Source: Hydrogenivirga caldilitoris (lineage in GTDB: Bacteria > Aquificota > Aquificia > Aquificales > Aquificaceae). Taken from it: a stretch of 64,000 nt of DNA. Position numbers and translations under genes: made by a program. The stretch spans positions 1,364,001 to 1,428,000 of the forward strand of contig NZ_RCCJ01000001.1 in NCBI RefSeq assembly GCF_003664005.1, given 5' to 3'. The notes beneath the pieces are model-generated. The model did not search any database, had not been told where the DNA came from, and saw nothing but the letters and a program-made list of their open reading frames with translations. Of the stretch, positions 1 through 64,000 are shown in pieces (position 1 is the stretch's first letter; every line of letters starts with the position of its first letter).

Positions 1-944
1 ACGGAACCATGTCAGCCATCGCCGGTGCCGTCAGAGGCGGAGCAAGAGCTTTTTCTGCAACCTCCGGACCGGGACTCCTGAGAGGTCTTGAAGCTATAGT
101 CTCATGGCCAGGACACAGGATACCTGTAGTTCTAGGTGTTATGACGAGGGTTGTTAATGCACCCTTGTCCATACAGCCCGACAACGTGGAAATAGCCTAC
201 CTCCTACACTCTGGACTCGTCGTTCTTCATGCGGAGAACCAGCAGGACGTATTTGACTTCACCCTGGCTGGCTTCCCCATATCGGAAAAGGTTGACGTAT
301 ATCTTCCAGTGGTAGTGGCAACCGAAGGTTTCTTCGTGACTCATGCTAAAGGGTACGTTGAGTTGCCCCCTGAGGACATGAAGCTTCCGCCGAGAGACCC
401 TTACAAGGCTCCTGTTCCTCCAACGGACTGCGAGATACCCCCTGCAAGGATTCAGAGGGATGCTCCCGTCCAGAAGTCAAACTTCATGAGCTATCTGATC
501 CATGCGGTATGGCAGCAGGAGGTCTGGTCAGCTAACAGAAGAGCTATGAAATGGATTTACCACTATCTCGGTGGACCGATAGAGGTTGTCAATCCGGATG
601 CTGAGGTGTTCATAGTCGCCTCCGGATGTGCGGCAGCACAGGGAAGGGAAGCTCAAAGATACGCTGAGCTTGAAGGTTTACCTGTGGGTTTAATAAAAGT
701 TAAAGCTCTCAGGCCTTTCCCTGAGAAGGAGATAAGGGAGGCGCTGAAAAACGCAAAAGCCGTTATAGTTCCCGAGCACAACATAGTTGGATGGCTCGCC
801 AAAGAGGTAAAGGCAGCCATACCTAACGGAGGCATAGTTGTGGACGGACCGAGGGTTTACGGCGGAATGACTCTCCCCGTTGAGCTGATCATGGATGAGG
901 TTTACAAAGCCCTCGGCATTAAGAAGGAAAAAACCTTAGCTTAA
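1..944 (+). CDS. forA: 2-oxoacid:ferredoxin oxidoreductase alpha subunit (5' truncated)
   Basis: This is the C-terminal part of the alpha subunit of a pyruvate- or 2-oxoglutarate:ferredoxin oxidoreductase, which carboxylates acyl-CoA with reduced ferredoxin in the reductive TCA cycle. The frame is open to base 1, and the first visible residues (MSAIAGAVRGGARAFSATSG) are an internal family motif rather than an N-terminus, so about 80-90 residues lie outside the window. The 3' end is intact, and forB follows after 22 bases. In Hydrogenobacter thermophilus the order forDABGE belongs to the 2-oxoglutarate enzyme, while porEDABG has the small subunit first. The A-B-G-E order here therefore favours 2-oxoglutarate (inference). 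Sequence alone does not exclude pyruvate as the substrate. Confidence 0.85.
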   Translation, partial: GTMSAIAGAVRGGARAFSATSGPGLLRGLEAIVSWPGHRIPVVLGVMTRVVNAPLSIQPDNVEIAYLLHSGLVVLHAENQQDVFDFTLAGFPISEKVDVYLPVVVATEGFFVTHAKGYVELPPEDMKLPPRDPYKAPVPPTDCEIPPARIQRDAPVQKSNFMSYLIHAVWQQEVWSANRRAMKWIYHYLGGPIEVVNPDAEVFIVASGCAAAQGREAQRYAELEGLPVGLIKVKALRPFPEKEIREALKNAKAVIVPEHNIVGWLAKEVKAAIPNGGIVVDGPRVYGGMTLPVELIMDEVYKALGIKKEKTLA

Positions 945-966
945 ATTAAATGATAGGAGGTGCATC

Positions 967-1848
967 ATGGGACTTGAGTACGTAAAGATATCACCAGGAT
1001 TTGAGAAATACATGCCCAGGGACTACGTTGACCTGGTCCAGTTCGGGCAGTTTGGGAAGCAGATAGACGTTATGCAGATGGGGCAGTTCAAAGAGCTCGT
1101 AGAAGAGCACCCCATGTGTGCAGGATGCTACATGGCTTACTTCATAAGGGTGTTTTACGCAGCCCTGCCAAACCCTGAAGACACAATAGTCTTGGGAACG
1201 GCTGGATGTGCAAGATTAGCCCTTTCACAGGCTGCAGTTCCTTTCATATATGGAAACTACGGAGATACGAACGCTGTCGCTTCTGGTCTGAAAAGGGCAC
1301 TCTCCATAAGGTTCCCCGATAAGGTAAAGGACGTTGTAGTGATGGCAGGTGACGGTGGTCTGATGGACATAGGCTTCGGTATGACCATGCACTCCTGGTT
1401 CAGAAGGGAGAAGTTCACCACCATTATGGTGGACAACGAAGTGTACGGAAACACCGGAGGACAAGAGAGCGGAATGTCCCCCAAGGGGATACAGCTCAAG
1501 ATGGCACCCACCGGGAAGAAGTTTGACAAGATAAACGCTGTTGAACTCGCTCAGGTTGCTGGGTGTGTTTACGTTGCAAAGATATCACCAACCAACCCCA
1601 AGAGGATAGCAAAGACGATAAAGAGAGCCATACTCGCTGCAAGGGAGTTTGGTCCTACCTTCATTCACGCCTACACTTCCTGTAACATTGAATACTCAAT
1701 ACCCACCAGAGAAGTTCTTGCAGATGCAAGGAACAGAGAAAAGCAGGACTTCAAGTTCTACGAATGGATGACCGACGAGGTTAAGGAGTACCTTGAAGAG
1801 ATAGAGAGGAAGGAGAAGGAAAAGGCAAAGGAGGAGGTAGGTCAATGA
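967..1848 (+). CDS. forB: 2-oxoacid:ferredoxin oxidoreductase beta subunit (TPP-binding)
   Basis: The beta subunit carries thiamine diphosphate and the proximal [4Fe-4S] cluster. The TPP/Mg motif is visible as GDGGLMDIG followed by VDNEVYGNTGGQ. Early cysteines (HPMCAGCYMAYF) fit the cluster ligands. At 293 residues it has the normal family length. A strong ribosome-binding site (AGGAGG at 956-961) precedes ATG 967. The C-terminus is a run of Glu/Lys typical of thermophiles. It overlaps the gamma gene by 4 bases, so the two are translationally coupled. Confidence 0.93.
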   Translation: MGLEYVKISPGFEKYMPRDYVDLVQFGQFGKQIDVMQMGQFKELVEEHPMCAGCYMAYFIRVFYAALPNPEDTIVLGTAGCARLALSQAAVPFIYGNYGDTNAVASGLKRALSIRFPDKVKDVVVMAGDGGLMDIGFGMTMHSWFRREKFTTIMVDNEVYGNTGGQESGMSPKGIQLKMAPTGKKFDKINAVELAQVAGCVYVAKISPTNPKRIAKTIKRAILAAREFGPTFIHAYTSCNIEYSIPTREVLADARNREKQDFKFYEWMTDEVKEYLEEIERKEKEKAKEEVGQ

Positions 1849-2534
1849 AAAGGTATAACATAAGGATAGCAGGTGTCGGTGGGCAGGGGGTCGTTACCTC
1901 CGCCCACATCCTTGGTAACGCTATGTCTGCGGCAGGTAAGTACGCATCGTTAGTTCCCTTCTTCGGTTCTGAAAAGAGGATGGCTCCCGTTGAGGCATAC
2001 GTGAGAGCTTCAGACCAGCCGATATATGAGGTCGGTGAGGTTGTTTATCCAAACGTAATAATGATTTACCACCCTCAGGTCATCACCCACGGTAAGTCTT
2101 ACACCATGCCCTTTTACACGGGGCTGAAGCCCAACGGTATGGTGATAATCAATACAGATGTAGATATAATTCCCGAGGAGGACAAGCAGGTTCTTGAAGA
2201 ACTGAATGCGAAGATATTCATGATACCTGCAACCCAGATAGCCAGAGATATAGCCGGAACAGAGCTGGCTACCAATATGGCTATGATTGGACTCTTCTTT
2301 GGAATAACCAAACTCGTCAGCTTAGAGCATATAGAGAAGGCTCTCGTGGAAAGGTTCCTTGGGGGAACCTTTGTGGCCTCAGGTGGAACAACAGCCCTTG
2401 ATAGCGCCATAGAGAAGAAGTTTAAGAAGAAGCAGGAGCTTCTATCAAAGAATATGGACGTTATAAAGTACACGATAAAGTTGGCAGAGGAAAACAAGTG
2501 GGTGGAGGAGGAAGAGGAGAAAGTAGCTACCTGA
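1845..2534 (+). CDS. forG: 2-oxoacid:ferredoxin oxidoreductase gamma subunit
   Basis: The gamma subunit of the multi-subunit 2-oxoacid oxidoreductase contributes to the CoA/substrate pocket. The protein opens with RIAGVGGQGVVTSAHILG, the Gly-rich start of the POR gamma domain, and keeps TELATNMAMIGLFFG further on. It has 229 residues, slightly longer than the usual 180-200 because of a charged C-terminal tail ending in Glu-rich sequence. It starts inside the end of forB and is followed 11 bases later by the small ferredoxin subunit gene. Confidence 0.92.
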   Translation: MKRYNIRIAGVGGQGVVTSAHILGNAMSAAGKYASLVPFFGSEKRMAPVEAYVRASDQPIYEVGEVVYPNVIMIYHPQVITHGKSYTMPFYTGLKPNGMVIINTDVDIIPEEDKQVLEELNAKIFMIPATQIARDIAGTELATNMAMIGLFFGITKLVSLEHIEKALVERFLGGTFVASGGTTALDSAIEKKFKKKQELLSKNMDVIKYTIKLAEENKWVEEEEEKVAT

Positions 2535-2545
2535 GGAGGTTATGA

Positions 2546-2770
2546 ATGTATTTTGTGGCTGAAGTAAATGAAAAGGAGTGCGCAAAGTACAACTGTAAAC
2601 AGTGCGTCCTGTTCTGCCCTGAGCCTAACTGCCTGAACTACAAGGAAAGCGACCATACCGCTTGGGTCTGGTCTGACAGGTGCAAAGGTTGTGAGATATG
2701 TGTCTACGTGTGCTCTGACCTGCTTAAAAGGCACTGTATTGAAATGGTTATGGTAAAAACAGGAGACTGA
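2546..2770 (+). CDS. forE: 2-oxoacid:ferredoxin oxidoreductase small ferredoxin-like subunit
   Basis: A 74-residue Cys-rich protein. Cysteines are grouped as C-x4-C-x2-C-x3-C (residues about 12-24) and later C-x2-C-x3-C-x3-C, a degenerate two-cluster ferredoxin pattern. It is taken as the fifth (epsilon) subunit known from Hydrogenobacter oxidoreductases and probably passes electrons between ferredoxin and the core enzyme. The start is ATG 2546 with GAGGAGGT at 2533-2540; the nearer ATG at 2542 reaches a stop after six codons. Last gene of the operon: a perfect hairpin follows the stop. Confidence 0.85.
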   Translation: MYFVAEVNEKECAKYNCKQCVLFCPEPNCLNYKESDHTAWVWSDRCKGCEICVYVCSDLLKRHCIEMVMVKTGD

Positions 2771-2773
2771 CCT

Positions 2774-2800
2774 AAACCCGCCGTACGGCGGGTTTCTTAT
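2774..2800 (+). terminator. Rho-independent terminator of the for operon
   Basis: A perfect stem AAACCCGCCG / CGGCGGGTTT at 2774-2795 with a TA loop, followed by a T-rich stretch. It begins 3 bases after the forE stop codon. Confidence 0.9.
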
Positions 2801-2803
2801 CCC

Positions 2804-2862
2804 TTTACAAAAACAGTGGTCGTAGTCTAACATATTAGCCAAAAGCTAACCGGAGGTATAGT
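2804..2862 (+). promoter_or_regulatory. Probable promoter and leader of the COG0523-dab operon
   Basis: A sigma-70-like -35 (TTTACA, 2804-2809) lies 18 bases from a weak -10 (TAACAT, 2828-2833). The leader holds a small inverted repeat TTAGC-CAAAA-GCTAA (2835-2849) and a GGAGGT ribosome-binding site just before ATG 2863. The inverted repeat could be an operator or simply a weak hairpin. This is the only clear promoter-sized gap before dabBA. Confidence 0.4.
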
Positions 2863-3171
2863 ATGGACAGAGAAGTGAAGGAAAAGTTTGAAAGGCTTGC
2901 TCAGGAGCTTAAAGACCTAATGGCAAATCCAGACATTGACATTGAGGTCTGCTTCAAGGACATTGAAATGGGTGATAGCTGTGACATTGACAAAAAAATA
3001 CCCTACGTGAAGGTCAAGTATATTACCGAAGAACACGACGTTCATGAGAAGGACATTGAAATAGCTGAGGATAACTGGAGTAAGAGCGTTGAAGAGCTTA
3101 AGGAGTACGTGACCTTCATGATAGAGCAGTTTATGGAGGAGATAGACAGCGTTGAATACGGCGGTGAGTGA
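2863..3171 (+). CDS. Small acidic protein of unknown function
   Basis: 102 residues, strongly acidic, mostly predicted helix, with two cysteines (VCFKDIEMGDSCDID, residues about 29-43). No membrane segment or signal peptide. I do not recognise a family. It begins with a good ribosome-binding site (CGGAGG) and its stop overlaps the start of the COG0523 GTPase gene by one base (TGATG), so the two are coupled. Being first in the transcript that probably includes dabB-dabA-PII, it may take part in metal handling or regulation of that system (inference from position only). Confidence 0.7.
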   Translation: MDREVKEKFERLAQELKDLMANPDIDIEVCFKDIEMGDSCDIDKKIPYVKVKYITEEHDVHEKDIEIAEDNWSKSVEELKEYVTFMIEQFMEEIDSVEYGGE

Positions 3172-4082
3172 TGACCCCCGCCTACGTTATAACCGGCTTT
3201 CTTGGGAGTGGGAAGACAACCCTTCTCCTAAACTCGGCAAAGGAGTATTTCAGAGATAAGAAGGTAGCGGTCATAGTGAACGAGTTCGGCGAGGTGGGGG
3301 TAGATGGAAAGGTTCTTCAGAACGCCTATTCCAAGGTTATGGAGCTTCCGGAGGGTTGTATCTGTTGCACCTTGCACGCAGAATTTGAAAAGGGGCTTGC
3401 ACAGATAAGAGCCGATTACAACCCAGAAGTCCTCTTTGTGGAAACCTCTGGAGCCTCAGAACCTTTTCCTGTAATGATGAGCCTTCAGAACTTAGGCTGT
3501 TCAATAGAAGCAGTTATCTGCGTGGTGGACTCTAAAAACTTCCATAAGTACAGAGAAAACCCCACAGCCCTGCACCAGATAGGAAGCTCCAACGTCATAG
3601 TTCTAAACAAAGCAGACCTGGTGGACGAGGAAGAGTTAAAAAACCTTGAAGGTGAAATAAGAGACCTGTGGGAAAGATACAAGCTAAAAAACCTCTTTAC
3701 AGGAGAGGAAATTTTCAAGAGGGTTGCTGTTTACAGAGCTGTTTACGGAAAGGTTCCTCCAGAGGTATTCAGCGGTTCTTATACTATGAAGGAACTCATT
3801 GATATTCCCTCTCATGCCCATGAGCTCAAACTCTCTCAGGAGGTCCTCCTGCTTGAGGAACCTGTGAATTATGAAGAGCTGGAGAAGTTTATAAACTCCC
3901 TCCCTGAAACCATAGTCAGGGCAAAGGGTATAGTGAGGCTTGAACATAGTCCAAACCCTGTTCTTGTGAACTATTCCTTCGGACTCTTTGAGATAGGTAC
4001 AGAGGTGCCAGACTTCAGGGGGCGCTCCTTTTTAATTCTAATAGGTGAACCTGGTCATAAAAAGGTAGAGTTGAATCTGTAA
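3171..4082 (+). CDS. COG0523 (CobW/P47K/ZNG1-type) GTPase metallochaperone
   Basis: A G3E-family GTPase that inserts metal, usually zinc or cobalt, into client proteins. Visible motifs: P-loop GFLGSGKTTLLL near residue 10, the metal-binding GCICC (CxCC), and NKADLV (the NKxD guanine-specificity motif). The C-terminal CobW_C-like part is present, total about 303 residues. ATG 3171 overlaps the preceding stop; a GTG one codon upstream is possible. The dabB start lies only 27 bases downstream. DabA is a zinc protein resembling a beta-carbonic anhydrase, so a role in loading zinc into DabA is plausible (inference). Confidence 0.85.
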   Translation: MTPAYVITGFLGSGKTTLLLNSAKEYFRDKKVAVIVNEFGEVGVDGKVLQNAYSKVMELPEGCICCTLHAEFEKGLAQIRADYNPEVLFVETSGASEPFPVMMSLQNLGCSIEAVICVVDSKNFHKYRENPTALHQIGSSNVIVLNKADLVDEEELKNLEGEIRDLWERYKLKNLFTGEEIFKRVAVYRAVYGKVPPEVFSGSYTMKELIDIPSHAHELKLSQEVLLLEEPVNYEELEKFINSLPETIVRAKGIVRLEHSPNPVLVNYSFGLFEIGTEVPDFRGRSFLILIGEPGHKKVELNL

Positions 4083-4109
4083 AATATTGCGAGACAAGAA
4101 GGCTGAATC

Positions 4110-6386
4110 ATGGAAAGGTTGGTTCTTGTAACGGTTCTGCTGCCTTTAGTATCTGCCCTTGTAGTTCTGCTCGTAAAAAGCGAGCGGCTCTTTCCTAAGA
4201 TAAGTACGAACCTTACACTGCTCAACTTTCTCTTGAGCCTTACACTTCTTATCTTTGGAAGGGGAGAGAGTCTTAAAGCAGGTTCTTTAGAACTGTACAC
4301 TGACAACCTCGGGCTTCTACTTTCAACTTACATACTCCTTGTTAGTCTTGTGGTTCACAAGTTCTCAGAGAAGTATATGGCTGATGAAGAGGGTTACAGA
4401 AGATTCTACTTCCTCTTAGACCTTATGACCGGCTCTCTCGTGCTTCTGGTTCTATCTGCCAACCTTCTGGTCTTTGCACTTTGCTGGCATCTTATGGGTT
4501 TTATACTTTACTACCTCCTGAGTCAGAACTTAAAACGCAAAGAAGCGGTCAGATATGCAAACCTTACCTTCTTTACCCACAGGCTTGCCGACGTACCACT
4601 TCTGTTTGCTCTCTTCCTACTTTACAGAGAGTTTGGAACCTTCAGCATGACTGAGATATTTGGAAAAGCTCTTGAAAACGGCTCGGAGGTGCTTCCCTTA
4701 GTCACCTTGCTCCTTACCTTGAGCGGAATGCTCAAGTCAGCCCAATTCCTGTTCCACCACTGGATAGTTTATACAATGGAAGGACCCACACCGGTCTCAG
4801 CACTGATGCATGCGGGCATAGTGAATGCAGGAGCCTTTCTTGTGAACAGGTTCGCACCCCTGTATACCCATGACAAGCTTGGTCTTCAGCTTGCATTCAT
4901 AGCAGGTTCAATAACCGCAATAGTGGGTTCAGTTCTCATGCTCCTCCAGAGCGATATAAAGAAATCCCTTGGCTACTCAACGGTAGGTCAGATGGGTTAC
5001 ATGGTTATGGAGCTGGGGGTGGGAGCTTTTGCCCTGGCAGTCTATCATATGATGGCTCACGGTATATTCAAGGCTACCCTTTTTCTATACTCAGGAAACG
5101 TCATACACACGGCAAGACATGACCCCAACATACCTGAGGATGAGGTATATACAGCCTTGAAAAGAAGGACAGAGATAACTCGGGCTATACCATGGGTAGT
5201 TTACGGAGTACTTACGATAGCGATACCTCTCTTTCTCGTTTTCTTCTCCCACTACATAATTGAGGAGAGGCTTTTAGAATACAAGACATCCCTTGTTCTT
5301 CTATTCTTCGGGTGGGTAACGGCAGCTCAGGTACTGATAAGCGTCTTTAAGCTCGGTAGGGAGAGACCTCTACTTACAGCTTTGATGGCTGTCCTGTCAT
5401 TGACTGTAGTCCTGATGGGTTACGTTATAGTAGGTCACAGCCTACAGAAGTTCCTCTATCCCCAGGAGAGGTTAGTGGAGAGGATATATGAGGTTGCCTT
5501 CGCCTCTTGGGAGATATTCCTCTTTGAGGTCATATTCATGGTTCTAGTAATAGGTGTTGGCTGGTTCTTCATATACAACGCAAGCAGAGAAAGATATCTA
5601 CCCCTGTATATAAACCTTTACACCCATTTTTCAAGGGAGCTCTACATCCATGATATCTATGACATACTGAAAGCGCTATTTCTAAGGTTTGCTTCCCTTA
5701 CATCAAGGTTCTCATTCTTACCGGCGGCAGGTGGCTCTGCCCTTTTCTTCCTTGGAACTCCCTCTGAGAGGGATATTATGTTACTGATATTAGCCCTGTT
5801 TATACCCCTCTTTCCTCTCAGCCTCCTAACTTCAAGAGTCCTTTACAGGTTTGGTTTGCCCATTTATTTACTATTCCCACTTGCGGGATACGCTCTTATG
5901 CAGTTTTACGAACCTCCACAGTTTGCAGAGCTCATAGCCACCTTCACTTTCCTGTTTCATTCTCTCAGAATGTTTACAGTTAGGAACTTCAAGGCGGTTG
6001 GAGCGGAGCTCTACTGCTCCCTAATGCCTGTCTTGTATATCTCTGAAAGCATTTACCTCCTCCTGGCAGCGCTTCTGCCATTGGCGGTTAGACTCCTTGG
6101 AGTGTTTCTTGAGAGGGAGTTCGGAACTGGAGAGATAACTTATCTGAAGGGTCTTGTAGCTAAGATGCCCCTTTTCTCCTTCCTCCTCTCTCTCTTTATA
6201 TTACTGTCTTATTCGGTTACCCTCCCTGTTATGACTTCTCTTGATGGGGTAACCCTACTCCTATTTATCGCAGGCTCCTTCTTCCTCAGCCTTGCCCTGC
6301 TTACAAATGCGGCTAAGGTTCTCTGGGGTGAACCCGATGGTAGGTTCGTGTATAGGGACCTCCTTGGAGGTGGTAGATGGACTTAG
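4110..6386 (+). CDS. dabB: DabB: NuoL/MrpA-like membrane subunit of the inorganic carbon pump (extended)
   Basis: A polytopic membrane protein of the complex-I NuoL/Mrp antiporter family. It keeps the proton-channel block HHWIVYTMEGPTPVSALMHAG followed by LQSDIKKSLGYSTVGQMGYM. The next gene encodes DabA, so this is the ion-translocating DabB partner of the DAB (DABs accumulate bicarbonate) system rather than a complex I subunit. At 758 residues it is much longer than typical DabB (about 500-550). The last 220 residues or so add several hydrophobic segments. No strong ribosome-binding site is seen before ATG 4110. The gene overlaps dabA by 10 bases. Confidence 0.88.
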   Translation: MERLVLVTVLLPLVSALVVLLVKSERLFPKISTNLTLLNFLLSLTLLIFGRGESLKAGSLELYTDNLGLLLSTYILLVSLVVHKFSEKYMADEEGYRRFYFLLDLMTGSLVLLVLSANLLVFALCWHLMGFILYYLLSQNLKRKEAVRYANLTFFTHRLADVPLLFALFLLYREFGTFSMTEIFGKALENGSEVLPLVTLLLTLSGMLKSAQFLFHHWIVYTMEGPTPVSALMHAGIVNAGAFLVNRFAPLYTHDKLGLQLAFIAGSITAIVGSVLMLLQSDIKKSLGYSTVGQMGYMVMELGVGAFALAVYHMMAHGIFKATLFLYSGNVIHTARHDPNIPEDEVYTALKRRTEITRAIPWVVYGVLTIAIPLFLVFFSHYIIEERLLEYKTSLVLLFFGWVTAAQVLISVFKLGRERPLLTALMAVLSLTVVLMGYVIVGHSLQKFLYPQERLVERIYEVAFASWEIFLFEVIFMVLVIGVGWFFIYNASRERYLPLYINLYTHFSRELYIHDIYDILKALFLRFASLTSRFSFLPAAGGSALFFLGTPSERDIMLLILALFIPLFPLSLLTSRVLYRFGLPIYLLFPLAGYALMQFYEPPQFAELIATFTFLFHSLRMFTVRNFKAVGAELYCSLMPVLYISESIYLLLAALLPLAVRLLGVFLEREFGTGEITYLKGLVAKMPLFSFLLSLFILLSYSVTLPVMTSLDGVTLLLFIAGSFFLSLALLTNAAKVLWGEPDGRFVYRDLLGGGRWT

Positions 6387-9300
6387 GAAGGAAGCTCTGG
6401 ATAAGGTCTCTCGTAAACGTTTCAGCCGAGCCCATACCCTACTTTTGGCCTATGAGAACTTTCGTTCACCATAACCCCTTGCATGAGCTTGAAGAGCTCT
6501 CTTTCTGGGAGGCGGTAAGAGAAGGGGAGAGGATATTCGGAGGAAGGGGTTTTCTGAGCAGGGAGGGGTATCAATACCTTATGGAGAGGGGGAGGATAAG
6601 GGAGGAGTACCTCAGAAACAGGGTGGTAGAGTTCCTTGAAGAGGAAAACCTCCATATATCCGGGCTGGATACAGCAGAGTTGGTGGTAAGGTTAATAACG
6701 GATAGAAGAAATTTAAATCCGAGGGTAAACAGAATCAGGAAGGATATACCGGAGGACTTGGTTGAGTTCGTCTTAGGGGAGTTCAGGGAAGACCCGGCAG
6801 AGGAGATGGAGACGTTGTTCACGTCCGTTGGAAAAGAACGTACCCTTTATGAAGCGATAGATGAGCTGACTGGTTCTGACCTATCCTCCGTAATAGATGA
6901 CCTTGTGGCGAGGAGCATGATAGGGTTCCTGGACGAGGGTCAGGCGGCTGTTGCTATGCCCAGGAGGGAACTTGGACTTTTCAGGGCATGGAAGGAGCTT
7001 GCAAAACACAACGTAAGGTTTCTCTTGAGAGCCGGCTTTGGGTTCTGGAAGCTGGTTCAGAAGTTTGAGGAACCTGAAGAGGCTATAGAATATGTACTCC
7101 AGGACCTCAACATACCCGAATACCTGTGGAGTGATTACATAACGAGGGAACTTTCCCGTCTTAAGGGGATAGTTGGGTTCTTGAGGTGGAGACAACACAA
7201 CAGGGACTACTTCTGGCAGAAAAAGTATCCCGCAGACGTTGTAGATTATGCTGCTGTAAGACTCATTATAGTCAGGGCGGTTCTGAGCTTCAGAGCGAGA
7301 AGCATACCCTTCGGAGCCGATTATAGGTGCCTGGAAAAGCTCCTCAGGGAGGATAGGAAGAGAGCTTACCTTATGAGAGAGTACTTTAGCGGAAGGGCGG
7401 TTCCCCGCTACGCCGAAAAACTCCCCGAATACTTTAAAAATCCAGAGAGTATAATTGAGGAATATTTGAGAGAGAAAGCCCTCTGGAATGCTAAGGTTTT
7501 CCTGTCTTTCCTGTACGAGTGGCTCTCCCTCTCAGGTATAGGGCTTGAGGACATAGGTCATTCCGAAGTTCTGGGGCTCGTGAAACTCCACAGAAGGCTT
7601 CAAGAGAAGGAAGGTGTTATATGGCTCAAGGCTATGGAGGATACACTCCTTGAGTCCCTGGTATCCGGTATGAAACCTGTACGTAGAGAAGAGGATAAAG
7701 TTGCCCAAGCTCTATTCTGTATAGACGTTAGGTCGGAGAGGTTCAGGAGAAACCTTGAAGCCCTGGGAGGGTATGAAACACACGGTATAGCCGGCTTTTT
7801 CGGAGTTCCCATGGCTTTCGTTGAGTTAGAGAAGGGGCACGAGGAGTTTCTTTGCCCTGTAATCCTGAGACCGGGGAACGTTGTCCTTGAGCTTCCCGTC
7901 AGGAGGGAGAGCTCCACCTCACCAAAGGGAGCTGTAGAGGAGATATTCCATGACCTGAAGGAGAACGTCCTTACTCCATTCGTTACAGTTGAAGCCATAG
8001 GTTTTCTCTTCGGTTTTGACTTTATAGGTAAGACTTTCCTGCCCACAGTCTATTCACGGGCGAGGGAGAAGGTTCTGGAGCGGAAACCTCCCACCCGTTT
8101 GCTTCTGGAGAAGCTTGGTGATGAGGAGATAGAGCATGTTGTGAAGTCTGTTCTTGGAGCTATCGTTAGAGTAGCCCTTGACAGGGAGTTAGGAATAAAA
8201 GCTGACGTGAGGACAACCGAAGAGGTTTTGGAAACCATCCTTGAGGGTAAGGAGCTCTGTGAAAGCCTTCCTGTGAGTGAAGAGAGGCAGAGGGAGTTCT
8301 TCAAGAAGCTCAGAACAGATTACAGGGTGGACAGAGGGTCTGCAAGCCTCATAAGGGAGAAACTCAAGCACGTAGGTTTCTCTCTGGAGGAGCAGGCTGC
8401 TCTGATAGCTGTTGCTCTGAAGTCAATAGGTCTGGTTAAAGACTTTGCTCCTATAGTCCTGGTTCTGGGACACGGCAGCAGGTCTGAAAACAACCCTTAC
8501 GAATCCGCCCTGGACTGCGGAGCCTGCGGTGGGGCTTCGGGAACCCATAACGCCCGGGCTTTCTGTGTAATGGCGAACAATCCAAAGGTAAGAACCATAC
8601 TCAGGGAGAGGTTTGGCATAGATATACCAGAGAGCACCTACTTCGTTCCAGGGTTGCACAACACCACAACGGATGAGATTAAACTCTATGACCTTGAACT
8701 TCTACCTCCCAAGCTTTTACCCCTCTTGGAGAGGATAGAGGAGGACCTCAGGAGAGCCGGGGAGACCACAGCCCTGGAGAGAGCCAAGGAACTCGGTGTG
8801 GGGCAGGTCTATAGAAAGGTGGTGGAGAACGCCTATGACTGGTCCCAGGTCCGCCCCGAGTGGGGACTCTCGGGCAACTACGCCTTTATAATCGGAAGGA
8901 GGGAGCTTACCGCCGGTATGAATCTGGGTGGAAAGGTGTTCCTCCACTCCTACGATTACAAGGTGGACCCAAAAGGTTTCCTCCTGGAGAACATACTTTC
9001 GGGACCTCTGGTGGTAGGACAGTGGATAAACATGGAGCACTACTTTTCCACGACGGACAACGAAGTCTACGGGAGCGGTAGTAAAGTCTATCATAACGTT
9101 GCAGGAAGGATAGGAGTGATGACCGGAAATCTGAGCGACCTCAGGACGGGACTCCCGGCTCAGACAGTCTTGAAAAAGGGAAAACCCTTCCACACCCCCG
9201 TGAGGTTGATAGCTCTGATTGAAGCACCCTTGGAGTTTGTGAAGAAGGTGGTGGGCAGAGTCCACAAGATAAGGGAACTGGTCCATAAAGAATGGATAAA

Positions 9301-9397
9301 CATGGTAGTTCTTGACCCGGAGAGGAATACCTTTTACAGGTTTATGGATGGAGATTGGGTTGAGATAAAGAGCATATCCGAGGAGGTAAAAACATGA
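6377..9397 (+). CDS. dabA: DabA: beta-carbonic-anhydrase-like subunit of the inorganic carbon pump (DUF2309/UPF0753)
   Basis: The cytoplasmic partner of DabB, thought to hydrate CO2 in one direction, driven by the cation gradient, to trap bicarbonate. The N-terminal YFWPMRTFVHHNPLHELE is the DUF2309 signature. The zinc/active-site set characterised in Halothiobacillus DabA (Cys, Asp, His, Cys) is present: C448 and D450 in FCIDVRSERF, H699 in LGHGSRSENNP and C714 in DCGACGG. The 15-residue His-to-Cys distance matches the characterised protein. At 1006 residues it is longer than the roughly 830 of proteobacterial DabA. It overlaps dabB by 10 bases and the PII-like gene by 4 bases, so the three are coupled. 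Confidence 0.93.
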   Translation: MDLGRKLWIRSLVNVSAEPIPYFWPMRTFVHHNPLHELEELSFWEAVREGERIFGGRGFLSREGYQYLMERGRIREEYLRNRVVEFLEEENLHISGLDTAELVVRLITDRRNLNPRVNRIRKDIPEDLVEFVLGEFREDPAEEMETLFTSVGKERTLYEAIDELTGSDLSSVIDDLVARSMIGFLDEGQAAVAMPRRELGLFRAWKELAKHNVRFLLRAGFGFWKLVQKFEEPEEAIEYVLQDLNIPEYLWSDYITRELSRLKGIVGFLRWRQHNRDYFWQKKYPADVVDYAAVRLIIVRAVLSFRARSIPFGADYRCLEKLLREDRKRAYLMREYFSGRAVPRYAEKLPEYFKNPESIIEEYLREKALWNAKVFLSFLYEWLSLSGIGLEDIGHSEVLGLVKLHRRLQEKEGVIWLKAMEDTLLESLVSGMKPVRREEDKVAQALFCIDVRSERFRRNLEALGGYETHGIAGFFGVPMAFVELEKGHEEFLCPVILRPGNVVLELPVRRESSTSPKGAVEEIFHDLKENVLTPFVTVEAIGFLFGFDFIGKTFLPTVYSRAREKVLERKPPTRLLLEKLGDEEIEHVVKSVLGAIVRVALDRELGIKADVRTTEEVLETILEGKELCESLPVSEERQREFFKKLRTDYRVDRGSASLIREKLKHVGFSLEEQAALIAVALKSIGLVKDFAPIVLVLGHGSRSENNPYESALDCGACGGASGTHNARAFCVMANNPKVRTILRERFGIDIPESTYFVPGLHNTTTDEIKLYDLELLPPKLLPLLERIEEDLRRAGETTALERAKELGVGQVYRKVVENAYDWSQVRPEWGLSGNYAFIIGRRELTAGMNLGGKVFLHSYDYKVDPKGFLLENILSGPLVVGQWINMEHYFSTTDNEVYGSGSKVYHNVAGRIGVMTGNLSDLRTGLPAQTVLKKGKPFHTPVRLIALIEAPLEFVKKVVGRVHKIRELVHKEWINMVVLDPERNTFYRFMDGDWVEIKSISEEVKT

Positions 9398-9720
9398 AAG
9401 ACCTGAAGCTCTATTCTATGAAGAAGGTTGAGATAATAGTCCGGGGAGAGGATATAGATTTTGTTATTGACATCCTGGAAAGAGCTGGAATAAGCGGTTA
9501 CACCATATTTCACAACCTTTCAGGTAAAGGCAGCCATGGTTTTCATGAAGGACACCTCCTCTTTAACGAAGAGGATACACTGGTTATGGTGGTTTCGGTC
9601 ATGCCCGAGGAGAAAGCCCTCTCTATTCTGGAAGGGCTAACGCCCTTTCTTAACAAGCACTCTGGGGTAGTATTTATTTCCGACACAATGGTGAGCAGGC
9701 TTGAAAAGTTCAAGAGATAG
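9394..9720 (+). CDS. PII-like signalling protein linked to DabAB
   Basis: 108 residues with a GlnB-like ferredoxin fold: VEIIVRGEDIDFVIDILERAGISGYTIF then a T-loop-like stretch GKGSHGFHEGHLLFNEED and a final strand pair ending FISDTMVSRLEKF. It lacks the uridylylation Tyr motif of classical GlnB. Its start overlaps the dabA stop (ATGA), so it probably senses nucleotide or carbon status and gates DabAB, as SbtB- or CPII-type proteins do for other bicarbonate transporters. Function is inferred from fold and position; an alternative start is Met-9. Confidence 0.82.
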   Translation: MKDLKLYSMKKVEIIVRGEDIDFVIDILERAGISGYTIFHNLSGKGSHGFHEGHLLFNEEDTLVMVVSVMPEEKALSILEGLTPFLNKHSGVVFISDTMVSRLEKFKR

Positions 9721-10360
9721 TTTACTTCAGGTCTTTAAACTCCTTCTGGTCTCTTATGGAAAACAGAATTGGTGGCCTGTAGACAGAGAGTATCACAGGA
9801 AGGAAGGAAGTGACCCCAGAGAGGAGATAGTTATCGGTGCCATACTAACCCAGAACACCTCCTGGAGGAACGTTGAAAAAGCCCTTCAGAACTTGAAAAG
9901 GGTAAAGGCTCTCTCCTTCAAAAGGATTATAGATATCACTCCTGAAGCTCTCCAGGAGCTCATAAGACCAGCGGGTTACTACAGACAGAAAGCCGTATAT
10001 TTAAAAGAGGTGGCTTTTAGGCTTTACCCGGTGTCAAAGGTTGAAAAAGTAAGCAGGGAGGAACTCCTTGAGATAAAGGGTATAGGAAGGGAAACCGCAG
10101 ACACGATTCTCTTGTATGCAGGAAATAGACCTTACTTCGTTATAGACGCCTACACTAAGAGGATAGTTAAAAGGGTATTCGGGATAGAGGACAATTACGA
10201 GGGGCTTAGGAAATTCTTTGAGGAAAATTTGCCTGAGGACATAGAACTTTACAAGGAGTTCCATGCTCTTTTAGATGAGCACGCCAAGAGGTTCTGCAAA
10301 AAGATTCCCCAATGCGAAGGCTGCATTCTCACTCAGCTCTGTACTCAGCCTTTGAGGTAG
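9701..10360 (+). CDS. HhH-GPD DNA glycosylase, MagIII-like (COG2231)
   Basis: A base-excision DNA glycosylase of the endonuclease III superfamily. It has the N-terminal QNWWP and GAILTQNTSWRNVEKAL stretches of 3-methyladenine glycosylase III. The helix-hairpin-helix LEIKGIGRETADTILLYA has Glu where endonuclease III has its catalytic Lys, and the catalytic Asp is kept (VIDAYTKR). This points to a monofunctional glycosylase. A C-terminal C-x5-C-x2-C-x5-C should bind [4Fe-4S]. The start seems to be TTG 9701 inside the PII gene, since an in-frame stop lies just upstream. The 3' end overlaps convergent queD by 32 bases. Confidence 0.8.
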   Translation: MKSSRDSLLQVFKLLLVSYGKQNWWPVDREYHRKEGSDPREEIVIGAILTQNTSWRNVEKALQNLKRVKALSFKRIIDITPEALQELIRPAGYYRQKAVYLKEVAFRLYPVSKVEKVSREELLEIKGIGRETADTILLYAGNRPYFVIDAYTKRIVKRVFGIEDNYEGLRKFFEENLPEDIELYKEFHALLDEHAKRFCKKIPQCEGCILTQLCTQPLR

Positions 10361-10823
10361 AGGTCTCCCAGAGAACAACCTTAACTACCTGAACCTCGCC
10401 CAAAAGCCCTGCATCCTTAAGCCTTTCAGTGAGGAAGTCATAGAAGAACTTTGCGAGGGCTTCTGCTGTTGGGCAAAAATCCACAGGAAAGACCTTCATT
10501 GCCCCGTACTTAGTAGCCACTTCCTCCAGCTCAGGATATATAGGGTCGTTCCTGTCCACTATGAAACTGTGGTCTATCCTATCTATAAGCTCTTTAAGGG
10601 CGTTCTTTATGTGGTAGAAGTCCATAACCATGTCCTGCTCGCTGAGGGTATCAGAACCAACGGTAACCTCCAGAAGGTAACTGTGACCGTGCAGATTTAC
10701 ACACTTGTTCTGGGGAACTTCCACGTTTCTTGTAAACTCTGCACCCCTACCGTAGGTGAGATTTTGCTTCCATACCCTGTGCCCCGCTTCAAACCTGAAG
10801 GTTTTTGATATCTCCCATCTCAC
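10329..10823 (-). CDS. queD: 6-carboxy-tetrahydropterin synthase QueD
   Basis: Converts 7,8-dihydroneopterin triphosphate to 6-carboxy-5,6,7,8-tetrahydropterin in preQ0/queuosine synthesis. Zinc ligands H15, H45 and H47 and catalytic C41 form the canonical C-x3-HGH motif (CVNLHGH), separating it from the second paralogue at 54.8 kb. A C-terminal LWETSTSKAEY carries the conserved Glu. 164 residues, somewhat longer than E. coli QueD. The start is GTG overlapping the upstream stop (GTGA). It is the last gene of the minus-strand tusA-dsrEFH-like operon, and its 3' end overlaps the DNA glycosylase gene. Confidence 0.9.
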   Translation of the reverse strand: MRWEISKTFRFEAGHRVWKQNLTYGRGAEFTRNVEVPQNKCVNLHGHSYLLEVTVGSDTLSEQDMVMDFYHIKNALKELIDRIDHSFIVDRNDPIYPELEEVATKYGAMKVFPVDFCPTAEALAKFFYDFLTERLKDAGLLGEVQVVKVVLWETSTSKAEYRAE

Positions 10824-11059
10824 CAGACTATAACCCTCCTTGAAGCCTCAATGAGCTCAACTATCTCCTCATACCCCTTCATAAATTCTTCGGGAACTTT
10901 CAAGCCTCTGGCTAGCGCATCCTCTTTACAAACGTACCATCCCTTTCGGGTAGGCCACCTGAGAACACCATCCTGTATAAGGATAACCACATCGTTGTCG
11001 GAGAGAAGCTCTGAGGAGAAGTCTCCCAGCTTTCTGACAAGCCAGAGGGTGTTCACCAT
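10820..11059 (-). CDS. DsrH/TusB-like sulfur-relay protein
   Basis: 79 residues. VVILIQDGVLRWP and WYVCKEDALARGL match the DsrH/TusB fold, including the conserved Cys in the EDxxARGL segment. It should form part of a DsrEFH (TusBCD)-type hexamer that passes persulfide from TusA. Overlaps dsrF-like by 7 bases and queD by 4 bases. Confidence 0.75.
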   Translation of the reverse strand: MVNTLWLVRKLGDFSSELLSDNDVVILIQDGVLRWPTRKGWYVCKEDALARGLKVPEEFMKGYEEIVELIEASRRVIVW

Positions 11060-11394
11060 ACGTAAACCACCTCCGCAGAGTTTATCAGCTCACTTATCTC
11101 CTCGGCAGACTTAACCTTGACCTGGCACACGAAATCTGCCTCCTTTAAGCCTCTCTCCTGGATAGATGCATCCTCAACCACCAGCTCTATGTTGACATGC
11201 TCAAGCACGTCATAAAACTTTTCAAAGGTTTCAACACCAAGCTCCTCCGGAGACCATCTGGTAAGGGTATAAACGCCATCCCTTATAAGGACAAAGGTAA
11301 GCTCATGGTTCATGCCGACAGCAATAGCTATTCTAAACGCCTCGTGAGCCTTCCAGGAAAAGGGGTCTCCCTTAAGTATGAATACGACTTTCAT
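11053..11394 (-). CDS. DsrF/TusC-like DsrE-family protein
   Basis: 113 residues with the DsrE/F alpha/beta fold: VVFILKGDPFSWKAHEAFRIA, then HELTFVLIRDGVYTL. One cysteine (KEADFVCQVKVKS) sits late in the protein. It is the middle subunit by gene order between DsrE-like and DsrH-like genes. A GAAGGTGA ribosome-binding site precedes ATG 11394, 10 bases after the previous gene. Confidence 0.7.
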   Translation of the reverse strand: MKVVFILKGDPFSWKAHEAFRIAIAVGMNHELTFVLIRDGVYTLTRWSPEELGVETFEKFYDVLEHVNIELVVEDASIQERGLKEADFVCQVKVKSAEEISELINSAEVVYVW

Positions 11395-11404
11395 ATCATC
11401 ACCT

Positions 11405-11710
11405 TCAGTTGAAAACTATCACTTTATCAAACTCACCCATCATGCGGGAGAGGTTATAGGTGGAGCTGCTCTGTGCCCATCCCGGAAGCTTGTCCACCCC
11501 TCTCTGGTGGGCAGAGTGGGCACAGAAGTATACCTTCACACCCAGCTCCGAGAGCTGAGAAGCATCTGGTCTTATAAGGTAGTAAGAACCGTTACCAGAA
11601 AGAAAAATAGAAACGTCGTGTCCCTTATCCCTTAGCTTCTTAGCTATGTTCAGGATAGTGTTATAGTCTTTTGCGAAGGGTACACTTGTTATAACTATAA
11701 GAACCCTCAT
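11405..11710 (-). CDS. DsrE/TusD-like sulfur-relay protein
   Basis: 101 residues of the DsrE family: VLIVITSVPFAKDYNTILNIA and HDVSIFLSGNGSYYLI are the nucleotide-binding-like strands, and VYFCAHSAHQRGV places the expected persulfide-carrying Cys at the end of strand 4. It overlaps tusA by 4 bases. The set could serve sulfur oxidation (sHdr-type) or tRNA 2-thiolation; no hdr, rhodanese or TusE gene lies in the window to decide. Confidence 0.78.
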   Translation of the reverse strand: MRVLIVITSVPFAKDYNTILNIAKKLRDKGHDVSIFLSGNGSYYLIRPDASQLSELGVKVYFCAHSAHQRGVDKLPGWAQSSSTYNLSRMMGEFDKVIVFN

Positions 11711-11949
11711 CTCTTCTTTCTTACTATTATCTCCCAGAGGTTTTCCCCTATCTTGTTAACCGCTATGACATCTTGCCCTTCCTCTCTCATACTCTTGGGA
11801 ACGTTCTCCGCTGAGGGCTCGTAATCTATAAGAACCCTGAGAACTTCCCCTTCGTCCATCTGCTCAAGGACAAGCTTGCTCTTCACAAAGGTGAAGGGAC
11901 AAACCTCACCTCTAATATCAAGCTCTTTATCAACCTTTACTTCCTGCAT
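11707..11949 (-). CDS. tusA: TusA-family sulfurtransferase
   Basis: A small sulfur carrier. DIRGEVCPFTFVKSKLVLEQM holds the catalytic Cys-17 of the CPxP/T motif, with Thr in place of the second Pro, followed by the usual VLRVLIDYEPSAENVP strand. The frame could open at 11970, but ATG 11949 fits TusA length (80 residues), and a TATAAT box (11959-11964, minus) lies 9 bases before it. The transcript is therefore probably leaderless. First gene of the five-gene minus-strand operon tusA-dsrE-dsrF-dsrH-queD. Confidence 0.85.
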   Translation of the reverse strand: MQEVKVDKELDIRGEVCPFTFVKSKLVLEQMDEGEVLRVLIDYEPSAENVPKSMREEGQDVIAVNKIGENLWEIIVRKKR

Positions 11950-11954
11950 AGTTA

Positions 11955-11964
11955 TAAAATTATA
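11955..11964. promoter_or_regulatory. Overlapping divergent -10 boxes (tusA / 11969 gene)
   Basis: On the plus strand TAAAAT (11955-11960) is 8 bases before ATG 11969; on the minus strand TATAAT (11959-11964) is 9 bases before ATG 11949. The two start codons are only 19 bases apart, leaving no room for leaders, so both transcripts should be leaderless or nearly so. Confidence 0.55.
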
Positions 11965-11968
11965 TGCC

Positions 11969-12274
11969 ATGGGAGTCTTTAGGAAAGAGGATATAGTGGC
12001 AAGGAGCGTTAAGATAGAGGTTGTCGGGGAAATAGAGAGGTGTCATAGGGCTGAGGATACGAAGTTTTACTGCCTCCCCGTAAAGATACACTTTGACAAC
12101 GGGGAGGTGAGAAACTACGTTCTCAAGTCCCATAACGAACCTAAAGGGTTAGAGAACTTCCTCCAGAATAAGAAAGGCATAAGGGATAGACTTGAAAGGA
12201 GTTTCGTTCTTTTAAAGAATGGGGATATAAGGGTTGTCTACGAAGCAGGAGAGACTACCGCCAAAGCCAACTGA
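11969..12274 (+). CDS. Conserved-looking protein of unknown function
   Basis: 101 residues, no signal peptide or membrane segment, an alternating beta-rich pattern (VKIEVVGEIERCHRAEDTKFYCLPVKIHFDNGEV with two cysteines). I recognise no family. The frame is open upstream, but ATG 11969 fits the -10 box 8 bases before it; GTG 11996 with AGGAAAGAGG upstream is an alternative. The 3' end overlaps convergent ribF by 37 bases. Confidence 0.6.
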   Translation: MGVFRKEDIVARSVKIEVVGEIERCHRAEDTKFYCLPVKIHFDNGEVRNYVLKSHNEPKGLENFLQNKKGIRDRLERSFVLLKNGDIRVVYEAGETTAKAN

Positions 12275-13188
12275 ACATCCTTCTCAATCTGAGACTTCAA
12301 CTCCTCTACCGAGGGAAACTTTCTCTCTTCCCTCAGGAACCTTATAAACTCAACCTTTATGCTCTTGCCCCTTAAATCTCCTGAGAAGTTAGGAATGTGC
12401 ACTTCAAGAACCCTCTTGCTCCCCTCAAAGGTGGGCCTGAAACCGAAGTTTGCAACACCGGGCAGTCCATCATCAACTAAAACGGCGTACACACCTTCTT
12501 TTAAACAGAGTTCCTCCGTATCTTTCAGATTTGCCGTAGGGAAACCTATCCTTGAGCCTCTTCCATCCCCCTTGATTACCTCTCTCCTTATCCAGTATCT
12601 CCTACCGAGGAATTGTGCAGCCTCTTCAAGCCTCCCCTCAGACAACAAACGCCTGACAAGGGTACTGCTAACTATATGCCCGTTCTTCTTAAAGGGTTTT
12701 GCAAGTTCAACCTCAAAGCCAAGCCTTTCACCTACCTCTTTAGCAAGCTCTATCTCACCCTCCCTGCGATAGCCGAACCTCCAGTCGTACCCAACAAGGA
12801 GATACTTACACCCAAGCCTGCGGTATATCACCTCTTCAAGAAAGTCTTTTGCACTCATACGAGAGAAGTCTTCATCAAACCTTATGAAGCATAAATAATC
12901 TATCCCTTCCTCCTTAAGAAGTTCCATCTTCTCCTCGGCAGTTGAAAGCTCACACAGAAACAGCCTAGGTGCAAGAACCTTTAAAGGATGTGGGCAGAAG
13001 GTAACGACCATAGACTTTAATCCTTTCTCGTGAGCTCTTCTCTTAAGAGTATCTATGAGGTACTTATGTCCCAGGTGGAGTCCGTCAAAGTTTCCCACTA
13101 TCAGAGCTGTATCCTCACTTACTCTCTCCAGAAGGTCAACCCCTATAGGACACCTTTGCTCCGATAACTTAAGAAAAAAAGGTTTCAT
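12238..13188 (-). CDS. ribF: Bifunctional riboflavin kinase / FMN adenylyltransferase
   Basis: Makes FMN and FAD from riboflavin. The N-terminal adenylyltransferase domain shows GNFDGLHLGHKYLI (HxGH) and VTFCPHPLKVL; the C-terminal kinase domain has GRGSRIGFPTANL. 316 residues, normal length. It starts 3 bases after the HIT gene stop, so the two are co-transcribed. Confidence 0.95.
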   Translation of the reverse strand: MKPFFLKLSEQRCPIGVDLLERVSEDTALIVGNFDGLHLGHKYLIDTLKRRAHEKGLKSMVVTFCPHPLKVLAPRLFLCELSTAEEKMELLKEEGIDYLCFIRFDEDFSRMSAKDFLEEVIYRRLGCKYLLVGYDWRFGYRREGEIELAKEVGERLGFEVELAKPFKKNGHIVSSTLVRRLLSEGRLEEAAQFLGRRYWIRREVIKGDGRGSRIGFPTANLKDTEELCLKEGVYAVLVDDGLPGVANFGFRPTFEGSKRVLEVHIPNFSGDLRGKSIKVEFIRFLREERKFPSVEELKSQIEKDVQLALAVVSPAS

Positions 13189-13191
13189 GCT

Positions 13192-13557
13192 TTATCCCGG
13201 AGGCCAGCCCATAGCCCTTCCGCCTATTAGGTGGAGGTGAAGGTGAAAAACACTCTGTCCAGCATCCTTACCAACGTTAAAGACCAGCCTGTACCCACCG
13301 TTCAAGCTTTCATCTGGAGCAAGCCCCTGCTCCTGAGCTATCTTCTTTGCCACATAGAACATATGCCCTACAAGGCACTCGTCCCTCTCTTCCAGCTCTT
13401 GGATACCGAATATGTGCTTTTTGGGAATTATGAGTATATGGACCGGGGCAACCGGGTTGATGTCGTGAAAGGCGTAAACACTTTCGTCTTCATAAACTTT
13501 CTTTGAGGGGATTTCCCCCTTCACTATCTTGCAAAAGATACAGCTCTCGTGCTCCAT
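13192..13557 (-). CDS. HIT (HINT-type) nucleotide hydrolase
   Basis: 121-residue histidine-triad protein. SCIFCKIVKGEIPSKKVYED is the HINT N-terminus with paired Cys, and HLHLHLIGG is the histidine triad with the nucleophilic His. Likely hydrolyses AMP-lysine or phosphoramidate bonds. A TAAAAT box (minus, 13565-13570) lies 7 bases before ATG 13557, so it is probably leaderless, and that box overlaps the stop codon of the gene upstream. ribF follows immediately. Confidence 0.93.
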   Translation of the reverse strand: MEHESCIFCKIVKGEIPSKKVYEDESVYAFHDINPVAPVHILIIPKKHIFGIQELEERDECLVGHMFYVAKKIAQEQGLAPDESLNGGYRLVFNVGKDAGQSVFHLHLHLIGGRAMGWPPG

Positions 13558-13562
13558 AGAAA

Positions 13563-14075
13563 TTATTTTATCATCTCAAGCTCCTCAAAAGCCTCCTCCG
13601 CCCTTTTCTCACTCAGAGACTTTGCTATCTCCCTAACTCTGGCTTTCTCGTACGTTACAAAATCCTCCCTTGATATACACCCCCTCGCAAAGGCTATGCC
13701 TCTCTTCTTGTCGTACTCAACGTTCTTTACCCTAAGGTTGCCCTCCACAAAGAGGGAGAGCTTACTGTCCTCAACTACTGAAAGTATAAACCTACGCTCT
13801 TTCTGGTTCTTCACTTCCCTGAAGTTTTCGTAAACTGCCTTCTTTATAAGCCTCTTTAGCTCCTCCTCCATCTTCGGGTAAAGCTTATCCTTAGCCTCTT
13901 CTACGGCTGACATGTAGCCGTAAGCGTGGGTTGATACACACAAGCTCCCCCTCTCATCCTTCATATACCAGTCAGGAGCACCTTCCACATTTACCTTCGT
14001 GCCGTCCCTCACGGAGCTTTCAAAGATAAATACCACGATCGTCTTGAGCAGAGCTACTGCTAGAGATTCAAGCAT
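13563..14075 (-). CDS. Protein of unknown function, possibly membrane-attached
   Basis: 170 residues with a short hydrophobic N-terminus (MLESLAVALLKTIVVFIF) that may be a membrane anchor. The body contains PDWYMKDERGSLCVSTHAYG and a charged helix. The layout faintly resembles LPP20-type lipoproteins (a W-x-n-G motif before an Ala/Glu helix), but there is no lipobox and I would not assign it. Its start overlaps the stop of the nitroreductase gene by one base (TAATG). Confidence 0.7.
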   Translation of the reverse strand: MLESLAVALLKTIVVFIFESSVRDGTKVNVEGAPDWYMKDERGSLCVSTHAYGYMSAVEEAKDKLYPKMEEELKRLIKKAVYENFREVKNQKERRFILSVVEDSKLSLFVEGNLRVKNVEYDKKRGIAFARGCISREDFVTYEKARVREIAKSLSEKRAEEAFEELEMIK

Positions 14076-15040
14076 TATATTATTTTTCCAAACTCCTCAA
14101 ACTTAAATCTGTAAGCTCTTGGAAGTAGTTCCTTTTCCGGATGCTTATAACCTATAGCTATTATCAGAGGCACGAGTTTATCCTTCCCTATACCCAGGAA
14201 TTTTTTAAGTTTTGCCTCGTCAAACCCCTCCATCGGATGCGTTTCAAGTCCAAAGTATCGGGCTATTATCATGACACTCATAGCAAAGAATGCGGAATCC
14301 CTTATAGCCTTCCTCTTTCTCTTTTCAGGGCTCTTCCATCCTGAGAGTATCTGTTCCCTGAGAGTGTTCCTATCCTTCCTCTGGATGTATCCGAGTTCAA
14401 CCCAGCTATCTAAAACCCTGTCCACGTGTTCCTCAGCAGCATTTAAGTTAGCTATCACAACTATGTTAGCGCTTGCATCCTCAGCCTTCTGTTGACCGTA
14501 ACATATATCCTTCAACTTCCTTTTCTTGTCTTTGCTCTTTACTACTATAACTTCCCAAGGTTGGATGTTATAACCTGAAGGAGCAAGGGCTGCCGTATTG
14601 AGTATCTCTATTAAAACCTCATCGGGCACCTCCCTGTTGGGGTCAAAGAAGGTGATAGACCTCCTCTCCTTTATATATCTGAGACACTCCTCTCTCTTCT
14701 CCTTCTCACTGACCTCCTCTACCCCCTCAAGGACACCCGTTATTACCTCTCTTACGCTCGCGGTTGCCTTTCCTGTAAGTTCCTGGAGAGTTCTTACAAC
14801 ACTCTCAAACCTTCCCCCCACGTCCTTTCTCACATCCTGTATTCCTTCAAGGATGCCCTCCGTAATCTCCTTTACCTTCTCCTTTGATGGCTGCATACCC
14901 TTAAAGGTTTTATCGGTAAGCTCTTTTATCGTCTGGGAGGTGGCTTTCTGAATATCCTTACTCTTCTCAAAGAACAGCTTAAATAGGTCTCTTGCTTCTT
15001 CCCTTAATCCTTTTTCTTCTTTCTTCTCCTCGCTCATCAC
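14075..15040 (-). CDS. Nitroreductase-family flavoprotein with an N-terminal repeat domain
   Basis: Two parts. Residues 1 to about 115 are highly charged and helical, with a duplicated segment (EITEGILEGIQDV near 58-70 and EVITGVLEGVEEV near 98-110). From about residue 118 a nitroreductase domain follows: YIKERRSITFFDP, LAPSGYNIQPWEVIVV and a C-terminal FGLETHPMEGFDE, the FMN-binding layout of NADH oxidase/nitroreductases. Stand-alone family members are about 170-220 residues, so the N-terminal domain is an addition. ATG 15040 has GGAGGG upstream. The fusion is in one uninterrupted frame, so it is not an assembly artefact. Substrate unknown. Confidence 0.85.
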   Translation of the reverse strand: MMSEEKKEEKGLREEARDLFKLFFEKSKDIQKATSQTIKELTDKTFKGMQPSKEKVKEITEGILEGIQDVRKDVGGRFESVVRTLQELTGKATASVREVITGVLEGVEEVSEKEKREECLRYIKERRSITFFDPNREVPDEVLIEILNTAALAPSGYNIQPWEVIVVKSKDKKRKLKDICYGQQKAEDASANIVVIANLNAAEEHVDRVLDSWVELGYIQRKDRNTLREQILSGWKSPEKRKRKAIRDSAFFAMSVMIIARYFGLETHPMEGFDEAKLKKFLGIGKDKLVPLIIAIGYKHPEKELLPRAYRFKFEEFGKII

Positions 15041-15082
15041 TTTCCCTCCTTCACTTAATAATAATAAGTCTCCGGAGCGAGG

Positions 15083-16180
15083 TCATCTATCTGAATGCTT
15101 CTCAATAGCAACCTCTCCTCCCATACCTACTCTGAGCAAGTTTTTTTGCCCCTTGGTTATCTCAACCTTCACAGGTATACGTTGGGCAACCTTAGTAAAT
15201 TCTCCTGCCGTTATATCCCTAGGTATAACCGCAAACTTTGCGGCTGTAGCTCTGTTTATCTCCTTTACAACCCCTTCAAACTTTATATCTGGGAAGGCAT
15301 CAATTGTAATACTCACTCTGTTCCCCTCCTTAACTCCTTTAAGCTTAGTCTCTTCAAGGAGAACAAGGAGGTAAAGGTCCTTAGGGTCGTAAACTGCGTA
15401 AACGTACTGCCCCTCCCTGACCACATCTCCTTCACTAACGAACCTTTTGACCACGTATCCGTCTATAGGACTCCTGAGAAGCGTTTCACCTATCATGTTT
15501 TCTAGGTCTTCCTTTCTCTTAAGGAGCGCTTCTATCTGTCTACTGAGTGCTTCTATTTTCCTATCAAGTTCTTGAGTCTGTTTTAACTTCGCTTCTAGAA
15601 CCTTTCTCTGAGATAGAGTTGCTACCTTTTTAGCTTCAAGAGCCGCTATCTCTTTATCCAGAGAACGCAGGTTTGTATCCACGTCTTCAAAGGTTCGGGA
15701 GGGAACAACACCTTTAGCGTAAAGTTTTTCAAAACGTTCCCGGTCTCTCTCAAGGAGCTCCTTCTTCACCACAAGGGAATCTATCTGTTTCTGGACTGCT
15801 TTCGCCTCCAGGCTTACAAGTTCCATGCTTCTTCGTAATTCTTCCCTTAAAGCCTTTGCCTTAACCTGCAAAGCTTCCCTTTCCTTACGAACCTGGTCTA
15901 TAGTACTCTCAAGCTCCTGCAATCGTACCACGTAATCTCTGTCATTTATCTTGGCAAGGGGTTCTCCCTTCTTGACCTTATCACCCTCCTCCTTGAAGAG
16001 TTTCTCTATCCTGCCGGAAACCCTCTTGTAGGCTACCTTTGTAAAAGTCTCACTCTCCACGAATACGGCATCAGTTATAGCATGAGTTAACCTGTAATGG
16101 AGCCACTTTATACCCACGAGGATAAAACTCAGGGTAAACAGAAGCAACAGGAGTAAGCCAGCTACCCTTTTACCTCTCAT
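15083..16180 (-). CDS. HlyD/EmrA-type membrane fusion protein
   Basis: Periplasmic adaptor of an efflux or secretion pump. One N-terminal membrane anchor (GLLLLLLFTLSFILVGI), a split lipoyl domain (VSGRIEKLFKEEGDKVKKGEPLAKI and later LRSPIDGYVVKRFVSEGDVV) and a long coiled-coil hairpin between (residues about 95-235), then beta-barrel and membrane-proximal parts. 365 residues. It overlaps the TolC gene by 11 bases. No inner-membrane transporter gene follows, which is unusual for a TetR-TolC-HlyD operon. Confidence 0.9.
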   Translation of the reverse strand: MRGKRVAGLLLLLLFTLSFILVGIKWLHYRLTHAITDAVFVESETFTKVAYKRVSGRIEKLFKEEGDKVKKGEPLAKINDRDYVVRLQELESTIDQVRKEREALQVKAKALREELRRSMELVSLEAKAVQKQIDSLVVKKELLERDRERFEKLYAKGVVPSRTFEDVDTNLRSLDKEIAALEAKKVATLSQRKVLEAKLKQTQELDRKIEALSRQIEALLKRKEDLENMIGETLLRSPIDGYVVKRFVSEGDVVREGQYVYAVYDPKDLYLLVLLEETKLKGVKEGNRVSITIDAFPDIKFEGVVKEINRATAAKFAVIPRDITAGEFTKVAQRIPVKVEITKGQKNLLRVGMGGEVAIEKHSDR

Positions 16181-17444
16181 AACCCACCACCCTTAAGAGT
16201 CTAAAGCGCTGGAGCAAAAGTTCATACTCGTTTATCCTGAGGGTGTTTTCTGCCGTTATAAGGTAGTTCTGGGCGTCCAGAACCTCCGTATTGGTCCCAA
16301 GCCCAGCCTTGAACTTCTCCTGGGCTATCCTAAGGTGCTCTTTGGCATCTTCAAGCTGCTGACGTGCAAGCTCTATCTTTGCTTTAACAGCCTTTATGTC
16401 TTCAAGAACCCCATCAAGTTCAAGTGCCAGCCTTTGCTCAGTGTCCCTGTATCTCTCGTAGGTTTGTCTCTTTGTAAGCTCACTGAGCTCCAATGCTCTG
16501 AATCTCCTAAAACCGCTGAAGAGATTCCATCTGAACGCAAAGCTTATCAAGTATCTGTCCTTCGGGAATATATCGGACTCCTCTGTCCTCTGGTAAACAG
16601 CTTCAAGAACAGCAACAGGATAAAAGGAGCTTCTGGCAAGCTCAACGTAGCTTTCAGACAGTTCAAGGTTACCCTTCATATACTTCAGTATGGGTCTATT
16701 TTCAAGTAGAGCCTCAAAGAGTTCCTGTCTTGAAAGTTCCGTCAGGTCGGGCTTTTCCCGGTCTTCAATCGGTTTTACCTCTTTGACCTCAACCCCCGTC
16801 AGATAAGATAGGTACTGGAGAGACTTCACGTAATCGGCTTCCGCCTTTGCCAGCTTTTCCTTAACCTCGTACAGTCTGACCTTTGTTTCAAGTATGTCCT
16901 TAAAGGCTACCACCCCCTCCTTGTAAAGCTCCTGAACATCCCTGAGGTGAGCCTGGACGAGTTCCTCGTGTTCCTTGTATATCTCAACTACGGCTTTTGC
17001 CTTTAAAGAGTTTATGTAAGCCTCCCTGAGTCTGTAGAGAACTTCATTTTCCCTCTCCGCTACGAGGAGCTCCTGGAGGCTTTCAGCCTTTCTGGCTATT
17101 TCGTATTCTCTGAAATTCTTCAGATTGAAAAGCTCCTGTACCGCCTGAAGATTGAACTTAGTATAGCTCCCCTTCTGGAAGGTTATCTCCTGTGGGGGAG
17201 AGAGGGGAAAGGTAAAGCTCTGTTTCTTAGCCAGGTTAAAGGAAGCTTCAAGGTTCAGGGTGGGCAAGAAACGTCCAAAGCTTTCAAGCCTCTCCTGGGT
17301 TTTCTTTTCACTCTCAAGCCTTTCAATCTTCAACTCAGAGAAGTTTTTAAGTGCCAGGTTCTCCGCTTCCCTAAGGTCTATTGAAAAGGAAACCACTACG
17401 AAGCTCAGGAGTATACACCAAGCTCTTTTAAAACCTCTCTCCAT
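16170..17444 (-). CDS. TolC-family outer-membrane efflux protein
   Basis: Signal-like N-terminus (RAWCILLSFVVVSFSIDLREAE), then the TolC opening LREAENLALKNFSELKIERLE and two structural repeats of long helices. 424 residues, typical for outer-membrane efflux proteins. Start ATG 17444 lies inside the tetR gene (40 bp overlap) with AGAGGT upstream. Forms the outer-membrane exit duct with the HlyD-like protein encoded just downstream. Confidence 0.9.
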   Translation of the reverse strand: MERGFKRAWCILLSFVVVSFSIDLREAENLALKNFSELKIERLESEKKTQERLESFGRFLPTLNLEASFNLAKKQSFTFPLSPPQEITFQKGSYTKFNLQAVQELFNLKNFREYEIARKAESLQELLVAERENEVLYRLREAYINSLKAKAVVEIYKEHEELVQAHLRDVQELYKEGVVAFKDILETKVRLYEVKEKLAKAEADYVKSLQYLSYLTGVEVKEVKPIEDREKPDLTELSRQELFEALLENRPILKYMKGNLELSESYVELARSSFYPVAVLEAVYQRTEESDIFPKDRYLISFAFRWNLFSGFRRFRALELSELTKRQTYERYRDTEQRLALELDGVLEDIKAVKAKIELARQQLEDAKEHLRIAQEKFKAGLGTNTEVLDAQNYLITAENTLRINEYELLLQRFRLLRVVGYER

Positions 17445-17965
17445 GTTTCAAGTACCTCTTCTCCGGTAAGAATCAAAAGCTCTATAAGGTGCCTTGCGGT
17501 ACCCATTAACATATGAGCCTTTATAGCCGGGTTATCAACCTTCAAAAGCCCGAGAACTTCCTTGGTGTTTTGAAAGAAGAGTTCCTTGCTCTCCCTGTAA
17601 AAGTTCTGGAATTTGCTGTCGGTGCATATAGCCTCAAAGAAGAGAATTTTGGCAAGCTCCTTCTCTTGAACCATAAGCTCAAAGGACTGTAGAAAGACGA
17701 GTTTCTTTCCTGCTTCAACGTCTCCCTCCGCTATATACCCTTTCCCCTCCTCAAAGAGTTTCAACATCTGCTCTCTCACCGAAAGCAATAGCTCTAACAG
17801 AAAGTCCTCCTTACTCTTGAAGTACAGATAAAAGGTTCCGTGAGCGAGCCCAGCTTCAGAGGTAATGTCAGATATCCTTGCGCCGTGAAAGCCCTTTTCA
17901 AATATCACCTTCTTCCCGGCTTCAATAAGCATCTCCTTGGTTTCTAACCTTGATGACTGACTCAT
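17405..17965 (-). CDS. TetR/AcrR-family transcriptional regulator
   Basis: 186 residues. Residues about 9-55 form the TetR helix-turn-helix: KVIFEKGFHGARISDITSEAG then AHGTFYLYFKSKEDFLLELL. The C-terminal ligand-binding domain is all helical. First gene of the operon with TolC and HlyD genes, so probably a local repressor. TATATT (minus, 17974-17979) lies 8 bases before ATG 17965 with no ribosome-binding site, suggesting a leaderless transcript. Confidence 0.92.
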   Translation of the reverse strand: MSQSSRLETKEMLIEAGKKVIFEKGFHGARISDITSEAGLAHGTFYLYFKSKEDFLLELLLSVREQMLKLFEEGKGYIAEGDVEAGKKLVFLQSFELMVQEKELAKILFFEAICTDSKFQNFYRESKELFFQNTKEVLGLLKVDNPAIKAHMLMGTARHLIELLILTGEEVLETWREVLKELGVYS

Positions 17966-17967
17966 CA
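17951..17967. promoter_or_regulatory. Candidate TetR operator at the tetR start
   Basis: Inverted repeat TGATGA-CTGAC-TCATCA overlapping the tetR start codon and lying directly downstream of its -10 box (TATATT, 17974-17979 minus). CTAAC and GTTAG extend the symmetry with a two-base offset. Position at the transcription start fits autorepression, but arms of 6 bases could arise by chance. Confidence 0.35.
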
Positions 17968-17990
17968 GTTAGAAATATATCATATGTTCT

Positions 17991-19352
17991 TCAACGGATA
18001 AAGCGTTTTGTGAGAAGGATTAACAGAAGCAGAAGACCTAAAGGACTTAAGGAGGCTGAAGTACACCCACCCGTTCCAACTCCTAAAGGATTGTATTCAA
18101 AGGCTCCCCTGTCAACCACAGGAATCTCATCTGCGTTGCCGTCTACCTCTCTGGGGTTCGTATCTATGTCCTTTGTGCCGAGGTATGCCCCAGCGGGGAG
18201 GTCAGAGGTTCCCGAGTCTATCGCCGGTGAGGTTCCCTGGAGCCTGAAGTCTCCACCCTGCGGGTTCACAAACTTAGGGTCGGTGAACAGGTTTGCGTTG
18301 TAAGAATACATTGAGGCACTTGTGTCCTTCAGATAAACCCCTTCGGAGACAACAGTATCGTCGGAAGTCCCGTCCGCATCCGGGTCAAGGAGGAAAGCCT
18401 GTCCCATGAAGTTGTTGAAAATCCTGAGCCTCCCGGAGTTAGCTAAGACCGTAAGGCTCTTGCCCGCAAAGGCGGTTTCTCCAGTTTTCCAAACTATGTT
18501 GTTGTATAGGTTTATCTCGGCGTTCTGGTCAGAGAGCCGTGCGTAAATACCAACCATGTCGCTCCCGTATATGGTGTTGTTTACAACGTGGGCTTTCCCC
18601 GAAACGTCCATGTACAGGACACCGTAGGGCATATTCACAGAGCTGTTGTTAGCTAACAAGTTCCCCGTAAAGGAGCAGTTGTTGCCAGAAGCATTGAGAT
18701 AGACGGTTGAATCACCGAGGTTGTTTAAAAAGGTGTTCCTCTCTATGAGAGCAAAGTCCAAAGAGGAGTAAGAGAAACAGGGTGTGTATAGGGCAGAACC
18801 CTCTCCGTAAGATGTGTTCCCTTCAAAGCGGTTGCCAGGGATGAACACCTTGCCGACGGTGTTAGTCACAAAGACGGCTCCTCCCTTCCTTGCGGTGTTG
18901 CTTATGAAGGTGGAGTTCCTCAGGAAAAAGGCAACGGTAGCCTCTCCCGATACGTACAGGGCTCCTCCGTCCTCGCTCCCGGCGTTACCGTTTTGGAACA
19001 CAAGCCCCTCTATGGTAACCTGCGTCTCCACAAAGGACACCTTCATTATCCTTAAGTTCCCTCCCCCATCAAGGACTGGCATTTTATCAGGGTCAAGGGG
19101 CTTTATAGTAAGTCTCTCCTTATCGCTCACGTTAACCTCAAGGGTATTTCCTATGAGGTAAGTTCCCGGACTTACGTATATCGTGTCCGACTCTTCGTTA
19201 CCTTCCGCCCTGCTGAGGGCTGTCTGGAAGGAGCAGGGGAAGAACTGGTCGCAGGCGTCTCCTTGATGAACGGGGGATACGTAAAGGTCTTCCCCATATA
19301 TAAGCCTAAACAAGGCGAAAATACAGACTATCAGAAAGGTTAAGCCACTCAT
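17991..19352 (-). CDS. Secreted right-handed beta-helix protein with C-terminal anchor tail
   Basis: 453 residues. N-terminal signal peptide (SGLTFLIVCIFALFRLIYG), then DLYVSPVHQGDACDQFFPCS with paired Cys and many parallel beta-helix turns (NNTIYG, NNIVWK, NNFMGQ) as in polymorphic outer membrane or pectate-lyase-like proteins; RGAFEYNPLG closes the domain. The tail GGCTSASLSPLGLLLLLILL followed by TKRFIR is Cys, hydrophobic stretch, basic end: a C-terminal sorting signal of the GlyGly/MYXO-CTERM kind (inference). ATG 19352 has AAGGAGG upstream and a sigma-54-like promoter. Possibly a surface adhesin; function unknown. Confidence 0.85.
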   Translation of the reverse strand: MSGLTFLIVCIFALFRLIYGEDLYVSPVHQGDACDQFFPCSFQTALSRAEGNEESDTIYVSPGTYLIGNTLEVNVSDKERLTIKPLDPDKMPVLDGGGNLRIMKVSFVETQVTIEGLVFQNGNAGSEDGGALYVSGEATVAFFLRNSTFISNTARKGGAVFVTNTVGKVFIPGNRFEGNTSYGEGSALYTPCFSYSSLDFALIERNTFLNNLGDSTVYLNASGNNCSFTGNLLANNSSVNMPYGVLYMDVSGKAHVVNNTIYGSDMVGIYARLSDQNAEINLYNNIVWKTGETAFAGKSLTVLANSGRLRIFNNFMGQAFLLDPDADGTSDDTVVSEGVYLKDTSASMYSYNANLFTDPKFVNPQGGDFRLQGTSPAIDSGTSDLPAGAYLGTKDIDTNPREVDGNADEIPVVDRGAFEYNPLGVGTGGCTSASLSPLGLLLLLILLTKRFIR

Positions 19353-19376
19353 ATCAATCCTCCTTGCTTATCACAT

Positions 19377-19393
19377 AGCAATTAACATGCCAA
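19377..19393 (-). promoter_or_regulatory. Sigma-54 (-24/-12) promoter of the beta-helix gene
   Basis: On the minus strand TTGGCATG-TTAA-TTGCT. Consensus is TTGGCAC(G/A)-N4-TTGC(A/T): one mismatch, with the required GG-N10-GC spacing exact. The predicted start of transcription is near 19367, leaving a 15-base leader that contains the AAGGAGG ribosome-binding site before ATG 19352. Confidence 0.75.
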
Positions 19394-19466
19394 GCGGACC
19401 AAGTCCGACAGACAACTGTTACACCTTGATTTAAAGAGGTTCTCTGAGAACCTGACTGTAAACAGT

Positions 19467-19552
19467 TGTAAAGAGGTTTTACACAAAAAGCTATCCTTCC
19501 ACCCCAAACCCTTGTCAGACAGTGTTAAAGGGAAGTGTAAACAAGCTTTACA
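19467..19552 (-). promoter_or_regulatory. Paired enhancer-like palindromes upstream of the sigma-54 promoter
   Basis: Two copies of TGTAAA-N5-TTTACA, at 19467-19483 and 19536-19552 (69 bp apart, centres about 108 and 177 bp upstream of the predicted start). Further half-sites TGTAAA lie at 19457-19462 and 19556-19561. The dyad TGT-N11-ACA resembles enhancer sites of NifA/NtrC-type activators in shape. A separate perfect palindrome AGGTTCTCTGAGAACCT sits at 19437-19453 between promoter and enhancers. Confidence 0.65.
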
Positions 19553-19567
19553 CAGTGTAAATAATTT

Positions 19568-20665
19568 TTATACCTCCTCGTCCTTGTAGCGTTCTCTTAT
19601 TTCCATGACCTCATCAATGTTTTCAAAGAAGAGGTCTATCAACTCTGGGTCAAAGGCTTTGCCTTTCAGGCTCCTCATGTGCTCCGTGGCTTCCTCCAAA
19701 CTCCACGGCTCTTTATAGGGTCTCTTGGAGAGCAGGGCGTCAAAAACGTCCGCTATGGAGGTTATCCTCCCCCAGAGGCTTATCTCCTCTCCCTTCTTTC
19801 CGTTAGGATAGCCCGTTCCATCCCACTTTTCATGGTGGTCTAAGGCAACGAGGGCTGCCATCTGAAGAAGCTCGCTTGAGCTGTCCTTGAGAATCTCATA
19901 CCCTATGATGGTATGTCTCTTCATAACCTCCCATTCCCAGTCGTTGAGCTTTCCCTTTTTCAGAAGTATCGCGTCAGGTATCCCCAGCTTTCCTATATCG
20001 TGCATAGGAGCGGCGAGCATAAGGTTTTCACACACCTCCTTCTCAAGACCCAACCTTTCACCCATTAGTCTTGCATAGAGTCCTACCCTGATTATGTGGT
20101 TGTAAGTTTCCGGGTCTTTATACTCTGCCGCATGGGAGAGCCTCATTATCGCCTCCCTGTAAGCCTCCTTTATCTTCGCTTGCAATATTGAGTTCTCTAT
20201 CGCCGAGGAGGCATAACCTCCCAGAAGAGTAAAAAGCTCTACGTCTTCTTCAGAGAATCCGTTTTTAAGTTTGTTCACCGCCTGAAAAACGCCCAGCAGA
20301 TTACCTCTCTTATCAAATAGAGGTATCGCAAGTATGTTCTTGGTTCTATAACCGGTTTTCCTGTCAATCTCTGGATTAAACCTCTTATCCGAATAGGCGT
20401 CGTTCACGACGAGACTCTTCCCATGCTGGGCTACCCAACCGACTATTCCCCTATCCGCCGGGACCCTTATCTCCTTAACTCCATGGGCTACTTTAGTCCA
20501 GAGCTCGTTTTTCTCCCTGTCAAGGAGGAACAGACTGCACCTGTCAACATCTAAGACCTCCCTTGCCAGGTCTGAAAGCAAAACAAGGAGTTTGTCAACA
20601 TCCTGCTCCCTGCTTATCCTCTCCGCAGAGGAGAGAAGGATCTTTATTCTTCCAAGCTCAGACAT
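19568..20665 (-). CDS. GAF-HD-GYP protein, probable cyclic-di-GMP phosphodiesterase
   Basis: Residues about 1-160 form a GAF sensor domain (VDRCSLFLLDREKNELWTKV, then GIVGWVAQHGKSLVVNDAY), and about 175-345 an HD-GYP domain with MHDIGKLGIPD and DHHEKWDGTGYPNG, the metal ligands and GYP motif. No membrane segment: a soluble sensor that probably degrades c-di-GMP. TAGATT (minus, 20672-20677) lies 6 bases before ATG 20665. The gene downstream is the beta-helix gene, separated by the sigma-54 control region. Confidence 0.92.
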   Translation of the reverse strand: MSELGRIKILLSSAERISREQDVDKLLVLLSDLAREVLDVDRCSLFLLDREKNELWTKVAHGVKEIRVPADRGIVGWVAQHGKSLVVNDAYSDKRFNPEIDRKTGYRTKNILAIPLFDKRGNLLGVFQAVNKLKNGFSEEDVELFTLLGGYASSAIENSILQAKIKEAYREAIMRLSHAAEYKDPETYNHIIRVGLYARLMGERLGLEKEVCENLMLAAPMHDIGKLGIPDAILLKKGKLNDWEWEVMKRHTIIGYEILKDSSSELLQMAALVALDHHEKWDGTGYPNGKKGEEISLWGRITSIADVFDALLSKRPYKEPWSLEEATEHMRSLKGKAFDPELIDLFFENIDEVMEIRERYKDEEV

Positions 20666-20671
20666 AACTAA

Positions 20672-20691
20672 AATCTAACCCAGCTTATAAT
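20672..20691. promoter_or_regulatory. Divergent -10 boxes (HD-GYP gene / 20700 gene)
   Basis: Plus strand: TATAAT at 20686-20691, 8 bases before ATG 20700. Minus strand: TAGATT at 20672-20677, 6 bases before ATG 20665. Neither gene has a ribosome-binding site; both fit the leaderless pattern seen elsewhere in this window. Confidence 0.5.
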
Positions 20692-20699
20692 TATTTACC

Positions 20700-21428
20700 A
20701 TGCAAAAGGTAAGGGTTGGATGGAGCATCACCCATCAGGAGTTCACTATAACCGATTACTACTACTTCTCCTTATTACAGAGGGAGGCTCAGAAGGCTGG
20801 AATAGAGATAGATGAGGTGAACGACTGGAAGAAGCTGGGTGAATACGACACTATAGTATTCAACTACCCGGAGATTCCTTTTAAAGAGGAAGAGGTGAAC
20901 GAGGTTGAGAGATGGGTATGGGAAGAGGGTAAGAAGGTTATACTACTCGGTTATTACAAGAACGAAGACCACATAGCTGACACCTGTAACACCCTTGCAA
21001 GAAGGTTTGGAATGGAGCTGAACTCCGATGAAGTAACTGATGAGGTGAATAACCACAACGGAGACATGTACTTTGTGGTCACATCCAAGATAAGAAGGTA
21101 CAACAAAAGTGAACGGAACGAGGTGAACGTGGAGAAGATAGTCTTGCCCTGTACAGCCTCCATAAAACCGATAATGCCCGATACAAAGATAGTAGTCAGA
21201 GCCGAAGATACAGCCCAATCCAACCAGGGAAATTACACCCTCCTCATAGCGGAGCAGATAGCCCCCCCAAGCGGAGGATACTTCTGCCTTGCCGGAACCT
21301 GTGTGTTCTGGGACAATTACTCTATAACACTTTATGACAACCTAAACTTTGCCCTCAACCTACTTAGACACAAGCCTCCCGTTAAAGAGATGCCGGGAGG
21401 CGGCAAGCCTGTGAGATTTGGGCTCTAA
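20700..21428 (+). CDS. Protein of unknown function with a flavodoxin/GATase-like N-terminus
   Basis: 242 residues, cytoplasmic (no signal peptide). VGWSITHQEFTITDYYYF, then DTIVFNYPEIPFKEEEVNEVERWV and KKVILLGYY look like a Rossmann-like fold similar to class I glutamine-amidotransferase-like (DUF4350-type) domains, without a recognisable catalytic triad. The C-terminal half has APPSGGYFCLAGTCVFWDN. Conserved-looking Cys at CTASIKP and CLAGTC. Leaderless promoter (TATAAT 8 bases before ATG). 3' end overlaps the convergent outer-membrane protein gene by 4 bases. Confidence 0.65.
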   Translation: MQKVRVGWSITHQEFTITDYYYFSLLQREAQKAGIEIDEVNDWKKLGEYDTIVFNYPEIPFKEEEVNEVERWVWEEGKKVILLGYYKNEDHIADTCNTLARRFGMELNSDEVTDEVNNHNGDMYFVVTSKIRRYNKSERNEVNVEKIVLPCTASIKPIMPDTKIVVRAEDTAQSNQGNYTLLIAEQIAPPSGGYFCLAGTCVFWDNYSITLYDNLNFALNLLRHKPPVKEMPGGGKPVRFGL

Positions 21429-21979
21429 TATATGAGGAAGAAAACGCCAAGATTGAAGTGATGGACCACGTTTCCATCGTAGTCTCCCGTCATAAATATC
21501 TTGCCCTTGTACTCCCCAAGGATTCCAAAGGTAGGAAAGATATTGTACTTAGCTCCCACAAAGAACTGGAGACCGAGGTTTGAATCCTCGTTAGTCAAAC
21601 TTCCGGCTCTCTCCTTTAGTCTGTTAATAGAACCACCGAAACCCGTATAAGCCCTGAGGTTGTGGGACAGGTTGAGTTCAACAGATGGGTTCAACTCAAG
21701 GGAGGTGTATATTACAGTTCTGCTCCTTGTCATCTTACTACCGGTTGAAAGCTCAATGGACGCACCAGCATTGAACCCCGCTGTGGTACGAGCCCCCATG
21801 TATCCGTATGCGGATAGGAACTCCTCCAGAGTTTTGTCTGGTTTAGAGCCATCCACACTGTCGTACTTCACCTTAACCAGTCCGGTCTTAACACCGAACT
21901 CTCTGACAACGTCACCCTCAAAGTACTGGGCAAAACCAATGGAAGCCATAAGCGGCAGCGTAAGAAGAAGTTTCTTCAT
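21425..21979 (-). CDS. Outer-membrane beta-barrel protein
   Basis: 184 residues with signal peptide MKKLLLTLPLMASIGFAQ and alternating amphipathic strands; the C-terminus FNLGVFFLIY is aromatic as in outer-membrane barrels. Probably an 8-stranded OmpA/OmpX-type barrel. AAGGAGG lies before ATG 21979, inside the end of the channel gene (4 bp overlap). Confidence 0.75.
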   Translation of the reverse strand: MKKLLLTLPLMASIGFAQYFEGDVVREFGVKTGLVKVKYDSVDGSKPDKTLEEFLSAYGYMGARTTAGFNAGASIELSTGSKMTRSRTVIYTSLELNPSVELNLSHNLRAYTGFGGSINRLKERAGSLTNEDSNLGLQFFVGAKYNIFPTFGILGEYKGKIFMTGDYDGNVVHHFNLGVFFLIY

Positions 21980-23346
21980 TCTTTCTCCTCCTTTTGATGT
22001 TCTCTTATCAGTAGAAGTTTATCACCCTTCCTGAGCCGATAGGAGAACCTTGGAAAGTAAACAACCCTCCCATCCCTAACAACACCTACTATCCTGTAAC
22101 CCTTATGCTCCAACTTCTTTTCAGCTTCTTCTACGGAAGAGTCCTCCTCAAGGTCAAGGGTTGCCAGGTCTATGTGCTCCACTATATGACTGAAGAATTC
22201 TCCGTAAAACTTCTCCCTGGCAAACTTTGCTATTATCATACCCAGCAGCTCTCCACCGATTATTATGTAGTCGGCTATCCTCCTCCTCTTTATGAGTTTT
22301 GCGTTCTCTCTCAGGAGCACCTCCAAGACGAGTATCACATCCTTATTTACGTCCCTTATCTGCATCCCGGTGAGTATCGTCCTGGCATCTACCGAATCTT
22401 CTGAGAAACCAGGGAGCTTCTCAGCAAGCACTATAACCATGAAAGCCTTGTCCACACCAGCGTCAAGAAGTATATCCTCCCTACCGAAGTCCCCCTTCTT
22501 GTAGTGGAAATCTTCAGGCTTGGGAATGTCCTGGGTAGTTATGAGGAGTATGTCCCTCTCAAGGGGTTTAAGGCTCTCAATTATCACCTGTGCTGTTTCA
22601 TTCCAGCCACAGATAACGATATGGTCTTTCATATCCTTAAAGCTTATCATACCCATTCTCACCATCTGGACATAGTTAAAGAATCCCGCACTTACTACCG
22701 CTATAGACATGGAGAACAGAAATAGTCCACCCGCACCGAGAAGCATGGAGAGAACCTTACCCTCCCAGGTAACCGGGGTTATATCCCCGTACCCCACAGT
22801 GGTCATAGTTATAACGACAAGGTAGAGGGCATCAAAGAGGTCTTGAACTCTTGGGTTCCCAGAACCTTTCTCAAGGGAGTACGTTATAACTACCGAGGAT
22901 ACGAAGAAGAGGAAAAAGAGGGAAAAGAGAAAGTAAAACTCAAAGGATACGGTTCTGAATATAAAGAGTATACCTTTGACAAAGTATCTATACCTGTAAG
23001 CCACCCTCATAAGCCTCGCCGCTATGACAACAAACCTTAACAGTCTGAAGGGCTGAAAGTAGGGTATGACAGCTATGAGGTCAAGCACGGAAAGTGGGCT
23101 TAAGACATACTCCAACTTGCGGGCAGCTAAAATAAACCTACCTGTGTACTCAAAGAGTATCACTCCCGATACAAAAAACTCAAAATCCCTTATCAAGGGG
23201 TGTATATCGGAGTGAAAACCCTTCAGCTCATCGTAAAGGGTGAAAACTATAGAAAGCATAAGGACGCTGAAGGAGAAACTCTGGTACAGGATAAAAACCC
23301 TTGAACGGTCGTTTTCAAGGATATCGTAGAATAGGGCTCTAACCAT
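21976..23346 (-). CDS. Voltage-gated-type K+ channel with RCK (TrkA-N) domain
   Basis: Six-transmembrane channel. S4-like segment FRLLRFVVIAARLMRVAYRY has Arg every 3-5 residues; the selectivity filter is TMTTVGYGDITP. The cytoplasmic part begins KDHIVICGWNETAQVIIESL, a TrkA-N/RCK Rossmann domain, followed by a TrkA-C-like end (YRIVGVVRDGRVVYFP). The frame reaches back to 23382, into purH, but Met 23346 is favoured: TATACT (minus, 23355-23360) lies 8 bases before it. About 456 residues. Confidence 0.9.
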   Translation of the reverse strand: MVRALFYDILENDRSRVFILYQSFSFSVLMLSIVFTLYDELKGFHSDIHPLIRDFEFFVSGVILFEYTGRFILAARKLEYVLSPLSVLDLIAVIPYFQPFRLLRFVVIAARLMRVAYRYRYFVKGILFIFRTVSFEFYFLFSLFFLFFVSSVVITYSLEKGSGNPRVQDLFDALYLVVITMTTVGYGDITPVTWEGKVLSMLLGAGGLFLFSMSIAVVSAGFFNYVQMVRMGMISFKDMKDHIVICGWNETAQVIIESLKPLERDILLITTQDIPKPEDFHYKKGDFGREDILLDAGVDKAFMVIVLAEKLPGFSEDSVDARTILTGMQIRDVNKDVILVLEVLLRENAKLIKRRRIADYIIIGGELLGMIIAKFAREKFYGEFFSHIVEHIDLATLDLEEDSSVEEAEKKLEHKGYRIVGVVRDGRVVYFPRFSYRLRKGDKLLLIREHQKEEKE

Positions 23347-23354
23347 ATCTGATA

Positions 23355-23362
23355 AGTATAAT
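23355..23362. promoter_or_regulatory. Shared symmetric -10 element (purH / K+ channel)
   Basis: AGTATAAT reads TATAAT on the plus strand (23357-23362, 6 bases before ATG 23369) and TATACT on the minus strand (23355-23360, 8 bases before ATG 23346). The two hexamers overlap by four bases and the start codons are 22 bases apart. Confidence 0.65.
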
Positions 23363-23368
23363 AGAAGC

Positions 23369-24889
23369 ATGAGAGCGGTCATATCCGTTTACAGGAAGGA
23401 AGGAGTAGAAAAACTCGCCAAGGCTCTTCAGAGGCTCGGATACGAAATACTGTCAACAGGTGGAACAGCTAAATATCTGAGAGAGCATGGTATACAAACT
23501 GAAGAGATAGCAAAGGTTACCGGTTTCCCGGAGATACTAAATGGCAGAGTAAAGACCCTTCACCCGGTCATACACGGAGGGATACTCTACAGGGACTGGA
23601 TTGATAAAGACAGAGAGGAGATAGAGGAGCTGGGAATTATACCCGTTGATATCGTGGTCGTGAATCTTTATCCCTTTGAGGAGATGATGAAGGAAAACCT
23701 TGAAGAAGAAGAGTTGATGGAGTTTATAGATATAGGGGGTCCGTCCCTCATAAGGGCTGCTGCCAAAAACTACTTCAGGGTCATAGTACTGGTTGACCCA
23801 GAAGATTATGGGTGGGTGATAGATAAGCTGGAAAAAGGTGAACTTGAAAGGAAAGACAGGGCATACCTTGCCTGGAAGGCTTTCTCCCACACAGCCTATT
23901 ACGATAGCGTAATCTCCAACGCTCTAAAGCGACTCTTCAAAATAGAGGAAGAGGGTAAGGAGCTCAGCCTACCTATGAAACTCGGTACAAGACTGAGGTA
24001 CGGGGAAAATCCCCATCAGAGAGGAATTCTTTACCACAACCCCTTTGAAGACATAGGCATAGCCAAATCGCAGGTTTTACAGGGTAAGGAGATGTCCTTC
24101 AACAACTACCTTGATGCGGACTCTGCTGTAAGGATAGTCCTTGAGTTCCCTAACGACCCTGCCTGTGTGATAGTTAAGCACAACAATCCCTGCGGGGTAG
24201 CCACAGGGAGCGACTTGAAAGATGCCTTTCTAAAAGCGAGGGAGACAGACCCTGAGTCGGCTTTTGGGGGCATAGTTGCCTTCAACAACACGGTTAATAA
24301 AGAACTCGCTGAGGAATTGACCTCCATGTTCCTTGAAGTAGTCATAGCCCCCGCCTATGAAGAAGAAGCCCTTGAAGTTCTATCAAAGAAAAAGAATCTC
24401 AGGGTTATAAAGTTCTTAGGCATGTCCTACTCCTACGATATCAAGAAGGTAAGCGGTGGTTTTCTTTTGCAGGATGAAGACAGAGAACTATACGATACCC
24501 TGCAGGTGGTAACGGAGAGGAAACCAACCGAAGGAGAGTTCAACGACCTCATCTTTGCCTGGAAGGTCTGCAAATACGTGAAATCCAACGCCGTAGTTAT
24601 AGCCAGAGGTGGAAGAAGCCTTGGAATAGGCTCAGGACAGGTTTCAAGGGTTGACAGCCTGAGATGTGCCATAGAGAAAGCGGTCAGACACGGTTTTGAC
24701 TTAAAGGGAGCTGTCCTTGCATCGGAAGCCTTCTTCCCCTTCAGGGATTCCATAGACATAGCAGCAGAGGCTGGTATAACGGCGGTTATACAACCGGGAG
24801 GCTCAATAAGAGACGATGAAGTTTTATCGGCGGCAAACGAGCACGGTATGTCTATGGTGTTCACAAAAATGAGACACTTCAGGCACTGA
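23369..24889 (+). CDS. purH: Bifunctional AICAR transformylase / IMP cyclohydrolase
   Basis: Last two steps of IMP synthesis. N-terminal MGS-like cyclohydrolase domain: LSTGGTAKYLREHG and KTLHPVIHGGIL; C-terminal transformylase with VKHNNPCGVATG and ESAFGGIVAFN. 506 residues, full length. Leaderless-type promoter. The stop overlaps the ZIP gene start (TGATG). Confidence 0.96.
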   Translation: MRAVISVYRKEGVEKLAKALQRLGYEILSTGGTAKYLREHGIQTEEIAKVTGFPEILNGRVKTLHPVIHGGILYRDWIDKDREEIEELGIIPVDIVVVNLYPFEEMMKENLEEEELMEFIDIGGPSLIRAAAKNYFRVIVLVDPEDYGWVIDKLEKGELERKDRAYLAWKAFSHTAYYDSVISNALKRLFKIEEEGKELSLPMKLGTRLRYGENPHQRGILYHNPFEDIGIAKSQVLQGKEMSFNNYLDADSAVRIVLEFPNDPACVIVKHNNPCGVATGSDLKDAFLKARETDPESAFGGIVAFNNTVNKELAEELTSMFLEVVIAPAYEEEALEVLSKKKNLRVIKFLGMSYSYDIKKVSGGFLLQDEDRELYDTLQVVTERKPTEGEFNDLIFAWKVCKYVKSNAVVIARGGRSLGIGSGQVSRVDSLRCAIEKAVRHGFDLKGAVLASEAFFPFRDSIDIAAEAGITAVIQPGGSIRDDEVLSAANEHGMSMVFTKMRHFRH

Positions 24890-25617
24890 TGGATATCCTT
24901 TTCTACTCTTTACTTCTTTTCCTGGGTACTCTACTGGGAAGCTCCCTTACTCTTATCTTCAGGAAATTCCCCTTAGGTATAGGTGTGAGCCTGTCTTTCT
25001 CAGGAAGCGTAATGCTGGTTGCCTCTTTCACCAGCCTCATAATCCCCGGTATGGAGCTTGGTGGGTTTTTACTCTCCGCTCTGGGAATATCTCTGGGCTT
25101 TGCCTTTATGGCTCTCATTGAAAACCTGTCACCTCACGAACATGTTCTTAAAGGTTATGAGGGTAGGATAGGTGCCCTCAGGACGAGGAGACTTGCCCTC
25201 ATAGTCATAGGTGTTACGATTCACAATATACCCGAGGGGCTCAGCGTTGGGAGTGCGACACTTTACTCAGAAGAGGAGGGTCTTAAGTTGGCTCTGGCAA
25301 TAGCTCTGCAGGACATTCCAGAGGGTCTGGTCGTGAGCCTTCCTATGTTAGCCATCACAGGGCGCACCCTCATACCGGTACTAATGGGTGTGCTCAGCGG
25401 CGGTATTGAATCCTTTTTCTGTCTTTTGGGTTTTTACCTGCTTGACTTAGCGAGGGTACTCCTACCGTTAGGACTCAGCTTTGCAGGTGGAGCGATGATA
25501 TACGTTACCGTCAAGGAAGTGTTCCCGGAAGCCTTTTCCGAGGGGAAAGACTTTCAGGTAACCTTATCTTTTCTGACCGGCTTTTTACTTATGCTCTTGC
25601 TGGAAAGTATAATCTAA
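24889..25617 (+). CDS. ZIP-family divalent metal transporter
   Basis: 242 residues, about 8 membrane segments. The two metal-binding signatures are present: VTIHNIPEGLSVGSA in TM4 and ALQDIPEGLVVSL in TM5, where Gln-Asp replaces the usual His-Asn/Glu. Probably imports zinc or iron. Coupled to purH by a one-base overlap. An uptake route for zinc may matter for the DabA/COG0523 system (inference). Confidence 0.88.
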   Translation: MDILFYSLLLFLGTLLGSSLTLIFRKFPLGIGVSLSFSGSVMLVASFTSLIIPGMELGGFLLSALGISLGFAFMALIENLSPHEHVLKGYEGRIGALRTRRLALIVIGVTIHNIPEGLSVGSATLYSEEEGLKLALAIALQDIPEGLVVSLPMLAITGRTLIPVLMGVLSGGIESFFCLLGFYLLDLARVLLPLGLSFAGGAMIYVTVKEVFPEAFSEGKDFQVTLSFLTGFLLMLLLESII

Positions 25618-25621
25618 ACTC

Positions 25622-26323
25622 ATGTTTCCATACCTTGTATGGCTAAGAGAAACCGACTCAACCCAAAGGAGATTGAAAGAGGGAAATTATCCCTGTGGCA
25701 CAGTCTTTGTGGCTGATAGGCAAAAAGAGGGAAAAGGGAGAAAAGGAAGGAGGTGGGAGTCCCAGGAGGGAGGCTTATACTTTAGTTTCGTCCTTTGTGA
25801 AGAGGATTTTAGAGACTACGCCCAGCTCCCTCTGATAGTAGGTTTTTCCGTTTCTGAATACCTTGACAGCCTTGGAATAAGGACTGCTATAAAGTGGCCA
25901 AACGACGTATACTCAAGGGGAAGGAAGATATCTGGTGTCCTCGTAGAGAAAAGCTCCAACAAGATAGTGGTGGGCATAGGCTTGAATGTAAACCAGGATA
26001 GCTTCCCAAAGGAGCTTGAAAACAGCGCTATATCCATGAAACTTGCAAGCGGTAAGGAATACGACAGGAAGAGGGTTTTGACCAGCCTGCTGGACTTCCT
26101 CTCTAAAAATCTGAATGACTACAGAGAAAAGGGATTCACCGCCTTTAAGGAAAGGATAGAGGATAAACTCCTCTTCAAAGAGGAGGAGGTAGTGATACTC
26201 GGTGAGGAGCCTGTGGTCGGTATACTCGTGGGTATTGATGACAATGGTCATTTGCTCCTTCAAACCTCAGAGGGGCTTAAAAGTATCGCAGCAGGAGACC
26301 TGAGCCTCAGGCTCTACAGGTGA
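25622..26323 (+). CDS. birA: Biotin--[acetyl-CoA carboxylase] ligase
   Basis: Class I biotin protein ligase without a DNA-binding domain. GRKGRRWESQEGGLYFS is the biotinyl-AMP loop and AIKWPNDVY the ligase core; a C-terminal SH3-like domain ends SIAAGDLSLRL. 233 residues. Attaches biotin to carboxylases, which fit carbon fixation by this organism. TATAAT (25608-25613) lies 8 bases before ATG 25622, within the end of the ZIP gene. Confidence 0.93.
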   Translation: MFPYLVWLRETDSTQRRLKEGNYPCGTVFVADRQKEGKGRKGRRWESQEGGLYFSFVLCEEDFRDYAQLPLIVGFSVSEYLDSLGIRTAIKWPNDVYSRGRKISGVLVEKSSNKIVVGIGLNVNQDSFPKELENSAISMKLASGKEYDRKRVLTSLLDFLSKNLNDYREKGFTAFKERIEDKLLFKEEEVVILGEEPVVGILVGIDDNGHLLLQTSEGLKSIAAGDLSLRLYR

Positions 26324-26341
26324 TATGTGATAGTAATCATT

Positions 26342-26356
26342 TGTTTATTGTAAACA
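26342..26356. promoter_or_regulatory. Palindrome upstream of hemerythrin
   Basis: TGTTTA-TTG-TAAACA, perfect 6-base arms, followed by the related GTAAAC-ATAT-GTTAAC (26350-26365). It lies 39 bases before the hemerythrin start and may be an operator for oxygen- or redox-responsive control. Confidence 0.35.
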
Positions 26357-26394
26357 TATGTTAACTTTTCCCTAAAGTGTCAGGAGGTAAGAGT

Positions 26395-26790
26395 ATGCTG
26401 ATAAGACCCAACGAGATTCAAAAGGTGGCAAACATGTTCTTCAACGCCGTGCATGAAGATGAGATAGAGCTGATAAACCAGCTCTACGACGCCTTGAAGG
26501 CTAACGATATTGAAAAGGCAGACAAGCTCTTAGATGAGCTCATTGTGGACGTTGAAGACCACTTCTCAACGGAAGAGGCAATGATGAAAGAGGCGGACTT
26601 CTTTGGTTACCCGATGCACAAAGCAGACCACGATAATATGAGAAAGGAGCTTAGCAAGGTCCATCAGGAGTGGAAGGAGAGGAAAGAGCCTAAGAGAGTT
26701 ACAGATTTCCTTGAGAACAAGCTTGTTCCCTGGCTAAAACTTCATGTAGCCCAGTGGGATTCGGTAACGGCGATGCATATAGGAGATTAA
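26395..26790 (+). CDS. Bacteriohemerythrin-like oxygen/iron-binding protein
   Basis: Four-helix di-iron protein of 131 residues. Ligand pattern: NAVHEDEIELI, DHFSTEEAMM (HxxxE), MHKADHDNM and LHVAQWDSV (HxxxxD). Binds O2 reversibly; probably buffers or delivers oxygen in a microaerophile. Met 26395 is preferred over the upstream GTG because AGGAGGT (26381-26387) lies 7 bases before it. Overlaps convergent rsmG by 4 bases. Confidence 0.9.
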   Translation: MLIRPNEIQKVANMFFNAVHEDEIELINQLYDALKANDIEKADKLLDELIVDVEDHFSTEEAMMKEADFFGYPMHKADHDNMRKELSKVHQEWKERKEPKRVTDFLENKLVPWLKLHVAQWDSVTAMHIGD

Positions 26791-27395
26791 TTGAGCTTCT
26801 TCCAGAGTATGTAAGAAGGGGGAAGCCCCTTAATTTCAGCTTTACAGGCGTTATATTTAAGCTCCTGTATCCACTCGCTCTTGAGTTCTTTCCCCTTCAT
26901 TACAAAAACGTAATCTCTTGCCAGCCTCTCAAGTATCCTGTAAACTTCCTCAAACTCGCCCATAGCTCTTGAAACAACTATGTCAAATTTCGTATCCACC
27001 TCCTCAGCCCGCTGACACAGGACGGTCCAGTCAAGCTCAAGTCTCACCTTAAGATACTCAAGGAAGCTACATTTCTTGGAAACGGATTCTATAAGGAATA
27101 GGTTTACGTCTTTCAAATATATCTTGAGGGGAACGCCGGGAAAACCCGCACCGCTCCCGACATCTGCGATGCTCTTTCCCTTCCAATCAACATTAACCTC
27201 ACGAAAGCAATTTACAAGAGAAAGGGAGTCAAGGAAGTGCTTTCTGATTATGTCCTCGTCCCTTTTAAGGGAGGTAAGATTGTGAACCCTGTTCCACTTC
27301 TTCAACTCCACGAGGTATACACCAAACTTTTCTACGTCCTCCGGGGAAAGCTTGAAACCCGCCTCCGAGAAAATGCTCCCAATAAGCTCACTCAC
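26787..27395 (-). CDS. rsmG: 16S rRNA (guanine527-N7)-methyltransferase
   Basis: 202 residues. SAM-binding DVGSGAGFPGVPLKI preceded by RKHFLDSLSLV, and VVSRAMGEFEE, all RsmG signatures. Overlaps pyrF by 8 bases; second gene of a pyrF-rsmG pair. Confidence 0.94.
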   Translation of the reverse strand: MSELIGSIFSEAGFKLSPEDVEKFGVYLVELKKWNRVHNLTSLKRDEDIIRKHFLDSLSLVNCFREVNVDWKGKSIADVGSGAGFPGVPLKIYLKDVNLFLIESVSKKCSFLEYLKVRLELDWTVLCQRAEEVDTKFDIVVSRAMGEFEEVYRILERLARDYVFVMKGKELKSEWIQELKYNACKAEIKGLPPSYILWKKLN

Positions 27396-28056
27396 CCAAG
27401 CTCTCCAGCACCCTTTCTACGACCTTTCCTGGGTCAGCGCTCCTGTAAATATCCCTACCCATAACTATTATGTCTGCACCCTCGCTGACGGCTTTGTTAG
27501 GTGTGAACACCCTCTTCTGGTCCCCGTAATCTCCAGAAACCCTTATCCCCGGAACCACGGTGAGCAATCCTGTTCTTCTCTTTATCTCGTAAACTTCCTG
27601 AGCCGAGCAAACAACACCATCCAAACCTACGTCCTTCGCGATATCTGCCAGGTAAAGGGCAAGCTCCTTAACGCTGGGAAAGCGGGTCTTTATAAAATCA
27701 AGGTACTCCTCACCCTGGCTGGTAAGTATAGTTACACCCAGGAGATTGGTCTTCCTCCTGGCGCTTACAGCACTCTCCAGCATCTCTCTACCGCCGAGGG
27801 TGTGGAGCGTAAGGTAGTCTACTCCGAGCTTTTCCGCCTCCTCAACGGCAAGTTTAACGGTGTTAGGTATGTCGTGGAATTTCATGTCCAGGAACACCTC
27901 CCTCCCATAGCCCTTCACGACCTCTATCACCTCTCTCCCAGCCTCCAAAAACAACTTGGGTCCAATCTTAAAAACCAGAGGATACCCCGATAGGCTCTCA
28001 ATCAGTCTGTAAGCCTCCTCCCTGTCAAGGTCTAAAGCTACACATAACTTAGGCAT
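27388..28056 (-). CDS. pyrF: Orotidine-5'-phosphate decarboxylase
   Basis: 222 residues. ALDLDREEAYRLI, the catalytic FLDMKFHDIPNTV (Asp-x-Lys-x2-Asp), and the phosphate loop VPGIRVSGDYG with ADIIVMGRDIY. Final step of UMP synthesis; pyrD lies at 58 kb. Only AT-rich sequence (TTTAATATT) precedes ATG 28056, so possibly leaderless. Confidence 0.96.
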   Translation of the reverse strand: MPKLCVALDLDREEAYRLIESLSGYPLVFKIGPKLFLEAGREVIEVVKGYGREVFLDMKFHDIPNTVKLAVEEAEKLGVDYLTLHTLGGREMLESAVSARRKTNLLGVTILTSQGEEYLDFIKTRFPSVKELALYLADIAKDVGLDGVVCSAQEVYEIKRRTGLLTVVPGIRVSGDYGDQKRVFTPNKAVSEGADIIVMGRDIYRSADPGKVVERVLESLGE

Positions 28057-28064
28057 CCTGAATA

Positions 28065-28712
28065 TTAAAGCATGAGAGGTAGCGAAGAGATGGGTTCTCC
28101 CCTGAGTTTGTAAGCGAGCTTCAAAAAGATAAGGGCGGTCATGTAAGCGTCATCAAGGGCTGAGTGAGCTCCTACCGCAGGGATATCAAGCTCCTGGGCT
28201 ATCTCTTTTAGACTTTTACCCGCTCCACCTCTCCTCTTCCAGAGATGAAAAACGTCAAGCCTGTAGTTTGAAAGGGGAATGCCAAAGAGAGAATAGGTGT
28301 ATTTCTCTACCATCCTCTTGTCAAATTCAACGTTAAAACCTACAATCACACTTCCCTTTACGTAGGTGAGGAATAACTCCAATACCTCTCTCAAGGGTTT
28401 CGCCCTGCTTTCAAGTTCCAAAGAGGTTATCCCGTGCACCTCCACAGAACTTCTTGAAAGCTCATCAGGTTTTACGAATTCATGAAAACTGCTGGAGAGG
28501 TTAAGAGACATACCTTCTATCCTCACAGCCCCTATAGAAACGAGTTCTGCCCTCTTCGGGTCAAGACCCGTAGTTTCCGTATCAAAGACAACAAAGGTTG
28601 TATCCATGACCTTCTGGTTCAGGTTTACATCGGAGAAGAACCTTTTGAAAGCAGGATTGCTCCCGTACTTCCTCAGGAGACACTTTCTCTTTATCCTAAG
28701 TTGAAAGCTCAT
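28065..28712 (-). CDS. DnaQ-like 3'-5' exonuclease
   Basis: DEDDh exonuclease: VVFDTETTGLDP (ExoI), VIVGFNVEFDKRM (ExoII) and GAHSALDDAYMTAL (ExoIII His/Asp). About 35 residues precede the core. The gene begins in the last 4 bases of the cNMP-CBS-DUF294 gene. This pairing beside acetate symporter genes recurs in other bacteria, so it is probably not the replicative epsilon subunit but a partner of the nucleotidyltransferase-like protein. Confidence 0.88.
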   Translation of the reverse strand: MSFQLRIKRKCLLRKYGSNPAFKRFFSDVNLNQKVMDTTFVVFDTETTGLDPKRAELVSIGAVRIEGMSLNLSSSFHEFVKPDELSRSSVEVHGITSLELESRAKPLREVLELFLTYVKGSVIVGFNVEFDKRMVEKYTYSLFGIPLSNYRLDVFHLWKRRGGAGKSLKEIAQELDIPAVGAHSALDDAYMTALIFLKLAYKLRGEPISSLPLML

Positions 28713-30583
28713 TTCGGGAGATGGGCGGTGTAACGCCTCTCTATAAAGCTTTGAAACTCTTCTACTATCCTGAGCGTATCCTTAAGCAGGTCCCTTTCAA
28801 GTTTGCTGAGTTTTTCCGGGTTCACGTAGTTATCGGGTGTCTTACCTTCCCTGAGCTTCTCAATCTGATTCTTCAACCTCAGAGTCTGGAGAAAGGTATA
28901 GGCTTCCCTCAGGTCTGAGGCGAGGTCTGAGGGCAGAAGGCTTAGCTCCCTGAGTTTCTCTATCCTGCCAAGGGTTGATGTCTCGCTGACCTTGCCTTTT
29001 AAAGACAGGGCTCTCACCCCCTGGGTAATTGGGAATACACCACCTTTTTTTATATCAAGCTCACCTCTGTGTTCCCCCCTTGTCTCCAGCACCAGCCTTC
29101 TCATAAAACCTATGGGAGGTTTAAAACGAACAGCATCAAGGAGCATGTAAGCTATGAATAGGTCTTCCCCTTCCAACGTCTTGAACACAAATCTCCTCAA
29201 ACGCTCTACAAGCTCCTTATTCCCGAAGGCGTTCCTGAAATCAAAGAAGATACCCAGCTTCAAGGTGTGTTCAGGCTCAGGTTTGAGAAGCCAGCTCTTC
29301 AGCTTCCTCTCCCACTCGCTTATCCCCATACGCCACTCTGGATTTGCAACCATAACATTCCCCGGGCAGGGCGGAAAACCTATATCTATCAAGATTGCGG
29401 TGTACCTCTCCCCAAACCTGTCAAAGTACTCCTTCACATCAACGTCAAGCATAGGGTAGGTATCATCGTATATGAGGGCGTTGTCCTGGTCGGTTTTAAG
29501 GGTTTGTTCCCTTCTCCCTTCGCTTCCCAAGACCATTACGCTGAAGGGAACGGGTGGTTCCATCTGTAGCTCCTGTATGGTAAGGAAAACCGCTCTTGTC
29601 ATAAGTTTATCGTTTATCTCCGATATGAGCCTGCTTATGTAATCAACCTTCAAACCTTCAGAGAAGAGGTCTATAACCATGTCCTCAATAAGGGAGTAAA
29701 CGTACCTGAGGTCTTCAACGCTGCGCGCCTTTTCTATCTCCTTTATAAGGACTACAAGGTTCTTGCTCTCGTAGGCTATTATGTCCTTATCCTCAAGGAC
29801 ACCAATGAGTTTCCCCTTACTACTCACCCCAATCCTTCTTATGTTCTTGTTTGCCATCTCTATTATCGCTTCAAATAGGAAACTCTCTTCATCAACGTGA
29901 ATAACTGGGTAGCTCATAACCTCTGAAAGTCTAGTCTCTAACGGGTCTCTTCCCTCGGCAACAACCCTCTTTATTATGTCCCGCTCAGTGACTATTCCCG
30001 TCTCCTTTCCTTCCACAAATACGCACGAGAAGTTCTTTTCCTTCATTATTTTTGCAGCCTCAAGAACGTTTTCTTCACCTTTCAGGAAGGGAACGGGTGT
30101 AACCTTTATGTCCTTAACCCTGAGGGTCAAAAACCTTTCCAGAGAACCTACATCTCTGACTGGAGTCTTTACAAGCTTCACAGTCGCTGAGAGCTTTTTA
30201 GCGAGATTCTTCGCAAAGAAAAGCTCAAATTCCTCATACTTTTCTATAAGCTTTAAGAAAATCTCCTTCGGAAGGAGGTAGAGTATGGCATCCTGAACTA
30301 CCCTCGCCGTTGATGTGGGTGGTTCACCGCTCAGGAGTGAGGGGTAACCGAACACGTCCCCCTCATGAAGGAAGTCTATCTCACGACCATCAAACTCAAG
30401 GGAAACAGCACCCTTACGGACTATGTAAAGGTACTCAAGGGGCTTGGAGCCTTCTTCAAAAATGACCTCACCACTGGGGTAGTAACGGACTATTAGATGA
30501 AAGGAAATGGCTCCCAGAGCCGAGTCCGGGAGCCTTGAAAAGGGGTAATGCTCCTTCAGGAACTGCTCAACGTCATGTATCAT
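28709..30583 (-). CDS. cNMP-binding / CBS / DUF294 nucleotidyltransferase-like protein
   Basis: 624 residues in four parts: cyclic-nucleotide-binding domain (about 10-120, GEVIFEEGSKPLEYLYIVRKG), a CBS pair (about 165-280), a DUF294 nucleotidyltransferase domain (VMVLGSEGRREQTLKTDQDN, Asp-x-Asp) and a C-terminal DUF294_C helical domain. Probably a signal-sensing regulator of the acetate uptake system encoded just upstream; its start overlaps the symporter stop by 4 bases. Confidence 0.9.
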   Translation of the reverse strand: MIHDVEQFLKEHYPFSRLPDSALGAISFHLIVRYYPSGEVIFEEGSKPLEYLYIVRKGAVSLEFDGREIDFLHEGDVFGYPSLLSGEPPTSTARVVQDAILYLLPKEIFLKLIEKYEEFELFFAKNLAKKLSATVKLVKTPVRDVGSLERFLTLRVKDIKVTPVPFLKGEENVLEAAKIMKEKNFSCVFVEGKETGIVTERDIIKRVVAEGRDPLETRLSEVMSYPVIHVDEESFLFEAIIEMANKNIRRIGVSSKGKLIGVLEDKDIIAYESKNLVVLIKEIEKARSVEDLRYVYSLIEDMVIDLFSEGLKVDYISRLISEINDKLMTRAVFLTIQELQMEPPVPFSVMVLGSEGRREQTLKTDQDNALIYDDTYPMLDVDVKEYFDRFGERYTAILIDIGFPPCPGNVMVANPEWRMGISEWERKLKSWLLKPEPEHTLKLGIFFDFRNAFGNKELVERLRRFVFKTLEGEDLFIAYMLLDAVRFKPPIGFMRRLVLETRGEHRGELDIKKGGVFPITQGVRALSLKGKVSETSTLGRIEKLRELSLLPSDLASDLREAYTFLQTLRLKNQIEKLREGKTPDNYVNPEKLSKLERDLLKDTLRIVEEFQSFIERRYTAHLPK

Positions 30584-32205
30584 ACCTCGTGAATCTTCTT
30601 AGGATACCTCAAGTCTTCAACGAGTTTCTGTATCCTCTCGGAAGGTGGAGGTGTGACCATGGTAACTACAACCGTGACTATAAGGTTAGCGATAAGTCCG
30701 AACAGTCCGGAGGCGGTGTGCTGTATGCCCCATATTGAGAAGCCTTGAGTCTTGTTGAGATATATGTACAGGATGGTTACAAGGAGTCCAACTATGAGAC
30801 CAGATATAGCCCCCTGTCTATTGAGCCTCTTCCAGAACACACCCAGAACGAGCGCCGGGAAGAAGGAGGCTGTTGCAAGGGAGAACGCCCAAGCAACTAT
30901 TTGAACTATGAAGGCTATCTTCTGGGCAGCCACGAATCCACCTATAACGCCGGCAACAGCAACAGCTACCTTACCTATCAGAACCACTCTCTTCTCCGGA
31001 GCCTCAGGGTTTATCATCTTGTTGTACAGGTCGTTAGAAACAGCCGCAGCTATAACGAGCAGGAGTCCGTCTGCGGTTGAAAGAGCCGCTGCAAGACCGC
31101 CAGCCATAACGAAGAAACCCACAACGGCTGCAAGCCCGGCTATCTCAGGGGTTGCAAGAACCACTATGTCCCTGTGTATGTTCAACTCCACCCACTGGAT
31201 TATGCCGTCTCCGTTTTTGTCCAGAACTTTAAATAGACCGGTTTCAGCCCACTTCTGAGCCCAGGCAGGAAGCTGATCAATGGGCTTCCCTACAACGTCC
31301 TTGAGAACAACGAACCTTGAAAAGGCTGCGTATGCCGGGGCTGTAAGATAAAGTATGGCTATGAAGAAGAGAGCCCATCCTGCGCTTATCCTGGCGTCCC
31401 TGACGGAGGGTGTCGTGAAGAACCTCATGAGAACGTGGGGTAGGGCTGCCGTTCCGGCCATGAGGACGAAGGTAAGGGCAAGAAACTGAGCCATGTTGAA
31501 CTTAACATAGGGTTCAACGTAGTGGGGGGATATTCCGTACTGGGTCTCAAGCTCAACGATGTTCTGAAGAACCTGCCCGTAAAGGAACTGAGGCAGAGGA
31601 ACTCCGAACCACTGGGTAGCGAGGATGGAAACGGGAAGCAGGTATGCGGTTATAAGGACTATGTACTGGGCAACCTGAGTCCAGGTTATGGACTTCATTC
31701 CTCCCAGCACAGTGGTTGCGATAATGATTATCATCCCTATTGCGATACCAAGTTCAAAGGGGACGCCAAACAACCTTCCCATTATGATTCCGACACCGGC
31801 AACCTGACCAACCATGTAGGTGAAACTTATGATTATCGCGGTGATCAGTGCCACAAGCCTTGCGAAGTTACTTTCGTACCTCTCGGCTATGAAGTCGGGA
31901 ACTGTGTACTTACCGAACTTCCTCAGGTACGGTGCTATCAGCAAGGCGAGGAGAACATAACCACCTGTCCACCCCATTATGTACGCGAGCCCATCGTAAC
32001 CGAGAGCGTATAAGGCTCCCGCCATGGATATGAAAGAGGCTGCACTCATCCAGTCCGCAGCAACCGCCATACCGTTCCAAAAGGCTGGTATCCTTCTACC
32101 GGCGACGTAGAACTCGGCAGCCTCGGTGGCTCTGTTGTATATGGCTATCGCCATGAAAAGGATAACTATACCGAAGACTATTATGTAACCCACTAAGTTT
32201 TCCAT
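30580..32205 (-). CDS. Sodium:solute symporter, ActP/VC_2705 type, with EF-hand-like insert
   Basis: 541 residues, about 13 membrane segments of the SSS family; FYVAGRRIPAFWNGMAVAADWMSAASFI is the ActP-like start. The small DUF4212 partner precedes it and acs is divergent, so acetate or a related monocarboxylate is the likely substrate. Residues 329-340 (DKNGDGIIQWVE) are a textbook EF-hand calcium loop in a long extramembrane segment, so transport may respond to Ca2+ (inference). Confidence 0.9.
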   Translation of the reverse strand: MENLVGYIIVFGIVILFMAIAIYNRATEAAEFYVAGRRIPAFWNGMAVAADWMSAASFISMAGALYALGYDGLAYIMGWTGGYVLLALLIAPYLRKFGKYTVPDFIAERYESNFARLVALITAIIISFTYMVGQVAGVGIIMGRLFGVPFELGIAIGMIIIIATTVLGGMKSITWTQVAQYIVLITAYLLPVSILATQWFGVPLPQFLYGQVLQNIVELETQYGISPHYVEPYVKFNMAQFLALTFVLMAGTAALPHVLMRFFTTPSVRDARISAGWALFFIAILYLTAPAYAAFSRFVVLKDVVGKPIDQLPAWAQKWAETGLFKVLDKNGDGIIQWVELNIHRDIVVLATPEIAGLAAVVGFFVMAGGLAAALSTADGLLLVIAAAVSNDLYNKMINPEAPEKRVVLIGKVAVAVAGVIGGFVAAQKIAFIVQIVAWAFSLATASFFPALVLGVFWKRLNRQGAISGLIVGLLVTILYIYLNKTQGFSIWGIQHTASGLFGLIANLIVTVVVTMVTPPPSERIQKLVEDLRYPKKIHEV

Positions 32206-32208
32206 GGC

Positions 32209-32460
32209 TCACTCCTCCACTCCGTACTTTTGGTCAAGCTTGTTCATCAAGAAGGCATAAACGAAGATAAGAACCACGAAGGTTATAACCGACAGCTGGG
32301 CACTCACCCAATAATGAGCTGGGAAACCAAACAGTATGGTTTTGCTCAAGGGCTTTGCAAGTATAGCCCCCACGTAGGAAACAACGAACCATATTACCAA
32401 GAGAATGGTGATAAGTCGCACATTCTCCCGGTGGTATGCCTCAAGTCTTTCCTTGTCCAT
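32209..32460 (-). CDS. DUF4212 small subunit of the sodium:solute symporter
   Basis: 83 residues with two membrane segments (LITILLVIWFVVSYVGAIL and LSVITFVVLIFVYAFLM), matching the small subunit (about 80 aa) that always precedes VC_2705-type symporters. ATG 32460 is chosen because AAGGAGGT ends 9 bases upstream; the GTG at 32469 sits on top of it. Three bases separate it from the symporter gene. Confidence 0.88.
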   Translation of the reverse strand: MDKERLEAYHRENVRLITILLVIWFVVSYVGAILAKPLSKTILFGFPAHYWVSAQLSVITFVVLIFVYAFLMNKLDQKYGVEE

Positions 32461-32784
32461 CCCGCACACCTCCTTCTAAAATTTCGTTTTAAAGTTTACA
32501 AAATGGTGTTTATATTGTCAAACTTTTTTGTTAAATAAAACATTGTTTTAATTTAAAAGGGGTGATTTGGGGTTAAAATCTACCACTAAAGAGCAAAATT
32601 CACCTCCTCAAAAAAGGATAGCGACCTTTAAATTCCATACGCATTGAAAGCCTATAAAAATAGGGATTATAAGGATATCAGAATATTTTTAAAATAAAAC
32701 ATTGTTTTAAAATAAATAAAGGTTGTTAACCTTCAAAACAAAGTTTAAAATTTAAAAACAAACCTGAAAATAGGAGGTGGAACT
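32461..32784. promoter_or_regulatory. Divergent acetate-module control region (324 bp, AT-rich)
   Basis: No gene is seen here. Minus strand promoter: TTGACA (32516-32521) N17 TAAACT (32493-32498). Plus strand promoter for acs: TTGTTA (32723-32728) N17 TAAAAT (32746-32751). Two identical palindromes TAAAACATTGTTTTA lie at 32536-32550 and 32695-32709, within a 19-base direct repeat AAATAAAACATTGTTTTAA. Each palindrome is 13-14 bases upstream of its own -35 box. The middle 140 bases show nothing I recognise. Confidence 0.75.
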
Positions 32785-34686
32785 ATGGCTGAGCAGGAGA
32801 AAGCTGAAGTCCTTTTAAAGGTAAAGGAGAAATATGAACCTCCAAAGGAAATAGTAGAAAGGGCTTGGATTAAAGATTATGAATCTCTCTATCAGGAGTC
32901 TGTAAAGGATAGAGAGGGTTTCTGGGCAAAGGTCGCTGAAGAGCTTCACTGGTTCAAAAAATGGGATAAGGTCCTGGAATGGAACTATCCCTACGCAAAG
33001 TGGTTTGTCGGAGGAAAAACCAACATAACCTACAACTGCCTTGATGTACATGTTCAGAACGGAAAGCGTAATAAGGTTGCTTACATATACCTTGACGAGG
33101 ACAACAACGAGAAGAAGATAACTTACGGTGAGCTCCTGGAACTCGTAAACAGAATAGCTAACGGACTCAAGTCCCTAGGTGTTCAGAAGGGGGACAGGGT
33201 TTCCATATACATGCCCAACACCATTGAGGCTGTGGCTGTGATGCTTGCCTGCGCCAGGATAGGTGCCATACATAGCGTCGTGTTTGCCGGTTTCTCGGAA
33301 GGGGCTCTAAGGACAAGGATAGAAGACGCAAAGGCGAAGGTTGTTTTTACAGCAAGCTATACCAAAAGGAGAGGTAAGAGGATAGACCTCCTTCCCACCG
33401 TTGAGAAGGCTATAGACGGCCTTGATTTTGTAGAGAAGGTAGTTGTGTGGGACAGAGGCGGAGATGTTCTATCCGAGGAAAAAGGTGAACTCTTTGTTAA
33501 CTTTGATGAGCTTATAAAGAATTCCTCTCCCGATTGTGAGCCTGAGGTTATGGATGCCGAGGACCCTCTCTTCATCCTCTACACCTCGGGAACCACCGGA
33601 AAGCCTAAGGGAGTCCTTCACACCACCGGAGGTTATATGGTTCAGACTTATTACACCTCCAAGACGGTCTTTGACCTCCACGAAGACGATATATTCTGGT
33701 GTACAGCCGATATAGGATGGATCACAGGTCACTCCTACATAGTTTACGGAATACTCGCCAACGGTGTTACCTCCCTGATAGTTGAGGGGGCGCCGGACTA
33801 TCCCAATCCGGGAAGGTGGTGGAGCTACGTAGAGAAGTACAGGGTAAACGTCTTCTATACAGCTCCGACCGCCATAAGGATGTTCATGAGATACGGAGAG
33901 GAGTGGCCCGCCAAGTACGACATGTCTTCTCTCAGGATACTCGGCTCTGTGGGAGAACCTATAAATCCCGAAGCCTGGCACTGGTATTACGAGAACATAG
34001 GGAAAGGTAAGTGTGTGATAGTTGATACCTGGTGGCAGACCGAGACGGGAGCTCATATGATAACCACGGTTCCCTCCTATCCTGCCAAGCCCGGTAAAGC
34101 GGGCAAGCCCTTTTTCACCTTAGAGGTGGATATAGTTGACAAGGATGGGAAGAGGTTACCGCCAGACACGGTAGGCTTTCTTGTTATAAAAACGCCCTGG
34201 CCCTCCATGCTCAGAACCTGCTGGGGTGAGCCAGAGAGGTATGAGAAGTACTGGAACACGATACCCGGTGTTTACTTTGCAGGGGACCTTGCCTCCTATG
34301 ACGAGGAAGGCTACATAATGATCCTCGGAAGGGCTGATGACGTCATAAACGTTGCAGGACACAGGATAGGGACTATGGAGGTGGAGAGCGCCCTCGTTGA
34401 CCATCCTGCGGTGGCTGAGGCTGCGGTAATAGGAAAGCCCCATGAGGTGAAGGGAGAGTCCATAAAAGCCTTTGTAATACTGAAAAAGGGTATAGAACCC
34501 TCCGATAAACTGGTTGAGGAGCTCAAACTCCACGTTAGAAACGAGCTCGGAGCCATAGCGGTCCCAGACGAGATAGAGTTCGTGGAAAAGCTCCCCAAAA
34601 CCAGAAGCGGAAAGATAATGAGAAGGGTCCTCAAAGCCCAGGAACTCGGTCTTGATGTAGGAGACGTATCCACCTTAGAGGATTAA
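32785..34686 (+). CDS. acs: Acetyl-CoA synthetase (AMP-forming)
   Basis: 633 residues, full length. Adenylate-forming motif YTSGTTGKPKGVLHTTGG, the acetate-pocket region VDTWWQTETGAHMI, hinge ILGRADDVINVAGHR and the acetylation-site motif KTRSGKIMRRVL with the catalytic Lys. Activates acetate taken up by the divergent symporter. AGGAGGT precedes ATG 32785; a terminator hairpin follows the stop. Confidence 0.97.
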   Translation: MAEQEKAEVLLKVKEKYEPPKEIVERAWIKDYESLYQESVKDREGFWAKVAEELHWFKKWDKVLEWNYPYAKWFVGGKTNITYNCLDVHVQNGKRNKVAYIYLDEDNNEKKITYGELLELVNRIANGLKSLGVQKGDRVSIYMPNTIEAVAVMLACARIGAIHSVVFAGFSEGALRTRIEDAKAKVVFTASYTKRRGKRIDLLPTVEKAIDGLDFVEKVVVWDRGGDVLSEEKGELFVNFDELIKNSSPDCEPEVMDAEDPLFILYTSGTTGKPKGVLHTTGGYMVQTYYTSKTVFDLHEDDIFWCTADIGWITGHSYIVYGILANGVTSLIVEGAPDYPNPGRWWSYVEKYRVNVFYTAPTAIRMFMRYGEEWPAKYDMSSLRILGSVGEPINPEAWHWYYENIGKGKCVIVDTWWQTETGAHMITTVPSYPAKPGKAGKPFFTLEVDIVDKDGKRLPPDTVGFLVIKTPWPSMLRTCWGEPERYEKYWNTIPGVYFAGDLASYDEEGYIMILGRADDVINVAGHRIGTMEVESALVDHPAVAEAAVIGKPHEVKGESIKAFVILKKGIEPSDKLVEELKLHVRNELGAIAVPDEIEFVEKLPKTRSGKIMRRVLKAQELGLDVGDVSTLED

Positions 34687-34690
34687 CAGT

Positions 34691-34713
34691 AAGGGGGCTC
34701 CTCGCCCCCTTTT
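34691..34713 (+). terminator. Rho-independent terminator after acs
   Basis: AAGGGGGC-TCCTC-GCCCCCTT followed by TT, starting 4 bases after the acs stop. The symmetric stem may also serve convergent livF, whose stop is at 34712. Confidence 0.85.
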
Positions 34714-35431
34714 AAACTATACTCAGGTAAGTTCTCTTTATAGAGTCCCTTTCCATCAGCTCCTTAGAAGCTCCCTCATCAACCACCTCACCAAGGTCAA
34801 AAACGTAGGCTCTTCTGGAAATCTCAAGAGCCAAAGATACCTCCTGCTCCACGAGAAGTATAGAGAGTCCTTCTTTCTCTTTTATATCCAGCAGTATTTG
34901 GGCGAGCCTGTCAACAATCGCCGGAGCGAGACCTAAAGAGAGCTCATCAATCATGAGGAGTTTTGGCTGAGACATAAGAGCCCTACCTATTGAGAGCATC
35001 TGTTGCTGACCTCCCGAGAGGTCTCCTGCAAGGGTTTTTCTCTTCTCCTTAAGCTCTGGGAAGTAGGAGTAAACCCTTTCAAGGTTCTCTTTGACACGTG
35101 GGCGTTTAGTCCACCCACCAAGTACAAGGTTTTCCTCCACGCTCATTCCAAGGAAGAGGTTTCTGCCCTCACCAGCCAGAGCCAGTCCCCTCCTAACCCT
35201 ATCAGAAGGGGGAAGGTCGTTTATGCGCTCCCCAAATAGGTCTATCGTGCCTCCCCAGGGTCTTAACAGACCCGCAATGACTCTCAAGAAGGTACTCTTC
35301 CCAGAGCCGTTTGAACCAAAGATAGCAACAGTCTCCCCTTCTTCCACGTAGAGGTTTATTCCCTTGAGCACCTCTATGTCACCGTAACCGGCGGTGAGTC
35401 CCTTCACATCAAGTACCCTTTTCTCCAGCAT
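34712..35431 (-). CDS. livF: Branched-chain amino acid ABC transporter ATP-binding protein LivF
   Basis: 239 residues. Walker A IFGSNGSGKST, signature LSGGQQQMLSIGRALM, Walker B KLLMIDELSLGLAP. Second ATPase of the LIV-type importer; last gene of livJHMGF. Overlaps livG by 23 bases. Confidence 0.93.
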   Translation of the reverse strand: MLEKRVLDVKGLTAGYGDIEVLKGINLYVEEGETVAIFGSNGSGKSTFLRVIAGLLRPWGGTIDLFGERINDLPPSDRVRRGLALAGEGRNLFLGMSVEENLVLGGWTKRPRVKENLERVYSYFPELKEKRKTLAGDLSGGQQQMLSIGRALMSQPKLLMIDELSLGLAPAIVDRLAQILLDIKEKEGLSILLVEQEVSLALEISRRAYVFDLGEVVDEGASKELMERDSIKRTYLSIV

Positions 35432-36143
35432 ACCTCTCTCCCAAGTAAGCCTTTATAACCTCAGGGTTCTTGACCATACCTTCCGGAGAACCATCAAATA
35501 TAAGCTTCCCTTCGCTGAGAACCAGAACTCTACCCGTAAGCTGAAAGAGAGCCTTTAGGACGTGCTCCACAAGTATAAGGGTAATACCTTTATCAGAGCT
35601 AAGTCTTGCAAGGAGCTCCACAATCTCTCTGATAGATACGGGGTTCAGTCCAGCGAAGACCTCATCAAGGAGCAGGAGTTTAGGCTTTAAAGCTAGAGCT
35701 CTCGCTAGCTCTAATCTCTTTCTCTGAGCAAGGGACAGGGAGGCTGCCTTTTCTCTAATCTTATGACTTAAGCCTACCAGCTCTATAAGCTCCTCCGCCA
35801 CCCTTCTACCAGCAGGAAGGGGGGAGCCGTAATGTAATGGGACAAGAACATTTTCCAAAACTGTGAGGTTTGAAAAGAGCCTGGTGACCTGAAAGGTTCT
35901 CCCTATGCCTAACTTTGCCCTTGCGCTCGGTCTCAAAAACCCTATGTCCCTACCCTCAAAGATAAGGCTACCTCTATCCTGCCTGAGTATGCCCGATATT
36001 ACATTCAGCAGGGTTGTTTTACCGGACCCGTTGGGTCCCACTATCCCTAAGACCTCTCCTTCGCCTACAGAAAAGCTCACACCTTTGAGAACGTGGTTGC
36101 CTCCGAAGCTCTTGTGAACGTCCCTGACCTCCAGCAATTTCAT
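35409..36143 (-). CDS. livG: Branched-chain amino acid ABC transporter ATP-binding protein LivG
   Basis: 244 residues. Walker A IVGPNGSGKTTLLN, signature LSLAQRKRLELARALA (LSLAQ instead of LSGGQ), Walker B KLLLLDEVFAGLNP. The C-terminal YLGERYAG is the LivG-specific end. Overlaps livM by 4 bases. Confidence 0.93.
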   Translation of the reverse strand: MKLLEVRDVHKSFGGNHVLKGVSFSVGEGEVLGIVGPNGSGKTTLLNVISGILRQDRGSLIFEGRDIGFLRPSARAKLGIGRTFQVTRLFSNLTVLENVLVPLHYGSPLPAGRRVAEELIELVGLSHKIREKAASLSLAQRKRLELARALALKPKLLLLDEVFAGLNPVSIREIVELLARLSSDKGITLILVEHVLKALFQLTGRVLVLSEGKLIFDGSPEGMVKNPEVIKAYLGERYAGEKGT

Positions 36144-37060
36144 TTCCTTACCCCTGTAAGACCTCTTGGTAACAATAAGACAGAGAGCATTATCAGAGCG
36201 CCAAGCACGATGCCGTGGAGCTCAAGGAACCTGCTCCATACAAGCTCGGAAAGGAGCTCAAGGAAGAAAGCTCCAAGGAAAGGTCCCACCGTTGTGCCCA
36301 AACCTCCCAGAAGGAGGGCGACAAAGGTTTTCACCGATATAACAGGGTCAAAGACCGAAGGCGGGTCTATGTAAGTAATCCAGTGGGCATAAACCCCACC
36401 TGCAAGCCCGGTAACAAAAGACATCAGGGTGAAGGACACACTCTTGAACAGGAGGGTATTGACACCCAGACTCTCGGCGGCAATCTCATCTTCCCTTATA
36501 GCCTTAAGGGCGTAACCGAAGACTGACCTGTCCACGTAAAGGTTCAGCAGAAAGGCAAAAAAGGCAACCGCAAAAAACAGAAGGTAGAAGATGTATCCCT
36601 CAAGAAAGCCTCTGTATATAGGCAGGTTTATCCCGTAAGAGCCTCCTGTGAACTCAAGATTTGCAACCACCTCCGCCATAGCCAGCTGGAGGGCAAGGGT
36701 AGCTATGGCAAAGTAATGGCTCTTCAGCCTCATAAACACAGGAGCCAGGGCAAAACCCATCAAGGCAGCCACAATACCACTCCCAAGAAGAGAAGGTAGG
36801 ATGGGAGCACCGAACTCCTTTGAGAGGATACCTGCAGTGTAACTACCAACACCAAAGAAGGTTATCCCCCCAAAAGCCGGATAACCTGTGTAGCCTAAGA
36901 GGATATTCTGGGCAAAAACCAGCGAGGTGAGCAACAGAGCAGAGCTTAAGATTCTAAGGATATAACCTGACGGAAGAGAATTTTCCAATAAACTCAATGG
37001 AAAGGGAAGAAGTAACAGCAATGCAAAAAAGCTCAGCAAAAGCTTCTCAGACCTCTCCAT
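36140..37060 (-). CDS. livM: Branched-chain amino acid ABC transporter permease LivM
   Basis: About 307 residues with 8-10 membrane segments. Contains LGYTGYPAFGGITFFGVGSY and the EAA-like ALKAIREDEIAAESLGVN typical of LivM. Met 37060 is chosen; the longer frame from 37108 lies wholly within livH. Overlaps livH by 14 bases. Confidence 0.9.
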   Translation of the reverse strand: MERSEKLLLSFFALLLLLPFPLSLLENSLPSGYILRILSSALLLTSLVFAQNILLGYTGYPAFGGITFFGVGSYTAGILSKEFGAPILPSLLGSGIVAALMGFALAPVFMRLKSHYFAIATLALQLAMAEVVANLEFTGGSYGINLPIYRGFLEGYIFYLLFFAVAFFAFLLNLYVDRSVFGYALKAIREDEIAAESLGVNTLLFKSVSFTLMSFVTGLAGGVYAHWITYIDPPSVFDPVISVKTFVALLLGGLGTTVGPFLGAFFLELLSELVWSRFLELHGIVLGALIMLSVLLLPRGLTGVRK

Positions 37061-37922
37061 AGTATTTCCCACCAAAGAAACCTCTCGGCTTGAAAAGGAG
37101 AACCACAATCATGACCAGAAGGGAGGCAAAGAGCTTCCAGCTCTCCCCTGCATAAAAGGATACAAAAACCTCTATAAAGCCCAGAAAAATCCCTCCTACA
37201 AGGGCGCTCTCAACCCTCCCGAGCCCCCCAATTATGCTTACAAGAAAAGCCTTTACCGTCAAGAAACCACCGTCAAAGGGCGTGAATCCCTGAAGAAGTC
37301 CGTAAAGGTTCCCCGAGGAAAAGGCTATCCCAGTACCTATACCGGAAGCTACAAGGAACACCTTTACCGGTTCTATACCGACGAGCTGGGCACCTTCTCT
37401 GTCCAGGGCAACAGCCCTTATAGCCCTTCCCGTCCACGAGAACTTCAAGAAAAGGTAGAGGAAAAGGGTAAGGGTAAGAGCAAGGAAAAAGACCATTAGC
37501 TTAACCTCAGAGAGAATAAGGTTTCCGATGAACCAGCTACCCTCAGCGTAGGGCACATCTATGGAGCGGATGTCCGCCCTGAAGAAAAGGTTAAGGGTAT
37601 GGGAAAGGAGTATGTCAAGACCGAAGGTGAGTATCAAAACCATGAAGGGTTCAAAACCCATCAGCCTCTGGAAGAGAAACCTCTGGATAGCAACTCCAAA
37701 GAGGAGTCCAACACCAAAGCTAACAGGGAGTGATAAAAGGGGGTCTAAACCCAACCACAGGTGGAGAACGTAGGCAAGGTAAGAACCGATGACTATATAG
37801 CTGCCGTAAGCGAGGTTAAGTATGTTGAGAACTCCCCAGGTTAGGGAAAAACCCAGAGACATAAAGGCGTAAAAGGAGCCCAAGAGTATGGACTCAACAA
37901 TCAGCTGAGGGAGTATCCCCAT
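37047..37922 (-). CDS. livH: Branched-chain amino acid ABC transporter permease LivH
   Basis: About 291 residues, polytopic. SFYAFMSLGFSLTWGVLNILNLAYG is the LivH start and AIRAVALDREGAQLVGIEP the EAA-like loop. ATG 37922 overlaps the livJ stop (TGATG); ATG 37931 is an alternative. Confidence 0.9.
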   Translation of the reverse strand: MGILPQLIVESILLGSFYAFMSLGFSLTWGVLNILNLAYGSYIVIGSYLAYVLHLWLGLDPLLSLPVSFGVGLLFGVAIQRFLFQRLMGFEPFMVLILTFGLDILLSHTLNLFFRADIRSIDVPYAEGSWFIGNLILSEVKLMVFFLALTLTLFLYLFLKFSWTGRAIRAVALDREGAQLVGIEPVKVFLVASGIGTGIAFSSGNLYGLLQGFTPFDGGFLTVKAFLVSIIGGLGRVESALVGGIFLGFIEVFVSFYAGESWKLFASLLVMIVVLLFKPRGFFGGKYYGEV

Positions 37923-39097
37923 CAATCCCATTCAGGTTTAGGATAGACAGGCTTAGCCTCCTGGAACGGGTATACGGTAACGGGCTTTCCATTTTGTATT
38001 TGAATGACAGCCATGGGTTTGGTAACTATCTTTCCAGTTTCGTCAAAGCCTATGACACCGTAAAAGGTCTCTTCCCTCATGCTCAGGAGGGCACTTCTGA
38101 CCTTATCCACCTCAAGGGAGCCTGCCTTTTCAAGAGCAAGCTGGAGAACAAGGGCTGCAGCAGTTCCACCGGCAGCGTGGTATTCGGGGTCCTCACCGTA
38201 CTTCTCTCTGTATGCCTCAACGTATCCCCTCGTGCTTCCAAAGAGCGGGTCTCTGTAAGAGAAAGCTTTAGTCCACTGAACGGGTCCGAATATGTGCTCC
38301 GCATCCTTACCGAGAGCTTCCACAAAAGCCGGCACAGGAGGACCTACGGTTAGCCCTAAAAACTTCGGGTTTATCTTGAACTGCTTTAGCTGTTTAACAA
38401 CAAGTACGGAGTCCTTAAAGTGTCCTGCCCCTATGACCACATCCGGGTTACTCAACCTAACCTTTAGCATCAGAGAGGAGAGGTCCTGGCTTCCTTTCGG
38501 GTAGCTTTCAAAGAGAACCACCTTTAAACCCTTTCGCTTCGCTTCCTCAAGGGCGCCTGTAGCAGCATCCTCAGAGAAGATATCCTTCTCGTAAACTATG
38601 GCTACGGTTCTGGGTTTTGGTTCCAGACTCAGGGCAAGGTCTATAAGGTTTTTTCCGTAGTCAGGGGCTACGTTGAATACACCAAAGACGTGTTTGTATC
38701 CCTGTTTGTATATCTTTGAAGAGGCTCCTCCCCCTTGAACCATAAGAGCTCTGTACTTTTCCACTACACCCGCAGCGGCAAACACCTGGGAACTTCCGTA
38801 GGGTCCAAGGATAAAACTCACTCCGTCTTCGGTTATGAGCTTCTCAACGAGCTTCGCCGTTGTCTTCGGGTCGCTCTGGTCGTCGTAGTAGATTATATCC
38901 ACCCTGTAGCTCTTATCGCCTATCTTTACACCGCCCTGGGAGTTTACCCTGTCTTTCCAGAGCTCGTAGCCCCTTTTAAGGAGCTCACCTTCCTTAGCAT
39001 ACTTACCCGAAAAAGAAATGGCAGCTCCAAGTTTTAAAACCTCCTGGGAAAAGGAAAGGGAAACAAAGATTGTTAAAAAGAAGAGCAAGAACCTCAT
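37922..39097 (-). CDS. livJ: Branched-chain amino acid / amide ABC transporter substrate-binding protein
   Basis: 391 residues with signal peptide RFLLFFLTIFVSLSFSQ. Periplasmic-binding fold: KLGAAISFSGKYAKEGELLKRG and LGPYGSSQVFAAAGVVEKYR. Ligand could be branched-chain amino acids, amides or short-chain acids; the sequence does not settle it. GGGAGGT precedes ATG 39097. First gene of livJHMGF. Confidence 0.88.
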   Translation of the reverse strand: MRFLLFFLTIFVSLSFSQEVLKLGAAISFSGKYAKEGELLKRGYELWKDRVNSQGGVKIGDKSYRVDIIYYDDQSDPKTTAKLVEKLITEDGVSFILGPYGSSQVFAAAGVVEKYRALMVQGGGASSKIYKQGYKHVFGVFNVAPDYGKNLIDLALSLEPKPRTVAIVYEKDIFSEDAATGALEEAKRKGLKVVLFESYPKGSQDLSSLMLKVRLSNPDVVIGAGHFKDSVLVVKQLKQFKINPKFLGLTVGPPVPAFVEALGKDAEHIFGPVQWTKAFSYRDPLFGSTRGYVEAYREKYGEDPEYHAAGGTAAALVLQLALEKAGSLEVDKVRSALLSMREETFYGVIGFDETGKIVTKPMAVIQIQNGKPVTVYPFQEAKPVYPKPEWD

Positions 39098-39110
39098 GGC
39101 TCTGACCTCC

Positions 39111-40106
39111 CTACTTCTCTATTATGCTCTCCTCCACCTTCATACCAAAATGCCTTCCGGCTTCCTCTATGTAGCCCAAAACCTCATCACCCTCTTTAAG
39201 CTCTGCAACGGATATCGGTGTCCCGTCAGGCTTTGTGAGCCTTATAGTTTCCGCGTTCTGAAGTATGCAGCTCAGCTTTCTGTTCTCATACTTCGCCTCT
39301 ATGAGGAGCATCGGTCTCCTCTCAACCTTAGACCTGCCCACGTAAACTACCCTTCCCTCTCCCTTGTAGTTATAGACCATGACCTGGTCGCCAGCACTCA
39401 GCTCACACAGATACTTGGTTCTGTTTCCGGGCACCCTCACATACATGTGAACAGCTCCCGCGTTAACTCTGAACGGTCTTGCGGCAACGTAGGGGTTCTC
39501 CTCAGTCTCCGCATGAACCAGGAACATACCCCCTGAGGAGTTCCCCACGAGCATACCCTCTCCCCGAACCATAAGGGAAGTGGTGTCCACACAGACCCTG
39601 TCACCAAGACCGAGGGGAAGTATCCTCGTCACCTTCACCGTGACCAGCGGTAGTTTCTCTTCGGACTCCTCTATCAGCCTGCCGACCCTCTTTATCTCAT
39701 TAATATCCTGAGTCTTTAAAACCACACCTTTCACACCCCTCTCAAGGGTCTGGAGGGCAACCTCAGCCTCATGGGCGTTCTTAACGACAGCGTAGAGCTC
39801 CTCCCTCTGGGCTATGAGGTTCTCAAGGGGGATGACAGTCCAGTCTGTGGTTTCCACTATCACTTTGACATTGGGTGGATACTTTGCAGCTTTCTCCTCG
39901 TCCTCTTTGCCCTCAATCTTCACGTAAACCACCTCTTCACCCAGCTTGAGGTCTCCCTTGGGGGATATAACCCTTGTCCTCGCAAGCTTCTTGACCTCTT
40001 CAGCTCTCTTTTCGTCTGGAACCACTATCGCCGTGGCACCGGATTCAAGGGCTGTGGTCACGAGCTTCTTATCGTAAGGCTCAATCCATACCCAGAACTC
40101 TTTCAT
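39111..40106 (-). CDS. 3-dehydroquinate synthase II (archaeal type)
   Basis: 331 residues matching the MJ1249/AroB' family: KEFWVWIEPYDKKLVTTALE, VVLKTQDINEIKRVG, GLGDRVCVDTTSLMVRGEGM and GGMFLVHAETEENPYVA. It makes 3-dehydroquinate from 2-amino-3,7-dideoxy-D-threo-hept-6-ulosonate by NAD-dependent oxidative deamination, entering the shikimate pathway without DAHP. TATACT (minus, 40114-40119) lies 7 bases before ATG 40106, so probably leaderless. The ADTH synthase partner is not in the window. Confidence 0.92.
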   Translation of the reverse strand: MKEFWVWIEPYDKKLVTTALESGATAIVVPDEKRAEEVKKLARTRVISPKGDLKLGEEVVYVKIEGKEDEEKAAKYPPNVKVIVETTDWTVIPLENLIAQREELYAVVKNAHEAEVALQTLERGVKGVVLKTQDINEIKRVGRLIEESEEKLPLVTVKVTRILPLGLGDRVCVDTTSLMVRGEGMLVGNSSGGMFLVHAETEENPYVAARPFRVNAGAVHMYVRVPGNRTKYLCELSAGDQVMVYNYKGEGRVVYVGRSKVERRPMLLIEAKYENRKLSCILQNAETIRLTKPDGTPISVAELKEGDEVLGYIEEAGRHFGMKVEESIIEK

Positions 40107-40155
40107 GGAGAAAAGTATAACTTATAATGGAACCTGAGGAGCCCGAAGCGGAGAG

Positions 40156-41055
40156 ATGAGGAAGCTACCTCTTGTGGTTTTCGGAGCTATACTCCTTGTT
40201 CTCTTCTCCGTTGGAGCGGTGCAGGTTTACGCCAGCAAAAAGGCAGAGGAGGAGGTAAAGGAACTCCTCGCAAAGGTTGGACTCAAGGAACAGGCTTCCT
40301 ACTCAAAGGTTAGCTACTCCCTCCTCAAAGGGACAACCGAGGTCAGAGACCTGAGGATAAGGACAAAGGGAGGTACAAGCCACGCTGCAAGGGTTCTGAT
40401 AACCAAGTTTACGGACACAGACCTTGAGCTATCAATAACGGGCATAAGGGGGGAGGACCCGGAGTTTGAGAAGTTTGAAAGACAGCTCAGAGAGCTCGGC
40501 TACGAGGAGGTGTACATCAACGCCATGCTGTCCTTCAGCTTTTATGCGGACAGCGGGGAGCTTCTGATAAGGAAGGTAAGGATAGAGGTGCCTGGAGCCT
40601 TCAGACTTGAGCTCAGCCTGAACCTTTCGGGTGTTGACAGGGAGTTGATAAGAGCCGTTACCGAAAACGGAGGGGAGGACGTCAACTACCTTGCCCAGAA
40701 GCTGAGCGTTGTTACACTCAAAGGAGGAAGCCTTACCCTTTCAGACCTCGGTCTGAGGGAAAGACTCCTGAGAAAGGAAGCGCAGATAACAGGTAAAGAG
40801 GTGGAACAGGTCAAAAGGGAGATTGCACAGCAGCTCAAGCCAAAACGAAGCTCCGAGTTTGATGCTAAACTCTACGGAGCCCTGAAGGAGCTTGTTGAAA
40901 GGGGAGGGAGTATCAGCCTGGAGGCAAAACCCGAGGAACCGGTGGAATTTCAGGAGCTTGTGGTTGCTTCCCTTTTAGCTCTCCAGACCAAGGACCCCTC
41001 TGAGCTTGTTGACAGGCTGGGTATTAAGGTGAATTACTCACCCCATCAACACTGA
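40156..41055 (+). CDS. Membrane-anchored protein of unknown function
   Basis: 299 residues. One N-terminal membrane segment (LPLVVFGAILLVLFSVGAVQVYA) and a large outer part rich in short beta stretches and charged helix (SYSLLKGTTEVRDLRIRT). The layout recalls AsmA- or DUF945-like periplasmic proteins, but similarity is too faint to name. GCGGAGAG lies before ATG 40156. Confidence 0.65.
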   Translation: MRKLPLVVFGAILLVLFSVGAVQVYASKKAEEEVKELLAKVGLKEQASYSKVSYSLLKGTTEVRDLRIRTKGGTSHAARVLITKFTDTDLELSITGIRGEDPEFEKFERQLRELGYEEVYINAMLSFSFYADSGELLIRKVRIEVPGAFRLELSLNLSGVDRELIRAVTENGGEDVNYLAQKLSVVTLKGGSLTLSDLGLRERLLRKEAQITGKEVEQVKREIAQQLKPKRSSEFDAKLYGALKELVERGGSISLEAKPEEPVEFQELVVASLLALQTKDPSELVDRLGIKVNYSPHQH

Positions 41056-41074
41056 AGGGCGGTCAACTGTACAG

Positions 41075-41104
41075 AAATAAAAAAGCCCCGCACGGGGCGG
41101 GGCT
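41075..41104 (-). terminator. Rho-independent terminator of the porin gene
   Basis: Minus strand: AGCCCCGC-loop-GCGGGGCT (41084-41104) followed by TTTTTTATTT. The U-tract is on the minus strand, so it serves the porin gene, whose stop is at 41126. It may also stop convergent transcription from the 40156 gene. Confidence 0.85.
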
Positions 41105-41125
41105 GGGAGTTTTCGGAGTTAGGAG

Positions 41126-42283
41126 TTAGAAGTTGTACCAGAAGGCGAGGGTTACGTCGGTCCAGGAGTCCTTATTGGGTGCACTCTGGTTGTCATCCTT
41201 CACCCTGTCTATGGAGAGGGCTATCCTGTTTCCGACTCCCTTGACATAGAGCTGACCGGTAACACCTATAACGCTGGACTTCTCAAAGGTTACGGGAGCA
41301 TCATCGTCCTTGTTAGACTGAGCCCATCTCACACCTATTGCGGGCTTTCCAAGTATCGTGTCCTGATTGAAGAGAAGCTGTCCCTGAACTATCCAACCGC
41401 TCCTATCTCTACCGTCAACCCCACGGAAGTTTTCATGCTTAACGTAACCGACGTTTATGTTGGGAGTGACAGCACCGAAGTTCTGCTCCCAGAGGGCATC
41501 AATACCGAGGGACTTGTTGTTATTGCCACCGGTCTTCTCGGTAAAGTAGGCAAGACCCACCGTCAGAGTGTTCTGCTTCCCAAGGTAAGTTTCCTTGAGA
41601 ACGTAGCCGGGGTGACCTTTATACCCTGCCATGGTAGGAGCGAACTCAACCCTCACACCGTATCCGGTTTTTGCTTCGTTTGTAGAATCTTCGTCCCTTG
41701 CGTCAACCAGGTAGAGGTAGTACTTGAACATGCCGTCTGCAACCTTACCCCATACACCGAGCTGTGCAGCACGCGAACCTGAACCAGCAGCCCTCTCTCC
41801 GTCAGCCGCAGGGTTTGTAAAGGGCTGGTTTGCAAGTCCGTAATTAGGTCCAGTAGGCATGATGAAAGACCATCCTGACTGTATACCGGAGTGAAGTTCA
41901 AAGGGAAGCTTTATGAAGCCGGCATACACTTTAGCTTCCTTGGCAAAGTCAAGCATAATGAAGGCATCAACTATTTTGAAAACACCAAACCCAATAGTAT
42001 CTCCATCATTGTCTTTTATGCTACCAGCAAAATCTCCCTGCCATCCCCACTTGAATATCTTGGATATAGAACCCTTTGCGTATATCCTGGAGTTTGGAAC
42101 GCTCAGTGCAAGGTCAGCCTTGTCGTTGTCATCCCTCTTGCCCATGTAAGTTCCATGAATCTTAGCCCTGAAGCCCATGTTGAAGGACTTGCCCTCACCG
42201 AGGTCAATCTTGACCGCATGTGCCTGACCTGCAAAAACTGCCGCACCCAGTATGGCTGCTGCTGCTAAGTAGCTCTTTTTCAT
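41126..42283 (-). CDS. Outer-membrane porin (phosphate-selective porin O/P-like)
   Basis: 385 residues with signal peptide KKSYLAAAAILGAAVFAGQAHA and many amphipathic strands; ends WTDVTLAFWYNF, with the terminal Phe of outer-membrane barrels. KVYAGFIKLPFELHSGIQSG resembles OprO/OprP-like porins. ATG 42283 is chosen because AGGAGGG lies upstream; the frame opens six codons earlier. A near-consensus promoter and a strong terminator suggest high expression. Confidence 0.85.
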   Translation of the reverse strand: MKKSYLAAAAILGAAVFAGQAHAVKIDLGEGKSFNMGFRAKIHGTYMGKRDDNDKADLALSVPNSRIYAKGSISKIFKWGWQGDFAGSIKDNDGDTIGFGVFKIVDAFIMLDFAKEAKVYAGFIKLPFELHSGIQSGWSFIMPTGPNYGLANQPFTNPAADGERAAGSGSRAAQLGVWGKVADGMFKYYLYLVDARDEDSTNEAKTGYGVRVEFAPTMAGYKGHPGYVLKETYLGKQNTLTVGLAYFTEKTGGNNNKSLGIDALWEQNFGAVTPNINVGYVKHENFRGVDGRDRSGWIVQGQLLFNQDTILGKPAIGVRWAQSNKDDDAPVTFEKSSVIGVTGQLYVKGVGNRIALSIDRVKDDNQSAPNKDSWTDVTLAFWYNF

Positions 42284-42316
42284 AGCATACCCTCCTCTCA
42301 AAATTTTTCAATAGAG

Positions 42317-42346
42317 ATTATAGTCATATAAGGGTAAATTTGTCAA
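42317..42346 (-). promoter_or_regulatory. Sigma-70 promoter of the porin gene
   Basis: Minus strand TTGACA (42341-42346) N18 TATAAT (42317-42322): both hexamers match consensus exactly. Leader about 27 bases with AGGAGGG. Confidence 0.85.
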
Positions 42347-42411
42347 GTCTTTTTGTATCAAGGGTTTAAATTTGCATAAAATCCAAACGCTTGAAAAACA
42401 AGGCTTTGAGA

Positions 42412-42427
42412 TTTGCAATTTTGCAAA
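42412..42427. repeat. Palindrome TTTGCAA-TT-TTGCAAA
   Basis: Perfect 7-base arms with a two-base centre, 2 bases downstream of the stop of the periplasmic DsrE-like gene (42430, minus). No T-tract follows on the minus strand, so it is a weak terminator at best; it could be an operator. Confidence 0.4.
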
Positions 42428-42429
42428 GG

Positions 42430-42942
42430 TTATCTTATCTCCTCAATTGTCTTTCTTCTCTCATAAACTCTGGGTATGAGCAGGGCGTACCCCCTGTGCT
42501 GCCAGTGTAAAAGCTCGGTTATAGCTGAAGGAACGAGCTCCACGAAGGGAGGAAAGTCCTCGGGTTTATAGCCGTATATGAGCTCCGCCGCCATGGCGCA
42601 GACCTTGAACTTCACCCCGTACATCTCCATTCCTTCAATCCTTTCCCAGATGTCCCTGTACTTTTCCCTGTTCTTCTTCACGAGAGTAGCTATCTCCGTT
42701 CCGTGAACTATCACCACCACGTCTATGTCCTCTCCCGGAGTGAAGTTGTAGGGTTCCCTGGAAAGGACGTAGATTATGTTGGAGACCCATTCCAGGGCGG
42801 GTCTTATCTTCTCCGGTTCATCAAAGTAGAACTCAACAACCGCCCTGAAGGGTGCCTGATACTCTGTCTGAACGAACTTCGCTCTCTCCTGAGAAAAAAC
42901 AACCGACAGGATAAGCAGAACTCCCATTAAAATTCCCCTCAT
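42430..42942 (-). CDS. Exported DsrE-family protein (COG1416-like)
   Basis: 170 residues: signal peptide RGILMGVLLILSVVFSQ, then a DsrE-like fold (VDVVVIVHGTEIATLV, then YGVKFKVCAMAAELIYG with the conserved Cys, and PSAITELLHWQHRGYALL). Probably a periplasmic sulfur- or thiol-handling protein. Met 42942 has AGGAGGT upstream; the longer frame to 43146 runs over leuD. Confidence 0.83.
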   Translation of the reverse strand: MRGILMGVLLILSVVFSQERAKFVQTEYQAPFRAVVEFYFDEPEKIRPALEWVSNIIYVLSREPYNFTPGEDIDVVVIVHGTEIATLVKKNREKYRDIWERIEGMEMYGVKFKVCAMAAELIYGYKPEDFPPFVELVPSAITELLHWQHRGYALLIPRVYERRKTIEEIR

Positions 42943-42990
42943 AGCTCCCACCTCCTTTTTAGAACTTAATCCCTGTGCTATACTTTCTGT

Positions 42991-43497
42991 ATGAGAACGG
43001 TTATAAGGGGAAAGGTCTGGAAGTTTGGAGATAACGTTGACACCGACCAGATAATTCCGGCGAGGTATCTCAACACCTCCGACCCTTACGAGCTCGCCAA
43101 GCACGTTATGGAGGACTCGGAGCACCCGGAGTTTGCAAAGGAACACAAAGAAGGGGACATTATCGTGGCGGGAAGGAACTTCGGCTCAGGCTCTTCAAGG
43201 GAGCACGCTCCCATTGCCATAAAGTTCGCCGGTGTTCCTGTTGTGATAGCCAAGTCCTTCGCGAGGATATTCTTCAGGAACGCGATAAACATAGGTCTCC
43301 CCATAGTGGAGGCTCCCGAAGCGGTTGACGAGATAAACCACGGGGACGAAGTAGAGGTTGATTTAGAGAAGGGAATTGTCAGGAACCTGACCACAGGAAA
43401 GGAGTATAAGGCTACAAAGTTCCCCGAGGAGCTTCAGGCAATCCTCAGGGCAGGCGGACTCATGGAGTATGCGAAGAGTAAGCTCAAAAAGTCCTGA
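42991..43497 (+). CDS. leuD: 3-isopropylmalate dehydratase small subunit
   Basis: 168 residues. [14 protein letters not shown] and [21 protein letters not shown] are the aconitase swivel-domain signatures. Isomerises isopropylmalate in leucine synthesis; the archaeal-type short form (as opposed to about 200 aa) suits a separate LeuC subunit not in the window. TATACT (42979-42984) lies 6 bases before ATG 42991: probably leaderless. Overlaps the Sua5/TsaC gene by 29 bases. Confidence 0.94.
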
Positions 43498-44077
43498 AGC
43501 GGTCCGCTTAGCCTCGGAAGTTCTCTCTGAGGGTGAGTTCGTAGTTGCACCAACGGATACCATATACGGTATTCTCGCCGACGCTTTAAACTACGAAGCC
43601 GTTCAGAGACTCAAAAGACTGAGGAGACCCTCCGGAAGACCTTTCTTAGTCCTCGTTCCCGATGTGTTCTGGGTCAGAAAGCTCGGTCTTGAGGCGGACA
43701 GAAGGACTATGAAGCTTCTTGCCGTTCCCGGTCTTACCCTCGTCCTTAAAAAAAGGAAGAACCTCTACCACTGGCTCGGTGGTCAAACAGTAGCGGTCAG
43801 ATGTCCGAGGAGGGGGTTTATCGTGGACCTCCTCAGGGATTTCGGAAGACCCGTTGTGGCTCCGAGCGCAAACCTTGAGGGAAAGCCTCCGGCAAGTACG
43901 ATAGAGGAAGCCATTAAATACTTCGGGGACAGCGTATCCCTTTACGTGGACGGCTGTAAGATAGAGGGGAAACCCTCCACGATTCTGAAACTCACCGGCG
44001 GGGATATTAAGGTTATCAGGAGCGGGAGGTTAAGCTCTTCCTGCTTGAAGAGGTTGTTAAGAGGAGCTAAACTTTAA
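43469..44077 (+). CDS. tsaC: Sua5/YciO/YrdC-type threonylcarbamoyl-AMP synthase
   Basis: 202 residues. [37 protein letters not shown], and [15 protein letters not shown] with [16 protein letters not shown] match the YrdC fold that makes threonylcarbamoyl-AMP for tRNA t6A37. Normal length for TsaC. Starts inside the leuD end. Confidence 0.9.
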
Positions 44078-44080
44078 AGC

Positions 44081-44188
44081 ATGATAGAGGAAGGAAAGGT
44101 AACCCTTGAGCTCGTTTACGAAGTGGTTGAGGAGAGAACCGCCAAGCTTAAGGAGAGCATAAACAAACTAATACTCAGAAGATCCTAA
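44081..44188 (+). CDS. Small 35-residue protein, unknown
   Basis: A short open frame 3 bases after the tsaC stop: MIEEGKVTLELVYEVV then EERTAKLKESINKLIL and RRS. Amphipathic helix with heptad-like Leu/Ile/Val spacing. Gene-like features are its fit between tsaC and convergent glcD (4 bp overlap) and its thermophile-style Glu/Lys composition. No ribosome-binding site is clear, so it may be translated by coupling to tsaC. Confidence 0.5.
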   Translation: MIEEGKVTLELVYEVVEERTAKLKESINKLILRRS

Positions 44189-45579
44189 ATCTCTATGACC
44201 TTTCCGGGATTAAACAGGTTCTTGGGGTCAAATAAAAGCTTTATTCCTCTTAACAGCTCGTAGCCCGTATCTCCAAACTGCCACTTTAAAAACTTCTTCT
44301 TGGTAAGACCCACGCCGTGCTCTCCCGTTATGGAGCCATGATAGGAGAGGGCGAGCTCAAAGACCTCATCCACAGCCTTTTCGGCTCTCTCCTCCTCTTC
44401 CCTGTTGGCTTTATCGTAAAGGAAATTTACGTGAAGGTTCCCGTCCCCTATGTGTCCGAAGACCACCATCAGGAGGTCGTACTTCTTGGCTATCTCCCTG
44501 AGTTTTGGAAGGGCTTCGGCGAGGTATGTCCTCGGAAAGACTATATCCTCGTTTATCTTACCGCTCCTGAGGTTCCCTAAAGCAGGTCCCAGATTCTTCC
44601 TTGCGGTCCAGAGCTTCTCGGCTTCTCTCTCGTCGGAAGCGACCCTTACCTCTATACCCATACCGGTGAGCAGCTGCTTCACCTCCTCTATCTGCTCCCT
44701 CACCGCAGTCTTTGAACCGTCCACCTCAATCAGGAGGAGTGCCTCCACGTCTTTCGGAAGTCCTACAGGTTTGTAGTCCTCAACGGCTCTTATGGCATCC
44801 CTGTCCATGAACTCTAAAGCGGAAGGGAATATACCAGAGGTCATTATCTTCGTAACTGCTCTGCCCACCGTCTCAAGGTCGTCAAAGAGCGCCAGAGCTG
44901 TTGCCCTCGCCTGAGGCTTAGGGATAAGCTTGAGTGTCGCCTCCGTAAGGAGTCCGAGAGTTCCCTCCGAACCGACGAAGAGCTTTGTTATGTCGTACCC
45001 CGCAACGTCCTTGAGTATGGGGTTTCCCGTCTTAAGAACCTTTCCTTCCTTTATGACAGCCTCAATACCTAAGACGTACTCCCTCGTTACACCGTACTTC
45101 AGACACCTGGGACCTCCAGCGTTCTCCGCTATGTTCCCTCCGATGGTTGAGTACTTGAAGGAGGAGGGGTCAGGAGGATAAAAGAGCCCCAGTTTCTCAA
45201 CATGCTCCTGAAACTCATAGGTGACAACTCCCGGCTGGACTCTGGCGGTTGCATTGTCCACATCAACCACGAATCTGGTCATCTTTTCAAAGGACACAAC
45301 AACACCCCTTTCAGTTGTAGGGACAGCCCCTCCTGTGAGACCAGAGCCAGCACCCCTTGGAAAGATGGGAATATCCTCTTCGTAGCACACCTCTACGAGT
45401 TTTATCACATCCTCTCTATTTTCTGGAAAAATCACAGCCGACGGAACCGCCCTTTCTATGGGGATGGGGGTAGCATCGTAGGAATACAATTTTCTCTCCA
45501 CCAGTGAGGTGTTAACCTTTTCCTTACCAAGAACATCTATTAACCTATCTATACCCTTTTTCTTGACTATTCCAAACAT
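44185..45579 (-). CDS. glcD: GlcD-type FAD-linked oxidase (glycolate or D-lactate dehydrogenase)
   Basis: 464 residues. PCMH-type FAD domain: FPRGAGSGLTGGAVP and STIGGNIAENAGGPR; C-terminal cap HIGDGNLHVNF and SGEHGVGLTKKKF with the catalytic His and metal-binding residues. Oxidises a D-2-hydroxyacid; which one is uncertain, as no glcE/glcF genes are adjacent. TATATT (minus, 45586-45591) lies 6 bases before ATG 45579. Confidence 0.9.
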   Translation of the reverse strand: MFGIVKKKGIDRLIDVLGKEKVNTSLVERKLYSYDATPIPIERAVPSAVIFPENREDVIKLVEVCYEEDIPIFPRGAGSGLTGGAVPTTERGVVVSFEKMTRFVVDVDNATARVQPGVVTYEFQEHVEKLGLFYPPDPSSFKYSTIGGNIAENAGGPRCLKYGVTREYVLGIEAVIKEGKVLKTGNPILKDVAGYDITKLFVGSEGTLGLLTEATLKLIPKPQARATALALFDDLETVGRAVTKIMTSGIFPSALEFMDRDAIRAVEDYKPVGLPKDVEALLLIEVDGSKTAVREQIEEVKQLLTGMGIEVRVASDEREAEKLWTARKNLGPALGNLRSGKINEDIVFPRTYLAEALPKLREIAKKYDLLMVVFGHIGDGNLHVNFLYDKANREEEERAEKAVDEVFELALSYHGSITGEHGVGLTKKKFLKWQFGDTGYELLRGIKLLFDPKNLFNPGKVIEI

Positions 45580-45591
45580 AAGGAAAATATA

Positions 45592-46068
45592 TCATTCCTT
45601 CTTTACAGCGATTATGTTTGTGAACATGGTTGAGTTAGGAATGAGGATAACCTCTCCCTCTCTTTCAATCACCGTGTAGCGGAAGTTCACCTCAACCACC
45701 TTTCCCTCGTACCCACCAACCTTTATCACATCACCTATCTTGAAGGGGTTATAGAGGATTATAAGGATTCCAGAGAGAAGGTTAGAGATTATATCCTTCA
45801 GGGCAAAACCGAGGGCGAAACCTGTAAGACCAAGACCTGCAATAAGAGCACTCACGTTCACACCCAGCATCCCGAGAGACGTTATGAGACCTATTGAGAC
45901 CACAGTAACATAGAGAAAGTTAGATATGAGGCTCAGAACGCTGAGCTTCTCACTGCCGAACCTCTCCTTCAGGGAGTAAACCCTTCCCTTTACCAAAGAG
46001 GCAAGGATAAAGGAAGCGAAGAGCACCAGGGCTGACAAGAAGACCTTTTGAAGGGTATCACCATCCAT
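45592..46068 (-). CDS. Small MscS-family mechanosensitive channel
   Basis: 158 residues: two membrane helices, the pore helix LGLTGFALGFALKDIISNLLSG, and the beta-domain DVIKVGGYEGKVVEVNFRYTVI with IPNSTMFTNII. It lacks the C-terminal alpha/beta domain of E. coli MscS (286 aa) and so is a minimal form. GAGGAGGT precedes ATG 46068. Confidence 0.88.
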   Translation of the reverse strand: MDGDTLQKVFLSALVLFASFILASLVKGRVYSLKERFGSEKLSVLSLISNFLYVTVVSIGLITSLGMLGVNVSALIAGLGLTGFALGFALKDIISNLLSGILIILYNPFKIGDVIKVGGYEGKVVEVNFRYTVIEREGEVILIPNSTMFTNIIAVKKE

Positions 46069-46107
46069 GTGAAACCAAACCTCCTCAGCAGTTTAAAATA
46101 TACAACC

Positions 46108-46950
46108 ATGAAAAAGCTTATCCTCCTGCTGGGACTATTACTTATAATTGCTATCATGCTTACTGCTGTACTTTCCAGAATCCCTGTAGGGGACAGGGTG
46201 GCAATAGTAAAGATAGCTGGTGTTATAGTGAATCCCCTGCCTACGGTAAAGAAGATTGAAAAACTTAGAAAGGATAAGAGCGTCAAGGCTCTGGTCATAA
46301 GGGTTGACAGCCCTGGCGGTTCGGTTGGAGCCTCTCAGGAGATATACAGGGCAATAGAGAGGTTCAGAGCGGAAGGTAAGCCGGTGGTTGTTTCTATGGG
46401 TAACGTCGCCGCTTCTGGGGGTTACTACGTCTCCGCTCCGGCGGATTACATCTTCGCCAATCCGGGAACAATAACGGGAAGCATAGGTGTGATAATCCAG
46501 CACGTGGCTTACAAGGAGCTGATGGAGAAGATAGGAGTTAAGGCAACAGCCATAAAAACGGGTAAGTTCAAGGATACTTTAAATCCCTTTAGAGAGCTAA
46601 CACCTGAGGAAAAGAAGTACCTTCAGGAGACTATAAACGAAGCCTACGAGCAGTTTATTCAGGCAATCCTGAAGTACAGAGGTAAGAAGATAAGCGAGGA
46701 TAAGCTCAGAGAGGTCGCAGACGGAAGGGTTATGACAGGTGAGAAGGCTAAGGAGCTCGGTTTAGTTGATGAGGTTGGCGGTCTGGAAGATGCGGTTGAG
46801 AAGGCTAAGGAGCTTGCAGGAGTTCCAAAGGCACGGGAGTTCTTCGTTCCTGAAGAAAAGACCTTACTACAGAAGGTTTTGGGCGGTGAGATAGAAGAGC
46901 TGAAAGTTTTGAACTCCTACAGCCCCCTCTTCTACCTGATGAGCTTCTGA
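46108..46950 (+). CDS. sppA: Signal peptide peptidase SppA (short form)
   Basis: 280 residues with an N-terminal membrane anchor (KKLILLLGLLLIIAIMLTAV). Serine-lysine protease: VDSPGGSVGASQEIYRAI, catalytic Ser-103 in NVAASGGYYVSAPAD, and the conserved TGKFKD stretch near residue 153 that carries the general-base Lys region. Degrades remnant signal peptides in the membrane. The frame extends upstream, but Met 46108 has TAAAAT (46094-46099) 8 bases before it. Confidence 0.93.
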   Translation: MKKLILLLGLLLIIAIMLTAVLSRIPVGDRVAIVKIAGVIVNPLPTVKKIEKLRKDKSVKALVIRVDSPGGSVGASQEIYRAIERFRAEGKPVVVSMGNVAASGGYYVSAPADYIFANPGTITGSIGVIIQHVAYKELMEKIGVKATAIKTGKFKDTLNPFRELTPEEKKYLQETINEAYEQFIQAILKYRGKKISEDKLREVADGRVMTGEKAKELGLVDEVGGLEDAVEKAKELAGVPKAREFFVPEEKTLLQKVLGGEIEELKVLNSYSPLFYLMSF

Positions 46951-46952
46951 AG

Positions 46953-47543
46953 ATGGAGTTCGTTGTAGGGAAAACGGACGGAGACACCCTTTTCAGACTT
47001 GTCTTAGGTCTTATAGTTCCGAGACCCATAGGCTGGGTCTCCACCGTAAGTAAGGAGGGCGTGAGGAACATAGCTCCTTTCAGTTTCTTCAACGCCGTGA
47101 ACGACGAGCCGCCGGTCCTTATGATATCGGTGAGTGACAGGGACGACGGAACTCCGAAGGATACGGTGAAGAACATCCTTGATACGGGAGAGTTCGTTGT
47201 GAATATGGTCACCGAAGACCTCTTTGAGAATATGCTTACCACTTCGGAGGGATTCCCGCCGGAGGTAGATGAGTTTGAGATGGCAGGGTTGACCCCAGAA
47301 GACAGCATACTAATTAAAGCGCCCAGGATAAAGGAAGCAAAGGTAAGTTTTGAGTGCAGGCTCTTCAGGCACGAGAAGGTTTACGATATGCACCTGATTC
47401 TGGGGGAAGTGGTCCTTATAAAGGTTCAGGATGGACTTGTAGATGAGGAGGGAAGGGTTAATTACAGCTTCTACAGACCCATTGGGAGACTTGGAGGAGC
47501 TTACTATTTGAAGCTCCACCCTGAGTGTATAATACGCATATGA
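46953..47543 (+). CDS. Flavin reductase-like FMN-binding split-barrel protein
   Basis: 196 residues of the DIM6/NTAB flavin-reductase family: LVLGLIVPRPIGWVSTVSKEG, NIAPFSFFNAVNDEPPVLMIS, and FVVNMVTEDLFENM. No signal peptide. Natural partner unknown. Starts 2 bases after the sppA stop; the next gene overlaps it by 4 bases and has its own -10 box inside this gene. Confidence 0.85.
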   Translation: MEFVVGKTDGDTLFRLVLGLIVPRPIGWVSTVSKEGVRNIAPFSFFNAVNDEPPVLMISVSDRDDGTPKDTVKNILDTGEFVVNMVTEDLFENMLTTSEGFPPEVDEFEMAGLTPEDSILIKAPRIKEAKVSFECRLFRHEKVYDMHLILGEVVLIKVQDGLVDEEGRVNYSFYRPIGRLGGAYYLKLHPECIIRI

Positions 47544-48520
47544 ATGTAGCTGTTGTTTTCAACGAGGACTTTTCGGGAGTCTTCAAGCTCAGAAGCGTTC
47601 CCACGAAGGAAAGGTACACAAGGAAGGTTGTAGAGGAAATAGCTGAAGCTCTCAGGTTTAATGGACATAAGGTAGAGGTCTTTGATGCGAACCTCTCACT
47701 CTTTGAAAACCTATTGTCTTTCGTAAAAGAGCATGGGTCTGATAGTACCGCGGTTTTCAACCTCGCCTATGGGATACAGGGGGAATGCAGGTATTCCCAC
47801 ATACCGGGGGTTCTTGAACTCTTGGGTATCATGTACACAGGGTCAGGACCACTCGGACACTCGTTAGCTCTGGATAAGGTTGCAACCAAGCTGATATTCC
47901 AGACATGGGGAATACCGACCCCCGAATTTTGGGTAGTATCAAAAATTGAAGACTTGCCCAGTGAGCTTTACTTTCCCCTTATAGTGAAACCAAGAATGGA
48001 GGCAAGCTCATTCGGTATCCATCTCGTGTGGAATAGGGCTGAACTTGAGGAGGCTGTTTACAACGTAATTGAGAACTTCCACCAGGATGCACTTATAGAA
48101 AGGTTTATAGAAGGTAGGGAATTCAATATAGGCTTAATAGGAAACGGCGAAGAGCTCAAAGAGCTACCAATCACAGAGATAGATTTTGGAGACACCGCTT
48201 TCGGTATATACACCCATGAAGCCAAGTTAAAAACCTCTTACAGAAGGCTCTGCCCTGCACCCCTTGAAGAAGAAACCATTGATGAGATCGCAAGGCTCTC
48301 TAAAAAAGCCTTCCGTGCCCTGAAGTTGAGGGATTACGCAAGGTTTGATATTAGGATGGATAAGGACGGTGAACTCTACTTCCTAGAGGTAAACTCAATG
48401 GCTCATCTCTCCAGGAATGCCTCCTTTTTCCTTGCAGCTCAGACAACAGGCTACACCTACGAGGAATTTATAAACGAAATACTTAAAGTGGCCCTGAGGA
48501 GGTACGGTGTAGATGCTTGA
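47540..48520 (+). CDS. D-Ala-D-Ala ligase-like ATP-grasp enzyme
   Basis: 326 residues of the ATP-grasp superfamily: FNLAYGIQGECRYSHIPGVL, GSGPLGHSLALDKVATK, LIVKPRMEASSFGI (ATP-binding loop) and LRDYARFDIRMDKDGELYFL with FLEVNSM (Mg ligands). It differs from Ddl in its acceptor region, and neighbours are gamma-glutamyl-related rather than cell-wall genes, so it more likely ligates some other amino acid or peptide. TATAAT (47528-47533) lies 6 bases before ATG 47540. Overlaps the next gene by 8 bases. Confidence 0.85.
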   Translation: MNVAVVFNEDFSGVFKLRSVPTKERYTRKVVEEIAEALRFNGHKVEVFDANLSLFENLLSFVKEHGSDSTAVFNLAYGIQGECRYSHIPGVLELLGIMYTGSGPLGHSLALDKVATKLIFQTWGIPTPEFWVVSKIEDLPSELYFPLIVKPRMEASSFGIHLVWNRAELEEAVYNVIENFHQDALIERFIEGREFNIGLIGNGEELKELPITEIDFGDTAFGIYTHEAKLKTSYRRLCPAPLEEETIDEIARLSKKAFRALKLRDYARFDIRMDKDGELYFLEVNSMAHLSRNASFFLAAQTTGYTYEEFINEILKVALRRYGVDA

Positions 48521-50132
48521 CCTTGAAAGTATAGAGGGTGGATTCAGTCCTTCGGGGAACGGCAAATTTACCGAAGCTGAAAACTGTATGGTTTCAACAG
48601 CACACCCAGAGGCAACCAAGGCCGGGGTTGAGATGCTCAGAGCTGGAGGGAACGCCGTTGATGCCGCTTGCGCTGCAGCGTTGGCTCTATCGGTCTGTGA
48701 ACCTCAGGCGAGCGGAATAGGCGGTCAAACGATGATGCTGATATATACGGGAAAGAAGGTTATAGCGATAGACGGCTCTTCAAGGGCACCTTCCTTAGCT
48801 CATGTGAATGCAATATACAGAGAGGATAGAGAGGTGGGTTACAGGGCTACAACCGTACCGAGCACGCTCGCGGTTTTAGGTTACGTTCACAGAAAGTACG
48901 GCTCACTACCCTGGAGTCTTATCTGTGAGCACGCCATAAGGGTTGCCTACGAGGGCTATCCCATAACGGAGCTCCAGCATCGTCTTCAACTCAGGGAACT
49001 TGAAAACTTCAAAAAGGTGGAGTCCTTTTCCGGCGGAAGGTACTTTCTGAAGGACGGGAAACCTTACAAGCCAGGTGATATATTCAAACAGCCTGACCTT
49101 GGGAAACTTTTAGAAGATATAGCTGCAAACGGATTTGAGTACTTTTACCAGGGCAAGCCCGCAAAGGTCATAGATGCGGATATGAGGGAGAACGGGGGAC
49201 TCCTTAGGTATGATGACCTCGCTCTCATACCCCTTCCCATAGAGAGAAAGCCTGTTGTAGGGAGTTTCAGGGGACTCAAGGTGGTCAGCATGCCTCCTCC
49301 CGGAGCGGGTAGACCCTTGATATACGCCCTTCACATGTTTGATTCTGTCCCACCCGACGAGCTTCACAGGGAGAAGATACCTAAGGTTCACCTGCTCATT
49401 GAGGTCATAAGGGAAGCTATCCGAGAGTGGACCGGAAGACCTTACGACCCTAACCTGTATCCTCAGCTCTCCCCCAGAAGGATGCTCAGTAAAGAGTACG
49501 CCAGGAAGGTTGTAAAGAAGATAATGAGTTCAATAGAGATACACCTCCCTATACATGAAACTTACGACGAGTTCAAAGGGGAGACCACCCACCTGTCAGT
49601 TATGGATTCTAAGGGTATGGTGGTGAGCCTCACCCAGTCCATAGAGCGGGTTTACGGTAGCAAAGCCGCCGCCGAAGGTCTCGGATTCCTTTATAACAAC
49701 TACCTTATGGACTATGAATACGAAAAGGTTGACCACCCCTACTACCTTAGACCCAACTCCATACCCTGGGCAAGCGTTGCACCGACAATCGTATTCTTAG
49801 GAGATAAACCATGGCTTGTAATGGGAAGCCCAGGAAGCGAGCGGATATTCTCTGTCCTCACCCAGTTTCTTATAAACATAGTTGATGTGGGCATGTCCAT
49901 AGACAAAGCAGTAGGCGAGAAGAGAATTCACTCCTCCCTTGGAGGACTGGTAAGCGTTGAGGAAGATGGCTTTGATGAAGAGGTCCTAAGTTACCTTAAA
50001 AGAGAGGGTTACAGGGTAAGGATAAAGGACTCCTTCTTCTTTGGCTCAATACAGGCTATCCTCAAGACGAGGAGGGGAACATTCCAAGGGGTTGCAGACC
50101 CAAGAAGAGATGGTACTGCGGAGGGGTTTTGA
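48513..50132 (+). CDS. Gamma-glutamyltransferase-like Ntn hydrolase, no signal peptide
   Basis: 539 residues. ATKAGVEMLRAGGNAVDAACAAALALSV and GIGGQTMMLIYTGKKVIAIDG are GGT large-subunit features; TTHLSVMDSKGMVVSLTQSI marks the self-cleavage site, with Thr-358 as expected nucleophile, giving subunits of about 357 and 182 residues. GSPGSERI supplies the oxyanion region. Most bacterial GGTs are exported, but this one begins with a hydrophilic N-terminus and should be cytoplasmic. Middle gene of the ATP-grasp/GGT/amidohydrolase operon. Confidence 0.9.
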   Translation: MLDLESIEGGFSPSGNGKFTEAENCMVSTAHPEATKAGVEMLRAGGNAVDAACAAALALSVCEPQASGIGGQTMMLIYTGKKVIAIDGSSRAPSLAHVNAIYREDREVGYRATTVPSTLAVLGYVHRKYGSLPWSLICEHAIRVAYEGYPITELQHRLQLRELENFKKVESFSGGRYFLKDGKPYKPGDIFKQPDLGKLLEDIAANGFEYFYQGKPAKVIDADMRENGGLLRYDDLALIPLPIERKPVVGSFRGLKVVSMPPPGAGRPLIYALHMFDSVPPDELHREKIPKVHLLIEVIREAIREWTGRPYDPNLYPQLSPRRMLSKEYARKVVKKIMSSIEIHLPIHETYDEFKGETTHLSVMDSKGMVVSLTQSIERVYGSKAAAEGLGFLYNNYLMDYEYEKVDHPYYLRPNSIPWASVAPTIVFLGDKPWLVMGSPGSERIFSVLTQFLINIVDVGMSIDKAVGEKRIHSSLGGLVSVEEDGFDEEVLSYLKREGYRVRIKDSFFFGSIQAILKTRRGTFQGVADPRRDGTAEGF

Positions 50133-50869
50133 TGTTTCCTTGCCTTCTGTCCATACCCCACGGAGGGACGGAGGTTCCCAAGGAAGTTGAAAACCTTTTA
50201 ATCTTATCACCCGAAGACCTCCTTGAAGATGGAGACCCTTTCACTCAAGAGCTTTACGACCTTGATGCTATTTCAAAGGTTGTTATGAAAGTTGCCAGAG
50301 CCATAGTTGATGTAAACAGGGCGCCCAACGACCTACCACCGGAGAACCCAGATGGTGTTTTAAAGACAGAGACCGCTTTCGGAAAGCGAGTATACAGGAC
50401 GTTTCCCAGCAGGGAGCTAATGGAGGAGCTTCTCAGAAAGTATTACTACCCTTACCACAGGAGAATTCAGGAGGAACTGGATAAAGAGGAAGTACTTATA
50501 GCCTTTGATTGCCACTCAATGGCTCCTGTAGCACCCAAGATAGCACCAGACAAGGGGAAGAGACCAGCCTTTTGTTTAGGAGACGCCCACGGTAGGGCAT
50601 GTCCAAGAGACTTAACTGAGCTTCTGAAAAAATGTCTGATGGAAGTCTTTGAGCTTCCTGACAAGGAAGTCACTATAAACTTACCCTTTGCAGGAGGCTA
50701 CATAACCAGAACCTACGGGCTAAAACGAAAACCCTGGATACAGATAGAAACAAGAAGAGACCTTTATATGAACTGGGATAAGCTTAAAAAAGACGATAGA
50801 AAACTTCTTAAAGTAAGGAGGAAGCTATCCCTTAGTCTGAGCCTGTTCTTTGACAGAGCTTACCTTTAA
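50132..50869 (+). CDS. N-formylglutamate amidohydrolase-family protein
   Basis: About 245 residues of the FGase family: LLSIPHGGTEVP, VDVNRAPNDLPPENPDG, AFDCHSMAP (metal-binding His) and LPFAGGYITRTYG. Family members hydrolyse N-formyl-Glu and related N-acyl amino acids. ATG 50132 overlaps the GGT stop (TGATG) with GGAGGGG upstream. No hut genes are nearby, so the histidine-degradation role is unlikely. Confidence 0.87.
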   Translation: MFPCLLSIPHGGTEVPKEVENLLILSPEDLLEDGDPFTQELYDLDAISKVVMKVARAIVDVNRAPNDLPPENPDGVLKTETAFGKRVYRTFPSRELMEELLRKYYYPYHRRIQEELDKEEVLIAFDCHSMAPVAPKIAPDKGKRPAFCLGDAHGRACPRDLTELLKKCLMEVFELPDKEVTINLPFAGGYITRTYGLKRKPWIQIETRRDLYMNWDKLKKDDRKLLKVRRKLSLSLSLFFDRAYL

Positions 50870-50878
50870 AATAATTAC

Positions 50879-52072
50879 ATGCTGATAAAGCACTTCTCCG
50901 ATAAAGACCATTTCTACAGGTTCTTAAAAAACAGGGTTGGTGTGTTCTTCAAGGAAGCCGAGGATAGAGCCTTTGAAGGGGTCTTTCACTGCCTCTACTT
51001 TGAGTTCACCGAAAATCCGGAACCTATATTCCTATCCGCTCAGAAGAGCTGTATCTCCGTCTTTTCAAACGGAGAAAAGTTCCTTTTATGTGGCAGCGAA
51101 TCCAACATAAGAAACTTCTGTTCCGAGCTGGTAAGCTACACTGAGACGAAGAGCTTAGCAAGGGAAATACTTGAAGCCTTCATAAGGTACAGGAAGAAAA
51201 ACTTTCAAATCCAGTATAACAGAAAGATTTTGCCTCTTGGTCTGAAGACAGCAATAATGGGAGTCCTCAACGTCACTCCCGATTCCTTTTCTGACGGAGG
51301 ACTCTACTCCAAACCAGAGGAAGCCCTAAAAAGGGCTATCCAGATGTACGAGGAAGGCGCTGAGATAATTGACATAGGTGGGGAATCAACGAGACCGGGT
51401 TCTGAGAGAATCCCTGCAGAGGAAGAACTCAAAAGGGTTCTCCCAGCTCTTAAACTTATAAGAAAGGAGCTTCCGGAGGCGTGGATATCCGTAGATACTT
51501 ACAAGTCCGAGGTAGCAAAGGCTTGCCTTGAAGAAGGAGCTGACATCATAAACGACGTGAGCGGTGGCACCTTTGATGAAAAAATTTTTGAGGTCATATC
51601 AGAGTATGGCTGCCCTTACGTCCTGACCCATATAAAAGGCAGACCCGAAACCTGGAAAACAGAGCCTATAGTTTACGAAGATGTGATGAATGAAATGGTA
51701 AGTTGGTTCAAAGTAAGGCTGGAAAGGATAAGAGAGCTGGGTTATAGAAGGGAAGAGAATCTTATCCTTGACCCAGGGATAGGATTTGGGAAACTTCCAG
51801 AGCACAACATAGAGATTCTCAGGAGGTTTGAAGAGCTAAAGGTATTCGGTAAACCTCTTATGGTTGGTGTCTCAAGAAAGTCCTTCATAGGACTCGTCCT
51901 GGAAGGTTTCCTCAACAGAAAAACCCAGCCAAAAGAGAGACTGTACGGAAGCTTGGGAGCAGTTGCTCCAGCCGTAATCCAGGGAGCCCATATAGTAAGG
52001 GTACATGACGTAAGGGAGACGAGAGAGTTTTTAGCCTTGATTGATGCGGTGAGGACCTACGATGTTTTTTGA
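50879..52072 (+). CDS. folP: Dihydropteroate synthase with N-terminal extension
   Basis: Core from about residue 122: GVLNVTPDSFSDGG, IIDIGGESTRPGSE, ISVDTYKSEVAKA, INDVSGG, ILDPGIGFGK, GVSRKSF and VRVHDVRETRE, the full DHPS set. Residues 1 to about 115 are an extra domain of unknown role; the protein is 397 residues against the usual 270-290. Condenses pABA with hydroxymethyl-dihydropterin diphosphate. TAAAAT (50867-50872) lies 6 bases before ATG 50879. Overlaps cdaA by 11 bases. Confidence 0.94.
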   Translation: MLIKHFSDKDHFYRFLKNRVGVFFKEAEDRAFEGVFHCLYFEFTENPEPIFLSAQKSCISVFSNGEKFLLCGSESNIRNFCSELVSYTETKSLAREILEAFIRYRKKNFQIQYNRKILPLGLKTAIMGVLNVTPDSFSDGGLYSKPEEALKRAIQMYEEGAEIIDIGGESTRPGSERIPAEEELKRVLPALKLIRKELPEAWISVDTYKSEVAKACLEEGADIINDVSGGTFDEKIFEVISEYGCPYVLTHIKGRPETWKTEPIVYEDVMNEMVSWFKVRLERIRELGYRREENLILDPGIGFGKLPEHNIEILRRFEELKVFGKPLMVGVSRKSFIGLVLEGFLNRKTQPKERLYGSLGAVAPAVIQGAHIVRVHDVRETREFLALIDAVRTYDVF

Positions 52073-52832
52073 ACTCCTTAAAGAGCTCTTCGGTTTCAGA
52101 GACATTATAGATATCATCACCGTAGCCCTTTTTATTTACGGGATAATCTATTTCTTAGCGGTAACGAAGGGATTTCAGATACTCAGAGGGCTTGTCTTTC
52201 TGGGTTTATTCTGGTTTGCTTCTGAGATAATACAGCTCAGAACCTTATCCTGGATATTTGAAAAACTATGGACTCTGGGTTTATTCTCAATAGTGGTCAT
52301 ATTTCAACCTGAAATCAGAAGGACCTTAGCCCGTATAGGTGAAAAAACTAAGGTTATAAAGTTCTCCTCTGTGGAGGAGAGAACCATTGAAAGAATCGTA
52401 AGGGCATGCAGGTTCATGTCCGATAGACAGATAGGCGCACTAATTGTAATAGAGAGAAACCAGGATATTGAGGATATAATTGAGGGTTGCGTTTACATAG
52501 ATGCAACGGTATCCGTTGAGTTGCTCATAACCGTATTCTATCCCATGACACCACTTCACGATGGGGCAGTAGTTATAAGGGGGGAGAGGATAGCCTTTGC
52601 CTCATGCGTTCTTCCCCTATCAAAGACCACAGAACTGCCAAAAAAGTACGGTACAAGGCATAGAGCAGCTCTGGGAATAAGTGAGGAGAGCGACGCCATA
52701 GCGGTCGTTGTGTCAGAGGAAACCGGAGAGATATCCCTTGCGGTAGAAGGAAAACTTGAGAGGAGTTTAGACCCTGAAATACTCAAGGATAGATTAAGCG
52801 AACTTCTGGGGTTAAGACATGAGACTACTTAG
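52062..52832 (+). CDS. cdaA: Diadenylate cyclase CdaA
   Basis: 256 residues: three N-terminal membrane helices (to about residue 75) and a DAC domain with PLHDGAVVIRG (DGA) and KYGTRHRAALGISEESDA (RHR). Makes cyclic di-AMP from two ATP. The YbbR-domain gene follows with a 14-base overlap, the usual CdaA-CdaR pairing; glmM is not adjacent, and folP takes its place upstream. Confidence 0.94.
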   Translation: MFFELLKELFGFRDIIDIITVALFIYGIIYFLAVTKGFQILRGLVFLGLFWFASEIIQLRTLSWIFEKLWTLGLFSIVVIFQPEIRRTLARIGEKTKVIKFSSVEERTIERIVRACRFMSDRQIGALIVIERNQDIEDIIEGCVYIDATVSVELLITVFYPMTPLHDGAVVIRGERIAFASCVLPLSKTTELPKKYGTRHRAALGISEESDAIAVVVSEETGEISLAVEGKLERSLDPEILKDRLSELLGLRHETT

Positions 52833-53208
52833 AGAGATATTTGTAAAGGACTGGAAGTATAAACTTGCAGCACTGCTTATATCTGTTTCCCTATGGAGTG
52901 TTGTTAATTTCGGGAGCAGAACAGCGATAACTGTATCAAGGTACGTGGAGGTGAGAAACCCTAAACCCGAGTTTAACTACAAACTTGAACCGGACAGGGT
53001 TGAGATAACCGTCTACGTGGTAGAAAGGCTTCTTCTGTCAAAATTGATAAGCCATGTGAGGGCTTACGTTGATGTTTCTAAGATTGATAAACCTGGAGTT
53101 TACAAATTGAACGTTATATCTGAGACTGCCGTTCCTGTGCTGATACACCCAGCGAGTGTGGAACCCCCCGTGATAAAGGTAAGGGTTTTAAAGAAACCGC
53201 CCGAGTAG
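52819..53208 (+). CDS. Minimal CdaR-like YbbR-domain protein
   Basis: 129 residues: one membrane anchor (WKYKLAALLISVSLWSVVNF) and a single extracytoplasmic YbbR domain (VEVRNPKPEFNYKLEPDRVEITVYV, then VDVSKIDKPGVYKLNV). Typical CdaR has three or four YbbR repeats. Expected to modulate CdaA across the membrane. A terminator includes the stop codon. Confidence 0.85.
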   Translation: MRLLREIFVKDWKYKLAALLISVSLWSVVNFGSRTAITVSRYVEVRNPKPEFNYKLEPDRVEITVYVVERLLLSKLISHVRAYVDVSKIDKPGVYKLNVISETAVPVLIHPASVEPPVIKVRVLKKPPE

Positions 53209-53220
53209 GGCGGTCCTTTT
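53196..53220 (+). terminator. Rho-independent terminator of folP-cdaA-cdaR
   Basis: ACCGCCC-GAGTA-GGGCGGT followed by CCTTTTAT. The stem spans the end of the coding sequence; convergent Fe-S carrier gene ends at 53222. Confidence 0.85.
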
Positions 53221-53221
53221 A

Positions 53222-53572
53222 TCAGCCGCAGCTGAATGAGCTTCCGCAGCCACATCCACCAGAGGCGTTGGGATTCCTTATGGTGAATCCACCACCCATG
53301 AAGTCAACCACGTAGTCCAGTTCCGCACCGTTTACGTAGGGCATAGAGAAGGCATCTATAACTACCTTAACTCCACCCTGTTCAAAGACGTGGTCTCCCT
53401 CTTCAATGGTGTCATCAAATCCCATAGCATACTGAAATCCTGAGCATCCCCCAGGGACAACTCTTACCCTGAGAATAGGATTCTCTATGTTGTTTTCCTG
53501 AGCAACCTTGAGTATCTCCTCGGCTGCCTTTTCGCTAACCCTAAACACCATAGTTGTCTGCTGCTCTTGCAT
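53222..53572 (-). CDS. A-type Fe-S carrier (IscA/ErpA family)
   Basis: 116 residues: VVPGGCSGFQYAMGFDD has the first Cys and GGCGCGSSFSCG the C-terminal GCGC pair, with an extra Cys at the end. Carries and inserts Fe-S clusters, needed by the ferredoxin-linked enzymes here. AAGGAGG lies before ATG 53572, and the AT-rich leader contains CTTATAAG and CTTATAAA repeats. Confidence 0.92.
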   Translation of the reverse strand: MQEQQTTMVFRVSEKAAEEILKVAQENNIENPILRVRVVPGGCSGFQYAMGFDDTIEEGDHVFEQGGVKVVIDAFSMPYVNGAELDYVVDFMGGGFTIRNPNASGGCGCGSSFSCG

Positions 53573-53611
53573 ATTCCAACCTCCTTTATAAGAATTTGCT
53601 TATAAGATACT

Positions 53612-53836
53612 TCATGAAGATAGCTTCTTTATGACGTAAGTCAAGGGAAAGAAGAGCATTCCCAGTATAAAACCCAAGAAAAAGGAAATCAGAACGATAA
53701 GACCCACAGGTAAGGACGGGGTTCTTGTATTTCCCCACAGAACCAACTCAACATTCTGACCGGAGTTCATCAGAAAGAAGTATAGGGATACACCAAACAA
53801 TATGAGGAACAGCAGTATAAATATTAGACCTTTCAT
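53612..53836 (-). CDS. LapA-domain small membrane protein
   Basis: 74 residues, two membrane helices (KGLIFILLFLILFGVSLYFFL and GLIVLISFFLGFILGMLFF) flanking NVELVLWGNTRTPSLPVG, the LapA/DUF1049 layout. Role uncertain; in E. coli relatives act in lipopolysaccharide assembly. Overlaps pdxA by 4 bases; last gene of the trpS operon. Confidence 0.82.
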   Translation of the reverse strand: MKGLIFILLFLILFGVSLYFFLMNSGQNVELVLWGNTRTPSLPVGLIVLISFFLGFILGMLFFPLTYVIKKLSS

Positions 53837-54798
53837 GCTTTAAGATTGTGTATCAATTTCTCAAGAAGTTCAAGGGCTTTCAGACTTGGGTTTTCCTTAG
53901 CCAGACCCTTCCACGCTATATCGTAAGCGGTCCCGTGGTCCGGCGAAGTTCTCGGGAACGGAATTCCTACGGTGAGGTTAACACCTTCTTCAAAGGCTAA
54001 AAGCTTAAAGGGAATAAGTCCCTGGTCATGGTACATGCATAGGAAGAGGTCATAGTCCTCTCTCTTAAGAAAGGCTGTGTCCGGAACCAGAGGTCCTTCA
54101 ACCTTAAAGCCTTTCTTCTTAAACTCTTCAACCACCGGAAGTATCTCCTCCATATCTTCCTTTCCTATCTCTCCAAGCTCCCCTGCGTGGGGGTTCAATC
54201 CCAGAACACCTACCTTTGGCTCGTACCCGAACAATCTCTTGAATTCCCTGAATATAAGGTTTAGCTTTGAGGATACGTTTTCTCTCTTAACCTTTCTGGG
54301 AACTTCACTTACAGGTATATGGGTGGTAAGGAGAACGACCTTTACCTCCTCTGAGTACATAACCATAGCGTACTCTTTAGTGTTTGTAGCCTGAGCCAGA
54401 TACTCAGTCTGCCCTTCGTAGCTGAATCCGGCTCTACTTGCCCAGAACTTGTTTATAGGCATGGTAAGAAGCCCATCTATGTTCCCGTACACTGCGTCAA
54501 CAACAGCTCTCGCAAGGTATGCCACCGCAACCTTCCCGGAACTAATAGAAGGCTGAGGCACAGGTTTCTCAAGTATGTTCATATCCAGGATGTAAACTCC
54601 AGGATTGTCCACTTCCTGAGCGGAATTTACCTTCAGGTAGTCAAACGCTACGCCCAAGAGAGCTCTTGCCTCAAGAAGCGTCTTCTCCTCACCGTATATA
54701 AGGTAAGCTGCATCCTCCTTGAAGTGTTTATACAGCTTGATTATCAACTCCGGACCTATTCCAGCCGGGTCTCCAATGGTTATACCCACCTTATTCAC
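53833..54798 (-). CDS. pdxA: 4-hydroxythreonine-4-phosphate dehydrogenase
   Basis: Pyridoxal phosphate synthesis. KVGITIGDPAGIGPEL at the N-terminus, TMPINKFWASRAG-like substrate loop, and CMYHDQGLIPFKLL with the metal-binding His. GTG 54798 is preferred: it overlaps the PTPS-III stop, and family proteins begin just before GITxGDPAG; the ATG at 54837 would add 13 residues. About 322 residues. Confidence 0.92.
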   Translation of the reverse strand: MNKVGITIGDPAGIGPELIIKLYKHFKEDAAYLIYGEEKTLLEARALLGVAFDYLKVNSAQEVDNPGVYILDMNILEKPVPQPSISSGKVAVAYLARAVVDAVYGNIDGLLTMPINKFWASRAGFSYEGQTEYLAQATNTKEYAMVMYSEEVKVVLLTTHIPVSEVPRKVKRENVSSKLNLIFREFKRLFGYEPKVGVLGLNPHAGELGEIGKEDMEEILPVVEEFKKKGFKVEGPLVPDTAFLKREDYDLFLCMYHDQGLIPFKLLAFEEGVNLTVGIPFPRTSPDHGTAYDIAWKGLAKENPSLKALELLEKLIHNLKA

Positions 54799-55135
54799 TG
54801 TACTCGGCTCCACAATTTTCTGTCTCCCATACCACAACCTTTTTAAGGGTAGGATACCTCTCCTTTACCTTCTTGTAGAGCCACATCGCAAGATTCTCTG
54901 CACTGGGAGAGAAGTCAAAAAGCTCATTCAGGAGTTTATAGTCAGGGAGGAGGTCCTTAAGGAAGTTGTCTATTTCAACAAAGTCTATCCCCATACCGCC
55001 TTTATCAAGCTCATAAGCCTCCAGATAAACCTCAACCCCCCACGTGTGCCCGTGCAAGGGCTCGGGACTTCCGTGGTAGTCCGTTAGAAAATGTGCTGCG
55101 TTAAACTTCCTCTTTACCCTTATCGTCCACGGCAT
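54791..55135 (-). CDS. 6-pyruvoyl-tetrahydropterin synthase paralogue, PTPS-III type (folate)
   Basis: 114 residues. Zinc ligands H15, H28 and H30 and the terminal VVWETENCGAEYSE are kept, but the catalytic Cys of QueD is absent and Glu-25 stands in its place: E-P-L-HGH, the E-x2-HGH motif of PTPS-III. Such enzymes release 6-hydroxymethyl-7,8-dihydropterin from dihydroneopterin triphosphate and replace FolB. Met 55135 has AGAGGT upstream; the longer frame lies in the GGDEF gene. Confidence 0.88.
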   Translation of the reverse strand: MPWTIRVKRKFNAAHFLTDYHGSPEPLHGHTWGVEVYLEAYELDKGGMGIDFVEIDNFLKDLLPDYKLLNELFDFSPSAENLAMWLYKKVKERYPTLKKVVVWETENCGAEYSE

Positions 55136-55874
55136 ATTTGCGAACCTCTTTAAATATGCTTTTTGACCTGTACATCCTGCTGTCCGCCACATCTATGAGC
55201 CTATGTAGGTCCGAACCATCGTTAGGGAAACAAGCGTAGCCTACACTCAAGGTTACGTTTATATCCTCATACTTAACGGAGAAATCACTCACAAGTCTGT
55301 TAGCTATCTCCAGTATGTTAGCCTCTTTTTCGGCAGGAAGGATTATAAGAAACTCGTCACCGCCCCATCTCGCTATCATGTCGTACTCCCTTAGCTTGTG
55401 CCTGAGCTCCTGAACCACCATCTTAAGAACCAAGTCTCCAGCGTTATGCCCGTACCTGTCGTTCACCTGTTTGAAGTCGTTCAGGTCAACCAGTAATATA
55501 CAGAACTGCTCCTTCAACCTGCTGGCTTTTTTAACCTCTTCCTTTATATACTCCTCTATGAAGTTCCTGTTGTAAGCTTTCGTAAGCGGGTCATAGAAGG
55601 CTGTATGCTCAAGGACTTTCACCGACCTCAGATAGCCGGCAAGCTTTATGACCGATATGGCTATCATGAAGTATCCAACGGCTGTGGTAATGTAAAAGAA
55701 AGGGACGAGAGCTTCACTTCCCCAGAATATGTACACCCTTGACAGTGTGACAGCGAGCAACCCTCCAAAAAACCACAGGAGCTCCTTTATGCCTTTGTTT
55801 TTCCAGGCTACGAAGAGCAGAGCTGCCATAACTATAAGGAGAAGAAAAGCTTCGTAAATAAGGATTTTAATCAT
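55101..55874 (-). CDS. Membrane GGDEF diguanylate cyclase
   Basis: 257 residues: about three N-terminal membrane helices (to residue 85) and a GGDEF domain beginning HTAFYDPLTKAYNRNF. The active-site RWGGDEFLIILP is intact, and REYD five residues before it is the RxxD inhibitory site. Synthesises c-di-GMP. Overlaps PTPS-III by 35 bases and the upstream 82-residue gene by 8 bases. Confidence 0.93.
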   Translation of the reverse strand: MIKILIYEAFLLLIVMAALLFVAWKNKGIKELLWFFGGLLAVTLSRVYIFWGSEALVPFFYITTAVGYFMIAISVIKLAGYLRSVKVLEHTAFYDPLTKAYNRNFIEEYIKEEVKKASRLKEQFCILLVDLNDFKQVNDRYGHNAGDLVLKMVVQELRHKLREYDMIARWGGDEFLIILPAEKEANILEIANRLVSDFSVKYEDINVTLSVGYACFPNDGSDLHRLIDVADSRMYRSKSIFKEVRKYAVDDKGKEEV

Positions 55875-56109
55875 CCTCTATATCCTCTCCCCTCAGGAGA
55901 CGCTGGGCATAGTTCACACAGTTAAGAACCATGAAGAGGAGAGCGTGTTTATGGGTATCTTCAAAGTTCTCCTTCACCCAGACCGTTCCATCTTCCTTTT
56001 CCACAAGACTTATATACTTTAGGGCTTCTTCAGCGAGGGCTTTATTTTGAACCTTCTGTAGTATCCTCTCCCTGACCCAGTCCGGTAAAGGTTTTTCAAC
56101 CTCAGACAT
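55867..56109 (-). CDS. Small protein of unknown function
   Basis: About 80 residues: LPDWVRERILQKVQNKALAEEALKYISLVE then HALLFMVLNCVNYAQRLL. Helical, cytoplasmic, no family recognised. ATG 56109 overlaps the PHP stop (TGATG) with GGAGG upstream. Lies between the PHP and GGDEF genes in one operon. Confidence 0.7.
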   Translation of the reverse strand: MSEVEKPLPDWVRERILQKVQNKALAEEALKYISLVEKEDGTVWVKENFEDTHKHALLFMVLNCVNYAQRLLRGEDIEDD

Positions 56110-57149
56110 CAACAAACCTCCAACAAATCGGAGACAAACAAGGGCTTAACCCCAAACAGCAACCTCCCGACCTTTAAAGCATAAGTATATCCCAAAACTA
56201 TATAAAAACCACCCTCCAAGTGAGAAAATTTCGCATTTGAGCCTATAGACTCCCTTTTATCCCCGTACCTGGAGATCAGAACTACATAGGTGTTGTTAAA
56301 GGGTGAGTAAACGTTGATGGAATTCTCTTCAATCCAGACAAAGGAGGGTTTACTGGAAAAGGATATCAGGTTAATTCCTTCCTTTATAGACTTTAGCAAG
56401 TCTTTCCCGCTTTCTATAGGTGTTCTACTGGTAACGAAATTTCTCATAACTGAGAAGGAAAGCTCGTAGGAAGGTACCATGAGTCTTTTCTTAACCTCTC
56501 TAAGGTAAAGCTTCACGTGATGGTCTAAACCTCCCACAACCTTACAGAGCCAGCCCTCCTTAAAATACCTTTCCACGTAAAGCTCAGTGTTTATCAACTT
56601 AGTATAGTTGCTGATGATTCTTCTACCAAGGATAGGATACAGGAGGAAGCCTATAAAGAGATAGAGTATAAGTTTGAGCTTGTTTTCAAGGAGTGCATCT
56701 CTCAAATCTACAAGCTCAAAGAGATAGTCCCTGGTTTTCTCCAGCTTCCACCTGTACTTACCCCTGAAATGGTGGGCTATAACCTTCAGGTCCCCGATCT
56801 CAAGGAGGTCTCCCTGGAGGTTACCCTTATCATCGTTAAGTTTTATCTCCTTTCCCGCTATAAGTTTGTCATCGGCAAAGTTTTTTATATGGTCGTTCCC
56901 GTGGTCGGTTACTATGACGTAATCTATCCCCGCCTCCTCCCTTGCCCTTATCACATCCTCAGGCTTCCCAAGGGAATCGTAAGAAAACTGAGTATGAATA
57001 TGGAGGACATAGGAGTACACGAACACATCGGGAGGCTCCATCAATGGGGCATTAGGTGAAACATCCTTAACAAACCTCACAGGAAAGGCAAAAAACCACA
57101 GGGACAAACCCATAAAAAGAGCTAATACCAGTAGGACAATTTCTATCAT
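56109..57149 (-). CDS. Membrane-anchored PHP-domain protein
   Basis: 346 residues. N-terminal membrane segment (EIVLLVLALFMGLSLWFFAF), then a PHP phosphoesterase start YVLHIHTQFSYDSLGKPEDV and VIVTDHGNDHIKNF, with a later VVGGLDHHVKLY. A second hydrophobic stretch (LKLILYLFIGFLLYPILG) interrupts the middle. Metal-binding His/Asp residues are present, so phosphoesterase or nuclease activity is plausible. Translationally coupled to trpS (4 bp overlap). Confidence 0.78.
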   Translation of the reverse strand: MIEIVLLVLALFMGLSLWFFAFPVRFVKDVSPNAPLMEPPDVFVYSYVLHIHTQFSYDSLGKPEDVIRAREEAGIDYVIVTDHGNDHIKNFADDKLIAGKEIKLNDDKGNLQGDLLEIGDLKVIAHHFRGKYRWKLEKTRDYLFELVDLRDALLENKLKLILYLFIGFLLYPILGRRIISNYTKLINTELYVERYFKEGWLCKVVGGLDHHVKLYLREVKKRLMVPSYELSFSVMRNFVTSRTPIESGKDLLKSIKEGINLISFSSKPSFVWIEENSINVYSPFNNTYVVLISRYGDKRESIGSNAKFSHLEGGFYIVLGYTYALKVGRLLFGVKPLFVSDLLEVC

Positions 57150-58333
57150 TTGAGGTTCATGGCTTCCCTAACTTCTGCCATAGTCTCTTGGGCGGAATTC
57201 CTCGCCCTCACAGAACCCTCTATGAACACCTCTTCCACCTTCTTTATGTTTTTCTTTATCTCTTCTCTTTTTTCCCTCACAGGGGACAGAAACTCCTCAA
57301 GACCCTCAAGCATGAATTTTTTACAGTCCACACATCCGAGCTTTCCACTTCTACAGTCCCTATCTATCTGCTCTATCTTTCCCCTGTCCTTTGTGAAGAG
57401 TTTATGATACATGAAGACGGGGCATATCTCCGGTCTTCCGGGGTCGTTCTTCCTCAGCTTCTGAGGGTCGGTGAACATCTTCATTACCTTGAACTGAACT
57501 TCCTCCTTACTGTCGGCAAAGAATATGGCGTTGTTGTAGGACTTGCTCATCTTCCTGCCGTCCGTTCCGGGAACCTTCGGAGTCTCTGTGAGTAAAGCCT
57601 CCGGCTCGGGGAATACCTCCCCGTAGAGGTAGTTGAACCTCCTCGCTATCTCACGGGTTAGCTCTATGTGGGGGAGCTGATCCTCACCGACAGGAACTCC
57701 CTGACCTTTGTATATGAGTATGTCAGCCGCCTGAAGGACAGGGTATCCCAAAAAGCCGTAGGTATCCGTCTCGTAGAAGTCCCTCTTGGAGACGTTGAGA
57801 TTTTTGAGGAGTTCAGGTTCTATCTCTCCCTCAAATAGGGCGGCTATGAAGGCGTCGGCGAGGTTATCAAGGAGGTGTTCTTCAAACCTCTCAAAGTCCT
57901 CAACCTTGTAGGGAATCATGTTTATGAACTCCCTAACCACGTCCCTGAGCCCTCCCCTGAACTGGAGAGCTATGTCCTGAAGCCTCAAGAGGTTGTACTT
58001 CATATCCTTGTAGGTCGGGTTCCATTCAAGCCAGCTTTTGGGGGTAATCATGGAAAAGAGCAGGTGGAGCTCAGCGTGCTCCTTTACCTTTGACTGAATG
58101 AATAGGATGCTCTTTTCAGGGTCAAGACCGAGGGCGAGCCAGTCTAACATAACCTCTCTAATGTTCCTCTGAAGCTCGTTGGTCTTCTTGTATGCTGTGG
58201 TTAAGGCATGCCAGTCCGCTATGAAGAAGAAGGTTTCGTGCTCCTGCTGAAGCTCTGTCCAGTTCTTTATAACGCCAAAGTAATGCCCGAGGTGGAGCTT
58301 TCCGGTGGGTCTCATTCCGCTGACTATACGCAT
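57146..58333 (-). CDS. trpS: Tryptophanyl-tRNA synthetase with Fe-S cluster motif
   Basis: 395 residues. GKLHLGH is the HIGH motif and GRKMSKS the KMSKS loop. Longer than the usual 330 because of an insert of about 60 residues after the PKSWLEWNPTYKDM region. The C-terminal part contains C-x22-C-x6-C-x2-C, the [4Fe-4S] pattern of Thermotoga maritima TrpRS. TAAAAT (minus, 58342-58347) lies 8 bases before ATG 58333: probably leaderless. First gene of a seven-gene minus-strand operon ending at lapA. Confidence 0.96.
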   Translation of the reverse strand: MRIVSGMRPTGKLHLGHYFGVIKNWTELQQEHETFFFIADWHALTTAYKKTNELQRNIREVMLDWLALGLDPEKSILFIQSKVKEHAELHLLFSMITPKSWLEWNPTYKDMKYNLLRLQDIALQFRGGLRDVVREFINMIPYKVEDFERFEEHLLDNLADAFIAALFEGEIEPELLKNLNVSKRDFYETDTYGFLGYPVLQAADILIYKGQGVPVGEDQLPHIELTREIARRFNYLYGEVFPEPEALLTETPKVPGTDGRKMSKSYNNAIFFADSKEEVQFKVMKMFTDPQKLRKNDPGRPEICPVFMYHKLFTKDRGKIEQIDRDCRSGKLGCVDCKKFMLEGLEEFLSPVREKREEIKKNIKKVEEVFIEGSVRARNSAQETMAEVREAMNLK

Positions 58334-58344
58334 AATGAAGTATT

Positions 58345-59286
58345 TTAGCCTTTTATATCCAGACGGTGTGCTCTTCCTACAAGCTGGGTAAACTTTTCTA
58401 TATTTTTCTCCTTCATAAAGCTTCCAATTCCCTCAATAACTTTCAGAGGCGATAATGGGTCATAAAAGTTAGCCGTTCCAACTTGAACCGCCGAAGCGCC
58501 GGCGTAAATATGTTCCAAGGCATCCTCATGGGTCGTTATCCCTCCCACCCCTATTATCGGGACGGCGGAGCCGTACCTTTCATAGGTCTGCCATATCATA
58601 CGTACCGCTATGGGGAGTATGGCAGGTCCCGAAAGTCCCCCAGTTTTGGTAGAAAGCTCCGGCCTCTCCTTGTAAATGTTTATCCTCATCCCCAAGAGCG
58701 TGTTTATCAGGACGAGTCCATCGGCTCCAGAGTCTATACATACCTTTGCGAACTCCGTAACGTCCGTGACGTTTGGTGAGAGCTTCACGAGGAGGGGTTT
58801 CTTTATGCGCTTCTTTGTGTTCTCAACGAGGTTTCCCAAGACAGCAGGGTCATGCCCGAACACGATACCTCCCTTCTTAACGTTGGGGCAGGAGACGTTA
58901 AGCTCGTAAGCCACTATCTTGGGTGCATCCTCTAAAGCCAGGCAGACCTCAACGTACTCCTCCTCAGTCTCCCCAAAGACGTTGGCTATGAAGTGGGTGT
59001 CTATCTTCTCAATCTCGGGGTATAGCTCCTTCAGAAACTTCTCCACGCCCGGGTTCTGGAGCCCTATGGAGTTGAGCATCCCGCAGGGGGTCTCCACTAT
59101 CCTCGGAGGCTCGTTTCCAAGGCGGGGTCTTAGGGATATTCCTTTCGTAACTACGGCTCCGAGCTTTGAAACGTCGTATATCTCTCTCGCCTCCAGTCCG
59201 TAACCGAAGGTTCCGCTCGCAACCCATACCGGGTTTTTGAAGGTTATTCCGAAGAGGGTTATGGAGAGGGTGGGATTTGCCTGCAT
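58345..59286 (-). CDS. pyrD: Dihydroorotate dehydrogenase, class 1B type
   Basis: 313 residues. [25 protein letters not shown] (catalytic Cys of class 1) and [19 protein letters not shown]. Class 1B normally pairs with PyrK, not seen here. TATACT (minus, 59296-59301) lies 9 bases before ATG 59286. Confidence 0.95.
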
Positions 59287-59321
59287 CTCTTATTTAGTAT
59301 AGGTTAAAAAGGGGGTTTGGT

Positions 59322-60539
59322 ATGGACAAAACTCTGCTCATCCTCTACCTTGTAGCGCTGGGAGGAAGTGCCCTATACCTTGGCTATGCAGCATTCATAC
59401 AGAGGAAAGCTCTAAGGAGGCAAGGGGATAACCATCTCGGTAGAAGATACGGAATAAGCTCCGATGTAGCTTTAGCCATAGGCTTATTTTCCCTCCTACT
59501 ATCCGCTCCCTTCTTTTACATAGAGAGGGATAAGATACCTTCGGTCTTCTTTAAAAACCCTCCAACGCTCCTATTTCTTCTCTTCTCTTTCATAGGATTG
59601 GGCTTCATACTTTACGCCGTTTTTAAATTCTTAAAAGGAAGAAGCGTATCCAAGAAGCTCCTAATATCGGAGATTGACCTCTCTCCGAGAGGTGTTCTAA
59701 GTGGAGTGGTAAGGTTCAAGGGAAAGGAGATTAAGAGGGAGGGTCTTAAAGTAAGGCTCATCCTCCAGAGGGCTTACGTGGCTTCCAAAAGGGAACTCAG
59801 AATCGGAGAAGTTCCTCTCTGGTCACAGGAGATAGAGAGCGTGCCCTACTTTATGGGAAACGCCCTTGAAGTTCCCTTCAAGTTTGAGCTAGGGGAGAGC
59901 TTTCCCTCTTATGAGGACTGGGAGGAGGGGTACGAGCTTCTTCTACTACTGGAGGGCAAGGAGTTCGGCGTTGAGGTTTTCCCGATTAAATCAAAGGGAG
60001 CTCCTACTGAGGATATTTCCCTTGAGGAGGTTTTCAGAGAGCCTGTAATTCCACGTTCAAAGACCGCAGGTGAGGTGTTAGCTGAGAGGCGGTATTCAAA
60101 CCCGTGGTACGGACTCATAACTTCTTCTTTCTTGGTTGTGTTTCCTCCCTTTATGTGGTTTCTGGTGAGAGAGAAAGAGGCGTTTGAAATAGAAGCGATA
60201 AAGAGGTTCCTTTTGAGCGGCCTAGTGGGAGTGATTGTCTTCTATTTACCTATTTATCTATCCGTGAAGAAACTCAGAGAGGGTAAAGTTGAGGAAAAGA
60301 AGATGATGGTAAAGAGGATAAGGAATACAGCACTTGTCCTTTTAATGGGATCGTTCATCGGTTGGGGATACGTTCTATTCAGGTTCTTGAGAGGTGATAG
60401 CGTTCCTGTGGAAAGACTTATGGAGTTCTTAGAGATATACTTCATTGATGGTCTCCTAGGAATGTTCTTCCTATTGGGTATATACGCCCTTTTCGTGAGC
60501 CTGAGAGACCTTCTGACAAGAGAGAGCACGCTTCCTTAA
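59322..60539 (+). CDS. Polytopic membrane protein of unknown function
   Basis: 405 residues: three N-terminal membrane helices (to about residue 105), a soluble beta-rich domain (about 110-235, LISEIDLSPRGVLSGVVRFKG) and about four C-terminal helices. I recognise no family. GGGGGTTT precedes ATG 59322. Overlaps convergent queC by 4 bases. Confidence 0.7.
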   Translation: MDKTLLILYLVALGGSALYLGYAAFIQRKALRRQGDNHLGRRYGISSDVALAIGLFSLLLSAPFFYIERDKIPSVFFKNPPTLLFLLFSFIGLGFILYAVFKFLKGRSVSKKLLISEIDLSPRGVLSGVVRFKGKEIKREGLKVRLILQRAYVASKRELRIGEVPLWSQEIESVPYFMGNALEVPFKFELGESFPSYEDWEEGYELLLLLEGKEFGVEVFPIKSKGAPTEDISLEEVFREPVIPRSKTAGEVLAERRYSNPWYGLITSSFLVVFPPFMWFLVREKEAFEIEAIKRFLLSGLVGVIVFYLPIYLSVKKLREGKVEEKKMMVKRIRNTALVLLMGSFIGWGYVLFRFLRGDSVPVERLMEFLEIYFIDGLLGMFFLLGIYALFVSLRDLLTRESTLP

Positions 60540-61186
60540 GGGAGTATTCCCTTCAGGGCTTCTTTTCTCTGTCTGCAGGTGGGACACTCACCGCAGGGAG
60601 GTTCCGTTCCCCTGTAGCAGGAGTAAGTTTTCTCGTAGGGAACTCCGAGTTCTTTGCCGAGCAGGGCTATATCCCTCTTGGTCATACCTAAGAAGGGTGC
60701 CCAGACGTGAATCCTCAGCTTCCTCTTAGCCGTAAGGACTGAGCCAGCGTTTATTGCCGCTTCCGCCGAAGTTATGAATTCCGGTCTGCAGTCGGGGTAG
60801 GGGGTGTCTAAGGCGTGGACTCCTATACCTATATGGTCTATTTCGTAAGCGTCGGCAAAGGCGGCGGCTATTGCCAGGAAGTTCAGATTCCTCATGGGAA
60901 CCGTGGTTATAGGAGGTTCGTTCTCAGGATACTCACCGGACGGGACATCAACGGACTCGTCTATAAGAGCGCTTCCCTTTATGCTCCTGTATATAGGCGT
61001 ATCAACTATTATGTGCTCCTCCACACCGGCGATAGAAGCGAGTTCCTTGGCGTACTTTAGCTCCACCCTGTGCCTCTGCCCGTAATCAAAGGAGATAGCC
61101 CATACTTTATTAAAGTCTCTCTTGGCAAGCCACAGAAGCGTAGCTGAGTCCATGCCACCCGAAAGGAGAACTATAACTTTATTCAT
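60536..61186 (-). CDS. queC: 7-cyano-7-deazaguanine synthase QueC
   Basis: 216 residues. ATP-pyrophosphatase loop VLLSGGMDSATLLWLA, and zinc site CYRGTEPPCGECPTCRQR. Converts 7-carboxy-7-deazaguanine to preQ0, two steps after QueD (10.3 kb). ATG 61186 is only 17 bases from the divergent gspE start. Confidence 0.95.
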   Translation of the reverse strand: MNKVIVLLSGGMDSATLLWLAKRDFNKVWAISFDYGQRHRVELKYAKELASIAGVEEHIIVDTPIYRSIKGSALIDESVDVPSGEYPENEPPITTVPMRNLNFLAIAAAFADAYEIDHIGIGVHALDTPYPDCRPEFITSAEAAINAGSVLTAKRKLRIHVWAPFLGMTKRDIALLGKELGVPYEKTYSCYRGTEPPCGECPTCRQRKEALKGILP

Positions 61187-61203
61187 GAGCTAAATTTTAA
61201 TTC
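61187..61203. promoter_or_regulatory. 17-base divergent promoter (queC / gspE)
   Basis: The whole gap is GAGCTAAATTTTAATTC. Minus strand TAAAAT (61194-61199) is 7 bases before the queC ATG; plus strand TAAATT (61191-61196) is 7 bases before the gspE ATG. Both transcripts must be leaderless or start within the other gene. Confidence 0.55.
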
Positions 61204-62613
61204 ATGAACATACTCAGGGAATACAGACTTATACCTAAGGAAGAAGAGAACGGAGTTCTTAAACTCCTTGTCCCAAGGTCTTTTAAAGAGGAGGTTATTG
61301 AAGAGATAAGGTTCAGAACAGGGAAAGACATTGAACTTATAATCCTTCCCGAAGACGAGTTCGCCAAGGAGCTTCAGGAAAGACTTTCAGCAGAAGAGAT
61401 AAGGGTAGAGAGTGGGGAAGAAGAGAAGAGGGAAGGCTTAGACCTTTTACTGGCTCAGGACGATAGCCCCGCTGTAAGCCTTGTAAACCAAGTTCTGATA
61501 AAAGCCTCAACGGTAGGTGCCTCGGATATACACTTTGAGCCTTATGAAGACGAAGCGGTGGTGAGGCTGAGAATGGACGGTGTCCTCCACGATATACTTA
61601 AGGTCCCAACTTCCACCTACCAGAATGTAGTCTCAAGGATAAAAGTCATGTCAAACTTAAATGTTGCAGAGAGAAGGGTTCCGCAGGATGGACGCATTCG
61701 CGTAAAGATAGGCAGCAAGGATCTTGATATAAGGGTATCGGTAGTACCCACCGTATTCGGGGAGAGGGTTGTCCTGAGGCTCCTTGATAAAACCGGTTCA
61801 CTTCTTACCCTTGAACAGCTCGGTCTGTCTGAGGAGGATAGGAGAAAGGTGGAGAGACTTGCCAAGAAACCTTACGGTATAGTATTGGTGACGGGTCCAA
61901 CGGGAGCAGGAAAGTCAACAACCCTCTATGCTATGCTCCTTTACGTAAAGGACCCCAAGAAGAACATAATCACGATAGAAGACCCTGTGGAATATCAGAT
62001 AAAGGGAATAAGCCAGATACAGGTGAACCCAAAGGTTGGTCTGACCTTTGCCAGCGGTCTTCGTTCTGTTCTAAGACAGGACCCGGACATAATAATGGTC
62101 GGGGAGATAAGGGATTCGGAAACGGCGGACATAGCAGTTCACGCTGCCCTGACGGGGCACCTTGTTCTATCAACACTTCATACCAACGATGCACCCTCTG
62201 CCGTAACCAGACTTGCAGACATGGAGATAGAACCTTTCCTGATCGCTAGCTCCTTAGAAGGGGTGATAGCCCAGAGACTGGTCAGGCGTATATGTGACAG
62301 CTGCAAGGAGCCTTACAAACCTGAGGGTGAAGAACTCAGGGAACTTGGAATAAAGGAATACGAAGGTGAGTTTTTCAGAGGAAGAGGCTGTGAAAGGTGC
62401 CTTGGAACAGGTTACAGGGGAAGGGTTGGCATATTTGAAGTTCTTGAGATGGACGATGAATTGAAAGCCTTAATAATAAAATCACAGGACTCAAACGACA
62501 TAAAGAGGCTTGCAAGGCAAAAGGGCTACAGAACTATGCTTGAAGATGGCATAGAGAAGGTTAAGAAAGGGGTAACAACCTCAAGTGAGCTGATAAGTGT
62601 GGTCAAGAGCTAA
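61204..62613 (+). CDS. gspE: GspE/PilB-type secretion or pilus assembly ATPase
   Basis: 469 residues. GASDIHFEPYEDEAVVRLRMDGVLHDI, Walker A TGPTGAGKSTTLYAML, Walker B DIIMVGEIRDSETADI, His box STLHTNDAPSAV, and the zinc module C-x2-C ... C-x2-C (CDSCKEP, CERCLGTGY). Short N-terminal domain. Powers type II secretion or type IV pilus assembly; no other gsp/pil genes are adjacent. The stop overlaps the convergent 62610 gene by 4 bases. Confidence 0.92.
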   Translation: MNILREYRLIPKEEENGVLKLLVPRSFKEEVIEEIRFRTGKDIELIILPEDEFAKELQERLSAEEIRVESGEEEKREGLDLLLAQDDSPAVSLVNQVLIKASTVGASDIHFEPYEDEAVVRLRMDGVLHDILKVPTSTYQNVVSRIKVMSNLNVAERRVPQDGRIRVKIGSKDLDIRVSVVPTVFGERVVLRLLDKTGSLLTLEQLGLSEEDRRKVERLAKKPYGIVLVTGPTGAGKSTTLYAMLLYVKDPKKNIITIEDPVEYQIKGISQIQVNPKVGLTFASGLRSVLRQDPDIIMVGEIRDSETADIAVHAALTGHLVLSTLHTNDAPSAVTRLADMEIEPFLIASSLEGVIAQRLVRRICDSCKEPYKPEGEELRELGIKEYEGEFFRGRGCERCLGTGYRGRVGIFEVLEMDDELKALIIKSQDSNDIKRLARQKGYRTMLEDGIEKVKKGVTTSSELISVVKS

Positions 62614-63278
62614 GAACCTTCTATCACCTTATAGGATATATCTAAAAATTTCCGCTTCCTCTCAAGGGAGCCTATCTTCTCGGCTAACCTGTTCACAAGT
62701 TCGTAGGCATCCTCCTTGGTCAGATGTCTCAAATCAAACCCCCTGTCCCTAACGATTGATTTAAATACTATGTTCGCAGCGGGACCTATTTCGTTTTTAA
62801 ACTCTTCCAGAATCATATCTACCTGAAAGGGGGTAAGAAACTCCCCCTCATAGACCGGTTTACTCTCCTGACTCTTTTTGAGAAAATCAACCTTCTTTGA
62901 TTTCAGTATCTTATCAAGCTCCCCGGACTTGTTCTTCAACACTTCAGATAGAACCCCCATGGACTGATAAAGTTTAAGCAGGTTCGCATCCTCGGAAAAG
63001 ATACCCAAGAAGCATATATCGGACGAGATGGGAGCCAGATAGACTAAGTTATTCCCGAGCTTCCCAAGGAAGAAAGAGTCTCCACTCTCCAACTTGCTCA
63101 GTTCCGACACAACGCCGCAAAAGGTATTGACCAGAGTATTAACCTCTCTCTCATTCATATCGTGGTCTTCTATCCTGACGAATCCGTTTTTGCTAAATAT
63201 TACGAGGGCTTTCGCCTTTGACAAGCTCCTTTCTTTTGCAAGCAACTCCTGAACACTTCTCTCGTCCACAGAACTCAT
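62610..63278 (-). CDS. Protein of unknown function, partner of HAMP proteins
   Basis: 222 residues, soluble. The N-terminal half (KALVIFSKNGFVRIEDHDM, then LGKLGNNLVYLAPISSDICFLGIF) has the strand-helix pattern of a Roadblock/LC7-like domain (weak). A charged linker leads to a helical C-terminus (FQVDMILEEFKNEIGPAANIVFKSIVRDRG). Starts within the last 4 bases of the HAMP-protein gene, so it is probably the cytoplasmic partner of that membrane protein. Confidence 0.7.
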   Translation of the reverse strand: MSSVDERSVQELLAKERSLSKAKALVIFSKNGFVRIEDHDMNEREVNTLVNTFCGVVSELSKLESGDSFFLGKLGNNLVYLAPISSDICFLGIFSEDANLLKLYQSMGVLSEVLKNKSGELDKILKSKKVDFLKKSQESKPVYEGEFLTPFQVDMILEEFKNEIGPAANIVFKSIVRDRGFDLRHLTKEDAYELVNRLAEKIGSLERKRKFLDISYKVIEGS

Positions 63279-63658
63279 TCTACCATTTCATAGAGAGCCT
63301 TTATGCTAAGCCTGATTTTCTCAAAGGCTTCAGCAAGCTGGGCTATCTCATCGTTACCTTTTACCTCAACACTGACGTCCACCTCTCCTGTGCTCACCTT
63401 ATCCATCAACTCCGTAATATGGTTTATCTTTGACAGTATAAGCTTCTCTATCATCAACTTTATCCCAAGTATGGGTCCAACAAGCCAGAGCAACTCCATA
63501 AAGACAGCCAAACCAACCGAGTATCTCAGAGCCAAATCGTCCTTAACCCCGCCCTGAACGAGGGCAAAATAGGTAAGCATACCCACAAAAGCGGCTCCCA
63601 TAACAGAGCCCAAAATTACAATAGACATTATCTTCTTGATAACGCTCTTTCCGCTCAT
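63275..63658 (-). CDS. HAMP-domain-only membrane protein
   Basis: 127 residues: two membrane segments (MSIVILGSVMGAAFVGMLTYFAL and YSVGLAVFMELLWLVGPILGIKLMI) followed directly by a HAMP domain (ILSKINHITELMDKVSTGEVDV and NDEIAQLAEAFEKIRLSIKAL). No kinase, methyl-accepting or cyclase output domain. Close paralogue of the next gene. Overlaps neighbours by 4 bases on both sides. Confidence 0.82.
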   Translation of the reverse strand: MSGKSVIKKIMSIVILGSVMGAAFVGMLTYFALVQGGVKDDLALRYSVGLAVFMELLWLVGPILGIKLMIEKLILSKINHITELMDKVSTGEVDVSVEVKGNDEIAQLAEAFEKIRLSIKALYEMVE

Positions 63659-64000
63659 CTTTTCTCTACCTTTGACATGAGTAACTTCAGACTCCTCCTC
63701 ATACGCTCAAAGGCTTCCGCCATCCTGCCTATTTCATCGTCTGAGTCTATGTTCACCTTAGCATCCACATCTCCCTCGGTTATCCTTAGTATCACCTCGG
63801 TTATGTTCTTAACTCTGCTCATAATGTACTTATCTATAAGGACCCTTATAACATAGACGGGAACAAGAAAAGAAACTCCTATAAGTGCTCCGTAAATGAG
63901 GGCTCTTCCAGTGGCTTCTTCTTGGGGCACACCAGCCAGAACAAGCACAAAATAAAGAGCAAAGGTTGTAATGGCAGCGCCAGCAACTGCTCCTCCAAGA
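63655..64000 (-). CDS. HAMP-domain-only membrane protein, paralogue (5' end outside window)
   Basis: At least 115 residues. The frame stays open to the right edge, with a hydrophobic stretch (GGAVAGAAITTFALYFVLVL) matching the first membrane segment of its neighbour, so the start lies beyond base 64000; the internal GTG at 63948 is not the start. HAMP part: VKNITEVILRITEGDVDA and DDEIGRMAEAFERMRRSLKLL. Tandem duplicate of the 63275 gene. Confidence 0.8.
   Translation of the reverse strand, partial: LGGAVAGAAITTFALYFVLVLAGVPQEEATGRALIYGALIGVSFLVPVYVIRVLIDKYIMSRVKNITEVILRITEGDVDAKVNIDSDDEIGRMAEAFERMRRSLKLLMSKVEKR

Follow-up and report, generated by a model that had tools for sequence, protein, structure and literature searches.

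A putative carbon-supply cassette in Aquificota: an oxidoreductase operon, two helper genes for an acidic protein and a COG0523 GTPase, and an exchangeable inorganic-carbon pump

Known inorganic-carbon pumps and the Hydrogenivirga locus

Nearly all that is understood of CO2 concentration comes from systems built around RuBisCO. Among the pumps closest to the one described here, DAB1 (or DAC) of Halothiobacillus neapolitanus has three subunits, namely DabA1, DabB1 and Hneap_0908, and DAB2 is made up of DabA2 and DabB2; the cryo-EM paper on DAB2 (PMC13144422) gives the roles of the DabA2 active-site residues, describes one bound zinc, and proposes for DAB2 a mechanism of one-way CO2 hydration. 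In Aquificota, Dab and SbtA have both been reported, with inorganic-carbon transporter genes lying beside reductive-TCA genes (PMC10880623), and DabAB is abundant in the membranes of A. aeolicus (PMC10052474). The kinds of pump and PII treated below are already known, and so is the finding that Aquificota carry Dab and SbtA, located together with genes of the reductive TCA cycle. The available text of the co-location account (PMC10880623) mentions neither the small acidic protein that we call ACID, nor a COG0523 GTPase, nor the exchange of pumps in one slot, and our literature search, outside which most subscription papers fell, found no publication on ACID, on COG0523 at this locus or on pump exchange there. 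What is new is the placing of ACID in the For cluster (For being a five-subunit 2-oxoacid:ferredoxin oxidoreductase), a slot in which pumps are exchanged, and evidence that weakens the view of the GTPase as a zinc loader of the pump.

We analyzed a 64,000-nt stretch of DNA (the window) from Hydrogenivirga caldilitoris, one of the thermophilic hydrogen bacteria in which carbon is fixed through a reversed citric-acid cycle. Five packed plus-strand genes occupy positions 2863-9720, as a preliminary description had correctly stated. Their order is ACID, COG0523 GTPase, DabB, DabA and CPII-type PII, with spacings of -4, +27, -10 and -4 nt. Subunits A, B, G and E of For precede them; the window begins inside forA, and the complete forDABGE operon is found in the genome (L294). 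A Pfam scan assigned cobW plus CobW_C, Proton_antipo_M and _N, DabA (E 9e-250) and P-II to the second through fifth genes. At the far end, the last 20 nt of the PII gene are shared with a DNA glycosylase gene. The features are as follows.

9..2534, plus strand: forA (start before the window), forB and forG, the core For subunits (Pfam POR_N, PFOR_II, TPP_enzyme_C, POR; genome order D-A-B-G-E)
2546..2770, plus strand: forE, ferredoxin-like subunit, 74 aa (4Fe-4S dicluster matches; read from sequence)
2774..2795, plus strand: hairpin between forE and ACID, possible terminator or attenuator (RNA fold -15.6 kcal/mol, z -4.2)
2804..2833, plus strand: promoter-like site TTTACA-18-TAACAT (consensus scan)
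2863..3171, plus strand: ACID, small acidic protein, 102 aa, For-cluster gene (position behind For; alignment; model)
3168..4082, plus strand: COG0523 (CobW-like) G3E GTPase with a GCICC motif (PF02492, PF07683; motif; tree)
4110..6386, plus strand: DabB, 758 aa (PF00361, PF00662)
6377..9397, plus strand: DabA, beta-CA-like subunit with intact zinc site C448/H699/C714 and dyad D450-R452 (PF10070; alignment to DabA2 of PDB 9rd0)
9394..9720, plus strand: PII-like protein of the CPII kind (PF00543; nearest PDB 5D4N and 5D4L, E 3e-36)
9701..10360, plus strand: HhH-GPD DNA glycosylase (PF00730; spacing)

The DabA match covers the whole PF10070 model. In the alignment, C448, D450, R452, H699 and C714 of the window protein correspond to Cys351, Asp353, Arg355, His524 and Cys539 of DabA2, and two further active-site residues, H761 and D766, to His585 and Asp590; the residues C448/D450/H699/C714 and the CxCC motif of the GTPase named in the preliminary description are present. 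DabB, whose gene overlaps dabA by 10 nt, belongs to the NuoL/Mrp family (PF00361, PF00662; PDB match to DabB2, E 4e-45). Its part from approximately residue 556 onward matches (E 2e-7 to 1e-4) an ORF that, in seven proteobacterial loci, stands by itself in the middle, and the third, small membrane subunit of the DAB1 type is present as this C-terminal part. Given the three-subunit description of DAB1, two membrane subunits are fused here; the small-subunit part is a separate gene in some other Aquificota. A PII gene stood behind dabA at 76 of the best 80 of 276 Dab loci in a genome-contig scan of DabA relatives (L027 was scored as lacking an adjacent PII, its PII beginning 0.8 kb further on). 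Its sequence marks the pump as a DabBA of the DAB1 type, complete in its zinc site and accompanied by a PII of its own. The earlier placing of such a pump and PII partner beside a reductive-TCA carboxylase operon holds.

Compared with DAB1 of H. neapolitanus, the locus shares DabA, DabB and the small membrane subunit, with PII behind DabA in most relatives, but here DabB and the small subunit are fused and the neighbor is a reductive-TCA oxidoreductase rather than carboxysome genes. The zinc ligands, the Asp-Arg dyad and the further active-site residues are those of DAB2 (PMC13144422), whereas DabA is longer (1006 versus 870 aa, the latter from the PDB chain), as is DabB (758 versus 551), and the operon is a different one. 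The PII protein resembles, over its whole length, the PDB entries 5D4L-5D4P, which we take to be CPII, the carboxysome-associated PII-like protein; CPII binds bicarbonate and adenylates. There is, however, no carboxysome context at this locus. Finally, the GTPase has, like the COG0523 metal GTPases CobW, YjiA, ZigA and YciC, both CobW domains (CobW GTPase and CobW_C) and the CxCC motif, but it lies below every NCBIfam equivalog cut-off, and by its ZigA score (96 of 600 bits) it does not fall in the zinc-specific subgroup of ZigA and YciC.

ACID and the For operon

The window forG product is 90% identical to that of genome G001, where the For cluster is adjoined by a 125-aa ORF and a 1159-aa ORF. 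This fits the cluster of the 2-oxoglutarate enzyme (OGOR) of A. aeolicus, whose neighbors are Aq_1163 and reverse gyrase 2 (PMC10052474), and the window operon therefore probably encodes the 2-oxoglutarate enzyme, a substrate that we infer from the forG identity and these neighbors.

To define the genomic setting of ACID, forG was searched for in 136 Aquificota genomes, of which 63 carry a For-type forG (at least 79% identity; neither weaker matches nor the fragments at G020:C133, G003:C298 and G012:C4 were counted). ACID was found behind For in 62 of these 63 genomes, starting 243-377 nt downstream of forG and on the same strand, the sole genome without it there being G013. In one genome (G026), the ACID ORF was masked in the locus listing by a long COG0523 ORF and was seen in the separate ACID search. 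By contrast with For, none of 71 Por-type homologues had ACID within 3 kb downstream; when the ACID list was extended by 40 rows, ten shared a contig with PorG, none of them within 3 kb of it. In g2 and g4, moreover, ACID stays with For though the Dab genes and COG0523 are elsewhere. By its genomic position, then, ACID is a gene of the For cluster and not of the paralogous Por; the preliminary description had left it without a role and had grouped it with the pump, a grouping that these data replace with a tie to For. ACID is, on this evidence, a candidate part of an oxygen-sensitive carboxylase.

ACID is a protein of approximately 100 aa (pI 4.3 for the window protein) with a strongly kept C-terminal EYGGE in the alignment. 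Many genomes hold one to three paralogues, some ending in EGE or YGGG, and these adjoin genes of other kinds. Searches of Pfam (also over 36 members), NCBIfam and the PDB gave no convincing family match for ACID, the best hit of a profile search of PDB sequences having E 0.46. The predicted model, an alpha-beta-beta-beta-alpha arrangement, is fairly confident (mean pLDDT 84, pTM 0.70), and Foldseek returned no match to it at E <= 0.001. With VIA-align 2, the best Z (6.0, rmsd 4.2, 81 aligned) was reached by ubiquitin-conjugating enzymes and actin-capping proteins; by that tool's own guidance such a match may reflect no more than a common arrangement, and we therefore claim no family for ACID. 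Identity with Aq_1163, the protein pulled down with OGOR, was also considered and rejected, since the likely Aq_1163 is another ORF, of 125 aa, that flanks the For operon on its opposite side.

We also looked at transcription signals between For and the pump. The gaps from forE to the pump are nearly all short or overlapping in g3, g5, g6, g8, g9 and g10, so that a single transcript is likely there. In the window, the hairpin downstream of forE stands out by its fold and is absent from the terminator-scan list; similar hairpins occur in G009, G020 and G022, and the promoter-like site is retained in G020 and nearly so in G022. Across the region, scanning for promoters and terminators turned up sites no more often than in shuffles. 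Since hairpin and promoter-like site part For from ACID in the window, G020 and G022, the cassette may have its own start, and in the window's genus For and cassette may be regulated apart.

The pump slot and the COG0523 GTPase across Aquificota

In Aquificaceae, the pump slot behind ACID holds DabB-DabA in 22 genomes, usually together with PII, and SbtA-PII in 15 genomes (SbtA identified by PF05982, E 1e-118 or better in the four tested). In a second family, a Dab operon fills the slot in 8 genomes, the pump lying mostly between For and a second oxidoreductase operon. This order of For and then a carbon pump recurs in 45 genomes, taken from loci fetched for holding ACID, DabA or COG0523 (only the count of 62 of 63 for ACID begins from forG), and such recurrence indicates that the arrangement is not due to chance. 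Neither the pump nor COG0523 adjoins For in g2 and g4. In one locus of the second family (L291), an SbtA-PII pair lies inside a dab operon.

Across 64 Aquificaceae genomes, DabA was present in 40 and SbtA in 16, with both in only G050 and G025 (Fisher test p 3e-6, kinship ignored); the G025 DabA is a remnant with an internal stop, directly behind COG0523. The SbtA loci recall the SbtA-SbtB pair in that SbtA with its own PII-like gene occupies the same slot, but in the PDB search the PII found there resembles CPII more closely than SbtB, and SbtA was not found in the window's genome. The locus thus offers a natural experiment in a reductive-TCA lineage, in which the same carboxylase operon and two helpers are kept and two unrelated pumps are exchanged. 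That relatives retain both helpers yet swap the pump suggests that ACID and COG0523 serve the carboxylase rather than the pump.

We then analyzed the COG0523 proteins of Aquificota in a tree of 57 rows (COG0523 ORFs shorter than 250 or longer than 340 aa, i.e., fragments and longer paralogues, and the G032 COG0523 were left out). In this tree, 38 rows lie in the For locus and 19 elsewhere; Dab comes next in 19 of the 38, SbtA in 16 (15 genomes) and neither in 3, so that COG0523 follows ACID whether DabB or SbtA comes after it. The For-linked Aquificaceae proteins form one group with support 100/97, which spans Dab and SbtA cases and includes one long-branch unlinked row; a separate group gathers most of the unlinked rows. 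Among the listed neighbors of COG0523 genes lying elsewhere, no zinc-transport or Zur genes were recognized by eye. Five g1 genomes have an Aq_1163 homologue behind the COG0523 gene located elsewhere (L232, L233, L234, L236, L263, L264); in A. aeolicus, Aq_1163 is the protein that an OGOR pull-down recovered (PMC10052474).

The best 80 of 276 Dab loci in the genome-contig scan of DabA relatives (70 of these 80 kept loci have at least 2.5 kb upstream) contained no COG0523. No COG0523 match was found in 8 of the 40 DabA-bearing Aquificaceae (G013, G016, G020, G056 and G058-G061), nor in g10, although g10 has For and ACID. Three of the eight, G058, G060 and G061, are 99% complete and also have For, which indicates that COG0523 is dispensable for both DabA and For. 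With COG0523 standing beside SbtA as well as Dab, zinc loading of DabA, which the preliminary description had suggested for this protein, is unsupported as its conserved job; the expected neighborhood of COG0523 and dabA does exist in Aquificota, equally with SbtA, and did not extend to those 80 Dab loci. By gene position, the steadier partner of COG0523 is the For/ACID end and not Dab.

Proposed carbon supply and alternative readings

We consider it probable that these genes form a carbon-supply cassette, forDABGE - ACID - COG0523 - exchangeable inorganic-carbon pump - PII, of which the window holds the last part. Several points weigh against this: neighboring genes need not act together, the pump and COG0523 lie away from For in g2 and g4, the hairpin and promoter-like site part For from the cassette in the window's genus, and COG0523 lies elsewhere in 19 of the 57 rows and has no match in g10, which has For, and so is dispensable for For.

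The same observations bear differently on the other readings. Were COG0523 a metallochaperone inserting zinc in DabA, and the acidic protein an unknown pump part, one could point to the overlap of the GTPase gene with ACID and its distance of 27 nt from dabB, to the 19 of 57 rows in which Dab genes come next, to the one zinc held by DabA2 (PMC13144422), and to other COG0523 genes that cluster with gamma-CA paralogues in Zur regulons (PMC2770081). However, SbtA comes next in 16 of the 57 rows, the scanned Dab loci and the eight DabA-bearing Aquificaceae genomes given above lack COG0523, and ACID remains with For where Dab is elsewhere; the locus argues against a GTPase that mainly serves DabA, and we regard this reading as very unlikely. 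Ordinary clustering, in which several carbon-fixation genes would occupy one strongly expressed region and the tasks of ACID and COG0523 would be housekeeping of unrelated kinds, would agree with the unrelated-looking neighbors of the 19 COG0523 genes elsewhere and with the varied surroundings of the ACID paralogues, but it sits poorly with an order kept in two families with small gaps and with two unrelated pumps swapped at one place, and is in our judgment unlikely.

In another reading, COG0523 and ACID would be a For maturation pair, with metal delivered or checked for For (or an Fe-S or thiamine-pyrophosphate step), ACID acting as adaptor and the pump being an operon tenant. We know of no COG0523 protein that serves an enzyme such as For, and the For and ACID of g10 occur with no COG0523 match. 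The near-constant position of ACID behind For, the For-linked COG0523 group that spans both pumps, its one long-branch unlinked row included, and the g1 genomes in which COG0523 elsewhere adjoins a homologue of the OGOR pull-down protein (PMC10052474, as above) nonetheless speak for such a pair, which we consider possible, if doubtful. A link between a COG0523-type protein and carbon concentration is also described for a green alga, where it runs by another route (PMC12891040).

Under the cassette reading that we prefer, and by analogy with the one-way hydration proposed for DAB2, DabBA would draw on proton-motive force for a one-way hydration of CO2 and load the cytoplasm with bicarbonate. 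This bicarbonate would pass directly to biotin-dependent carboxylases and, via a gamma-type carbonic anhydrase or spontaneous dehydration, would reach For and Por as CO2. PII would slow the pump by adenylate or bicarbonate level, ACID would be a For accessory for assembly, stability or regulation, and COG0523, driven by GTP, would help with a metal at the For/ACID end instead of being devoted to loading zinc into DabA. A bolder version, which we think improbable, would make ACID a so far unrecognized sixth component of the Aquificota 2-oxoglutarate:ferredoxin oxidoreductase and its EYGGE tail the docking site for COG0523, the trio coupling carboxylase capacity to whichever inorganic-carbon pump fills the slot; if true, the reductive TCA cycle would here have a means of concentrating CO2 that works without any compartment.

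Biotin-carboxylase enzymes use bicarbonate, and the genome encodes three biotin-carboxylase domains together with a gamma-CA-type protein (202 of 250 bits, below the NCBIfam cut-off), so bicarbonate from the pump could feed both types of carboxylation. Because of the gamma-CA-type protein we also reject the idea that DabA is the only carbonic anhydrase here. No beta-CA match was obtained in any of the 64 Aquificaceae, and no alpha-CA match in the window's genome; within the window's genus, the three genomes without DabA and SbtA (G008, G015 and G017) all carry an alpha-CA.

Homologues of the probable Aq_1163 around For and COG0523 genes

We found homologues of an ORF that is probably Aq_1163, the A. 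aeolicus protein pulled down with the 2-oxoglutarate enzyme OGOR, in two settings. In G023 and most genomes of group g2, such a gene directly precedes forD, the first gene of the five-subunit 2-oxoglutarate:ferredoxin oxidoreductase (For), while in five g1 genomes it lies directly 3' of COG0523 GTPase genes outside the For locus.

Homologues of the probable Aq_1163 by locus
L211, L231, L244, L249, L256, L258, L260: upstream of For
L232:8851-9282; also L233, L234, L236, L263, L264: behind COG0523, outside the For locus

A DNA-glycosylase gene at the end of the PII-like gene

An HhH-GPD DNA-glycosylase gene (window 9701-10360) overlaps the PII-like gene by 20 nt, and the overlap recurs in several g1 relatives and in G062. 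Because the genes overlap both in the window and in these relatives, they may share a transcript.

The pump slot and carbonic anhydrases

In genome G025, the slot behind COG0523 holds a DabA remnant with an internal stop, and an intact gene for SbtA, an unrelated carbon pump, lies elsewhere; this is possibly a pump exchange caught in progress.

Pump genes of G025
G025:C28:6085-6348: DabA remnant
G025:C12:3067-4005: intact SbtA

In locus L291 (G097), the genes for the small membrane subunit and DabA of a dab operon are separated by an inserted SbtA-PII pair, such that two unrelated carbon pumps are interleaved.

A beta-carbonic anhydrase (PF00484) match was found in none of the 64 Aquificaceae genomes searched (control found in 9 of 14 genomes). 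Within the window's genus, only G008, G015 and G017 lack a DabA match, and the same three alone carry an alpha-carbonic anhydrase.

ACID away from an intact For locus

Paralogues of ACID, the small acidic protein encoded behind For, also occur beside other genes.

ACID paralogues beside non-For genes
L251:7366-7662; L253; L297: adjoining genes presumably ATP-synthase delta and b (resemblance by eye)
L252: adjoining genes presumably rpsO and pnp (resemblance by eye)

In locus L282 (G064), a forE-like gene and ACID are still adjacent, and the remaining For subunits are absent. Upstream of them is a pair of genes for a two-subunit oxidoreductase, of 601 and 303 aa.

Follow-up and report, generated by a model that had tools for sequence, protein, structure and literature searches.

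Sigma-54 has been proposed as a general controller of the bacterial exterior (PMC3162934). The closest described system is found in P. fluorescens PF07, where the gene for BrfA, a Fis-type sigma-54 activator for which direct sensing of c-di-GMP is reported, lies in reverse orientation beside the fap genes, and both BrfA and RpoN are required for fap expression (PMC9207406, PMC13101488). In this strain fapA has a -24/-12 promoter, and Fap is the main matrix component. BerB of Burkholderia cenocepacia also needs c-di-GMP and RpoN, but it lacks an input domain at the N-terminus, it acts on berA, and no amyloid is involved (PMC5552954). FleQ, FlrA and VpsR belong to the sigma-54 activator family, control genes for matrix or motility and bind c-di-GMP, but via the AAA+ domain or neighbouring sites and not via PilZ (PMC10333796), and FleQ and VpsR work at matrix promoters without RpoN (PMC9207406, PMC5552954). 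The Fap amyloid itself was reported only in Proteobacteria (PMC3792158), and fapD-fapF pairs were later found in five further phyla (PMC6173800).

The locus described here resembles the BrfA-RpoN-fap system in the reverse-oriented gene of a Fis-type sigma-54 activator adjoining fap genes and in the -24/-12 promoters, and by analogy its regulon would work as BrfA-fap does. Compared with that system, the new elements would be the host phylum (Aquificota), the PilZ domain and zinc ribbon fused to the activator (the N-terminal domain of BrfA lies outside the comparison), the additional targets (a BcsA-like synthase and surface proteins), and a defined enhancer of three dyads. Taken as a whole, a c-di-GMP-responsive sigma-54 matrix regulon driven by a PilZ activator is, in our judgement, quite probable. 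What was established directly is the sites and where they lie across the regulon, their conservation, the way in which they co-occur with the gene of the activator, and the fold and motifs of its PilZ domain.

The promoter region of the beta-helix gene

Features of the window (the whole 64-kb stretch of DNA analysed) and of related loci are collected in Table 1. The stretch 19353-19567 is almost certainly a sigma-54 promoter, as predicted from its -24/-12 element. The minus-strand sequence TTGGCATGTTAATTGCT carries this element, TGGCATGTTAATTGCT, with exact GG-N10-GC spacing, 24 nt upstream of the ATG (19352). The preliminary description of this DNA had proposed such an element just before the start codon, with a good ribosome-binding site and activator dyads, the whole controlling the gene of a secreted protein, and had made the reading depend on the presence of RpoN. 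All these parts hold: the host genome encodes one copy of RpoN and seven sigma-54 activators with full architecture, and the dyads are linked to -24/-12 sites (see below).

Table 1. Features of the beta-helix promoter region and of the associated loci; positions refer to the window unless preceded by a contig (C1) or locus (L057, L058) handle.
Feature	Position	Strand	Evidence and remarks
HlyD-like gene	15083-16180	-	ORF list; function by eye
TolC-like gene	16170-17444	-	ORF list; function by eye
TetR-family regulator	17405-17965	-	ORF list; function by eye
Secreted right-handed beta-helix protein, 453 aa (target)	17991-19352	-	Pfam Beta_helix E 3e-8
Ribosome-binding site AAGGAGG	19359-19365	-	read from sequence
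Sigma-54 -24/-12 element TGGCATGTTAATTGCT	19377-19392	-	exact match to TGGCAY-N5-TTGCW, 1 of 12 genome-wide
IHF-like site AATCAAGGTGTAA (tentative)	19419-19431	-	differs from WATCAANNNNTTR at one base; lies between enhancer and promoter
Perfect palindrome GGTTCTCAGAGAACC	19438-19452		between proximal dyad and promoter
Proximal activator dyad TGTAAA-N5-TTTACA TGTAAAACCTCTTTACA	19467-19483		exact; centre ~-109 from inferred start
Distal activator dyad TGTAAAGCTTGTTTACA	19536-19552		exact; centre ~-178 from inferred start
Second distal dyad TATAAAAATTATTTACA	19556-19572		one mismatch; centre ~-198 from inferred start
GAF + HD-GYP protein (upstream gene)	19568-20665	-	Pfam HD_5 E 1e-32, GAF E 9e-20
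PilZ-zinc ribbon-AAA+-Fis activator, 474 aa	C1:307514-308935		adjoins BcsA-like synthase and Fap-like operon
RpoN	C1:979127		PF04552 E 3e-48; profile search of genome
BcsA-like synthase	L057:7623-9773		
Fap-like secreted subunits	L057:11714-14433		
SBBP protein	L058:6241-9030		

Relative to a transcription start inferred to lie 12 bp past the GC of the -12 element, the three dyads fall within the range of about 80-200 bp known for sigma-54 upstream sites. Both exact dyads had been recognised before; the third, which has one mismatch, lies 20 bp from its distal neighbour and reaches into the upstream gene at its stop codon, had been overlooked. In the window there are nine dyads at no more than two mismatches against 2.7 expected, a number reached in none of 100 shuffles. 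The additional palindrome GGTTCTCAGAGAACC pointed out earlier is real, but it was not found at the orthologous beta-helix genes and was set aside as a regulon element.

The beta-helix protein has a weak choice-of-anchor Q match, and its C-terminus forms a Gly-Cys, hydrophobic and basic tail, a type shared with the SBBP protein of L058. When these tails were searched for named sorting signals, the only matches were to MYXO-CTERM and JDVT-CTERM, both below threshold. The three downstream genes for TetR, TolC-like and HlyD-like proteins are close or overlapping and are possibly co-transcribed with the beta-helix gene. The GAF and HD-GYP protein encoded upstream is likely a c-di-GMP phosphodiesterase.

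The promoter is evolutionarily conserved. Both the dyads and the last residues of the upstream reading frame (YKDEEV) are kept in G002, G005 and G016: the ortholog in G016 has two exact upstream dyads and a degenerate third, the partial ortholog in G005 likewise, and a paralog in G002 has three exact dyads. The -24 element is degenerate at these relatives (CGGTAC or TGGTAC), with CGGTAC at the ortholog promoters of G005 and G016.

Four promoters with a common enhancer layout

The host genome, that of a heat-loving member of the Aquificaceae (1,753,429 bp, one contig), contains TGTAAA-N5-TTTACA at no more than one mismatch in 25 places, five of them exact, compared with three places for the reversed control, and 12 exact TGGCAY-N5-TTGCW sites. 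Twelve of the 25 dyads lie no more than 260 bp upstream of these sites, where 0.04 would be expected (Poisson P ~1e-25). All five exact dyads sit in four regions, upstream of four of the 12 sites, and each region has three dyads, of which one is proximal and two form a distal pair whose centres are separated by 20 bp. The layout of the beta-helix promoter recurs at the three other promoters. N5 dyads at one mismatch or fewer are absent from the other eight -24/-12 sites, among them the site before a glnB-like gene; one of the eight has a single two-mismatch N5 site. No -24/-12 site lies within 300 bp of any of the 13 lone one-mismatch dyads. A genome scan of this kind had been called for in the preliminary description, which would have given way to a random scatter of dyads unlinked to -24/-12 promoters; the linkage found is of the opposite kind. 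A half-site pattern, TTWACA...TGGCA, proved too loose, as it also catches nitrogen promoters, and dyad patterns were used instead.

The beta-helix promoter is thus most likely not a one-off and would belong to a matrix regulon of four members, controlling (a) the 453-aa secreted beta-helix protein, (b) a 716-aa BcsA-like GT2 synthase with PilZ domains, (c) an operon for a Fap-like amyloid, and (d) a surface protein of 929 aa with DUF7948, SBBP and choice-of-anchor U matches. A matrix regulon is suggested because all four targets are exported or build extracellular material, and the promoters appear to give joint expression of amyloid fibres, surface proteins and a synthase for polysaccharide.

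With relatives included, 37 matrix promoters were picked by their N5 dyads. A spacing of 18-20 bp separates the two distal dyads in nearly all of them, and the proximal dyad follows 54-78 bp downstream of this pair, mostly at 54-58 or 66-74 bp, with few exceptions. Between enhancer and promoter, the IHF-like WATCAANNNNTTR has seven exact copies in the 37 promoters against 0.2 expected, and it occurs at no more than one mismatch in 19 of them against 3.6 expected, these counts coming mostly from related genomes. The corresponding site in the window may serve for DNA bending, perhaps by IHF or HU.

The Fap-like operon encodes a small secreted protein, a 646-aa Asn-rich repeat protein, two more small secreted proteins, a C39 peptidase homologous to FapD and a FapF-type barrel. 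It is similar to known Fap systems in combining such a barrel, a C39 peptidase and small secreted subunits in one operon, together with a repeat-rich Asn/Gln protein that may be a counterpart of the repeat-bearing FapB/FapC subunits. Both the barrel (NF058560 E 8e-47; PDB 5O67 E 5e-34) and the peptidase (NF058616 E 2e-34) score below the NCBIfam equivalog cut-offs. The 646-aa protein contains 106 Asn residues and four or more imperfect repeats, each about 100 aa long, and gave no family match; no major Fap subunit was recognisable by sequence in the operon. The secreted subunits, as well as the small fap genes at L125, L132 and L134, carry directly behind the signal peptide a motif resembling a double-glycine leader, for example ELDEVHAQG, ELEDVSAQG or ELEEVYGG, at which the C39 peptidase may cut. 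The BcsA-like synthase has two PilZ domains, and the last of them keeps RxxxR and DxSxxG by eye; therefore, c-di-GMP may act on the synthase as well as on its gene. In family f3 (L178 and L181; G067 and G080) similar dyad promoters precede a gene for a WecA/MraY-like membrane glycosyltransferase (function by eye), which may widen the matrix regulon in that family.

The candidate PilZ activator, its probable signal and its distribution

The candidate activator consists of a PilZ domain (residues 2-73; PF07238 E 4e-7, above cut-off), a zinc ribbon (~104-126), a sigma-54 AAA+ domain (PF00158 E 1e-72) with GAFTGA in its sequence, and a C-terminal Fis HTH (PF02954 E 4e-10), the AAA+ domain with GAFTGA and the HTH together identifying it as a sigma-54 enhancer-binding protein. 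For the AAA+/HTH part the best NCBIfam match is PrsR (TIGR02915, E 2e-122), a family tied to exopolysaccharide and sorted surface proteins in PEP-CTERM/exopolysaccharide systems; however, TIGR02915 is a response regulator family, whereas PilZ occupies the input position here, and the score of 409 bits is under the cut-off of 502.6. It is highly probable that this protein, by binding the dyads, activates the beta-helix promoter.

The PilZ domain contains both motifs associated with c-di-GMP binding, RxxxR and (D/N)xSxxG (PMC10333796), as R2-LAP-R6 and D28-I-S30-LFG33. R2, R6 and S30 are invariant in 19 aligned orthologs. Because a sequence search of the PDB with this part found no PilZ structure, folds were compared: the AlphaFold (AF2) model has a pLDDT of 90.5, and its best Foldseek PDB matches are the PilZ domain of BcsA and c-di-GMP-bound PilZ. 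The likely signal of the activator is c-di-GMP. A reading that questions this role could point to the four ribbon cysteines (C105, C108, C120 and C123), which are just as invariant as the PilZ residues, and to PilZ domains that do not bind c-di-GMP (PMC10333796). We consider it unlikely, given that RxxxR and (D/N)xSxxG/A are kept in all 22 complete orthologs, in the form (D/N)xSL(F/L)(G/A) for the latter, that GGDEF gives 25 matches in the host genome, which also encodes an HD-GYP protein, and that the regulon targets are outputs of the c-di-GMP type. The response to the signal may vary among orthologs, as genus g3 has Ala in place of the final Gly of this motif and GAFTGA reads GAFTDA in genus g13.

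Of 81 genomes, 23 encode an ortholog of the activator, and these belong to two families; none was found in G019 (another genus, 1,551,335-bp chromosome). In many genomes of both families the gene adjoins GT2 or fap genes and, wherever both were read, points the opposite way; it lies away from fap in four activator-positive g3 genomes and several of family f3. The strict pattern of dyad plus -24/-12 element is present in 18 of the 23 activator-positive genomes and in none of the 58 activator-negative ones, with no match of the reversed control in the 81 genomes. The association (Fisher 7e-14) ignores relatedness, and its value overstates independence because the co-occurrence was counted over related genomes. 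One of the 18 genomes, G009, has a single match that on inspection looks like chance, and among the five activator-positive genomes that miss the strict pattern (G002, G011, G066, G006 and G078) the first three have variant dyads by inspection. FapF was found in 20 genomes, all within the 23, a 44-residue match in G072 being discounted. Since G074 and G080 keep the activator and dyad promoters without FapF, the presence of dyads tracks the activator and not fap.

The preliminary description had assigned the layout to the NtrC/NifA class. The sigma-54 promoter and the activator dyads stand, as does control of a surface or secreted protein rather than of nitrogen metabolism; NtrC or NifA as the cognate activator most likely does not. 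Sites for a GAF- or receiver-domain activator of that kind, with the PilZ co-occurrence incidental, could explain the NifA-like TGT...ACA half-sites, and two GAF-domain and four receiver-domain activators are encoded in the host genome. NifA-type sites are TGT-N10-ACA. This form equals TGTAAA-N4-TTTACA, the pattern found at 16 glnB/amtB promoters (16 sites at no more than one mismatch, none with N5), including genomes without the PilZ activator; the matrix dyad is TGT-N11-ACA and so lacks the NifA spacing. The spacer count of the matrix promoters (103 sites) is not independent, because these were picked on N5 dyads, but that of the nitrogen promoters is, because the glnB/amtB set was chosen by gene. 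Moreover, the N4 pattern is untied to the PilZ activator, as 9 of the 23 genomes that encode this activator have it and so do 13 of the 58 that do not, whereas N5 promoters occur only in genomes with this activator, the one of the seven sigma-54 activators covered by the phylogenetic profile over 81 genomes. An NtrC- or NifA-like activator at the dyads is thus quite improbable on both spacer and distribution. The glnB/amtB -24/-12 promoters with N4 sites, often two of them 20 bp apart (C1:423152 of G000 (L049), L083, L136-L141 and L152), would form a separate nitrogen regulon in Aquificota.

Less probable still is that the dyads are operators of a repressor, such as the TetR-family protein encoded just downstream of the beta-helix gene, over an independent sigma-54 promoter. 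The size of the palindromes would suit TetR-type dimers, but the sites lie at -75 to -203, in the enhancer range, three of them in a fixed layout at unrelated genes, and the other three host promoters have no adjoining TetR gene among the listed ORFs. Chance resemblance in A+T-rich intergenic DNA, where TTTACA-like words are common and to which the 13 lone dyads might be ascribed, is refuted by the genome counts, the conservation over two families and the empty reversed control.

Proposed mechanism and its meaning

DNA binding by the PilZ activator, its response to c-di-GMP, activation and the matrix function of the regulon are predicted from sequence comparison. The activator would bind the three 17-bp TGTAAA-N5-TTTACA dyads; on uptake of c-di-GMP by its PilZ domain, it would contact the RpoN holoenzyme at the -24/-12 element through DNA looping, perhaps aided by an IHF or HU bend between dyads and promoter, and this contact would lead to promoter opening. 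The Fap-like amyloid operon, the BcsA-like synthase, the SBBP/choice-of-anchor protein and the beta-helix protein would then be switched on jointly. We lean towards regarding the PilZ-zinc ribbon-AAA+-Fis protein as a further class of c-di-GMP-gated sigma-54 activator, which commands a matrix regulon of Aquificota from a triple-dyad enhancer and is set apart from the nitrogen regulon by one base pair of spacer. A search of the freely available literature turned up no description of a PilZ-AAA+-Fis fusion, which does not prove its absence.

If this reading is correct, a deep-branching thermophilic lineage would have a defined biofilm-matrix regulon that can be tested, and c-di-GMP-driven sigma-54 control of Fap-like amyloids would extend beyond Proteobacteria. 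The contrast between N4 and N5 spacers would be a natural experiment in how related activators of the Fis type stay off one another's promoters, and a heat-stable protein combining PilZ and AAA+ domains could show how c-di-GMP turns a sigma-54 activator on.
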